DNA from: Nanobdellota archaeon
GTDB lineage: Archaea; Nanobdellota; Nanobdellia; Pacearchaeales; GW2011-AR1
Length of the DNA: 34,181 nucleotides
Assembly (NCBI GenBank): GCA_024654565.1
Contig: JANLHM010000001.1
Coordinates: 60,905-95,085, forward strand
Reading direction: 5' to 3'
The notes beneath the pieces are model-generated. The model searched no databases, was not told the origin of the DNA, and worked only from the letters and a program-made list of their open reading frames with translations. The first letter of the stretch is position 1; every line of letters begins with the position of its first letter. Position numbers and translations under genes: made by a program. Of the stretch, positions 1 through 34,181 are shown piece after piece.

Positions 1-714
1 GAACCATTGGAAACAATGACTGAAGTTTCAGAAATTTATGCCCTTTTAGTTATGGACAGAAAAGAAGCAACAATCGGGCAATTAGTTGGAAAGAGAATAG
101 AAGTTCTCAAAAAAATGACTTCTGGAGTACCGAGTAAAGTAAGAGCGGGCGGACAAAGTTCGCAAAGGTTTCACAGAATTACAGAAGGGTTAACTAAAGA
201 CTTTTACAAAAGAATTGCTGAAGAAATGAAGGGTATTTTTTATGAAAATGATAAATTAAAAGGGATTTTAATTGGGGGACCAATTCCGACAAAAAATGAA
301 TTTGTAGAAGGGGAATTTCTCGCAACAAAACTTCAGAAAAAAATTATTGGAGTAAAAGACCAGGGTGACACCTCTGAATCAGGAATTCAGGAGCTTGTTA
401 ACTTAAGTCAAGACACTCTTGCAGACCAGGAAATAATTTATGAGAAAAAAATATTGGAAAAGTTTTTCAACAGCCTAGGGAAAGATCCAAGAATGACTCC
501 TTACAAATTTGAAGAAGTAAAAAAGGCTCTTAAATTTGGGGCAGTTGACACTTTAATAATTTCTAAAGAATTTGATAAATCCAAAGGAACTGAATTAAAA
601 GTAATTGCCGAACAAATGGGAACTACTATTGAAACAGTATCAAATGAGACAGATGAAGGAAAACAGTTTCTCAACCTCGGGGGAATTGGCGCCATTCAGA
701 GATTTGGAATTTAA
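1..714 (+). CDS. prf1: Peptide chain release factor aRF1 (5'-partial)
   Basis: C-terminal part of archaeal release factor 1, which recognises stop codons in the A site and triggers hydrolysis of peptidyl-tRNA. The reading frame is open at the first base, so the stop-codon-reading N domain (NIKS region) lies outside the window. The visible part holds the catalytic GGQ motif in the context AGGQSSQRF near residue 50, then the middle domain and a typical aRF1 C-terminal end (FLNLGGIGAIQRFGI). The gene ends 35 bp before the next gene on the same strand. I see no frameshift. Confidence 0.95.
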   Translation, partial: EPLETMTEVSEIYALLVMDRKEATIGQLVGKRIEVLKKMTSGVPSKVRAGGQSSQRFHRITEGLTKDFYKRIAEEMKGIFYENDKLKGILIGGPIPTKNEFVEGEFLATKLQKKIIGVKDQGDTSESGIQELVNLSQDTLADQEIIYEKKILEKFFNSLGKDPRMTPYKFEEVKKALKFGAVDTLIISKEFDKSKGTELKVIAEQMGTTIETVSNETDEGKQFLNLGGIGAIQRFGI

Positions 715-749
715 CAAGTTTTAAATTACTCCTTTTACTTAATTAAACT

Positions 750-1340
750 ATGAAATTTAATCATGAAACTTTTTTGAATTTCAGCGGATGGTTTTTAATC
801 CTTTTTTCAGTATTAAATATTTCATTTAAAATTTATTACGGATTTGGAGATGAAGTCCTTTGGTTATGTAACAATGCACCAATTATTATTGGAGTTGGGA
901 TTTTATTTAGAAACCAAAAGATTGTTCTTGGAATTTTTTCCCTTTTGTTTGTTGGTTCTTTAGGTTGGAATTTTGACGCATTCTCGTTTTTAGTATTTGG
1001 AGAAACTTTTTTTGGTGCAGATGGCTCCTTTCTTGGGAGAAATTTGACTTTGCAAGTTTTAACAATTTTAAACCACTCTTCAACTTTTTTACTTTCATTT
1101 ATCTCTATTTTTCTAATTAATAAAAAAGAAAAATTCGCATGGGTTTATGGATTAATTTACGGGTTGATTCTTGCAGGATTTTCTTTTTTGTTTCCCGAAA
1201 AAAATTATAACTGCATTTTAGAGTCATGTGTTGATTTAATTCCAACTTTTAAATTTTATACTTTAGTGTATATTGGTTTTTACTTGGGAATATTTATGAT
1301 TCCTTTTAACTGGATTATAAACAAATTTATGAAGAAGTAA
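750..1340 (+). CDS. Multi-pass membrane protein, unknown function
   Basis: A 196-residue hydrophobic protein with about six predicted membrane segments (roughly residues 10-30, 40-60, 62-80, 100-122, 128-147 and 165-190) separated by short loops. A short lysine-rich tail (KFMKK) suggests a cytoplasmic C-terminus. I recognise no family motif. It starts with ATG 35 bp after aRF1. Its 3' end overlaps by 14 bp the end of the convergent glycosyltransferase gene, so both terminate in shared sequence. Codon use and composition match the neighbours. Confidence 0.75.
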   Translation: MKFNHETFLNFSGWFLILFSVLNISFKIYYGFGDEVLWLCNNAPIIIGVGILFRNQKIVLGIFSLLFVGSLGWNFDAFSFLVFGETFFGADGSFLGRNLTLQVLTILNHSSTFLLSFISIFLINKKEKFAWVYGLIYGLILAGFSFLFPEKNYNCILESCVDLIPTFKFYTLVYIGFYLGIFMIPFNWIINKFMKK

Positions 1341-2724
1341 TCTCACATTCCCAAATAACTACAATGTTGTTTCCAGATAAATCATTAACAACAGGATAGG
1401 TTTGGACAATCACACAATTTTTATTTATATAATTTAATGGTGTTGAAGCATCAAAACCAGTCAAGGTTCCGTCATTAAGCAAATTTCCTTTTCCGATTAT
1501 AAACTTTACTCCAGATATTTTTTCTTCAATTTCTTCCATTGTAAATTCAGAGGTTAGAATATTTTTTGGATTGGTGTCTGCAATGTTTCCTGCAAGTTTC
1601 CTATTGGATAAGATTGCAACCAAAGGGGCAATTTCAAAACTTCCATAAATAGTGTCTTCAGAATTTGAGTTTTCAATTACAAAATTTGTAATTTCATTTG
1701 AAAATGGAATATTTGAAGCCGAAGCATAATTTGAAATGTAAATCACAGAATTAAATAAAACGAAAAGAGTCAAGAATATTGCTAAAACTATTTTAAAATT
1801 CTTTGAATTGTAAAATTCAAAAATAAACTTTGTTGAAAACATTGCGAGGAATCCAATAATTAATCCAAAGTATAAATAATAAACATCAGAATAAACTATG
1901 TAGAGGATGATTGAAAATGAAGTTGCAAGGATTGGCAAAATTAATTTTTTCTTTTCTTTATTAAATAAAAAATAAAATGCAGACAAAAGAACTAAAACTA
2001 AATCCTTAATGACAAAAAATTTAATCACAGTCCATTTTGAAAGACCAATTCCAGATATTAAATTTAATCTGAAAAAGAAAATCTGATTTAGGTATTCTGA
2101 GTTAGAAACTATTTGAAAAATCAGGCTCACAGGCAAAAATACCCCCAATGTTCCATATACGAATTTTAATAATTTTTCACGTTTATAAAAAAAGAGGTAA
2201 ATTATAATTCCTAATACGGGGAATGGGGAGTAGAGCCTCATTAAAAGTGCAAGTCCCGCAAAGATTCCGGCTAAAAAGGGTTTATCTTTTTCAACAAAAT
2301 AGATTGATCCAAGGATGAAAAAAATAGTTGAATTTATTCCAGTGGAGTAATCCGTTGTCAAGAGGATAAGGAAACTGAATAAAAAAAGCACCGAAGCAGT
2401 TAATCCCTGCAAATCTCCAAATTTTTTCTTTACAAAGCTGTAAATAAAAAAAGCACTGCCTATTGCAGCAAAAATTGGAATCAATTTAATCAATAAAATT
2501 TTGTTTCCAATAAAAATTTCGAAAAAAGCAATTATATAGGGTTGCAAAGGTGGACTGGCAAAGAAAAAATCTTTGTAAGGTGTTAACCCCTCAAGAATAA
2601 GTTTTCCCATATACATATATGTGAATCCATCGCTAAATTTAAACCTCATTTGAGTTAGTTTTAAGATTAGGAAAAGTGAAGCAATTAAACAGAAATACAG
2701 ATGACTTTTGTTTTTCATTCTCAT
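1327..2724 (-). CDS. GT-C fold membrane glycosyltransferase (PMT/ArnT-like)
   Basis: A 465-residue protein with about ten membrane helices and a C-terminal extracytoplasmic domain (from about residue 345). The N-terminal loop after helix 1 holds an acidic residue in the context FSDGFTYMYMGKLILEG followed by TPYKDFFFASPP. This is typical of GT-C enzymes that use lipid-phosphate-linked sugars, where the first loop Asp is catalytic. It probably transfers sugars to lipid or protein on the outer face of the membrane. It is divergent from gtrA, whose product is a plausible partner for lipid-linked sugars. The start at 2724 has an alternative ATG two codons in (2718). The acceptor and sugar cannot be told from sequence. 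Confidence 0.8.
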   Translation of the reverse strand: MRMKNKSHLYFCLIASLFLILKLTQMRFKFSDGFTYMYMGKLILEGLTPYKDFFFASPPLQPYIIAFFEIFIGNKILLIKLIPIFAAIGSAFFIYSFVKKKFGDLQGLTASVLFLFSFLILLTTDYSTGINSTIFFILGSIYFVEKDKPFLAGIFAGLALLMRLYSPFPVLGIIIYLFFYKREKLLKFVYGTLGVFLPVSLIFQIVSNSEYLNQIFFFRLNLISGIGLSKWTVIKFFVIKDLVLVLLSAFYFLFNKEKKKLILPILATSFSIILYIVYSDVYYLYFGLIIGFLAMFSTKFIFEFYNSKNFKIVLAIFLTLFVLFNSVIYISNYASASNIPFSNEITNFVIENSNSEDTIYGSFEIAPLVAILSNRKLAGNIADTNPKNILTSEFTMEEIEEKISGVKFIIGKGNLLNDGTLTGFDASTPLNYINKNCVIVQTYPVVNDLSGNNIVVIWECEITSS

Positions 2725-2776
2725 TTATATTTTTGAGTGCAAGCAAGTTTTTAAGCCTCTCCCTTTTTCATGTTTT

Positions 2777-3178
2777 ATGTTGGATAAATTATTAAAAAGA
2801 AAAAATATTGTGGAATTTTTCAAGTACGCAATTGTAGGGTTTTCAGGAATTTTTGTAAACCTTTTCTATCTTTATACCCTGACCGAATCTTTACAATTTT
2901 ATTATTTAACCTCAGAAGTTTTTGCTTTTGCTGTTGCAACCTTGAGCAATTTCGTTTTTAATAAAGTTTGGACTTTTAAGGAAAAAATGAAGACTTATTT
3001 TTTTGTGAAAGGAGCGAAATTTTTTCTCGTTGCAAGTATTGCATTAGTGGTGAACCTTTCTTTCTTGTGGTTTTTTACAGAAGCGTTGGGGGTTTATTAT
3101 ATTCTTTCACAAATTCTTGCAAGTGGTTTTACATTGATTGTAAACTTCCTAGGAAATAAGTTCTGGACTTTTAGATAA
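2777..3178 (+). CDS. GtrA-like membrane protein
   Basis: A 133-residue protein with four membrane helices and the GtrA hallmarks: an N-terminal FFKYAIVGFSG segment and two copies of an asparagine-aromatic pattern (SNFVFNKVWTF and NFLGNKFWTF). GtrA family proteins are thought to take part in translocating or binding lipid-linked sugars used by membrane glycosyltransferases. I place the start at the ATG at 2777. The frame is open further upstream, but the family's N-terminus matches this Met and the extra 23 residues look like promoter sequence. It diverges from the GT-C gene. Confidence 0.85.
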   Translation: MLDKLLKRKNIVEFFKYAIVGFSGIFVNLFYLYTLTESLQFYYLTSEVFAFAVATLSNFVFNKVWTFKEKMKTYFFVKGAKFFLVASIALVVNLSFLWFFTEALGVYYILSQILASGFTLIVNFLGNKFWTFR

Positions 3179-3230
3179 TAGGTGTTTAAGGAAAGAAATT
3201 ATTATAAAATATTTAAATCTTTTTTTTAGT

Positions 3231-3338
3231 ATGGGTAAATTTCCGCTGGAAAAAATAACTGACCTTCCACTTGAAAAATATTTGGAAAAAAATGACAAAT
3301 TAAAAAGAGATCATTGTCTTTTAATTAAAAAATTTTAA
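3231..3338 (+). CDS. Small hypothetical protein, 35 residues
   Basis: A short frame encoding 35 charged residues (begins MGKFPLEKITDLPLEKYLEK). It is supported by a very good TATA-like box (atatttaaat at 3209-3218) about 18 bp before the ATG and by lysine/glutamate-rich, AT-rich codon use typical of the window. Its last 14 bp overlap the 3' end of the convergent deacetylase-like gene. It could be a real microprotein or the remnant of a longer gene. No domain is recognisable. Confidence 0.4.
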   Translation: MGKFPLEKITDLPLEKYLEKNDKLKRDHCLLIKKF

Positions 3339-3825
3339 CCATCCAGTTTTTTACGAGGTCTGAATCATTGCAGTGGTAAATCTTATGCATCAACTGATTG
3401 CTACCAAGTATAATTTCCATTCCCGATTCTTCTATTAGAATTTTTGCTTCTTTTGAAATTGCAAGCTGAGGGGGTTTAAACATTACGGGAGTAAATCCAA
3501 AACAATTTTCAAAAATTTCCACTCCCTGTTGTATTTTTTCTTTTGTTATGTTTTCCTTAAATTCTCTAAAATTATGATTGATTCCATGCATCCCTATGGT
3601 TTTGTTTAGTGAAAGTATTTCATTACACCATGTTTTATTTTGGGCAATTGAATTGTTTTCAAAATTGGGTACCACCCAAAGAATGTCTGCCTTTTTGAGA
3701 AGTTCATTTTCACATGGGATTCCAGGTGTCAAGTCATCAAGCTCAACAGGATTAAGAAGTCTGACAATAAAAACTATTAAAATAAATACTCCAAAAATTA
3801 TTGGAATTGTCCACCCCTTCCCCAT
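3325..3825 (-). CDS. Membrane-anchored polysaccharide deacetylase-like protein
   Basis: A 166-residue protein with one N-terminal membrane helix (about residues 7-24) and an outside domain resembling a short polysaccharide deacetylase/DUF2334 fold. Visible are an Asp-Asp pair (D30-D31), an HGxxH metal-binding pattern (H80 and H84, GMHGINHNF), and a later GFTPVMFKPPQLAIS segment typical of these barrels. It is short for the family (usually 200 or more), so parts of the barrel may be missing. It may remove acyl groups from a surface glycan, in keeping with the neighbouring glycosyltransferases. The substrate is unknown. Confidence 0.65.
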   Translation of the reverse strand: MGKGWTIPIIFGVFILIVFIVRLLNPVELDDLTPGIPCENELLKKADILWVVPNFENNSIAQNKTWCNEILSLNKTIGMHGINHNFREFKENITKEKIQQGVEIFENCFGFTPVMFKPPQLAISKEAKILIEESGMEIILGSNQLMHKIYHCNDSDLVKNWMVKIF

Positions 3826-3904
3826 CTCAATGTTAATATGCCCGGTCTTATTAATACTCTCTTTTGTCCCTCAAATTTAAAAATGTGAAATCTCTCTTTA
3901 AAAC

Positions 3905-4459
3905 ATGGAAATTACAAAAAAAACTATTGATGAAATTGATTGGTCAAAAGAAGAGGAAAATGTCCGGTTAATTGAAGCAATTTTCTTTATTTCGGGAAAG
4001 TTTTTGTCAATGCAGGATTTAATCACTTTCTCAAACCTAAATTCTTTAGTCATAAAAGAGTCTATAGGTAAATTGAAGGAAAGGTACCAAAAAGAGAATT
4101 CTGCCTTAGAGATTGTCGAAAGGGATAACTTATGGAAAATGGATGTAAAGCAGGAATACCACAATATCATAAATAAACTTGCAACTGGTTCAGCGGAATT
4201 TACAAAGGCTGAACAAGAGACTTTAGCAATTATTGCTTACAAGCAACCAATAAAGCAGTCAGTCATAATAAAAATAAGAGGAAACAAAGCTTATGACCAT
4301 GTTCACAAGTTTATCCAGTTGAGTCTGATAAAAGCAAAAAAAGAGGGTCACACCAATATACTTACTCTTTCGGATGAATTTTATGATTATTTTAATGTTT
4401 CAAGTGAAAACAATAACCCCTTAAAGGAAATTATCTCTGAAACAACGGGGGAAGATTAA
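3905..4459 (+). CDS. scpB: Segregation and condensation protein ScpB
   Basis: A 184-residue ScpB homologue: two winged-helix domains (about residues 22-90 and 95-165), with the family signature TKAEQETLAIIAYKQPIKQS followed by IRG. ScpB binds the kleisin ScpA, which bridges the heads of SMC, forming the condensin complex that compacts and segregates chromosomes. A TATA-like stretch (aaatttaaaaatg around 3873-3885) lies about 25 bp upstream, suggesting a leaderless message. No scpA or smc is adjacent. The stop codon abuts the ATG of the following glycosyltransferase, so the two are probably co-transcribed. Confidence 0.9.
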   Translation: MEITKKTIDEIDWSKEEENVRLIEAIFFISGKFLSMQDLITFSNLNSLVIKESIGKLKERYQKENSALEIVERDNLWKMDVKQEYHNIINKLATGSAEFTKAEQETLAIIAYKQPIKQSVIIKIRGNKAYDHVHKFIQLSLIKAKKEGHTNILTLSDEFYDYFNVSSENNNPLKEIISETTGED

Positions 4460-5692
4460 ATGGATTTTTTAACAGCCCTTTACCTTTTTTATTCATTCCT
4501 TGCTTTTTACTCTCTGTTTTTGTTTATTTTGATTTATCTTGAACACAGAAAAGAACTTCTTTTTATTCCAAAAATGACTAAAGAGTACTCTTTAAGTTGT
4601 GTAATTCCGTGTTACAATGAAGAAAAAAATATTGGAAGAACAATAGACTTTATTGCAAAAAATGGTTACAGGAATTTGAAAAAGATAATTGTTGTTGATG
4701 ACTGTTCAACTGACAAATCTTTCAAAGTCATGAAGGATTGTGAAAAAAAGTACCCCGGTCTTGTGTTTGCAGTGCAAACTCCCAAAAACACGGGAAACGC
4801 TGCAGGAGCGAAAAATTATGGCTCAAAATTTGTGAATACTGATTTAATCCTTTTTACAGATGCAGATAGTTTTCCCGAAAAGGGTTCAATAGGAAAGATG
4901 ATTGGTTTTTTTGATGAGGTTAATACTGGGGCAGTCACGGCGTCAGTACTTGTAAAGAATAGAAATAATGTCCTTCTCAGGCTTCAGGCTCTTGAGTACC
5001 TTGTAGTGAAATTCACAAGAAAACTCTTTGAATTTGTGGATTCAATTTATGTTACTCCTGGTCCACTTGCAATGTACAGAATGAAATATTTTGTAGAGGT
5101 TGGAAGGTTTGACGAAAAAAATCTTACTGAAGACATAGAAATAACTTGGAGAATTCTTGAAAAAGGTTATGACGTTAAAATGAGCTTAACATCAAGAGTC
5201 TATACAATGGCTCCGAGCAAATTAAAGGCGTGGTTTAAACAAAGAATAAGATGGAGTATGGGGGGAGTTCAGGCAATAATAAAACACAAGGACAAATTTT
5301 TCAAGAAAGGAATGCTCGGGTTTTTTATTCTTCCAATGTTTGTTTCACTCTGGATTGTGGGAATTTTCGGATTAATTTTTTTAATTTACAATTTTGGAAA
5401 ATGGGCCATCAAAAGTTACTTTTCAACTTCATATTCCATTGGTGCACAGACAGCAGTTCTCTCTGCAAGTGACATTGCTTTAAATCCAGATATCCTTTTC
5501 TTTTTTGGGATAATTCTTTTTGTTTCAGGTTTACTTTTTACCTTCCTCTCAATTTTCCATGAAAAAGAGAAAGGATTTAAAAATCCTAAGATTATTGATA
5601 TATTAGTGTACGCATTTTTTTACCTTTTAACCTATCCGGTTATTTTGGTGATGTCAATGTATAAACTCGCAAGGGGAAATGTAAAGTGGTGA
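4460..5692 (+). CDS. Processive family 2 glycosyltransferase (cellulose/poly-GlcNAc synthase-like)
   Basis: A 410-residue membrane enzyme: an N-terminal helix (about 5-28), a GT-A catalytic domain (about 43-270) and two or three C-terminal helices (about 285-310, 345-365, 380-402). The nucleotide-sugar site is visible as VVDDCSTDKS (D80, D81), the DxD motif as FTDADSF (D134, D136), the catalytic base as LTED (D225), and QRIRW at 261-265 is the QxxRW motif of processive synthases. It should build and perhaps export a polysaccharide or long glycan. The ATG follows the scpB stop directly, and its own stop overlaps the next gene in TGATG. Confidence 0.88.
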   Translation: MDFLTALYLFYSFLAFYSLFLFILIYLEHRKELLFIPKMTKEYSLSCVIPCYNEEKNIGRTIDFIAKNGYRNLKKIIVVDDCSTDKSFKVMKDCEKKYPGLVFAVQTPKNTGNAAGAKNYGSKFVNTDLILFTDADSFPEKGSIGKMIGFFDEVNTGAVTASVLVKNRNNVLLRLQALEYLVVKFTRKLFEFVDSIYVTPGPLAMYRMKYFVEVGRFDEKNLTEDIEITWRILEKGYDVKMSLTSRVYTMAPSKLKAWFKQRIRWSMGGVQAIIKHKDKFFKKGMLGFFILPMFVSLWIVGIFGLIFLIYNFGKWAIKSYFSTSYSIGAQTAVLSASDIALNPDILFFFGIILFVSGLLFTFLSIFHEKEKGFKNPKIIDILVYAFFYLLTYPVILVMSMYKLARGNVKW

Positions 5693-6342
5693 TGAAAAAA
5701 AATTATTTTGTTTTTTTGCAGGCACTCTTAGTGACGGTAGTTGTTTTTATAATTGGGTTTTATATTGGGACAAGCGTTGAAGCGGGAAGGGCTGTTGAAA
5801 TTAATAATTATTATACTCAGTCAGAGGTGTCACTAGTAGACATTTTAGCCCTGAATAACCTTGCAGGTTCAAAAATTGTGTCGTGTGAAGAACTTATAGA
5901 ATCGAATAAAGAACTTCTTGACAGAGTCTATTATGAAGCGAGTGTTTTAACCCAATATGAAGGATCAGGAAAGTTAACGGAGAACTTAAAAAGTCTTCAC
6001 AAAAAGTATGATGTTTTAAGAACATACCTTTGGATAACTTCAATTCAGATAAAAGAGGGGTGTTCGGACGACTTTTCAACAATAGTTTATTTATATGACC
6101 ATGAAGAAAAAGACTTATCTAAAAAGGCAATGCAAAGTGTATGGTCTAAACTTTTGTCAGAGATAAAAACCGAAAATGAAAATATCTTTTTAATACCAAT
6201 TGCAATGGACAGCAATTTAAATTCTCTTAATTCTTTAATAAGAAATTATAATGTTAGTGGTTCTCCTGCGGTCATCATTAATGAGAAAACAATATATTAT
6301 GAGATTCCTGAAAAAGAGGAAATCCTATCACTTCTTAATTAA
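5692..6342 (+). CDS. Membrane-anchored thioredoxin-fold protein lacking CxxC
   Basis: A 216-residue protein with an N-terminal membrane helix (about residues 4-24) and an outside domain. The C-terminal part has the thioredoxin-like cis-proline segment VSGSPAVIINEKTIYYEI, but no CxxC is present. Two isolated cysteines sit elsewhere (VSCEEL and KEGCSDD) and could form a structural disulfide. I chose the ATG at 5692 because it overlaps the preceding stop in TGATG; two in-frame GTG codons lie just upstream. The coupling suggests it serves the same surface-glycan or secretion process. Function unknown. Confidence 0.65.
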   Translation: MKKNYFVFLQALLVTVVVFIIGFYIGTSVEAGRAVEINNYYTQSEVSLVDILALNNLAGSKIVSCEELIESNKELLDRVYYEASVLTQYEGSGKLTENLKSLHKKYDVLRTYLWITSIQIKEGCSDDFSTIVYLYDHEEKDLSKKAMQSVWSKLLSEIKTENENIFLIPIAMDSNLNSLNSLIRNYNVSGSPAVIINEKTIYYEIPEKEEILSLLN

Positions 6343-6387
6343 CTTCAACACAATAATCTTAAAAAAGAGGATTTTTCTTAAGTTATA

Positions 6388-7359
6388 ATGAAAGAGTGTT
6401 ATATGTGTGGAATTCTTGAGGATAAATCTTTGTTATATGAAGGAATTCATAAATCTCGTGGGGTTGTTAATGTTTGCAGAAAATGCTACTTTAAGGAAAA
6501 GATCCCTCTGATTGACAAAAATGAAGGGAACCTTAAAGGAATTAATGAAAGAGAAAGTGTAAGGGAAAGGTTGTCAAAAATGGCTCACATTGACTTTGCA
6601 AAAAAAGAAGAGAGGCGACCCGAAAAAAGACCTGAAGACATGACTTTAAGGGATATAATTGAGAGAAATTTTAAAAGTGAAGTGAGAGTTTCACCAAACA
6701 CCCCTGAAGACATTGTTGACAACTTCAATTGGGTGGTTATGAGAAAAAGAAGGTCTCTTAAAATAACTAAGGAAAAGTTCTCTGAATTGATAAAAGAACC
6801 TCTTATTGCAATTGAGAGTCTTGAAAAAGGGATTTTACCAAAGGATTATAAAACGCTCATAAAAAAAGTTGAAGGATACTTAGAAATAAGGCTCTTCAAA
6901 GTGAAGGATTTGGATCACCATGACATTATTCTTGAATCAAAAGTTCCTTCAGGGATATTAATTGAAGACTTGAAAAAGAAAAGAGAAAAGGATAAAGAGG
7001 CATATATTGATGTTTCTAACTTAAGTCTTGAAAAAATTAATGAAGTTTATGGAATTCCAGCGACTTATGAATTTAAAGATGAAAAGAAAGAACATGAAGT
7101 GAAAAAAGTATTGGAAAAAGAGAAACTAAAAGAGTTCACGAAAGAAAAATCAAAAGAGATTGTTAAGGAAAAGCCAAAAGAAAACCCAAAAGAAGATAAT
7201 GAAGAAGAGTATTTCAAATTCAAAGTTCCTTTCAGCATAAAGAGGTTTTTTTCAAAAAAACCTAGTGAAAAAGTAAAGGATTCTCCCAGAATTAATGACT
7301 TAAAGAATAAAAAAGAATTAAGTGATGAGGACATTTCAAAACTCGTTTGGGGAAAGTAA
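6388..7359 (+). CDS. aMBF1-like zinc-ribbon and helix-turn-helix protein
   Basis: A 323-residue protein whose N-terminus is a zinc ribbon (C4, C7, C30, C33) and whose middle (about residues 109-170) matches the Xre-type helix-turn-helix of multiprotein bridging factor 1 (IVDNFNWVVMRKRRSLKITK through VEGYLEIRL). aMBF1 links transcription and translation in archaea. Compared with the usual length of about 160 residues, this protein has a long extra C-terminal tail, including a Lys/Glu-rich repeat region (about 225-275), probably coiled or disordered. It stands alone, downstream of the glycan block and upstream of a toxin-antitoxin cassette. The family call is good; the role of the tail is unknown. 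Confidence 0.7.
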   Translation: MKECYMCGILEDKSLLYEGIHKSRGVVNVCRKCYFKEKIPLIDKNEGNLKGINERESVRERLSKMAHIDFAKKEERRPEKRPEDMTLRDIIERNFKSEVRVSPNTPEDIVDNFNWVVMRKRRSLKITKEKFSELIKEPLIAIESLEKGILPKDYKTLIKKVEGYLEIRLFKVKDLDHHDIILESKVPSGILIEDLKKKREKDKEAYIDVSNLSLEKINEVYGIPATYEFKDEKKEHEVKKVLEKEKLKEFTKEKSKEIVKEKPKENPKEDNEEEYFKFKVPFSIKRFFSKKPSEKVKDSPRINDLKNKKELSDEDISKLVWGK

Positions 7360-7384
7360 CTGGGTTTTTCTTTTTCAAAACCAT

Positions 7385-7401
7385 AACCAAAACTTTATAA
7401 A
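7385..7401 (+). promoter_or_regulatory. TATA-containing 17-bp direct repeat, copy 1
   Basis: The sequence aaccaaaactttataaa occurs here and, identically, at 7992-8008. Here it sits just upstream of the CopG-type antitoxin start (7424), with ctttataaa as the likely TATA box. The two copies bracket the toxin-antitoxin cassette exactly. Confidence 0.7.
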
Positions 7402-7423
7402 AGGTAATCCCTGGGGATTACTA

Positions 7424-7651
7424 ATGAAAACAATAACTATAAAGTTGCCTGAAGATGAATCAAGAGACTTGGATGAACTTATTAAACAGAGAAATTATCC
7501 ATCAAAGTCTGAATTCATTAGGGGCTTAATTATGGAAAAACTCGAAAAAACAAGAAAAGAAAAAGTTGGTTGGCTCATTCTTGCAGGAAAGTCTTTAGAT
7601 AAAATTTGGGATAATAAAAAAGACGAAAAAGCCTGGGAGAAATACTTGTGA
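7424..7651 (+). CDS. CopG/ribbon-helix-helix antitoxin
   Basis: A 75-residue protein with an N-terminal ribbon-helix-helix DNA-binding domain (TITIKLPEDESRDLDELIKQ then YPSKSEFIRGLIMEKLEK) and a charged C-terminal tail that in such antitoxins wraps and blocks the toxin. I chose the ATG at 7424 because it begins the family's beta strand and lies 30 bp after a TATA box; the open frame upstream is untranslated. Its stop overlaps the start of the MazF-like toxin (GTGA), the usual arrangement for coupled expression. Autorepression by the antitoxin is expected from the family. Confidence 0.85.
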   Translation: MKTITIKLPEDESRDLDELIKQRNYPSKSEFIRGLIMEKLEKTRKEKVGWLILAGKSLDKIWDNKKDEKAWEKYL

Positions 7652-7992
7652 ACGAGCAAAGGGATATTCTCCTTGTACCATTTCCGTTTTCAGACCAAAG
7701 CGGGAGAAAAGTAAGACCGGTAGTTGTGGTAAGTAACAATTCATTCAATTCAAATTCAGAAGATTTAATTGTTGTTGGTTTAACTTCAAATATTTCAAAA
7801 GACAGATACTCTATTTTAGTAAAGAATAAAGATTTGGATGAAGGAAAATTGCACGCTCCTTGTTGCATAAAGTCAGAAAATATTCTTAAAGTTGATAAAG
7901 AAATAATCATAAAAAAGATTGGCAAAGTAAAACGTAATAAAATTCAACCTGTAATTGAGGTAATTCATAGTTTAATAAGTCAGGAAAATTAA
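7648..7992 (+). CDS. mazF: MazF/PemK-family toxin (mRNA endoribonuclease)
   Basis: A 114-residue MazF-like protein, full length for the family. Family signatures are the N-terminal QRDILLVPFPFSDQSGRKVRPVVVVS segment (catalytic Arg in the KVRP loop), the Ser/Thr strand VVGLTSNIS, and the C-terminal core IIIKKIGKVKRNKIQPVIEVI. MazF toxins cleave RNA in a sequence-specific way to arrest translation. It starts at GTG overlapping the antitoxin stop. The cassette sits between an aMBF1-like gene and rpo11, both transcription/translation genes, and is flanked by an identical 17-bp repeat. Confidence 0.88.
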   Translation: MNEQRDILLVPFPFSDQSGRKVRPVVVVSNNSFNSNSEDLIVVGLTSNISKDRYSILVKNKDLDEGKLHAPCCIKSENILKVDKEIIIKKIGKVKRNKIQPVIEVIHSLISQEN

Positions 7993-8008
7993 ACCAAAAC
8001 TTTATAAA
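7992..8008 (+). promoter_or_regulatory. TATA-containing 17-bp direct repeat, copy 2 (rpo11 promoter)
   Basis: Second identical copy of aaccaaaactttataaa, starting in the toxin stop codon and placed to serve as the rpo11 promoter: the TATA element ctttataaa ends 22 bp before the ATG at 8030. Confidence 0.7.
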
Positions 8009-8029
8009 TCCAACTTCAGATTTTAGTTT

Positions 8030-8293
8030 ATGGAAATGAACGTTTTAAGGAAAGAAAAAAATGAAATTGAAATCGAGTTTGATAACTTGACTTTTCCTGA
8101 AATTTTAAGGGTTTACTTAAATAAAGACCCCGCTGTAACTTTTGCAGCATGGAAAAAAGAGCACTCAACAAAAAATCCCGTTATTCTTGTTAAAACAAAG
8201 GGAAAGGATGCCAAACTTGCAATTGAAAGTGCAGTGAAAGCAATAACAAAAGACCTTGACAAAGTTGAAGAAGATTTTAAGAAAATCAAATAA
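8030..8293 (+). CDS. rpo11: DNA-directed RNA polymerase subunit Rpo11 (RpoL)
   Basis: An 87-residue homologue of the archaeal Rpo11/RpoL and eukaryotic RPB11 subunit, which pairs with Rpo3 to form the alpha-like assembly platform of RNA polymerase. The family pattern is complete: NEIEIEFDNLTFPEILRVYL, then DPAVTFAAWKKEHSTKNPVILVKTKGKDAKLAIESAVKAI. Length is as expected (about 90). A second Met two codons in (8036) could also be the start. It has its own TATA box and is the only obvious housekeeping gene immediately after the toxin-antitoxin cassette. Confidence 0.92.
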   Translation: MEMNVLRKEKNEIEIEFDNLTFPEILRVYLNKDPAVTFAAWKKEHSTKNPVILVKTKGKDAKLAIESAVKAITKDLDKVEEDFKKIK

Positions 8294-8295
8294 GG

Positions 8296-8655
8296 TTAAG
8301 GAGTTTCATCTAATTTTTTTAATCCTTCTTTTAAAAGATGCTCTTCATCAGATTCTTCTTTTTCATGGATTATTTTATTCACTTTTGTATAGAAATTTTT
8401 ATCTCCAGTATTGAAAATTCTTCCACCCTTATAATAAACAGAAACTCCGTAGTAATATATTCTTTCTACTGAAGAGGATGGCCAAGTATACTCCCCAAGA
8501 TAGGAATCCTCCCAAGTCTCTATTTTGTATTCCCCTATAATCCCTACGGAAGTTGGAATTGCCGAATCATAACCTTTTTTTACTTTACCTTCTCCCCACT
8601 TTTCAACTTTTTTACAAAGTTTCAAGATCTTTTCTTCTAGATTTTTTTCTTTCAT
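8296..8655 (-). CDS. Hypothetical protein, 119 residues
   Basis: A charged soluble protein with a helical N-terminus (EEKILKLCKKVEKWGEGKVKK), a central beta-rich aromatic part (YKIETWEDSYLGEYTWPSS then VERIYYYGVSVYYKGGRIFN) and a helical C-terminus. No family is recognised. It is the last gene of a minus-strand series led by the HTH-10 regulator and lies 27 bp after the upstream unknown gene, so it may be controlled from the same promoter. Convergent with rpo11. Confidence 0.6.
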   Translation of the reverse strand: MKEKNLEEKILKLCKKVEKWGEGKVKKGYDSAIPTSVGIIGEYKIETWEDSYLGEYTWPSSSVERIYYYGVSVYYKGGRIFNTGDKNFYTKVNKIIHEKEESDEEHLLKEGLKKLDETP

Positions 8656-8682
8656 TTTTCTTTAGGATATTTACAGAAAAGA

Positions 8683-9390
8683 TTATTCATGATTCTCTTT
8701 TCCGAAATAAAGAATTTTTTTTTCACTAGAACCAATTCCCATAATGGGTCCTGACATACATTCTCCAATATAAGGAATAATAAAATTCTTTTTTTCATTT
8801 AAGAAATATAATATACTCCCTCCAAACTGCGTAATATCAGGTTCTTTTTTACCCGCAAGTCGTTCTTTTAATCTATTATAAATAAAATCGTCCTCAAGAG
8901 TTAGTTCAGACATGTTCCCTTTGAGAATTTTCAATTTATTGTAATCTTCAAGTTTAATTATTCTTGGAAAATTGTTATCTGTTTTTGTCCCTCCCCATTT
9001 TTCAAAAAGAGTTCCAAAAAAATTTATGTTGTATCCTTTTTCTTCAAGAGATTTTATTTGTGGTTTTGATAAGGCGGATTTTCTGAATAAGTTATAATGA
9101 AATCTTAATATTCTTGGTTTTCCATTTTGAATGAAAATATCCGCAAAATTATTTTTATCAATAAAATTCTCTAGGCCATTTTCTTTATGGATTATTATGT
9201 GCTCTTTAAAGATATCTTTTAAATTTTTGATATTTTTTAAATCCAAATTTTCGTGTTTATATGGAAAATAAGACTTAAAATAAGAAAAGTTACAAACAGG
9301 ATTCACAAATTTGTTTAACCCAATAGTTTTATTTCTGATTCTTAAACTTTCTCCAGGTCCTATCCTTATTTTTGAATTTACAATTTCCAT
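8683..9390 (-). CDS. Hypothetical protein, 235 residues, next to HTH-10 regulator
   Basis: A soluble 235-residue protein with no recognised motif and no membrane segment. It has a beta-rich N-terminus (IVNSKIRIGPGESLRIRNK) and a glycine-rich stretch near the C-terminus (YIGECMSGPIMGIGSSEKK). A perfect 18-bp palindrome lies 35 bp upstream of its ATG, between it and the regulator gene, which makes it the best candidate target of that regulator. The function may be lineage-specific. Confidence 0.6.
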   Translation of the reverse strand: MEIVNSKIRIGPGESLRIRNKTIGLNKFVNPVCNFSYFKSYFPYKHENLDLKNIKNLKDIFKEHIIIHKENGLENFIDKNNFADIFIQNGKPRILRFHYNLFRKSALSKPQIKSLEEKGYNINFFGTLFEKWGGTKTDNNFPRIIKLEDYNKLKILKGNMSELTLEDDFIYNRLKERLAGKKEPDITQFGGSILYFLNEKKNFIIPYIGECMSGPIMGIGSSEKKILYFGKENHE

Positions 9391-9424
9391 AAAACAGGGA
9401 AAATATAATATCTTATTAATTTTG

Positions 9425-9442
9425 ACACGATAAATATCGTGT
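9425..9442. promoter_or_regulatory. Perfect palindrome, candidate HTH-10 operator
   Basis: acacgataaatatcgtgt: two 7-bp arms acacgat/atcgtgt around an AAAT centre. It lies upstream of the start of the 235-residue gene (9390), with TATA-like sequence between. The half-site atcgtgt followed by gt recurs at 10132-10140, just upstream of the HTH-10 gene itself. Confidence 0.65.
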
Positions 9443-9449
9443 GTTCTTT

Positions 9450-10118
9450 TTATTTTATTATTGAAGAAATTATCTTATTTTCGGCTTTTCTCACATGAGC
9501 TTGAAAGGTTGAAAATGAAAGTTTTGCAATTTTTGAAAGTTTATCAAGACTTGTTTTTCTAGGATACCTGTAATATCCGTTTTCAAGGGCAAGCCTTATA
9601 GAATTTTCCTGTTTTCTCGTGAGGTCTAGAGTTGGTGTAAAAAAGCTGAAGGTTTTTATCTTTTCCTTTTTGAAACTTAACAATTTTAATTCATAAATTT
9701 CTTCAACAACTTTAATCAATTTTTCAATAGGCTCTCTGTTGATTGAAGCAATTTCCCATTCTTCCCATCCATTCTTGTGAAAAATTACAGGTTTGTAGTG
9801 TATTATTTCTTTGTTGTAAAAAACATTTATCTGTTTTTTTAATTCTCTTGTCGAGGTATGTGAAGTTATGAGTGTAAAAACATCCCCCTCACTTTCTAAA
9901 AAATCAACTTTTCTTGGGCCTTTTGCATTCTTTATATCTTTTATAAACCTCTTTTTGTCTATTTCTTCACCCTTCATCATTGCAATCACAGAAAAAAAAT
10001 GTCTGCCACTTTTTTCATAAGACTTTTCTGGATAATAGAAAAGTTCAATGTTATTTTTAATTATAAATTTTGTTAGTTCACTTTCTTTGTCATATCCCTG
10101 AAATTTACATATCCACAT
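9450..10118 (-). CDS. HTH-10 (bacterio-opsin activator type) transcriptional regulator
   Basis: A 222-residue regulator. The C-terminal domain (about residues 168-220) has the HTH-10 signature: LTRKQENSIRLALENGYYRYPRK, then SLDKLSKIAKLSFSTFQAHVRKAENKII. The N-terminal part (about 1-150) is the variable, probably ligand-sensing or dimerising, domain seen in Bat-like proteins. Such proteins activate or repress adjacent genes. The neighbouring minus-strand genes 8683-9390 and 8296-8655 are likely targets, and a shared half-site before its own start suggests autoregulation. The inducer is unknown. Confidence 0.82.
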   Translation of the reverse strand: MWICKFQGYDKESELTKFIIKNNIELFYYPEKSYEKSGRHFFSVIAMMKGEEIDKKRFIKDIKNAKGPRKVDFLESEGDVFTLITSHTSTRELKKQINVFYNKEIIHYKPVIFHKNGWEEWEIASINREPIEKLIKVVEEIYELKLLSFKKEKIKTFSFFTPTLDLTRKQENSIRLALENGYYRYPRKTSLDKLSKIAKLSFSTFQAHVRKAENKIISSIIK

Positions 10119-10124
10119 TCATAA

Positions 10125-10150
10125 GATAATTATCGTGTGTATAAAAAATT
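10125..10150 (-). promoter_or_regulatory. HTH-10 gene promoter with palindrome gataattatc
   Basis: The perfect palindrome gataattatc (10125-10134) runs into the half-site atcgtgtgt (10132-10140), shared with the palindrome at 9425-9442. On the minus strand a TATA-like aattttttata (10140-10150) lies 22-32 bp before the ATG. The palindrome falls between TATA box and start, a position that fits repression. Confidence 0.55.
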
Positions 10151-10195
10151 ATCTCCCATATAAATCCTTATTAATATCTTTTTTTTAAAACTTAT

Positions 10196-10948
10196 ATGGA
10201 AAACTTGGTTGAAGAAAGAAGAAATGCTGAAAGAATTTCAACAGGAAGTTACGACCTTAATGATTGGCTTAATGGGGGTTATGAAAAAGGAATTGTGACT
10301 ATGGTTGTTGGGCCGCCTGGATCTGGAAAAAGTAACTTTTCAATACTTGCAGCGTGTTCACAAGCAAGGGAAAAAAAAGTTCTCTTTGTTGATAGTGAAG
10401 GAGGGTTTTCTGTTGAGAGGGTGAGGCAAATAGTGGGTAAAGAAAATGTAGAAAAAATACTTGAAAATATTTTAATATTAAACCCGACAAACTTTCAGGA
10501 GCAAAAAAAATGTTTTTCAAAACTTTTGGATAACATTAAAAAAGAGGAAATAGGGTTAATCATAGTTGACTCAATCGCGATGTTATACCGTCTTGAATTA
10601 GGTGACGCTATTTCAGGAGACAACGAAGAAGAGATAAGGGAAGTGAATAGAGATGTTGCAAGACAGATGAGAATTTTAGTTGAAATTTCAAGAAAAGAAA
10701 ATATTCCAGTATTAATCACAAATCAGGTTTATGGAAGTTTTCTCTCTTTTGAAGAAGTGAAAAAAGGGGTTGAAAAAGAAATGAATATTGTTGGGGGAGA
10801 CCTTTTCAAATACTGGAGTAAATGTATAATTGAATTAAAAAAAGACCGAGGAAGAAAAGCGGTCCTTCTAAAGCACAGGAGTCTTGAGAGAAAAGACTTC
10901 ACATTTGAAATAAGAGATGAAGGCGTTTTTAAGAAGGGGATTTTTTAA
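10196..10948 (+). CDS. radB: RadB, RecA/RadA-family recombination protein
   Basis: A 250-residue RadA paralogue consisting of the RecA core only, without the N-terminal HhH domain of RadA. Motifs: ISTGSYDLNDWLNGG at 14-28, Walker A GPPGSGKS at 39-46, and Walker B in GLIIVDSIA. The segment NIPVLITNQVYG and a C-terminal basic strand (ELKKDRGRKAVLLKHRS) are typical of RadB. RadB assists RadA in homologous recombination and repair. It is divergent from the HTH-10 gene and has an AT-rich TATA-like run (ttttttttaaaactta) immediately upstream. The next gene, NreA, also concerns repair. Confidence 0.9.
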   Translation: MENLVEERRNAERISTGSYDLNDWLNGGYEKGIVTMVVGPPGSGKSNFSILAACSQAREKKVLFVDSEGGFSVERVRQIVGKENVEKILENILILNPTNFQEQKKCFSKLLDNIKKEEIGLIIVDSIAMLYRLELGDAISGDNEEEIREVNRDVARQMRILVEISRKENIPVLITNQVYGSFLSFEEVKKGVEKEMNIVGGDLFKYWSKCIIELKKDRGRKAVLLKHRSLERKDFTFEIRDEGVFKKGIF

Positions 10949-11038
10949 AAATATTGGGGGAATTAAACCCAGACCCTAATTTGTCGTAACTCAATAAAAA
11001 TCCTTAAGGAATTTAAACTCGGGTTTATGTGGTAAGAC

Positions 11039-12241
11039 ATGCAAGAAGTGAAATTTGGAGCAGTTGAGAAACTGAGTAAGGTTGGTTTTAAAACAAAGGA
11101 TTTTCTTAACTTGTCAAAGTTTGAAGGTTCTTCCCCTCCAACAGTTTTTATTGGTTCACAACTAAAGTACCCTCTTGTTAACGTTGGAATTCTCTCCCCC
11201 GTTGAAAAAGTTGAGGATGCAGGTATTTTTGATGACCCCAAAATATGGGCAAAAAATGAATTCTCAATAACTGATGTTTTAAAATTAAGAGAGAACTTAT
11301 TGAACTCAAGATTTCAGTCTAAAGTTACAGATTCAAGGGTTAACAAAAAGTTTACTGAACTTGCAAAGGAAATAGCAATTTCTTCAGGTCCAGTTGACGT
11401 TGAAATTGAATTAAAGTCAAAAATAAATTTTGGAAAAACAACTGACAAGGTTTTGACTCCAAACGGAATGCGAGCTGAGCTAAAAAATGCACAGATTACA
11501 GGAAATGTAAAAGTTGAAACGAAGGTTGACAGAATGATGAATGATGAAGTAAAAGCAAATGAGGGTATGAGTTACCTTTATTCTTCAGGTGTAAACGAAT
11601 ATTCCCTTTCAAAAATTTTAAGTGTTGGAGTTTTAGGTTTAAAAAAAGATAAAAAGATGGTTCCAACAAGGTGGAGTATTACTGCAACTGATGACATTAT
11701 AGGAAAAAATCTTTTAAAAAAAGTAAGAGATTACAAATGGCTTGAAAGTCATAAACTTTTCACAGGGGAATTCATGGGAAATCAATATTTAATTTTGATG
11801 TTTCCAAATGTTTGGAGTTTTGAACTTTTTGAATTGTATTACCCAGGTTCAAGCTGGAACTCTGGAAATGAATTAAAAGCTTCAACTGATTCAGAAAGTT
11901 ACAAAGGAAGGACAATGTATGCTTCAAATTGTGCTGGAGGGTATTATGCAACAAGACTCCCAATTTTAGAATATTTGGATTCAATAAAAAGGCAGGCAGG
12001 AGTTCTTGTAATTCGTCTTGAGACTCCAGGGTATTGGGCTTCACTCGGAGTGTGGGTAGTTAGAGAAAGTGTAAGAAAAGCTCTCTTTAACTTTTCCAAT
12101 TTTGAATCAAATCATGAACTTATTGAAGAATCAAAAAAGTTAGCCCTTAAACAATTTAATTTTGACATAGACTTTGTTTTCAAAAGGAGTAACTTACTAA
12201 AGACTTACGGAACTCAAAAAAATTTAAGCAATTGGTTCTAA
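11039..12241 (+). CDS. nreA: NreA-family DNA repair protein with PCNA-binding tail
   Basis: A 400-residue member of the archaeal Nre family. Conserved stretches: PPTVFIGSQLKYPLVNVGIL, VPTRWSITATDD, the YPGSSWNSG region, and RLPILEYLDSIKRQAGVLVIR. NreA acts with UvrABC and PCNA in repair of mitomycin-type damage (known from haloarchaea). The last eight residues, QKNLSNWF, fit the PCNA-interacting peptide pattern Qxx(L/I)xx(F/W)F, as in characterised NreA. The N-terminal cysteine-rich zinc motif found in some members is absent. A TATA-like element (atttaaact at about 11008-11017) precedes the ATG by about 25 bp. Confidence 0.9.
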   Translation: MQEVKFGAVEKLSKVGFKTKDFLNLSKFEGSSPPTVFIGSQLKYPLVNVGILSPVEKVEDAGIFDDPKIWAKNEFSITDVLKLRENLLNSRFQSKVTDSRVNKKFTELAKEIAISSGPVDVEIELKSKINFGKTTDKVLTPNGMRAELKNAQITGNVKVETKVDRMMNDEVKANEGMSYLYSSGVNEYSLSKILSVGVLGLKKDKKMVPTRWSITATDDIIGKNLLKKVRDYKWLESHKLFTGEFMGNQYLILMFPNVWSFELFELYYPGSSWNSGNELKASTDSESYKGRTMYASNCAGGYYATRLPILEYLDSIKRQAGVLVIRLETPGYWASLGVWVVRESVRKALFNFSNFESNHELIEESKKLALKQFNFDIDFVFKRSNLLKTYGTQKNLSNWF

Positions 12242-12319
12242 AATTTGTTAAAAAACATATTTTTTACCCCCATTAAACGAAAGAAACCTTTTTAACCGAG
12301 AATATCTTTAATAAAATAA

Positions 12320-12326
12320 GGAGGTG
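12320..12326 (+). promoter_or_regulatory. Strong Shine-Dalgarno site
   Basis: GGAGGTG sits 4 bp before the ATG at 12331. It is one of the few strong SD sites before a host gene in this window, where most lead genes appear leaderless. Confidence 0.7.
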
Positions 12327-12330
12327 AAAG

Positions 12331-12519
12331 ATGCACAATCATTTTATAAATGGCTTTCTGGCATTAATTGTTTTAGTATTTGCAATTTTCGGATGGTCAA
12401 ATGAAGTGGTAATTATTGGATCCGCTTTACTCTTTATCTACTCATTGGTCGACTGCAATAAGTCATGTATGCCAAAAAAGGAAAGCGCTCCAAAAAAATC
12501 CACTAAAAAGAGAAAGTAA
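12331..12519 (+). CDS. Small membrane protein, 62 residues
   Basis: Two membrane helices (about residues 5-21 and 24-42) with a tight turn, then a cysteine pair (DCNKSC) at the membrane edge and a very basic tail (KKESAPKKSTKKRK) that should lie in the cytoplasm. The strong SD site immediately upstream supports translation from this ATG. No family is recognised. Small two-helix proteins of this sort often act as membrane subunits or regulators, but nothing nearby identifies a partner. Confidence 0.65.
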   Translation: MHNHFINGFLALIVLVFAIFGWSNEVVIIGSALLFIYSLVDCNKSCMPKKESAPKKSTKKRK

Positions 12520-12544
12520 GTCCTTTTCAAATTTTTTTTATTTT

Positions 12545-14983
12545 TTAATTTATATTTTCCTTTTCTTCTAATTTTTTTCTATATTCTTCAATTCTTTCTT
12601 TGTTTGTCGGGCATTCAGAATTAAAACAAAATATCCATGGCTTTTTTCCTTTCTGAAGAGCCATTAAAAGGGGGAAGTCACACTTTTCACAATTTTTTCC
12701 AGTTTGTTTTATTAGCCCGTATGGAGGAAGTGAATATGTGTTCTTACATTCAGGATATCCAGAACAGGCGACAAAAAATCTTCTGTTTTTAGGGGAATAA
12801 GTTACTCTTAAGTTATTTTTTTTACATTTGGGACAAAGGTTAAGAGTGTTTTCCTCTTTTTCAATTTTTCTTTGGTCTTCCTGAGCACTGACAAGTTCTT
12901 TTCCTATAAGATTTTCCTTTTTTGAGAATTCTTTTGCAATTTCAACAATTTGCCCTTTTGCCTCTTGAATTATTGTTTCCCCTTTAACTTTCAGTTCATT
13001 CAAATTTTTACTTGGGTTTTCAACAATTTCATCCATTTCATCTTGAAGTTTTTTTGTAAGTTTTTCATCAATAATTATTGGCGAATATTTTTCAAGAGTC
13101 TTAATTAAGGACATTCCTATTGGAGTTGCTTCAATTGATTTTTCTTTTATGTATCCCCGGTCATACAATGTTTCAACAATTGCTGCACGTGTTGCTTTTG
13201 TTCCAAGGTTCCTTTTTTCAAGTTCGGAGATAATTGATGCAGGGGAATACCTTCTTGGGGGTTGAGTTTCTTTTTCTTCAATCTTTACTGACTTTATTTT
13301 TTTCTTCCCTTCAACATCCGGAAGTTCTTTTTCATTTGTCTTAACTGGGTAAAATTCCATCCATGACTTTTTCCTTATGTGGTAACCTGAAGTTGAAAAA
13401 GTATTTCCTTCAATTTCTCCTGAAATTCTCTTTCTGTCTATTATCGCGTCATCACAAAATAAAGCAAGGAATCTTTTAACGATAAGGTCGTAAATTTTTT
13501 CTTCACTTCCAGATAAAACTTGGGTGTTTCCTGTTGGGTATATTGAAGGGTGAGCTGGATCAGTTTTTTTACCCTCAATAGGTTTGTCTTTAGTTATAAG
13601 TTTTTCAACATTATACCTTTTTTTAAGAGTTTCTAATATTGATTTATATCCAATTGAAGGGGGTAATTTTTGAGAGGATGTTCTTGGGTACGAAATAAGT
13701 CCAGCAAGATAAAGTGACTGAGTCGCTTTAAGAGTGTTAGAGGGCGTAATCCCGTATAATTTATAACTTTCAGTCTGAAGGCTTGTTAAATCAAATGGGG
13801 GGTTAGGTGCAACCTTTTGTTCAGCTTTCTTTGTGAAAAGCTCAATTTCTTTTCCTTCAAGATTTTCAAATTTTTTTATTTCTTCTTTGTTAAAAAAGTC
13901 TTTTGTACATTTTAATTCTAATTTTGGGTTTAATGTTGTCAAAAAAACCTGCCAGTATGGCTCTTTTTTAAAGTCCAAGATTTCCCTTTCTCTTTGAACA
14001 ACAAGATTTAATGCCGGTCCTTGAACCCTTCCAATAGACATCACTTTGAACTTTCCTGTGGTTTTTATTGCATTCATTAAAGCACGTGACAAGTTTATTC
14101 CGTAAAACCAATCTAGATAGTGCCTTGATTCCCCTGCTATTGCCTGTTCCCAGTTTAAGTGCTTTGACTTGTTTTCATATGACTGATTTAGTTCGTCGTT
14201 TGTAAGAGTTGAAAACTTCATTCTATTTGCATCATTCTGGTTACATATGAGTTTGACTACATTTTTTCCTATAACTTCCCCCTCAACATCAAAATCAGTT
14301 GCAACAGTTATAGACCCGGCATTTTTTGCAAGTTTAAGAAGTGTGTCATAATACTTTTTTGTAAAGTCTCCCTTTTTTACAAGGTAATTTGGAACCCATG
14401 AAATGTCAAAAATGGGGACGTTTGACCCAGGAACATTTTGTTTTAATGTGAAAAGGTGTCCAACTGCACATGCAACAATTAGTTTTTTCCCATCTCTATC
14501 AACTTCGTAATAAGGAACTCCTTTTAAAATTTCTCTTTTAGTTGAAACACCAAGTGCGCTTGAAATTTTAAGAGCGGCCTGAGGTTTTTCAGTTATAACG
14601 AGTTCATAACCGTTTTTTTTAAGGAGAACTTTTGGAACAATATAAATTTCGTCTTTTGTGGTTGTTTTTTTTGCTTTTTTTTGGGCACTTTTTTTCTTTC
14701 CTTTTTTTCCGTTTGAATTTTTTCTTTTCTTTTTTACATCTCCCCCATTTTCAATTGACACAAGTTCAGACACTTCAGGTTTTGAAGAAACTTTTTCAGT
14801 TGTTCTTAGGTTTACTGGTTCATAGTCTTTTACAAGCTTCTCAGTAGTTGACCTCAAAAATTCTTCACGCATGAGTTCAGGGTCCACTTCTTTTACTACC
14901 TTCTCTGTTGTTTTTTTGAAGTCTGTTCTTGAACTGAAAAATGATTCAGTTGCATTGTCTTCACGGGATTTTCTTTTTACCAT
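12545..14983 (-). CDS. topA: DNA topoisomerase I (type IA)
   Basis: An 812-residue type IA topoisomerase, which relaxes negatively supercoiled DNA by single-strand passage. The Toprim domain begins at ELVITEKP (E132), with DxDxE at D230, D232 and E234. The catalytic Tyr is Y432 in GLISYPRTSSQ. Two C-terminal zinc fingers are visible: C717/C720/C740/C746 and C765/C768/C786/C791. Unusual is a 120-residue N-terminal extension with three TTEK repeats (25-28, 46-49, 61-64) and a lysine-rich stretch (84-109) before the core. The gene stands alone on the minus strand, convergent with the small membrane protein. No reverse-gyrase helicase domain is present. Confidence 0.95.
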   Translation of the reverse strand: MVKRKSREDNATESFFSSRTDFKKTTEKVVKEVDPELMREEFLRSTTEKLVKDYEPVNLRTTEKVSSKPEVSELVSIENGGDVKKKRKNSNGKKGKKKSAQKKAKKTTTKDEIYIVPKVLLKKNGYELVITEKPQAALKISSALGVSTKREILKGVPYYEVDRDGKKLIVACAVGHLFTLKQNVPGSNVPIFDISWVPNYLVKKGDFTKKYYDTLLKLAKNAGSITVATDFDVEGEVIGKNVVKLICNQNDANRMKFSTLTNDELNQSYENKSKHLNWEQAIAGESRHYLDWFYGINLSRALMNAIKTTGKFKVMSIGRVQGPALNLVVQREREILDFKKEPYWQVFLTTLNPKLELKCTKDFFNKEEIKKFENLEGKEIELFTKKAEQKVAPNPPFDLTSLQTESYKLYGITPSNTLKATQSLYLAGLISYPRTSSQKLPPSIGYKSILETLKKRYNVEKLITKDKPIEGKKTDPAHPSIYPTGNTQVLSGSEEKIYDLIVKRFLALFCDDAIIDRKRISGEIEGNTFSTSGYHIRKKSWMEFYPVKTNEKELPDVEGKKKIKSVKIEEKETQPPRRYSPASIISELEKRNLGTKATRAAIVETLYDRGYIKEKSIEATPIGMSLIKTLEKYSPIIIDEKLTKKLQDEMDEIVENPSKNLNELKVKGETIIQEAKGQIVEIAKEFSKKENLIGKELVSAQEDQRKIEKEENTLNLCPKCKKNNLRVTYSPKNRRFFVACSGYPECKNTYSLPPYGLIKQTGKNCEKCDFPLLMALQKGKKPWIFCFNSECPTNKERIEEYRKKLEEKENIN

Positions 14984-15106
14984 TGTTGAAATTTCAAAGG
15001 GCTTTGAATTATATTAAGTTTTGCCTTTAAAAACCCTTAAAACCCCGAAATTCAAGCTAAGAAACCTTTAAAAGTGAATAGACTCTTCTATTTTTATAGA
15101 TAATAC

Positions 15107-15182
15107 AGCGAGGTGGAGCAGCCTGGAGTGCTCGTCGGGCCCATAACCCGAAGGTCGTGTGGTTCAAATCCCACCCTCGCTA
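15107..15182 (+). tRNA. Initiator tRNA-Met (CAU), unusual C33 and bulged T stem
   Basis: Full cloverleaf of 76 nt. The acceptor AGCGAGG pairs with CCTCGCT, including the A1-U72 pair typical of archaeal initiators; discriminator A. The D stem is GAGC/GCTC. The anticodon stem TCGGG/CCCGA carries the three G-C pairs typical of initiators, and anticodon CAT is at 15142-15144. Two oddities: position 33 (15141) is C instead of the near-universal U, and the T stem needs a bulged T (15160) to pair GTG-GG with CCCAC. The 3' 17 nt lie in the attachment repeat of the integrated element. Likely functional, but see findings. Confidence 0.85.
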
Positions 15183-15185
15183 TTT
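15166..15185 (+). repeat. attL: 20-bp core in the tRNA-Met 3' end
   Basis: aaatcccaccctcgctattt covers the T-loop end, acceptor strand and 3 nt of flank, and is repeated exactly at 23427-23446. The intact integrase gene starts 54 bp downstream. Confidence 0.9.
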
Positions 15186-15239
15186 AACTTTTAGTAGGAT
15201 TTAGACTATATTTATAAAGTTCAATTCATACCCAAAAAT

Positions 15240-16346
15240 ATGAAGCGTGACGCATATCAATTTGAAAAGAATTGGTCTTCTTGGAAAGATAAATACTTTA
15301 AAAAAATTAAAGGAGTAAGAAGAGAAGACCACAAAATTCTAATTGACTTTTTGAAGGATATGGAACTTGGAATTAACACTCCCGTTGGAAAGAAAGGGAA
15401 GCGTGGTTCTGGAACACTCCTTAATCTTGCTTCACATAACGTTTTCTTTTTGACTAACTTCAAAAAACCTTTATTAAATATTACAAAGAAAGACCTGCAT
15501 AAATTAGAAAAGGACGTGAATGACGGAAAGATATTGAAACGTAATGAACAAAAGTTTAGTGCTTTTGGAAACTACATTAAAGACTTTAAGGTTCTATGGA
15601 ATTGGTTATACCGAACAAAACAAGTCAAGGAAAATATAACAGAAGACATTTCTTCCAAAACAGAAAAACCCGCTTGGGTTTATTTAAATGAAGAAGAAAT
15701 AAGAAATTTTTTTAACAAGCTTCTTTTTTATTATAGGGTTATTGCTTGGTTTATGTATGATTCTGGAATGAGGGTGACCGAAGCAAATTCAATCCAAATA
15801 AAACATTTCAATAAGGATTTTACACAAGTTATAATTCCAGAAGAAGCTTCAAAGACTTTCGGAAGAACAATTAACTTAAAGCTTTCAAGTAGTCTTTTGA
15901 AACAATATATTCAAGAATCCAAATTTACAGGAGAAGATTTTCTATTTCAAAAAGATTTATTCGCAACAAACAAATATCTTAAAGAGAATTGCGGGAGAAT
16001 GTTCGGGAAGGACAAAGTTTCAAATCCCAAAGCAAAGGGAAAGTATGGTGAATTCACTCTTTATGACATAAGGCATAATTCTTCTTGTTTTTGGTTGAAT
16101 AGATATCCCACACACAAAGGTTTAATGTATAGATTTGGTTGGAAAAACTCCAATAAGATTGAATACTACTCCGAATTTTTAGGACAAAGAGACGAACTAA
16201 CAGACGAAGATATGATTTCTGGGGAAGATAGAAACAAACTTTACAAATTAGAAAAGGACGTCCAAGAAATTAAGAGAGTGATTACAAAACTATTTCCAAA
16301 AGTTAAAAAAATAAATGAGTTCTTTTCAGGAAAGATTAAACATTAA
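15240..16346 (+). CDS. int: Tyrosine recombinase (integrase)
   Basis: A 368-residue site-specific recombinase. An N-terminal core-binding helical domain (about 25-140) is followed by the catalytic domain (about 145-320). Catalytic residues: R178 (SGMRVTEA), K204, R278 in LYDIRHNS, W301 in place of the second His, and the nucleophile Y309 or Y310 (NKIEYYSEF). The His of the HxxR box is Tyr here (Y275). A C-terminal coiled-coil (about 330-353) may aid multimerisation. It should join the element to the tRNA-Met 3' end. A TATA-like tatttataaag lies about 25 bp before the ATG. Confidence 0.9.
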   Translation: MKRDAYQFEKNWSSWKDKYFKKIKGVRREDHKILIDFLKDMELGINTPVGKKGKRGSGTLLNLASHNVFFLTNFKKPLLNITKKDLHKLEKDVNDGKILKRNEQKFSAFGNYIKDFKVLWNWLYRTKQVKENITEDISSKTEKPAWVYLNEEEIRNFFNKLLFYYRVIAWFMYDSGMRVTEANSIQIKHFNKDFTQVIIPEEASKTFGRTINLKLSSSLLKQYIQESKFTGEDFLFQKDLFATNKYLKENCGRMFGKDKVSNPKAKGKYGEFTLYDIRHNSSCFWLNRYPTHKGLMYRFGWKNSNKIEYYSEFLGQRDELTDEDMISGEDRNKLYKLEKDVQEIKRVITKLFPKVKKINEFFSGKIKH

Positions 16347-16354
16347 TTTGTTTT

Positions 16355-16612
16355 CTATTGACTTGAATGACCGCAACTCCGACAAACTAAAATTCCTTTC
16401 CTCAAATAAGTATTTTTGGTCGTCCCACATTCTTCACACATTTTATTAAGTGTTAATAAAGCGGTGTCCTGTGATTCAAGACTCTTGGATATTTTTTTTA
16501 AATTCAATAGAAGCTGTTCTCTAAAATAAGAATCTTGTTGAAGTTCTTGAATGTCTTTCAAAGCTTCGTGTTGTTTCTTCAAGGCTTTGTATTCTTCTTC
16601 CCAATTTACCAT
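16355..16612 (-). CDS. Coiled-coil protein with C-terminal zinc ribbon
   Basis: An 85-residue protein with a long N-terminal amphipathic helix (about 5-58) and a C-terminal C4 zinc ribbon: CEECG then CRSCG (CxxC-x14-CxxC). The layout resembles small DNA- or protein-binding adaptors in archaeal plasmids; the exact role is unknown. A TATA-like ttttaag about 25 bp before the ATG suggests its own leaderless transcript. It is convergent with the integrase, with only 8 bp between stops. Confidence 0.7.
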   Translation of the reverse strand: MVNWEEEYKALKKQHEALKDIQELQQDSYFREQLLLNLKKISKSLESQDTALLTLNKMCEECGTTKNTYLRKGILVCRSCGHSSQ

Positions 16613-16648
16613 AAAAGAATAAGGGATTAATGCTTAAAATATCTTCCC

Positions 16649-16834
16649 TTAACAAAGGTAATTCATTAACCTTGTCCCCTCTTCACCCAGAAAAACAGAT
16701 AGGGCATAATCTTGCGGTTGAACAGGTCTTTGAATCATTCTTCTCTGAATAGGTTGTTGAGGTTGTGTTCTATAAGGTTGAAGTCTTTTTACACCCAAAG
16801 GTTTTGCTGTTACTTTTGGTTTTGCTCTTATCAT
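16649..16834 (-). CDS. Basic Pro/Gln-rich small protein
   Basis: A 61-residue protein that is strongly basic and rich in proline and glutamine in its first 40 residues (RTQPQQPIQRRMIQRPVQPQ), followed by a short hydrophobic end (YALSVFLGEEGTRLMNYLC). The N-terminal part is probably disordered and may bind nucleic acid. Its ATG overlaps the stop of the upstream 42-residue gene in ATGA, evidence of a translated pair. No homologue recognised. Confidence 0.55.
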   Translation of the reverse strand: MIRAKPKVTAKPLGVKRLQPYRTQPQQPIQRRMIQRPVQPQDYALSVFLGEEGTRLMNYLC

Positions 16835-16959
16835 TTCACAATCCTCCGAATGTCAAAGATTTTCTTCTTTCTTACAAAGAAAACATAATCCCCTGCTTTT
16901 ACTTGAGGGATTTTATTTTCTTTTTTTACAGGGTTGTCTTTTGATTTTTTGCTTTTCAT
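16831..16959 (-). CDS. Very small basic protein, 42 residues
   Basis: A short frame encoding a lysine-rich N-terminus followed by a beta-strand-like C-terminal half (VKAGDYVFFVRKKKIFDIRRIV), reminiscent of a small SH3/KOW-like strand pair, although the resemblance is weak. Its stop overlaps the start of the next gene (ATGA), which is the main support. It overlaps by 47 bp, in another frame, the 41-residue frame at 16913-17038; at most one of the two need be real in that overlap. Confidence 0.5.
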   Translation of the reverse strand: MKSKKSKDNPVKKENKIPQVKAGDYVFFVRKKKIFDIRRIVK

Positions 16960-17038
16960 TAGTATTAAATAAATAATTCACAATTTTTTCTTTATCTTCA
17001 AAAAAGATTATTCTTTTAGGGATTGAAACTCGTTTCAT
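16913..17038 (-). CDS. Possible small basic protein, 41 residues
   Basis: A short frame beginning MKRVSIPKRIIFFEDKEKIV and ending in a very basic tail. The start resembles the beta strand and first helix of a ribbon-helix-helix protein but is too short for a complete fold. A TATA-like ttttaaag (about 17059-17066) lies some 25 bp upstream of the ATG. It overlaps the following 42-residue gene out of frame. Evidence is limited to promoter spacing and composition. Confidence 0.35.
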   Translation of the reverse strand: MKRVSIPKRIIFFEDKEKIVNYLFNTNEKQKIKRQPCKKRK

Positions 17039-17095
17039 AAAAGAACTAAACACCGATTCTTTAAAAGGGATTTATTGCAGTTGTAATAAGTTGTG

Positions 17096-17281
17096 TTATT
17101 CCAAGTCTAAAGGAAGTGGTTTATCTTGAAGAATTAATTGTGAAAGAACTTCAAGACTTAACCTTCTGAACTCCGACACATTCACTTTAACAAAACTCTT
17201 TTGATTATACTTTGAAATAGCTTGATTCATTCTTTGAAGGGTTGCTTCTTCAACTCTTAAGCTTGGTAATGTCTTTTTCAT
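17096..17281 (-). CDS. RHH-like small DNA-binding protein
   Basis: A 61-residue protein whose C-terminal half (KSFVKVNVSEFRRLSLEVLSQLILQ) resembles a ribbon-helix-helix domain: a short strand, then helices. The N-terminal helix (EEATLQRMNQAISKYN) may extend it. It lies 33 bp downstream of the serine recombinase gene on the same strand, so the two are probably co-expressed, perhaps with this protein acting as a regulator. Family assignment is tentative. Confidence 0.55.
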   Translation of the reverse strand: MKKTLPSLRVEEATLQRMNQAISKYNQKSFVKVNVSEFRRLSLEVLSQLILQDKPLPLDLE

Positions 17282-17314
17282 TTTTTAATTGAATAATTAT
17301 TGGACAGCTTTTAA

Positions 17315-18058
17315 TTACGACGAAGTTTCCTTTAATTTAATTCTATTGTCTGTTATTATTTTTTGGACACTTGACTTTGAAATGAACTTTTGATTTCTAT
17401 TCTTATCATAGAACCAAACTGATTGTGAAATTTCCCTAACAGATAACCCCTGTTTCTTTTTCTCAAGGACTTCATTAATAAGTTTCTGATTTATCTTTGT
17501 AGCTCTTCCCCAAAGGTTTCCTTTATAGCTCTTGGTTTTATGCCCTTCCTTTTTTCTAACTGCATTCCTAACCCTTTTGCCCAAGTCCTTTATTTCGTCC
17601 TCCGCCATTTTTCCAATTATCTTAATCATTAAACGCCAATTACTTTTGAAGTCCTCTTTTATCTTTTCATTAAAAGGGTATGGGATAGAATCAAAGTTAA
17701 GGTTCTCGGTCATTTCCCAAAGCATATTCACCCACTCTTCTTGAACAGAATAAACTTTAATGTTGTGCAGTTCATAAAGTCTTAACATAAAGTCTGCAAA
17801 GTCTTTCTTGTTTCTGAAAGCCCTGTCATACTTCCACACAATAATACAGGCACTTTCTTTTATAGCCAAAGCTTCGGCTTCATAGATTAATTTTTGTTTA
17901 GACTTCCCTGCACTTGCAATCTCCCCAAAGACTTTGAGAACCTCAAAACCTTTTTGCTTTGCAAATTCAAGGCAGTCCTGCTCTTGTAATGTATAGTCTT
18001 GCTTTTTACTTGACACCCGATTAAGAATGATTGCTTTGTTCTTGTTTTCTTTTTCCAT
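17315..18058 (-). CDS. Serine recombinase (resolvase family)
   Basis: A 247-residue serine recombinase. The resolvase catalytic domain (about 8-175) shows the nucleophile in LNRVSSKKQDYTLQEQ (S16) and the DRxxR pattern in WKYDRAFRNKKDF. The long E helix is visible in IGKMAEDEIKDLGKRVRNAV. A C-terminal helix-turn-helix (about 190-240) binds DNA. It may resolve multimers of the element's free form or invert or excise DNA; a second recombinase beside the tyrosine integrase suggests separate duties. A TATA-like aatataaaataat lies about 12-27 bp before the ATG, and two 18-bp direct repeats lie further upstream. Confidence 0.88.
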   Translation of the reverse strand: MEKENKNKAIILNRVSSKKQDYTLQEQDCLEFAKQKGFEVLKVFGEIASAGKSKQKLIYEAEALAIKESACIIVWKYDRAFRNKKDFADFMLRLYELHNIKVYSVQEEWVNMLWEMTENLNFDSIPYPFNEKIKEDFKSNWRLMIKIIGKMAEDEIKDLGKRVRNAVRKKEGHKTKSYKGNLWGRATKINQKLINEVLEKKKQGLSVREISQSVWFYDKNRNQKFISKSSVQKIITDNRIKLKETSS

Positions 18059-18118
18059 TTTGTTTAAGTATTATTTTATATTGAATGTCACTTGTCACTT
18101 GGCGTATTATCTCTCCTT

Positions 18119-18136
18119 TGATTGTTATCTATTATA
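18119..18136. repeat. 18-bp direct repeat upstream of resolvase, copy 1
   Basis: tgattgttatctattata, repeated exactly at 18184-18201 (65 bp apart, about six helical turns) in the 193-bp gene-free stretch between the resolvase and HTH genes. Candidate resolvase accessory site, operator or replication iteron. Confidence 0.6.
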
Positions 18137-18183
18137 GTCCTCGTTCTTCGTTGTCGTTATCCCAACAGGTTTGTTTATCCTTA

Positions 18184-18201
18184 TGATTGTTATCTATTAT
18201 A
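18184..18201. repeat. 18-bp direct repeat upstream of resolvase, copy 2
   Basis: Second exact copy of tgattgttatctattata. Both copies are followed by (g/a)tc. The rest of 18059-18251 shows no coding frame, only short related tracts such as cttgtcactt and ctaacacctaacacc. Confidence 0.6.
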
Positions 18202-18251
18202 ATCACTCCTAACACCTAACACCCCATAACATTACCCTTTATCCTTAAGGA

Positions 18252-18734
18252 TTATTTAGTATTAGTTCCCATTTCACCTTTCACACTACCTCCTTGTTGT
18301 TTCCTTATTCGTTCTATGAAATTAACTCTTCTTTGGGGTAATACTATGTTAAGTTGTTGGGGGGTGGGCATACATTTGTTAGTAATAACCCCTTTCTGTT
18401 CAGGATTTCCTTTAAGTTTTTTTATTTTACTTGGGGAAAGTTTATTCTTTTTAATAAACTCCTTGACATAAACTTCGGATTGAACAAACTTAAGAGTATC
18501 TTTCAGTTTATCAATAAGTTTAACCCTAACTTCAACTTCAGGGAAATATTCTTTTTTATTACTCGGCTTATCAACTCCCATTTTCTTGAGAATATCCCCC
18601 AAAGTTTTATTCACATAACTAAAGGAAACTTTCAACTCCTTTGCTATTTGTTTTTGTGTTAATCCTTCATTCCACAACTTAAAGAGTTCAAGCTGTCTGT
18701 GAGTAAAATATATTTTATTATTGTTTCTTTTCAT
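18252..18734 (-). CDS. LuxR/sigma-r4-like helix-turn-helix protein
   Basis: A protein of about 160 residues with an N-terminal HTH of the LuxR/sigma region 4 type (FTHRQLELFKLWNEGLTQKQIAKELKVSFSYVNKTLGDILKKMGV), followed by a basic region (about 65-160) of unknown fold. I prefer the ATG at 18734 over the upstream ATG at 18764, because a GAGGAG Shine-Dalgarno-like sequence precedes it by about 7 bp. It overlaps the preceding 44-residue gene. It is probably a DNA-binding regulator or replication-associated protein of the element. Confidence 0.65.
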   Translation of the reverse strand: MKRNNNKIYFTHRQLELFKLWNEGLTQKQIAKELKVSFSYVNKTLGDILKKMGVDKPSNKKEYFPEVEVRVKLIDKLKDTLKFVQSEVYVKEFIKKNKLSPSKIKKLKGNPEQKGVITNKCMPTPQQLNIVLPQRRVNFIERIRKQQGGSVKGEMGTNTK

Positions 18735-18852
18735 TTTTGCTTCTCCTCTTTTCTCTTTTAACAACTTGAAGTTGTCTTTCCTGTTCCTTCAGGGAAAGAA
18801 GTCTTCTTTGATAGGACTTCTTCCCCCGATTTTTCCATTCACCCTTTGACAT
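18718..18852 (-). CDS. Small basic protein, 44 residues
   Basis: A 44-residue, strongly basic, helix-prone protein (starts MSKGEWKNRGKKSYQRRLLS). Its ATG overlaps the preceding stop in TAATG, and its end overlaps the start of the HTH gene by 17 bp, so it fits snugly in the operon. About half of its residues are Lys, Arg, Glu or Gln, suggesting nucleic-acid binding. No homologue recognised. Confidence 0.55.
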   Translation of the reverse strand: MSKGEWKNRGKKSYQRRLLSLKEQERQLQVVKREKRRSKNEKKQ

Positions 18853-19247
18853 TATTCTCTCTTAAATTCTACTTTCTTTAATGTAGCAATTCTTCGGTTC
18901 AGTTGATTTCTTTGTATTTGAAGTTCTTTTTGTGTGGGTTCTTCAACATACACATTAAATCCAAAATTCCCTGCGGGTTTGTTTGGTTCATTAACAATCT
19001 CTAATTTGGAGTTCTCTTTTATAAGTTCTACAAGAATAGAACTTTTCAAATCCGATTCTTTACATTTCAAATAGACTTTCTCATTTGGAAAGAAATAACC
19101 TCCCCCAATTATCAAAGTAATCAATTTTCCAATCTCTTTTTTATTTGAAAGGTTATCTAACTCATTCACACTAAAAAAGAATTCCCCTGAAAAGAGTTCT
19201 CTTGGATAAAAAGATTGTCCATTAATGTATTCTATCTTAATTATCAT
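18852..19247 (-). CDS. Hypothetical element protein, 131 residues
   Basis: A soluble alpha/beta protein. It has an N-terminal beta-rich part (MIIKIEYINGQSFYPRELFSG), a central KEIGKLITLIIGGGYFFPNEKVYLK segment, and a helical basic C-terminus (TQKELQIQRNQLNRRIATLKK). I recognise no family. A good Shine-Dalgarno site (AAGGAGGT) lies about 11 bp before the ATG, inside the preceding zinc-finger gene, and the stop overlaps the next start. Part of the primase operon. Confidence 0.65.
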   Translation of the reverse strand: MIIKIEYINGQSFYPRELFSGEFFFSVNELDNLSNKKEIGKLITLIIGGGYFFPNEKVYLKCKESDLKSSILVELIKENSKLEIVNEPNKPAGNFGFNVYVEEPTQKELQIQRNQLNRRIATLKKVEFKRE

Positions 19248-19377
19248 TTTCTAAAGTTACCTCCTTTTTCTTTGTCTTGAACTTTAATTTCTTTAGGTAA
19301 TGCAAGTAGCACAAATTTTTATAATCGTAAAACTTGCATGCAGGATTCTTACATTTGTGTGTGGCTTGACATTTCAT
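19237..19377 (-). CDS. Zinc-finger microprotein, 46 residues
   Basis: A 46-residue protein with a compact cysteine/histidine set: C3, C9, C14 and C23 with H26 (context MKCQATHKCKNPACKFYD then LCYLHYLKK), followed by a basic tail. The spacing fits a single small zinc finger. Its ATG overlaps the primase stop in ATGA and its own stop overlaps the following gene by 11 bp, strong signs of a real coupled gene. It also contains that gene's SD site. It could be a regulator or primase partner. Confidence 0.65.
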   Translation of the reverse strand: MKCQATHKCKNPACKFYDYKNLCYLHYLKKLKFKTKKKEVTLENDN

Positions 19378-21920
19378 TTGAAGTTCCCCCCTATTTTGAC
19401 AACCTCAAATTCGGGTTTTTTTTCTGTCTTGAGAGCTTTTATCATTCTACCACCCTCTTCCCATTCTACACTATCTACCTCTTCCCCTTCTATTTCCTTT
19501 ATTTGTTTGAGGAAACCTTTTGCTTCTAAAAGTGACTCAAAGTCTTTCAAATCAACTTTGTATTGTGTAACCCCTTTTACCTTCCGACTCTTAAATATTG
19601 GACTTCGTTTTAAAGAGTTCCCAATTATTATGCTCATACTTCTTTTTCTCTTTTTGAACTCTTCTGAATCATAAAGATTCAATCCAACGGGTTCAACTAT
19701 ATCCTTAAGTAAAGAGAAGTAATTGTCTGTGGTAGATAGTGTAGATAGTGTAGTAAGAGTAGTATTAGTAGATAGGGTAGATAGAACCTTATATACTTGT
19801 TTTAAGGCATTAAATTCCCAATCTGTTTCAAAATCTATTGTCTCCCTTTGGGATATTTCTTCAATCCAAAAGTCTTCTATTTCTGAAAAAACACTTTCAG
19901 AAATTAGTTTTGCAATAGTAAGTTCTGGTTTAATAATAAAGAATAATCTTCCCCTTATTTTGTTTGAAGTTATTTCTTCATAAGTCTTGGAAACTTCTTG
20001 AGGATATTTTAACCCCAGAACATACAGATTGTCTCTTAAGTTTTTCCAGAAGTGTTCTGTGAAGTTTGGTTCTTTGTCATATTCTTTTTTTGAAATCTTT
20101 GGGATTCGTATTGTTATACACCTGTCCGTAGAAATAAAGTCAAGTCCTTGAGTATTGTTTAAGGTTGTAGTATTAAATAAATCATAAGTCTCGGGTTTCT
20201 TATTCTTCCCGTCACTTATCTTTCCCGCTTTAAATCCTTTCATAAAACCAACTTTTACAAGTCTTATGGTTGCATTTTTTTGTTCTTCGGGAAGGGTTTC
20301 AAAGTCGTCAATATGGGTTTCTCCTCGTGTGCTTTCAATAAGTCTTTGTAAATAAGGAAGTGTCCAATCTCCCAAAGCAATAGAATTAAATCCTGTGTTG
20401 TGCATTATTTGAGTTAATCTTGATTTAGCACTTCCCATTTCAGCATAAGGAAAGAGTCTGGCTCTTGCTCTCCAAATAGGCATAAAGAATCCCGCAATCC
20501 TATAACAAGCAAGAAGGGAATATTTTCTTTGGTCTTCAAAGTAAATATATTTTTTAAAGACAGAAATTAGTTCTTCATAAATTTTCTTAATAGTTATTTC
20601 TGAACAATCTTCATACAACCATTTATTTATTACTTCTTTGGTCAAAATATTCTCAAGTCCTTCGTCATAAAAATCGTCTTTGTAATTTAATCCGAAGTCT
20701 TTTTTAATTTCGTCTGTAACTTTTTTTCTTTGTTTTCCTTCGTCGTCCATATAAAAGAATTCTTTTTTTATGTATAATTTCTTGTCTGAAGTAACAAGTG
20801 CGGTGTGGGGTTTCCCTTCTTTAAAGAGTTTAGTTCCAAAATAATAAACTCCATTATTAAACCCACAACCAAGACTTTCATACTTTTGTCTTCCTTCTAC
20901 AAGGAAGCTTTTTATTTGTTCTTCATTTTGAGAATTTTCTTTTTGAGGGATAAATGTTTTTAATGAAGGATAGAAAGCTTCACACCATTTTTGAATTTCT
21001 TTTCTATTGATTTCTAAAATGTCCCCCTTTTGACATTTCTTAAACCACCCTAACAAATCTGTAAAAACCCATTTGTTTTGTTTAAAAATTGGTTGGATTT
21101 CTTTTTTTAAATCTTCAAGAGTATATCCTTTTTCAAATAACCAACGTGCTTCATTCTTCAAAATGTTATTATTAATTCCCGCTTCTTGATTTCCTATTTT
21201 AACTTCTTTAGTTATTCCTTCGGGAAGTTCGTTCTTTAGAACAAGATTGAAGAAGGTGTCCCATTCGTGAGTATTTTTTGTTTTGAATTCCACGTCTTGA
21301 GTTAAGGGTTTTTCTTTTTTGATAACGGGAATTTTATCTTTATTTTTTAAATGTAACAACAACCCTTTGAAGTCATTAAGTTCTTCAAAAGAATCATTAA
21401 GGAAAATACTTCTCCTTTGTGTGACAAGGTGTTTCCCTAAAGGAAGTTTAACAAGATTTCCAAAACCTTCTTCTTCAAGTTCCGTTTGTTTGGGAAATAT
21501 TTCGTGAGGTTGAACTCCTGACTTTTCACAAACCATTTCTAAAAACTCTTTCATTTGTGAAGCGGGAATTGGTTCTTGAGAGAAAATCCAAATATGTGCT
21601 TTATAATCCCCCCCACCGCTCATTTCAAATAAAGGGTTAAATCCTTTTTCTTTTAAGAATAAATAAAGTTTCTTTGCGTTTTCAAAATCTTCTTCAGTAT
21701 TTTTATCAAAGTCACAAACTCCCCATATTACTTCGTTTTGAAGATTAAGGTTGTAAGTTCCTAAAAAATCTGTTTGATTTAAATGTGACTCTATTAATTC
21801 AGAACTCAAAGGTTCTTTTACACACTTAAAGCCCTTCTTCCCGTTTGGTTGAAGGAATTGTCTTGCATAAGCGTCATTTCTTATGACAAAGAGTTCAAAC
21901 ATTAATTCTGTTGTTTTCAT
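19374..21920 (-). CDS. Primase-helicase replication protein (AEP primase plus AAA-like domain)
   Basis: An 848-residue protein, the likely replicase of the element. The N-terminal archaeo-eukaryotic primase domain (about 55-175) has DFD (D70, D72), FEMSGGGDYKAHIWIFS (S101, H109) and FPKQTELEEEGFGNLVKLPLGK, closely resembling primases of archaeal plasmids and TOTE-type systems. A second ATPase-like domain (about 465-660) has a deviant Walker A, AEMGSAKS (493-500), Walker B HIDDF (536-540), and a sensor-like NTTTLNNT. Near residue 715-730 lies a run of six L-S/T-T tripeptides; the C-terminus is a small winged-helix-like domain. The gene is preceded by a hairpin (21935-21960). Confidence 0.85.
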   Translation of the reverse strand: MKTTELMFELFVIRNDAYARQFLQPNGKKGFKCVKEPLSSELIESHLNQTDFLGTYNLNLQNEVIWGVCDFDKNTEEDFENAKKLYLFLKEKGFNPLFEMSGGGDYKAHIWIFSQEPIPASQMKEFLEMVCEKSGVQPHEIFPKQTELEEEGFGNLVKLPLGKHLVTQRRSIFLNDSFEELNDFKGLLLHLKNKDKIPVIKKEKPLTQDVEFKTKNTHEWDTFFNLVLKNELPEGITKEVKIGNQEAGINNNILKNEARWLFEKGYTLEDLKKEIQPIFKQNKWVFTDLLGWFKKCQKGDILEINRKEIQKWCEAFYPSLKTFIPQKENSQNEEQIKSFLVEGRQKYESLGCGFNNGVYYFGTKLFKEGKPHTALVTSDKKLYIKKEFFYMDDEGKQRKKVTDEIKKDFGLNYKDDFYDEGLENILTKEVINKWLYEDCSEITIKKIYEELISVFKKYIYFEDQRKYSLLACYRIAGFFMPIWRARARLFPYAEMGSAKSRLTQIMHNTGFNSIALGDWTLPYLQRLIESTRGETHIDDFETLPEEQKNATIRLVKVGFMKGFKAGKISDGKNKKPETYDLFNTTTLNNTQGLDFISTDRCITIRIPKISKKEYDKEPNFTEHFWKNLRDNLYVLGLKYPQEVSKTYEEITSNKIRGRLFFIIKPELTIAKLISESVFSEIEDFWIEEISQRETIDFETDWEFNALKQVYKVLSTLSTNTTLTTLSTLSTTDNYFSLLKDIVEPVGLNLYDSEEFKKRKRSMSIIIGNSLKRSPIFKSRKVKGVTQYKVDLKDFESLLEAKGFLKQIKEIEGEEVDSVEWEEGGRMIKALKTEKKPEFEVVKIGGNFK
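19732..19785. repeat. Six tandem 9-bp units inside the primase gene
   Basis: Units of nine bases beginning GTAG: GTAGATAGT twice, GTAGTAAGA, GTAGTATTA, GTAGATAGG, GTAGATAGA. On the coding (minus) strand each unit encodes Leu/Asn-Ser/Thr-Thr. It could be a flexible linker, an expandable microsatellite, or iteron-like DNA. Confidence 0.75.
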
Positions 21921-21934
21921 TTTATTTGATTATG

Positions 21935-21960
21935 AAAAAGGGAAATTACTTTCCCTTTTT
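21935..21960. terminator. Perfect 11-bp hairpin ahead of the primase gene
   Basis: Arms aaaaagggaaa (21935-21945) and tttcccttttt (21950-21960) around a 4-nt loop; T-runs follow on both strands. On the minus strand it includes the stop of the 70-residue gene and ends 14 bp before the primase ATG, so it could attenuate or insulate primase expression. Confidence 0.45.
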
Positions 21961-22158
21961 TTTATGGGTTTTTTTTGCAAGTCTTTTTAATTCTGCGTCA
22001 TACTCGGCGTCTCTTTTCATTATTGAATCAAAGTTCCCTTCCGAGATTGTTGTTATGCAATCCTCTACGGCTTGGATATACCAACCCCCGCGAGGTCTAT
22101 TTTTATTTTTTGCATAACTGCATAACTTTTGTAAAAGACTTATTTCGTTATTCACCAT
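21946..22158 (-). CDS. Small basic element protein, 70 residues
   Basis: A 70-residue helical protein: QKLCSYAKNKNRPRGGWYIQAVEDCITTI, then a charged helix and a lysine-rich tail (KKTHKKKGK). I chose the ATG at 22158, not the in-frame ATG at 22233, because AGGAGGT lies 8 bp before it and the longer form would overlap the preceding gene by 86 bp. With this start, the overlap is 11 bp, typical for this operon. No family recognised. Confidence 0.6.
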   Translation of the reverse strand: MVNNEISLLQKLCSYAKNKNRPRGGWYIQAVEDCITTISEGNFDSIMKRDAEYDAELKRLAKKTHKKKGK

Positions 22159-22522
22159 TTTTAGAAACCTCCTTGCAATTTTTTCCCGAAGAACTAGGTT
22201 CTTCCTTTGAGGGATTATAAACTGAAAGCACACTTTGAAAATCTGGGATATAATATGCGTCGTGCATTTCTCCGTTTTCAGTTTGAATTTTTTCAGAACA
22301 AATCACCCGTGCAAATTCAAGTTCTCTAAAAATTTGGTGAATTGAAGCATAAGGAATCTTGAGAACTTTCCCGACTTTGTATTTAGTAGTCTTGGGAAAC
22401 CTTTGAAGATAAAGCAAAATAGCCCACCGCTTTTCCTCCACACTTGAATTAGAGAGGTCTAAATTTGTGAAGTCTCCCGTGTATGATAGGGGTGATTTTG
22501 AAAAAAAAGAGTTATCGGTCAT
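22148..22522 (-). CDS. Winged-helix DNA-binding protein
   Basis: A protein of about 124 residues with a central winged-helix domain: SVEEKRWAILLYLQRFPKTTKYKVGKVLKIPYASIHQIFRELEFARVI, then a wing (EKIQTENGEMHDAYYIPDF). The serine-rich C-terminus is probably disordered. I prefer the ATG at 22522, because a TATA-like aatttaaatg (22548-22557) would then stand at the usual 26-35 bp; the ATG at 22552 lies inside that box. Probably a regulator or replication-initiation accessory of the element. Confidence 0.65.
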   Translation of the reverse strand: MTDNSFFSKSPLSYTGDFTNLDLSNSSVEEKRWAILLYLQRFPKTTKYKVGKVLKIPYASIHQIFRELEFARVICSEKIQTENGEMHDAYYIPDFQSVLSVYNPSKEEPSSSGKNCKEVSKNGE

Positions 22523-22628
22523 TTGATAAATTTTCCCCCTGAAAATAAACATTTAAATTATTAATGAGTAAGTCCATTTCTCTTTCAAAATTATACACTA
22601 AATCCAACGTTGGAATTTCCATTTTAAA

Positions 22629-22784
22629 TTATTCTGAAGAATCCCCCTTGTTTTTTACTTGAGAAAAGAAAAGCATTTTGAAAAGTGAAGAAACTGAAAG
22701 ACCTAATCTTTTTGATTCTTCAGAAATCATTTTTTCTTGGTCGCCGTTCACATACACTTGAAATATTTTGTTTTTGTTAACCAT
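22629..22784 (-). CDS. RHH-like protein, 51 residues
   Basis: A 51-residue protein, MVNKNKIFQVYVNGDQEKMISEESKRLG then SVSSLFKMLFFSQVK: a strand followed by two helices, as in ribbon-helix-helix repressors. I chose the ATG at 22784. The frame continues upstream through two 27-bp DNA repeats, which read out as a meaningless repeated peptide, and a TATA-like ttataac stands 26 bp before this ATG. It is divergent from the winged-helix gene at 22918, and the pair looks like a regulatory switch. Confidence 0.65.
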   Translation of the reverse strand: MVNKNKIFQVYVNGDQEKMISEESKRLGLSVSSLFKMLFFSQVKNKGDSSE

Positions 22785-22786
22785 TA

Positions 22787-22813
22787 TGTTTAAACCTACT
22801 TTTTTAGTTATAA
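22787..22813. repeat. 27-bp direct repeat in divergent promoter, copy 1
   Basis: A 27-bp sequence containing the palindrome gtttaaac and ending in ttataa, repeated exactly at 22850-22876. The start-to-start distance is 63 bp, six helical turns. On the minus strand the end of the repeat is the likely TATA box of the RHH gene and the palindrome falls near its start. Confidence 0.75.
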
Positions 22814-22849
22814 TATTTATGGGCTTCAAGTTTAAAAACCTTTTGGTTC

Positions 22850-22876
22850 TGTTTAAACCTACTTTTTTAGTTATAA
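22850..22876. repeat. 27-bp direct repeat in divergent promoter, copy 2
   Basis: Second exact copy. A partial third match (tagttataac) lies at 22895-22904 in the promoter of the rightward winged-helix gene, so one repressor may control both directions. Confidence 0.75.
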
Positions 22877-22917
22877 CCAACCTAAAACTTTAAATAGTTA
22901 TAACTTGTTTATATTTC

Positions 22918-23397
22918 ATGGTTACAACAAAACAATTAGGAAACCTTATTTCCGTCGCTGAAGCCCTTAAACAAAAAGAAATGTCTATTGTAGAATTGCA
23001 AAAAGAATTGAATATGAAAAGAAGCACATTAATTTATTACTTGGGAATTCTTGAAGAAAAGGGTTGGTTAACAAAAGAAGTTCAAGAAAAGAAGCAAGGA
23101 AAACCTACGACTCTAAAATTTGATAAAAAGAATTATGAACAAGCTGGAAAGGATTTTGAGAAAAGACAAAAAGAAGAAGAAGAAAAGTTATTGAAGCACC
23201 CGCTCACTTTTGAAGTATTAGAATTATTAAAAAAAGATTCCACCTTAACACACAAAGAATTACACGGAAAAACTACTGATTACTTTAGAAAAGCAAATCA
23301 TTTGAATTGGTTAATTAGTAAAGGATTAATTATTCAAGAATTTAGGATAACTCCTGAAGGTGAAAAATTCCTTAAAGAACATTCTAAAAAAGAATAA
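22918..23397 (+). CDS. Winged-helix transcriptional regulator of the element
   Basis: A 159-residue protein with an N-terminal winged helix (ALKQKEMSIVELQKELNMKRSTLIYYLGILEEKGWLTKE), a charged helical linker (about 70-95) and a second winged-helix-like domain (HPLTFEVLELLKKDSTLTHKELHG to LIIQEFRITPEGEKFLKEH). Likely the repressor of the element, transcribed away from the minus-strand operon. A TATA-like ctttaaata lies 22-30 bp before the ATG, indicating a leaderless message. Its stop is 29 bp from attR. Confidence 0.75.
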   Translation: MVTTKQLGNLISVAEALKQKEMSIVELQKELNMKRSTLIYYLGILEEKGWLTKEVQEKKQGKPTTLKFDKKNYEQAGKDFEKRQKEEEEKLLKHPLTFEVLELLKKDSTLTHKELHGKTTDYFRKANHLNWLISKGLIIQEFRITPEGEKFLKEHSKKE

Positions 23398-23426
23398 TTA
23401 TATAGTCTAACAAATACTTTTAGTAT

Positions 23427-23446
23427 AAATCCCACCCTCGCTATTT
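23427..23446 (+). repeat. attR: 20-bp core
   Basis: Exact copy of the tRNA-Met 3' end repeat at 15166-15185. Beyond it the sequence differs from the left flank, as expected for the chromosomal side. Confidence 0.9.
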
Positions 23447-23465
23447 TTCGTTCAAGAAAAATAGC
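23440..23465. repeat. Hairpin starting within attR
   Basis: A perfect 10-bp stem GCTATTTTTC/GAAAAATAGC with a 6-nt loop gttcaa, its left arm lying in the tRNA-derived repeat. Confidence 0.65.
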
Positions 23466-23789
23466 CTGACCAATGAAATTGAGTCTCGCTATTTTCAATA
23501 TTCCGCTTTGCGGAATATGATAAGAATTATTGGGATTTGAAACCAAATCCTGAGGATTTCTGGCGTCATTATTGCTAATGTTTCGGACGACACGAAGTTC
23601 GAACAACCCTCGCTATTTCGTTTCTTAAACATTTGCAATTGGGAGAAACAAAATAGCTCGCCCTCGCATATTTTTTTTAAAAAATAGCATGACCAAGGAA
23701 CTCGAGTCTCGCATATTTTTTGCTCGGAAGAGGATTTGAACCTTTTTGATTGAAGAAAGATTTAAATACTTATATTAATTGATATAACA
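23447..23789. repeat. Gene-free mosaic of tRNA-end fragments and hairpins
   Basis: 343 bp without a gene. Partial copies of the tRNA-Met end (ctcgc-tattt type) occur at 23484-23495, 23606-23618, 23661-23673 and 23707-23720. A 35/36-bp unit with five differences occurs at 23461-23495 and 23684-23719 (shared core tgaccaa, gagtctcgc). Inverted arms gctattt/aaatagc recur at 23612-23656 and about 23666-23688. A separate 9-bp hairpin lies at 23498-23518. Inverted T-arm-like pieces are gggatttgaaacc at 23532-23544 and ggatttgaacc near 23731. The pattern fits scars of repeated integration at this tRNA. Confidence 0.6.
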
Positions 23790-24077
23790 ATGCACGAGGT
23801 AAGTTTTATGAGGCAAGAGAATTATACAAGGTATCCTAGATTAGATACTGTATTAATGGTTGAAAGGTTTATTGATGAAAATAGCGGAGAGTATAAGGTC
23901 TATCAACTTTGGAAAAATCTACCAAAGAAAGTAATGTACCAAACTTACAAAATCATTCTTTCATACTTAATAGACATAAACAAAATTGCAATTGACTCCG
24001 AAGGGAAAATTGGTTACATATGGAGTGAAAAATTAGGGCAAAAATACAAAAAAAGAAGTGATTTAAAGTGGGAATAG
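23790..24077 (+). CDS. Winged-helix-like protein, probable antitoxin
   Basis: A 95-residue protein: DTVLMVERFIDENSGEYKVYQLWKNLPKKVMYQTYKIILSYLIDINKIAID followed by a wing and a basic end (GYIWSEKLGQKYKKRSDLKWE), consistent with a single winged helix. An alternative ATG lies six codons in (23808). A TATA-like atttaaatac (23759-23768) precedes it by about 22 bp. Its 3' end overlaps the next gene by 10 bp, and that product resembles RelE/ParE-like toxins, hence the antitoxin guess. Confidence 0.6.
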   Translation: MHEVSFMRQENYTRYPRLDTVLMVERFIDENSGEYKVYQLWKNLPKKVMYQTYKIILSYLIDINKIAIDSEGKIGYIWSEKLGQKYKKRSDLKWE

Positions 24078-24406
24078 TTAAACCAAGTAATTCAGTCGCT
24101 TTTGCTGATGAAAAGATAATGAATGCATGGAAAGAAGTTGAAAAGACTGATTCAGAATTTTCAAAGCATCTCTTACGAGCAAAAGAAGATATCTTAAAAA
24201 ATGCTTTTTGTGGAGAGCAAATTCCAAAGAAATTAATTCCAAAAGAATATAGGAAAAAATACGAAATAGATAATCTTTGGAAATATAACTTACCAAATGC
24301 TTGGAGGCTTCTTTATTCTGTAACAACTCCCTCAAAAGTTGAGATAATTTCAGTAGTCCTTGATTGGATGGACCATACGAATTATAATCGTTTGTTTAAG
24401 TATTAA
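24068..24406 (+). CDS. RelE/ParE-like toxin-family protein
   Basis: A 112-residue protein. The C-terminal half follows the RelE/ParE-like pattern: a basic Leu-Trp-Lys-Tyr-Asn-Leu segment, then NAWRLLYSVTTPSKVEIISVVLDWMDHTNYNRLFKY, where the Arg in WRLLYS and the final Tyr/Lys would face RNA. The start is GTG at 24068, overlapping the upstream gene. It sits in the scar region after the integrated element, a usual place for addiction cassettes. Activity on mRNA is inference from fold. Confidence 0.6.
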   Translation: MGIVKPSNSVAFADEKIMNAWKEVEKTDSEFSKHLLRAKEDILKNAFCGEQIPKKLIPKEYRKKYEIDNLWKYNLPNAWRLLYSVTTPSKVEIISVVLDWMDHTNYNRLFKY

Positions 24407-24471
24407 AATAGTTCTCTATCGCTATTTTTTTAATTCCAACAATTTTTAAACAATCGCCCTTTAATCTAAAC

Positions 24472-25170
24472 ATGGTACTAACTGAGCAGGCCCTTTTTCC
24501 AAATACCTTTGGAATGGAATTAATTTATTCATTTGTAATAATCTTTTGTAGTCTTTTAATCTATTTTAGTACAAAGAGCATCTACAAAATAAGTAAATAT
24601 CCTGGAATAAAGTATTTCAGAGAAGCATTTTTATTTTTTGCAATTGCCTACTTCTTTAAATCCTTCATAAGCTTCCTTTTCTTTATTTTTGAAGTTAGGG
24701 GGTTAACCGAATTTTCTTCAATATTTATTGGAGTCTTGAGCTTGTTCTTTTTTATGTATGCAAGCACGATGGCAATTTTTTATCTTCTTTACAGCGTTGT
24801 ATGGAAAAACCTCAAAGAAAAGTTTAAAGAAAGTAAGTGGACTGTTCCGTTTATCCATATTTTTGTGTTAATTATTTCAGCAGTGAGTATTGTTGTTCGT
24901 GAAGCAGGAGTTTTGATCCTTTTGCAGGTCTTTGTTTTCATTTTTATTGCAGTTAACAATTATTCTTCTTACAAGAAACTAAAGACAAAAAGTAAATCCG
25001 GCTCAATATACCTCATTTACCTGTTTTTATTCGTCTTCTGGATGCTGAACCTCTCAGACTTTTTGATTGTGGGGTTTGGTCCAATTGTTGAACTATTAAT
25101 TTCTTTAATCTCAATTGGAATCTTCTTGTTCATCCTTTACAAAGTTACAAGATATGTAGGTTTTAACTAA
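24472..25170 (+). CDS. Seven-helix membrane protein, unknown function
   Basis: A 232-residue membrane protein with about seven helices (approximately 17-35, 48-70, 79-108, 122-140, 145-161, 175-195, 205-225) and short basic cytoplasmic loops. It ends one base before the start of a winged-helix gene, suggesting a sensor-regulator pair. The pattern of an integral 7TM protein followed by a wHTH is frequent in archaea. I see no enzymatic motif. Confidence 0.7.
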   Translation: MVLTEQALFPNTFGMELIYSFVIIFCSLLIYFSTKSIYKISKYPGIKYFREAFLFFAIAYFFKSFISFLFFIFEVRGLTEFSSIFIGVLSLFFFMYASTMAIFYLLYSVVWKNLKEKFKESKWTVPFIHIFVLIISAVSIVVREAGVLILLQVFVFIFIAVNNYSSYKKLKTKSKSGSIYLIYLFLFVFWMLNLSDFLIVGFGPIVELLISLISIGIFLFILYKVTRYVGFN

Positions 25171-25171
25171 C

Positions 25172-25444
25172 ATGGCAAAGCGTGACAAACTCGAAATTAT
25201 AAATGATGTATTAAGGATAATAAAAGAGAATCATGGACACATTAAAATGACTCCCCTTTTAAGAAAGTCAAACCTTTCTTCAAGAAGGTTTGCCGATTAT
25301 AAATCAGAACTCCTTGAAAGAGAGCTAATCAAAGATATTAATGACAAAAAAAGAGGAAGAGAAATTCTCATAACTGAAAAAGGAATGGAATTTCTTGAAA
25401 AATACCGGGCAATCGTTAATTTTGTTAGTGAATTTGATTTGTAG
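25172..25444 (+). CDS. Winged-helix regulator paired with membrane protein
   Basis: A 90-residue winged-helix protein of the archaeal HTH_45-like type: KLEIINDVLRIIKENHGHIKMTPLLRKSNLSSRRFADYKSELLERELI, followed by a wing (DKKRGREILITEKGMEFLEKYRAIVNFV). The ATG lies 1 bp after the stop of the seven-helix protein, so both are co-translated. It may be regulated through contact with that membrane protein; targets unknown. Confidence 0.75.
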   Translation: MAKRDKLEIINDVLRIIKENHGHIKMTPLLRKSNLSSRRFADYKSELLERELIKDINDKKRGREILITEKGMEFLEKYRAIVNFVSEFDL

Positions 25445-25492
25445 ATTTTCAAAATGTTTATAAGGGAAAACTGTTCTTTATTTTTAATATAA

Positions 25493-25540
25493 GCCCAGGT
25501 CGCATAAGCAGGACACGAGGTCCTTCGCAAATGCTCCTGG
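25493..25540 (+). other. Structured partial tRNA-Ser-like sequence
   Basis: The first 14 nt (GCCCAGGTCGCATA) equal the 5' end of the tRNA-Ser 59 bp downstream; the 8-mer CACGAGGT is also shared. The rest is not a tRNA. It folds as a nested hairpin: CCAGG/CCTGG, GCAT/ATGC, GC/GC, then GGAC/GTCC with a 5-nt loop. A TATA-like tgtttataag (25455-25464) is placed to start transcription near 25490, so it may form the leader of the tRNA-Ser transcript or a separate small RNA. Confidence 0.5.
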
Positions 25541-25551
25541 AATGTAAAAAA

Positions 25552-25633
25552 GCCCAGGTCGCATAGTGGTTATTGCACGAGGTTGCTAACCTCGACCCTT
25601 CGGGGTTCGCAGGTTCGATTCCTGCCCTGGGCG
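25552..25633 (+). tRNA. tRNA-Ser (GCU)
   Basis: An 82-nt class II tRNA: acceptor GCCCAGG/CCTGGGC, discriminator G as in archaeal serine tRNAs, anticodon stem CGAGG/CCTCG with loop TTGCTAA (anticodon GCT at 25585-25587), long variable arm ACCCTTCGGGGT, and T arm GCAGG-TTCGATT-CCTGC. Reads AGC and AGU codons. The CCA is not encoded. No intron. Confidence 0.95.
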
Positions 25634-25774
25634 TATCTTCATGTGCTTTGCACATGACTTCTTTGGTATGAATCCAACTTGAGGAAAATTAAAGAACAAT
25701 TTTTATTTAATTGTCACTTTTTAATTAGTACATCTGGAAAGATTTAAATACATCAAACCTCTAAAAATTTTAAG

Positions 25775-25873
25775 ATGTTAGGAAAAAACGGCGGAATAAT
25801 GGGTGAAGCTCCATTGTCGGCATTTGGAGGAGACAATACTTTTCTTTTTGGAGGAGGAAAAGAAATTATATAA
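25775..25873 (+). CDS. Glycine-rich microprotein, 32 residues
   Basis: A short frame with a clear leaderless promoter: agatttaaatac (25739-25750) is 25-36 bp before the ATG. The peptide is rich in glycine (10 of 32) with the motifs FGGDN and FLFGGGKE. The stop lies 5 bp before the ATG of PPK2, so PPK2 has no other evident promoter and the two are probably co-transcribed. It may be a small structural or regulatory peptide, or an expressed leader. Confidence 0.5.
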   Translation: MLGKNGGIMGEAPLSAFGGDNTFLFGGGKEII

Positions 25874-25878
25874 CTAAA

Positions 25879-26715
25879 ATGGCATTTGATGATTCCCCTT
25901 ATAAAGTATCTAATTTATCCAATTTTAACCTTTCAAATTATGACCCAAACCTAGAGCTTGATATTGGAAAAGACAAGGCTAAGGAAAAGTTAAAAGACAT
26001 TAAAAAGGATTTAGATGAGTACCAATATCTCATGTGGGCCGAAAAAAAGCATAAACTCCTTATCGTCCTCCAAACAAGGGACGGGGGAGGAAAGGATAGT
26101 ACAACAAGAGATGTTTTTGGAGATTTAAATCCCCAAGGTGTTTCAGTTGTGTCTTTTAAGAGGCCAACGGAAGAAGATTTTTCTCATGATTATTTATGGA
26201 GGGTCCATCCACATATTCCGGGAAAAGGAAGAACAACAATTTTTATCAGGAGTCATTATGAAGACGTTCTTCCCCCAAGAGTTCATGGTCTTATTTCTGA
26301 AGAAGTCTGTAAAGAACGCTATGAGGATATAAAAAATTTCGAAAAATACCTCTCTCACAACGATGTTACACTTTTAAAATTTTTTTTGAATATAAGTGAT
26401 GACCATCAAAAAAAGACTTTAGAGGAAAGGCTCGACAACCCCCAAAAAAATTGGAAGTTTGAAGCTGGGGACATAAAAGAAAGAGAGATTTGGCCAAAAT
26501 ATAAATTGGCTTATGAAGATGCAATTTCCAAAACAAGCAAAAGTTTTGCACCATGGTACATAATCCCTTCAAACAGAAAGTGGGTTAGAAATTATATTGT
26601 TGGAAACATAGCCCTTGAAACACTAAAAAACTTTAATATGGATTTTCCAAAGCCAAGTCCAGAAACAAAAAAAATAATTGAGCTAAGAAAACAGGGAAAG
26701 TTTGAAATAAAATAA
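25879..26715 (+). CDS. ppk2: Polyphosphate kinase 2 family protein
   Basis: A 278-residue PPK2-type phosphotransferase, which moves phosphate between polyphosphate and nucleotides (usually making NTP/NDP from polyphosphate). Walker A-like LQTRDGGGKDST (K72), lid and binding residues in SFKRPTEED, Walker B-like IFIRSHYEDV (124-130) followed by PPRVHG, and the C-terminal APWYIIPSNRKWVRN are all present, and length is normal for a one-domain PPK2. Nucleotide preference cannot be read from sequence. The gene follows a glycine-rich microprotein by 5 bp. In an energy-limited archaeon this would be a route to recover ATP or GTP. Confidence 0.88.
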   Translation: MAFDDSPYKVSNLSNFNLSNYDPNLELDIGKDKAKEKLKDIKKDLDEYQYLMWAEKKHKLLIVLQTRDGGGKDSTTRDVFGDLNPQGVSVVSFKRPTEEDFSHDYLWRVHPHIPGKGRTTIFIRSHYEDVLPPRVHGLISEEVCKERYEDIKNFEKYLSHNDVTLLKFFLNISDDHQKKTLEERLDNPQKNWKFEAGDIKEREIWPKYKLAYEDAISKTSKSFAPWYIIPSNRKWVRNYIVGNIALETLKNFNMDFPKPSPETKKIIELRKQGKFEIK

Positions 26716-26808
26716 GTTTAATCTTGTTGCCATGTGCATTTTTCCTTTTCTTCTTAACCTTTTTTTCAAAAACATTTAAATAATTAAATTTCATTAAAGA
26801 GTTATCCA

Positions 26809-28083
26809 ATGAAGGGAGTGGTATTTTCAAAAAAAGTAATTTATTATCTTGCTGTAATGGCAATTCTTATAATTGTTTACCTTTTGGTTAATCCGGGAGG
26901 GGAAGAACAAAAAACTCAAACTGGTTTAGAGTTGGTTGCACAAAATCTTGTTAACCCTGTTTATTTAACGGAGGCTCCAGACGGCACTAACCGGTTATTT
27001 GTTGTAGACAGAATTGGTTTAGTGAGGGTAATAGATTCTGAGGGAGTTCTTCTTGAAGAGCCATTTTTGGATTTAAGAAGTAATATGGTCGAGTTAAGGG
27101 AAAATTTCGATGAAAGGGGTTTACTAGGGGTTGCATTTCATCCGGATTTTAAAGATAATGGAAAATTCTTTGTCTACTACAGTGCTCCATTAAGAGTAGC
27201 TGGGCCCAATGAATGGGATCACACTTCAAGAGTTTCTGAATTTATAGTCGAGGGAAACAGGGTGAACATAAGTTCTGAGAGAATAATTTTAGAGGTAGAT
27301 GAACCGAGTTTTAATCATAACGGGGGTCAATTAGCGTTTGGTAACGACGGTTACCTTTACATCTCATTAGGTGACGGTGGAGGGGCAGATGACGTTGGTT
27401 TGGGGCATCCCGCACTTGGAAATGGTCAGGACACAAGGACTTTACTTGGGAGCATATTAAGAATTGACGTAAATAAAGGAGTTCCTTATTCAATTCCAAT
27501 GGACAACCCTTTTGTTGGAAAAGAAGGAAGAGATGAAGTATATGCTTATGGATTAAGAAACCCTTTTAGAATGTCATTTGATAAAGAAACTGGGAGGTTG
27601 TTTGCGGGGGACGTTGGTCAAAATTTATTGGAAGAAATTAACATCATTGAAAAAGGAAAAAATTATGGTTGGAACATTAAGGAAGGAACTTACTGTTTTT
27701 CAATAGAAAGCCCGAGTGAACCCCCGTTAGAGTGCCCTGAAACAGGCAAAAACAACGAAGAGTTGGTGGGACCAATTTTGGAATATAATCATTCGGTTGG
27801 AATTTCTGTTATTGGAGGTTTTGTTTACAGGGGAAAGGAAATTCCTGAAATTCAGGGAAAATATGTTTTTGGAGATTGGAGTAACAGTTTTACTTCCCCG
27901 AAAGGCAAAATTTTTGTAGCAGAAGAAAAATACGGAAAGTGGGAAGTGACTAGTTCAAAAGAAATTAATTCATTCCTTCTTGGATTTGGAGAGGACGATA
28001 AAAATGAACTTTATGTTTTAACTTCAGATTCAGTTGGACCAACAGGCAACACGGGAAAAGTATACCGGATAATTAAAAATTAG
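26809..28083 (+). CDS. Membrane-anchored PQQ-type sugar dehydrogenase (YliI/GDH-B-like)
   Basis: A 424-residue protein: an N-terminal membrane anchor (about 9-27) and a six-bladed beta-propeller of the soluble glucose/aldose dehydrogenase family. Family hallmarks: YLTEAPDGTNRLFVVDRIGLVRV, DERGLLGVAFHPDF, NHNGGQLAFGNDGYLYISLGDGG, YAYGLRNPFRMSFD, GDVGQNLLEEINII and YGWNIKEGTYCF. The catalytic His is probably in FNHNGG. It would oxidise aldoses outside the cell with PQQ as cofactor; some relatives do not bind PQQ. It stands 46 bp before a gene for an anchored cupredoxin, a plausible electron acceptor. TATA-like aacatttaaataa lies about 25-40 bp upstream. Confidence 0.85.
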   Translation: MKGVVFSKKVIYYLAVMAILIIVYLLVNPGGEEQKTQTGLELVAQNLVNPVYLTEAPDGTNRLFVVDRIGLVRVIDSEGVLLEEPFLDLRSNMVELRENFDERGLLGVAFHPDFKDNGKFFVYYSAPLRVAGPNEWDHTSRVSEFIVEGNRVNISSERIILEVDEPSFNHNGGQLAFGNDGYLYISLGDGGGADDVGLGHPALGNGQDTRTLLGSILRIDVNKGVPYSIPMDNPFVGKEGRDEVYAYGLRNPFRMSFDKETGRLFAGDVGQNLLEEINIIEKGKNYGWNIKEGTYCFSIESPSEPPLECPETGKNNEELVGPILEYNHSVGISVIGGFVYRGKEIPEIQGKYVFGDWSNSFTSPKGKIFVAEEKYGKWEVTSSKEINSFLLGFGEDDKNELYVLTSDSVGPTGNTGKVYRIIKN

Positions 28084-28129
28084 AAAATAAAAAGGAAAAT
28101 TTTAATATTTAAAATTATTTTAAAAAAAG

Positions 28130-28570
28130 ATGAAAACAGAGGTTACAGTTTTGGTTGTAGTAATTGTGTTAGTTTTGGCAGTCGCAGGTTATTTTATTTT
28201 TCAACCTAAAATTGATTCAAATGTTCCTCTTGGTGAAGAAAATGAAACTAATGTAACGGTAGAACAGATTCATGGGTTCCCTCCTCCCGGAAATGAAACT
28301 CCCCTTGTGATAGAACCAAAAACCCACAATATAATTGTAAGCGGTTTTGAGTTTACCCAGTCTGAGATACTGATAAAAGTGGGAGACACTGTTATATGGA
28401 CAAATATGGATTTTTCAAGTCACACTGTTACTTCTGACTCAGGGGAGGAACTAGATTCAGAATACCTTGGAAAAGGGGGCACTTACTCACACACTTTTAC
28501 AAAAGTAGGAGAATATAGTTATTATTGTGTTCCTCACCCTTATATGAAAGGTAAAGTAATTGTTGAATAA
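28130..28570 (+). CDS. Membrane-anchored cupredoxin (plastocyanin/amicyanin-like)
   Basis: A 146-residue blue copper protein: an N-terminal helix (about 5-24), a linker with three N-glycosylation sequons (N38, N41, N55) and a cupredoxin domain (66-146). The type 1 copper ligands are visible: H98 in SSHTVTSD, then C133, H136 and M139 in YYCVPHPYMKG. It would carry single electrons outside the membrane. The gene follows the PQQ-type dehydrogenase, with a TATA-like atatttaaaatt upstream. Whether it accepts electrons from that enzyme is inference. Confidence 0.9.
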   Translation: MKTEVTVLVVVIVLVLAVAGYFIFQPKIDSNVPLGEENETNVTVEQIHGFPPPGNETPLVIEPKTHNIIVSGFEFTQSEILIKVGDTVIWTNMDFSSHTVTSDSGEELDSEYLGKGGTYSHTFTKVGEYSYYCVPHPYMKGKVIVE

Positions 28571-28586
28571 AATTAATTAATTCCTT

Positions 28587-29501
28587 TTAAGCAGGAACCC
28601 TTCTTCCTTGTTTACGGAGAGCTTTTTCCATTGATTGCACTCTAAACTCAATTAAACATTCTTTAGAACAGCATCCGTTTAACTCTTTTTGACAATCGAG
28701 ACACTCAACAAGTAGTTTATCACAATTAACATTTCTGCAGTTCCTTGTGAGGTCTGAAGGTTTACTACATACTTCGCAGTTTGAAATGGGTTTATCATCA
28801 GAATTAAGTTTTGAAATAAGTCTCTTGTCAAATACAAAACATTTTCCTTCCCAGTAAGTGTCAGGAAAAGTTTTTCCATAATTAATTATTCCATCTTTAA
28901 TTTGCATAACCTCTTTAAAACCATTTTCTTTCATGTAGGCTGTCGCTTTTTCACATCTTATTCCACCTGTGCAGTATGTAACTATTTTTTTGTCTTTCAA
29001 GTTTTCAATTTTTCTAAGGGCTTCAGGAAAATCCCTAAAATTTTTTATATCTAGGTGAATTGCATTTTTGAATCTGCCAACTTTATACTCATAATCATTT
29101 CTTGCGTCAAGAATTACAAATTCTTCCCCGCCTTCATACATTTTTTTGAGTTTTTCAGGGGGAAGGTATTTTCCCGTATTTTTAAGGTCAACTTTTTTAC
29201 CGAAAGTTACAATTTCAGGTCTAAGTTTTACTTTCATTTTTGTAAAAGGAATTTCTATTACTCTGTCTTCCTTAAAAACAATGTCTGAAAACCTTTTGTC
29301 GGATTTCAAATTCAACTTATATTTTTCAATTTTGGCATTTGTCCCTGAAACACTTCCATTTATTCCTTCTTCTGAGACAAGGACACGTCCAAGAAGTAGA
29401 AGTTCCTGACAAAGTTTAAGGTGTTTCTTTACAAACTTTTCAGGGTTTTCTATTTCAACAAATTTGTAAAACAATATAGTTCTCAACCCGCTTTCTTCCA
29501 T
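28587..29501 (-). CDS. trhO: tRNA uridine hydroxylase TrhO (rhodanese family)
   Basis: A 304-residue homologue of TrhO/YceA, which hydroxylates U34 of certain tRNAs to ho5U in an oxygen-dependent reaction. Layout: an N-terminal acylphosphatase-like domain (about 7-95, with GINGSVSG), a rhodanese domain (about 115-215) with active-site C177 in TYCTGGIRC (second Cys C183), and a C-terminal cysteine-rich zinc-binding region (C242, C245, C255, C260, C267, C270, C277, C278, C282). The family is mainly bacterial, so acquisition from bacteria is possible. Convergent with the cupredoxin gene. Confidence 0.85.
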   Translation of the reverse strand: MEESGLRTILFYKFVEIENPEKFVKKHLKLCQELLLLGRVLVSEEGINGSVSGTNAKIEKYKLNLKSDKRFSDIVFKEDRVIEIPFTKMKVKLRPEIVTFGKKVDLKNTGKYLPPEKLKKMYEGGEEFVILDARNDYEYKVGRFKNAIHLDIKNFRDFPEALRKIENLKDKKIVTYCTGGIRCEKATAYMKENGFKEVMQIKDGIINYGKTFPDTYWEGKCFVFDKRLISKLNSDDKPISNCEVCSKPSDLTRNCRNVNCDKLLVECLDCQKELNGCCSKECLIEFRVQSMEKALRKQGRRVPA

Positions 29502-29554
29502 TAAAACAATAAAAAATTTTAGTTTATAATTTTAACGTTTATATGAAAGTTTTT

Positions 29555-30106
29555 TCATTTATTCTTTTTTGCCCAGGTATCAGGAAAGTTATGCCAAATT
29601 CTTGCACTTATGACGTCACAATTGTGAACAAAAGCAGCAAGAGCTCCTTGAACGTTCTTTTTTTTGTCATAATCTTTTCCCTCTCCGTGAACATACTTTA
29701 ACGCGTTTAAGTGTTCAGGATTTAGTTTGAAATTGTATTCTTTTGTTTTAGACAAAACAAATTCATAATTTTCTTTAAATTTTTTAACTTCTTCAACTTC
29801 TTTTTTATTTCCTCCGTATTTCCACGCCTTTTCCAAGTCATGAAGGTACAAAACTAAAAGAGCGTCAGAGAGCGAAAAGGTAAGCTTTCTTCTCGCATTC
29901 AAAATTGGATAAATTAGGGCGGCAATATTCATTACTTCCCTTATGTGGTCAAGGTAGCCCCCTTCCCAAGATTGGTGTTTAAAGCTGGAACCCTTTGCCC
30001 GTTCAAATTTATCTTTATTTTTTAAATAAATTTTTATGCATAGACTTCTATTAGGTTCGTCAATTATTTGAAAAAGTTCTTTAAAGGAATAGTATTTTTC
30101 AGCCAT
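29555..30106 (-). CDS. HD-domain phosphohydrolase-like protein
   Basis: A 183-residue protein of the HD superfamily. Metal-ligand candidates: H54 (GGYLDHIREVMNIA), the H89-D90 pair (LYLHDLEKAWKYGG) and D164 (AFVHNCDVISARIWHN). A conserved-looking basic-aromatic start (FERAKGSSFKHQSWEGGYLDH) resembles small HD hydrolases that act on nucleotides. Substrate unknown. It is divergent from rnhB and runs in the same direction as trhO, 53 bp upstream of it. Confidence 0.75.
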   Translation of the reverse strand: MAEKYYSFKELFQIIDEPNRSLCIKIYLKNKDKFERAKGSSFKHQSWEGGYLDHIREVMNIAALIYPILNARRKLTFSLSDALLVLYLHDLEKAWKYGGNKKEVEEVKKFKENYEFVLSKTKEYNFKLNPEHLNALKYVHGEGKDYDKKKNVQGALAAFVHNCDVISARIWHNFPDTWAKKNK

Positions 30107-30193
30107 ATATTTTCAAAACTTTTGTATTTATAACTTTAATTATCCTAAAAAGGAAATAAAAATAATTAAAAACTGTTCACTCTTTTTCTAAAG

Positions 30194-30871
30194 ATGGGTG
30201 AACTTATTTTAGGACTTGATGAAGCAGGAAGGGGGCCAGTTATAGGACCAATGGTTCTTGCAGGTTGTTTAATCGAGAAAAAAAGTGAACGCGCTTTAAG
30301 GAGGCTCGGAGTAAAAGACTCAAAATTGGTTACTCCAAAAAAAAGGGACTTTCTTGAACTTGAAATAAAAAAAGTGATTAAATCCTTTGAAATTGTAATT
30401 TGTACTGCTGAAGAGATTGACAAAGGAAATTCAGAGGGAGTGAGTTTAACAGAACTTGAAGCAAAGAAATTTGCCCAGATAATAAATAAACTCAACCCAG
30501 TAAATGAAAAACTTAAAGTAATAATAGACTGCCCTTCAACAGGAATTAAGTCATGGACTGATACATTAAAAACAAAAATAAAAAACCTTTCAAACCTTGA
30601 GTTTGTTATTGAACACAAAGCTGATGTAAGATATTTGGCAGTTTCTGCTGCTTCAATTCTTGCAAAAAGTGAGAGAGAAAGAAAAATGTTAAAACTAAAA
30701 GAAAAATATGGGGATGAAATAGGTTCAGGTTATTGCACAGACCCCATTACAATAAGATTTCTTGAGAAGTCAGCATTAAAGTTTAAGGATAGTGACCTCT
30801 TTAGGAAGAGTTGGTCCACATGGAAAAATGCTTCTGCAAAACTCCTAGAAAGAGAGCTTGGATTTTTATAA
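30194..30871 (+). CDS. rnhB: Ribonuclease HII
   Basis: A 225-residue RNase HII, which removes RNA from RNA/DNA hybrids and single ribonucleotides from DNA. Catalytic acids: D9 and E10 in LGLDEAGRG, D112 in VIIDCPS, and D144 in HKADVRYLAVSAASILAK. The GSGYCTDPIT segment binds the 2'-OH region. Length is normal for archaea. A PCNA-binding motif at the C-terminus, present in some archaeal relatives, is not evident here (ends LLERELGFL). It has a short AT-rich promoter region in common with the divergent HD gene. Confidence 0.93.
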   Translation: MGELILGLDEAGRGPVIGPMVLAGCLIEKKSERALRRLGVKDSKLVTPKKRDFLELEIKKVIKSFEIVICTAEEIDKGNSEGVSLTELEAKKFAQIINKLNPVNEKLKVIIDCPSTGIKSWTDTLKTKIKNLSNLEFVIEHKADVRYLAVSAASILAKSERERKMLKLKEKYGDEIGSGYCTDPITIRFLEKSALKFKDSDLFRKSWSTWKNASAKLLERELGFL

Positions 30872-30914
30872 TTCTAATCAACTAAAATTTTGAAAAACTT
30901 TTTTTAGGGAAAGA

Positions 30915-30942
30915 TTTATATAGATTACGTAACATTACGTAA
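30915..30942 (+). promoter_or_regulatory. TATA box followed by two TTACGTAA palindromes
   Basis: tttatata (30915-30922) is followed by two 8-bp palindromes TTACGTAA at 30925-30932 and 30935-30942, spaced 10 bp (one helical turn) and ending one base before the ATG at 30944. This is a strong candidate operator for the AbrB-like domain of the encoded protein. Confidence 0.7.
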
Positions 30943-30943
30943 T

Positions 30944-31726
30944 ATGGAGATTATCGGAAAAGTAAGTAAGGGAACGAAAATGGATCAGATTTATATCCCA
31001 AAAAGTAGAATGGGTTTTGAAGTTGGAAATTATGTTACGGTTCGCCCATTGGAATCTCAAAAAAAGAAAATGGGATTTTTTTCATACGGCGTTAAAGAGC
31101 TTGAACCAATAAAGGCGGAAATGATACGTGTATTTTTTGAAATGATAAAAGAAGTAAATGATTGCAGAAATATTGTAATAACGGGGTCCTTTCTTGATAG
31201 AGGTTTTAGTTTTAAAGATATAGATATTTTGGTAATCAATGATTCAAAAAATTATAAGATAAAAAATTTATTTGAAAAAAAGACGGGAATCAAAGCTCAT
31301 CTAATATCCATCACAGAAGGTTCTCTTAAAAAGTCTCTTGAGGTAGACCCAAAATGGAGGCTTATGTTAAGCAGATGTGTTTCGGAGAGAAGACTCACTC
31401 CAATTCCAAAGAGGAAGATAGACTATATTTATCTAGATGCAGAACTTTCAACAAGCAGAATGCTAATTGATAATTTTAGCTATTTGAATGGAAGAGAAAG
31501 GTATAAACTTGTACGAAATCTCATCGCTATTATGCTCTTTTTTACTGGACGGGAACTTTCGGAAAAAAATGTTGAAGACGAGATTAAGAAAGAGATGGAA
31601 GTTGATTCTGAAAGTATAAAGGAAAATCTAGTGGGCAACAGTTTTCTCAAAAAATACAAGGGGGTTTTTTTTAAACTTCAGTCAGAAATAATGAAACATG
31701 CCTCAAAACAGAAAAAAATTTATTGA
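30944..31726 (+). CDS. AbrB-like domain fused to MNT-type nucleotidyltransferase
   Basis: A 260-residue fusion. Residues 1-36 form a SpoVT/AbrB-like swapped-hairpin DNA-binding domain (GKVSKGTKMDQIYIPKSRMGFEVGNYVTVRPL). Residues about 55-150 form a minimal nucleotidyltransferase with the GS-x9-DxD motif (G81-S82, D92, D94: ITGSFLDRGFSFKDIDILVI). The remainder is helical. In toxin-antitoxin systems, MNT proteins adenylylate HEPN toxins, and AbrB-like domains repress their own promoters; combining the two in one chain is unusual to me. The following gene overlaps it by 29 bp. Confidence 0.75.
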   Translation: MEIIGKVSKGTKMDQIYIPKSRMGFEVGNYVTVRPLESQKKKMGFFSYGVKELEPIKAEMIRVFFEMIKEVNDCRNIVITGSFLDRGFSFKDIDILVINDSKNYKIKNLFEKKTGIKAHLISITEGSLKKSLEVDPKWRLMLSRCVSERRLTPIPKRKIDYIYLDAELSTSRMLIDNFSYLNGRERYKLVRNLIAIMLFFTGRELSEKNVEDEIKKEMEVDSESIKENLVGNSFLKKYKGVFFKLQSEIMKHASKQKKIY

Positions 31727-32042
31727 ATTAATTATAGGAAACTTATCTAATGCAATTGTCCATGAGGTTCTTAGAGAAGCTTCAGAAAATAATGAGAATA
31801 TAGCCTATTATTACGAGAAAGAAGTAGACAATGCAATAAAAGTTTCATCAAGATATAGGGAGAAGATTAATCCTTCAATGAAAAAATTTCCCGAAAAGGA
31901 TGTTTTATATATGAAAAATAAAATCATCCAAAAGGCAAAATCAGAATTGAATATTCGAATTTTAAAAGGTTACACCGGAATAGATTTGAGTTTAATTGAA
32001 GGTCTTGCCATTGATTCATTGAAGAGTCTAAATATATTATAA
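31698..32042 (+). CDS. Hypothetical helical protein partnered with AbrB-NTase
   Basis: A 114-residue, mostly helical, charged protein. It starts at ATG 31698 within the end of the NTase gene (29-bp overlap), which indicates co-translation. I see no clear RxxxxH HEPN motif; an HEVLREA segment and a YRE-KIN segment are the only notable stretches. It could be a divergent toxin or a partner of the fused nucleotidyltransferase. Function not recognised. Confidence 0.6.
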   Translation: MPQNRKKFIELIIGNLSNAIVHEVLREASENNENIAYYYEKEVDNAIKVSSRYREKINPSMKKFPEKDVLYMKNKIIQKAKSELNIRILKGYTGIDLSLIEGLAIDSLKSLNIL

Positions 32043-32259
32043 AATTTCCCAGAAATGTTTAGGGCAAAATACAATTTAATGTAAAATGGGTCTTTTGTTT
32101 TAATTTTTAAATACAATAAGCAGAACGACATAATTTTATTTACAGACTTTGGGAATCACGATAATGTTTATAAAAAATAGTTAAGAATTTCTTTTATCTA
32201 AGAAGTGTTACTTTTATAAAAAGACAACAATATCGAAAAGTTTATAAAGTCCAGATTGG
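32043..32259. other. AT-rich gene-free stretch
   Basis: About 220 bp between the NTase cassette and the RHH gene. Short frames only. The only clear signal is a TATA-like gtttataaag (32240-32249) belonging to the next gene. Confidence 0.5.
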
Positions 32260-32293
32260 TAGTGTTTTCACCTAAAAGTAGTATAAAACACTA
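32260..32293. promoter_or_regulatory. Inverted repeat over the RHH gene start
   Basis: Arms tagtgtttt (32260-32268) and aaaacacta (32285-32293) separated by 16 bp; the second arm runs into the ATG. With the TATA box at 32240-32249 this covers the transcription start, as expected of a repressor site for the RHH protein. Confidence 0.6.
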
Positions 32294-32436
32294 TGAAACA
32301 AAAATTAAGTGTGACAATAGATGAAGAGAAAGTTCTCTTAATAGAGAATATTCTGAAAAAAGGTTACTTTAGAAGTAAGTCTCACATTATTGAATTTGCA
32401 CTAAATAAATTTTTGGAGGGGGTTTCTGGAAAATGA
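32293..32436 (+). CDS. Ribbon-helix-helix (CopG-like) regulator, 47 residues
   Basis: A 47-residue RHH protein: strand KLSVTIDEEKV, helix LLIENILKKGYF, then the typical RSKSHIIEFALNKFLEG. Complete for a minimal RHH domain. Its stop overlaps the ATG of the AAA+ gene (ATGA), so the two form an operon, and the inverted repeat around its start suggests autorepression. A GGAGG sequence near its end (32416-32420) could serve as SD for the AAA+ gene. Confidence 0.8.
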   Translation: MKQKLSVTIDEEKVLLIENILKKGYFRSKSHIIEFALNKFLEGVSGK

Positions 32437-33884
32437 AAAACAAGTCTTTAGATAAGTTAACTTATGAAGAGTTAGAACTTGGTGAAAAAGCAGTTAAAAT
32501 GTATCGGGATGGAGCAAGCGTTGAAGAAATCACCTCCAAGGCTCCCGTTTTTTTGAATACAAGAAACGTTTTTTATAACCTTAATGTTACAGATTTAGCG
32601 ATTGCAGGAGTACTTGGAGGTTTAAATCAAATTTATTCTGGGGACTCTGGTACCGGGAAGTCTCAGCTAGCTCAAGATTTTTATAATTATTATTTTGGAG
32701 GAAATAAAAAGGATGGGGGAGAGGCAATAAAAGTTAGGGGTTACAAATTAACCGAAAGGACATTAGATGAACTAATTTTTGAAGAATTAAATTTAGAAAA
32801 GAAAAGGTGGGACTTGACTGAAAATGTTGATGCCACTTTGTATGTGGTGGATGAAATAAACCGTGCACCTACAATAAAACAAAATGATTGTTTTGAACTT
32901 GGAGACGGGTCTTTAAATAGGAATGGGAAGGACATTCTTATGGGAAGAGAAAATTATCACCTTTTAATTGCTACTGCAAACTTAGGAAATGGCGACTTTA
33001 AAGGAACATTTGATGTGGATAAAGCGATGTATAACCGTCTTGGAATTGCAATAGATTTTGATTATAAGGACTTCGCTCCAGAGTTTTCAGATGAGGAATT
33101 TCTTGATGTTTTAAGGGAAGCAAATCCCAATTTAAAGAATTCTCCAAAGAGAAATATTGTTGACAAGGTTATTTTGGCGAGAAATGAGATTTCTCTAAAC
33201 TCTCATGAATTGGGTCTCGAGGCAAAAGCAGTTCTTCAATTTTTAAAGCACGGTTTAAACAATTGTTCAAAAGGGGATGATGGCAAATTAAAAGATAAAA
33301 ATAAAAAATGGGCCATTCAAAATCATTTTTGTCAGGGTTGCACATTAAATTCAAGAGCTCCTTCTGAATATGCAATTTGTTCAAAGATAAAGTCTCCAGT
33401 CAGAAGGACCCTTGAAGCAACAAGGAAATATGCTTCTGCCCTTGATTTTTTGATTAAATTGAAGGGAGAAAAAAATGCAAACCCTCGGGACATAATGTTC
33501 AAAGCGTTTGAACTTACAGGAGCCTATCAAAGTTTGTTAAATCCGTACATTTTAAAGTCCAAATTTTTAGATGAAAATCAAGAGATGATGAAAAATGTTT
33601 CTGAAGAGCTAAAAGAAGATTATCTTAAAAATGAGGACAGAATTCTCACAACTTTGGAGTTTGCACAAAAAGGAGTTTCACCAGATTCATTATTCGCAGT
33701 TAAAACCAAGAAGGGAGAAGAAAAAGTTTATTCTGATTTTGATAAATTGGACAATGAAAAAATTGAAAAACTTAAAAAAATAGGTATGGAAATTGATAGA
33801 AAAAAGTTTGAATTTGAGGACAATTTGAAATTAGGTTATTCATGGGTTCAAAAATCGGCAGATAATTCTGTTGAAAAGGAATAA
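32433..33884 (+). CDS. MoxR-type AAA+ ATPase with cysteine insertion
   Basis: A 483-residue AAA+ protein of the MoxR/dynein-related type. Walker A GDSGTGKS at 70-77, Walker B LYVVDEINRA (D140, E141), sensor 1 in LLIATANLG (N183), and the arginine-bearing AMYNRLG. In the C-terminal half sit four cysteines, C278, C300, C303 and C316, in a basic context (HFCQGCTLNSRAP then AICSKIK), suggesting a zinc or Fe-S site not usual for MoxR. MoxR proteins act as chaperones, usually with a VWA-domain partner. An unidentified gene follows and runs out of the window. Confidence 0.82.
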   Translation: MKNKSLDKLTYEELELGEKAVKMYRDGASVEEITSKAPVFLNTRNVFYNLNVTDLAIAGVLGGLNQIYSGDSGTGKSQLAQDFYNYYFGGNKKDGGEAIKVRGYKLTERTLDELIFEELNLEKKRWDLTENVDATLYVVDEINRAPTIKQNDCFELGDGSLNRNGKDILMGRENYHLLIATANLGNGDFKGTFDVDKAMYNRLGIAIDFDYKDFAPEFSDEEFLDVLREANPNLKNSPKRNIVDKVILARNEISLNSHELGLEAKAVLQFLKHGLNNCSKGDDGKLKDKNKKWAIQNHFCQGCTLNSRAPSEYAICSKIKSPVRRTLEATRKYASALDFLIKLKGEKNANPRDIMFKAFELTGAYQSLLNPYILKSKFLDENQEMMKNVSEELKEDYLKNEDRILTTLEFAQKGVSPDSLFAVKTKKGEEKVYSDFDKLDNEKIEKLKKIGMEIDRKKFEFEDNLKLGYSWVQKSADNSVEKE

Positions 33885-33923
33885 CTAAAATTAAAATAAA
33901 ATTAAATCAAAATCAAGGTAAAA

Positions 33924-34181
33924 ATGATAAATAAATCAACAAATAAATCAATAATCGGAAAACAGGGAACAAGAAATACAGAGTTGGGAGACATAAATGA
34001 ATTGATAAAATTAGCTGATTCATACAAAGAACCCATAAAAATTAAAGAACCAAAAAAGAAAAACATAGAAACAAAAGTAAACCCGGTTGTGCCAATTTCA
34101 GGGGATTTATCTTTTGTGACTGATGAAAATCTTTACAAAGAAATAATTAAATATATGGATAAAGAATTTCCAAACAGTAAA
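33924..34181 (+). CDS. Hypothetical protein, 3'-partial
   Basis: An open frame of 86 codons running off the window, 39 bp after the AAA+ gene. The N-terminus is lysine/asparagine-rich and probably disordered (MINKSTNKSIIGKQG, then KEPKKKNIETK), followed by a more regular acidic part (SFVTDENLYKEIIKYMDKEF). In MoxR loci the next gene often encodes a VWA protein; the visible part is too short to say. Confidence 0.6.
   Translation, partial: MINKSTNKSIIGKQGTRNTELGDINELIKLADSYKEPIKIKEPKKKNIETKVNPVVPISGDLSFVTDENLYKEIIKYMDKEFPNSK

Follow-up and report, generated by a model that had tools for sequence, protein, structure and literature searches.

Borders and gene content of the locus

Within the analysed window (34,181 nucleotides of a genome from a Nanoarchaeota archaeon), the 20-bp repeat AAATCCCACCCTCGCTATTT was found in two exact copies bounding 8,261 bp of DNA, 91% of which is coding, with 15 predicted ORFs (Table 1). 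Shuffle tests gave an expectation of 0 matches for this repeat, even when 3 mismatches were allowed. The left copy corresponds to the 3' end of a tRNA-Met(CAT) gene, as an earlier sequence-only reading had proposed, and the insertion has restored this gene intact. Its A1-U72 pair and GGG/CCC anticodon stem are features of initiator tRNAs and are missing from the genome's second tRNA-Met (G000:C1:244039), so that the target looks like the initiator tRNA gene. An Rfam scan revealed nothing beyond the two tRNAs. Integrase, primase and tRNA each occur in a single copy in the assembly.

Two further pairs of repeats lie at the inner ends of the cores, one direct (10 bp, shuffle p = 0.02) and one inverted (11 bp, p = 0.003), the two occurring together in 0/3000 shuffles. 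As expected for a single circular attP, these pairs fit putative arm sites, and the left inverted copy overlaps the TATA region of the presumed int promoter. The predicted attP junction, CTTTTAGTATAAATCCCACCCTCGCTATTTAACTTTTAGTAGG, had no exact match in IMG/VR. Composition gave no signal at the borders: the GC content of the element (31.6%) equals that of the flanks (31.3-32.6%), which allows for a long residence. No origin could be pinned down with certainty in the element.

Table 1 Features of the integrated element and its surroundings (positions in the window).
Feature	Position	Strand	Basis or remark
tRNA-Met(CAT), apparent initiator type, target gene	15107..15182	+	ARAGORN; Rfam RF00005 52.1 bits
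attL core, 20-bp repeat	15166..15185	+	exact repeat
Candidate arm site ACTTTTAGTA, direct repeat	15187..15196	+	partner at 23416-23425
Candidate arm site TTAGACTATAT, inverted repeat	15201..15211	+	partner at 23400-23410
Tyrosine integrase, 368 aa	15240..16346	+	PF00589 7.6e-7; PHROG integrase 3e-16
Zinc-ribbon-like protein, 85 aa	16355..16612	-	weak zinc-ribbon matches
Microprotein, 61 aa	16649..16834	-	ORF only
Microprotein, 42 aa, overlaps preceding ORF	16831..16959	-	ORF only
RHH-like small protein, 61 aa	17096..17281	-	by eye; no significant family match
Serine recombinase, resolvase/invertase type, 247 aa	17315..18058	-	PF00239 2.8e-15
Candidate res site, two 21-bp direct repeats (18119-18139, 18184-18204)	18119..18204		upstream of resolvase gene
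Protein with LuxR/Tfx-like HTH, 160 aa	18252..18734	-	PF00196 2.6e-7
Basic microprotein, 44 aa	18718..18852	-	ORF only
131-aa protein	18852..19247	-	no family match (Pfam, PHROGs, NCBIfam)
Cys-rich microprotein, 46 aa, overlaps primase gene end	19237..19377	-	ORF only
Prim-Pol-helicase, 848 aa	19374..21920	-	CAPP/TOTE-type AEP + AAA+ helicase
AAA+ helicase part, aa ~324-805	19506-20951	-	structure model + conserved residues
AEP domain, CAPP/TOTE type, aa 5-193	21342-21908	-	PF22548 7e-34
70-aa protein	21946..22158	-	weak matches only
Winged-helix-like protein, 134 aa	22148..22552	-	by eye; no family match
RHH (NikA/CopG-like) regulator, 51 aa	22629..22784	-	PF21983 0.0034, below cut-off
Divergent control region, two 30-bp direct repeats (22784-22813, 22847-22876)	22784..22917		
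Double winged-helix regulator, 159 aa	22918..23397	+	PF13412 1.4e-7
Candidate arm site ATATAGTCTAA, inverted repeat	23400..23410	+	partner at 15201-15211
Candidate arm site ACTTTTAGTA, direct repeat	23416..23425	+	partner at 15187-15196
attR core, 20-bp repeat	23427..23446	+	exact repeat
Accreted DNA outside attR	23447..24471		degenerate att-like ends, toxin-antitoxin-like pair

The first gene inside the left end encodes a complete tyrosine integrase, in which the residues R178...K205...Y275-x-x-R278...Y309/310 are conserved; the catalytic R178, Y275, R278 and Y309/Y310 were invariant in a 19-member alignment. A suicidal (SSV-type) integrase was discarded, as the ORF is intact and starts 54 bp past the core. 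Integrases of the pNOB8 type (PMC8371274) share with it the R...YxxR...Y signature and a gene left intact upon integration, a likeness drawn from these two traits, while membership of that type is defined by 30% identity over 60% of the length. The family comprises at least 96 members, mostly from Pacearchaeota and Woesearchaeota, many of them adjoining tRNA genes and some with a repeat of the tRNA end downstream (L087, 32 bp at 16.2 kb). One relative (G071, L089) belongs to an element that, annotated by eye, carries VirB4/T4SS-like genes. The principal review of tyrosine recombinases in archaea (PMC8371274) makes no mention of DPANN, Nanoarchaeota or Woesearchaeota.

The largest gene was expected to encode an AEP primase fused to an AAA-like domain, and both parts were recognised. 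The N-terminal AEP-TOTE domain scored 117.8 bits against a cut-off of 27, its residues 9-192 matched the solved CRISPR-associated Prim-Pol 7nqd (E = 1.5e-16) and PADLOC labelled the protein PrimPol. In the helicase part, the Walker A Lys, the Walker B Asp and an Arg-finger-like Arg are conserved in 15 homologues. An AF2 model of this part alone (15 sequences) reached a pLDDT of 77 and matched MCM, PriRep1, the NrS-1 CTR and D5/E5; the C-terminal half thus models as an AAA+ replicative helicase with MCM, PriRep1, NrS-1 and D5-type folds as the nearest. A whole-protein model (6 sequences, pLDDT 49) was poor and was set aside. CAPPs (PMC8211822; PDB 7nqd, 7nqf) have a homologous AEP domain, but they are CRISPR-linked and combine it with TPR, RT or other domains, whereas the partner here is an AAA+ helicase, and the score against the full-length CAPP equivalog of NCBIfam (121.7 bits) stayed below the cut-off of 200. 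No cas genes were called within the element and no domains of TOTE operon partners were among its Pfam matches in the overall scan. Given the helicase fusion and this context, a TOTE/CRISPR defence role was ranked low. Neither the integrase nor the primase had relatives among the 2.9 million contigs of IMG/VR at the sensitivity of that search, and in collections of plasmids and phages the matches to primase or helicase did not go beyond the domain level (<35% identity).

The serine recombinase is likewise encoded by an intact ORF, and the two 21-bp repeats upstream are a candidate res site. At the right end, the anticipated pair of divergent regulators consists of the leftward RHH protein and the rightward double winged-helix protein, separated by a control region with GTTATAAC motifs beside a TATA-like box. 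Scans of the main ORFs against Pfam, PHROGs and NCBIfam detected no virion, packaging, relaxase or T4SS genes, in agreement with the proposed lack of structural and transfer functions.

Empty sites and related elements

The prediction of a DPANN-like host was supported, the archaeon being a member of the Nanoarchaeota and of the same genus as G008. The element was absent from the 10 sister species examined. In 7 of the same genus the tRNA-Met is present, integrase and primase are missing from the site, and the distance from the tRNA to the next conserved gene is 194-2557 bp, versus ~9.3 kb here. In G010 the sequence behind the tRNA aligns with that behind attR, which makes it a near-base-precise empty site, and G018 retains a decayed integrase remnant behind the same tRNA-Met. 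The 8-kb gene order is absent from sister species, integrase and primase are free of frameshifts, and the empty sites indicate that the element is real and probably still mobile. Two integrase relatives near the same neighbour genes (L103, L104) were searched for this tRNA-Met, which was not present.

The combination of genes had been regarded as apparently undescribed, a claim that needs qualification. None of the relatives found carried the full gene set, and the literature searched contained no paper on such integrated elements in Nanoarchaeota or Pacearchaeota, but gene sets of this class are known in Thaumarchaeota, from the cryptic integrated elements (CIE; PMC6563490), and other DPANN genomes hold partial relatives. 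CIE combine integrase, Prim-Pol-helicase and wHTH/RHH regulators without virion or transfer genes; they share with our element the tyrosine integrase, the integration at tRNA 3' ends, the wHTH/RHH regulators and the lack of virion and conjugation genes. In some (e.g. NitKor_MY1-E1 and NitAQ6f-E4; PMC6563490) the Prim-Pol is also fused to a superfamily-3-type helicase. Our element, which has an integrase with att repeats, no virus or conjugation genes and an empty site in relatives, differs from the Thaumarchaeota CIE in its archaeal phylum, its CAPP/TOTE-type Prim-Pol and its serine resolvase.

Among the DPANN relatives, the element of G036 (L085) has a tyrosine integrase, an RHH protein, a Prim-Pol-helicase and a serine recombinase 33-36% identical to ours, in the same relative order (RHH-PRIM-SR), but its primase domain is PF09250 and its integrase belongs to another group; its att site was not found. 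G091 carries tandem elements at a tRNA-Glu (L068). Element A (8.8 kb, 25-bp att repeat) has its integrase 50 bp past the tRNA and a winged-helix gene divergent from a helicase 33% identical to ours; unlike ours, it has an integrase of another group, a helicase without AEP and more cargo genes. The second element, behind A, begins with an integrase of our family. At L069, an RHH gene in the position seen here is divergent from a wHTH gene homologous to our double winged-helix regulator (E = 7e-9) beside a primase/helicase, the module order being the same. The replication/control module is common to these elements, while integrases and primase classes differ.

Nature of the element

We conclude that 15166-23446 is very probably an intact, integrative and plasmid-like (cryptic integrated) element in the genome of a Nanoarchaeota archaeon, and that the classical tyrosine integrase it encodes placed it at the 3' end of the gene for initiator tRNA-Met. 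Its size of 8.3 kb and its set of integrase, divergent regulators and primase-helicase also recall PICI/SaPI-like virus satellites packaged by some DPANN virus, as do the lack of own transfer genes and the predicted helicase fold, which matches PriRep1, a SaPI primase-helicase. We consider such a satellite improbable, since PHROGs revealed no packaging-interference, terminase or capsid-related gene, the IMG/VR searches yielded, at their sensitivity, no relative of integrase or primase, the serine resolvase is of plasmid type and the integrase relative of G071 sits, as annotated by eye, with VirB4/T4SS-like genes instead of virus genes. That same T4SS-bearing element, together with the NikA-like RHH protein, could suggest a mobilizable element exploiting the conjugation-like system of larger DPANN integrative elements. 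With no relaxase in the Pfam and NCBIfam scans, no coupling protein, and an RHH protein that lies at the divergent control region and could equally be a plasmid repressor, this is very unlikely.

An immobile, domesticated or stranded island, retained because its regulators are useful or because its Prim-Pol acts in repair or defence, would fit the host-like GC content, the decayed att-like copies around the att site and a primase domain labelled PrimPol by PADLOC whose nearest solved relatives are CRISPR-associated Prim-Pols. The main ORFs are all intact, however, the 10 sister species examined do not share the element, the primase is fused to a helicase with no cas genes adjoining, and homologues sit within other integrated elements, all of which leaves little likelihood to domestication.

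Its genes seem to equip the integrative plasmid-like element for insertion, excision and the initiation of its own replication; the following cycle of excision and replication is inferred from the sequence. Int, expressed from the presumed promoter inside the left end, would recombine attL with attR, so freeing a circle of 8.26 kb whose one attP lies between the paired arm sites. Derepression of the leftward operon from the RHH/winged-helix control region would then supply the Prim-Pol-AAA+ helicase, which, judging from domain identity and fold, may prime and unwind the circle while a host polymerase carries out the bulk of synthesis. The serine recombinase could resolve multimers at the repeats upstream of its own gene, and the circle would go back into the tRNA gene, whose 3' end would be rebuilt, as is observed here. 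Lacking genes for transfer or virions, the element would depend on a second element, a virus or contact between cells to enter new hosts.

More tentatively, and with slightly less than an even chance of being right, the element may belong to a lineage of modular integrative plasmids spread across DPANN, in which integrases and Prim-Pol domains are interchanged on one AAA+ helicase family. In this reading, the CRISPR/TOTE-type Prim-Pol would serve here as plasmid replicase, and the initiator tRNA gene, in a reduced symbiont genome, would be a docking site used repeatedly. This kind of element is broadly known and the host group is poorly explored. The element is evidence that self-contained mobile DNA resides in ultra-small genomes of archaea, and it ties Prim-Pols of the CRISPR/TOTE type to plasmid replication. 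Small, intact and bounded, with a predicted replicase, an integrase and regulators, it also offers a candidate replicon and a candidate tool for site-specific integration in a group that lacks genetics.

DNA adjoining attR

The proposed limits hold for the att-bounded unit, but foreign-looking DNA runs ~1 kb past 23446, up to a conserved gene at 24472, and is mostly missing at the G010 site. A tRNA-like repeat behind attR was ruled out as a dispersed repeat, having one copy in the genome. This DNA contains att-like ends in degenerate form (23606-23618, for example) and, at 23790-24077 and 24068-24406, a toxin-antitoxin-like pair that G010 lacks.

A cryptic integrated element at an initiator tRNA

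The sequence-only reading had proposed an integrative element with its own primase-helicase, and this proved real and well read in its borders, intact genes, empty sites and domain identities. Cryptic integrated elements with a Prim-Pol-helicase are known from Thaumarchaeota (PMC6563490); the present element is of this class and is new in its host group, Prim-Pol type, initiator tRNA target and comparative evidence. Its excision, replication, resolution, regulation and route of spread we infer.

The repeat AAATCCCACCCTCGCTATTT is exact at both borders, with no further copy in the window allowing up to 3 mismatches and no match of this type in shuffled sequence. Its left copy is the 3' end of a tRNA-Met that stays whole despite the insertion. 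Read from the sequence, this tRNA has an A1-U72 pair and a GGG/CCC anticodon stem, which are typical of archaeal initiator tRNAs and are both lacking in the genome's other tRNA-Met, beginning GGCTCTG. Repeat search, tRNA call and ORF prediction agreed with the 20-bp repeat, tRNA and ORFs as originally described.

Features of the element and its surroundings (window positions unless a locus, L, cut from a genome, G, is named)
Feature	Position	Strand	Remarks
tRNA-Met	15107-15182
attL core	15166-15185
Integrase gene	right after attL	+
Long gene run		-	several ends overlapping; zinc-ribbon-like protein, microproteins, serine recombinase, HTH protein, primase-helicase, RHH protein
Serine recombinase	in leftward run	-	PF00239
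Double winged-helix protein	adjoins attR	+
attR core	23427-23446
~33-bp motif	23457-23489; 23680-23712		inverted ends
tRNA-like stretch	23475-23620		~130 bp, non-coding
Toxin-antitoxin-like pair	23790-24077; 24068-24406	+	second gene RelE/ParE-like by eye
Integrase on bacterial contig	L106 9998-11212
Candidate element (G071)	L089 2782-17535		~14.7 kb, at tRNA-Asp
Candidate element (G016)	L087 111-16357	-	16.2 kb, at tRNA-Glu, 32-bp att repeat
DNA polymerase II large subunit (G033)	L069 14766-19655		1629 aa, apparent intein

Empty sites and history of the locus

Ten other species of the host genus were examined; the primase was present in none, and no integrase was seen at their tRNA-Met site. 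In seven sister species (G002, G003, G004, G005, G006, G008 and G010) the distance from the tRNA-Met to a shared downstream gene, mem232, is 194-2557 bp, versus 9.3 kb in the window. In G010 the bases following the tRNA (TTTTGCTTTAACAAAATAGCATGACCAAG...GAGTCTCGCTATTTT) align with those following attR in the window, which makes this the empty site. Several sister species harboured other short cargo here, and in G005 a sequence resembling attR, TTCCCACCCTCGCTAT, lies some 1.9 kb away from the tRNA; the locus is thus an insertion hotspot. In G018, of another genus, a tRNA-Met of 99% identity is followed by an integrase remnant full of stops.

The part of the window that separates attR from mem232 contains degenerate att-like ends and, just outside attR, the toxin-antitoxin-like pair, which is missing from the G010 site and whose second gene had no Pfam match. 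A 47-50% identical pair occurs on a Phycisphaerae bin contig that also has an integrase of the window's family. The tRNA-like stretch, containing CCTGAGGATTTCTGGCGTCAT and ending in CCCTCGCTATTT, is single-copy in its own genome, was not called as a tRNA by ARAGORN or Rfam, and resembles a stretch at the same locus in G005. The repeated ~33-bp motif (AAAATAGC..TGACCAA.GAA...GAGTCTCGC), also found behind tRNA-Met in G010, is possibly a terminator-like hairpin or an att relic.

Integrase and reconstructed attP

Alignment of 19 integrases revealed conservation of R178, Y275-x-x-R278, W301 and Y309/Y310, and nearly so of K205; the pNOB8-type signature is R...YxxR...Y (PMC8371274). As the gene is intact rather than split, a suicidal integrase was ruled out and the enzyme is of the classical kind. 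Relatives were found in 27 other genomes (139 searched), most full-length ones at 34-41% identity, and at 96 confirmed places in GTDB genomes, mainly of Pacearchaeota, Woesearchaeota and other Nanoarchaeota, with some in Planctomycetes, Omnitrophota and other bacterial bins; none was confirmed among 2.9 million viral contigs. Many lie directly behind tRNA-Glu, -Asp or -Leu. A 41% identical integrase on the GC-rich bacterial 1.18-Mb contig JAUHXU010000002.1 hints at transfer of the family between domains.

When attP was built in silico by joining the element's inner ends, ATATAGTCTAA lay 16 bp and TTAGACTATAT 15 bp from the core, and ACTTTTAGTA was present on each side. The inverted repeat was matched in 0.3% of shuffles, the direct repeat in 2% and both together in 0 of 3,000, and such pairing at both inner ends argues that they belong to one circle. 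Element A, the first of two in G091, has a core flanked by a 10-bp inverted pair of its own; the G016 element has no arm repeat as long. On the left side the arm shares bases with the TATA-like region of int, suggestive of autoregulation.

Gene content, primase-helicase and control region

The 15 predicted ORFs cover about 91% of the 8.26-kb element. PHROGs, Pfam, NCBIfam and PADLOC revealed no virion, relaxase, T4SS or cas proteins in it, the only exception being the Prim-Pol, listed as CRISPR-associated; the 131-aa and 134-aa proteins and most microproteins matched nothing in these collections.

Residues 5-193 of the primase-helicase matched PF22548 AEP-TOTE (7e-34), the CRISPR-associated Prim-Pol model NF040561 (below cut-off) and the solved Prim-Pol 7nqd/7nqf (1.5e-16), with DxD and H motifs aligned. 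Beyond these residues no Pfam model matched directly; two homologues matched DUF3631, and the Walker A Lys, Walker B Asp and an Arg-finger-like Arg were invariant or nearly so in 15 homologues. The best PDB matches of the AF2 helicase model (pLDDT 77) were MCM, African swine fever Prim-Pol, PriRep1, NrS-1 CTR, poxvirus D5/E5, AAV Rep and SV40 T antigen, at modest TM-scores (mostly 0.2-0.35 by query length), so that the model supports their fold class and not a close family. Of 378 genomes of the class, 17 have a relative of the helicase, a count that takes in the host's own genome.

Between the RHH and winged-helix genes lie two direct repeats 63 bp apart (27 bp exact, 30 bp at 97%) and GTTATAAC palindromes beside a TATA-like box. 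We read this region as a putative autoregulated switch and the repeats as candidate operators or iterons. In G033 the two genes are likewise divergent, at its primase/helicase, and a TATA-GTTATA arrangement again stands directly ahead of the winged-helix gene.

Related elements

G036 combines an integrase of another group, an RHH protein and a Prim-Pol of PF09250 whose fusion partner is a helicase of the window's family, followed by a serine recombinase related to that of the window. G033 keeps primase-like and helicase ORFs separate, with RHH and winged-helix proteins. At its tRNA-Glu, G091 has two elements in tandem: one with helicase and winged helix, then one that begins with a window-family integrase. 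In G059, near an integrase of the element-A group, one protein joins a primase-like region, a CHC2 zinc finger and the helicase. These arrangements suggest exchange of integrase, primase class and cargo around a helicase-plus-regulator core.

Window-family integrases also occur in both candidate elements of the table. That of G071 harbours VirB4/TrbL-like genes together with a reverse transcriptase and two variable-type proteins that resemble each other, and by eye looks like a conjugation-like element with a diversity-generating retroelement; the cargo of that of G016 includes ABC transporters and a retron-like reverse transcriptase.
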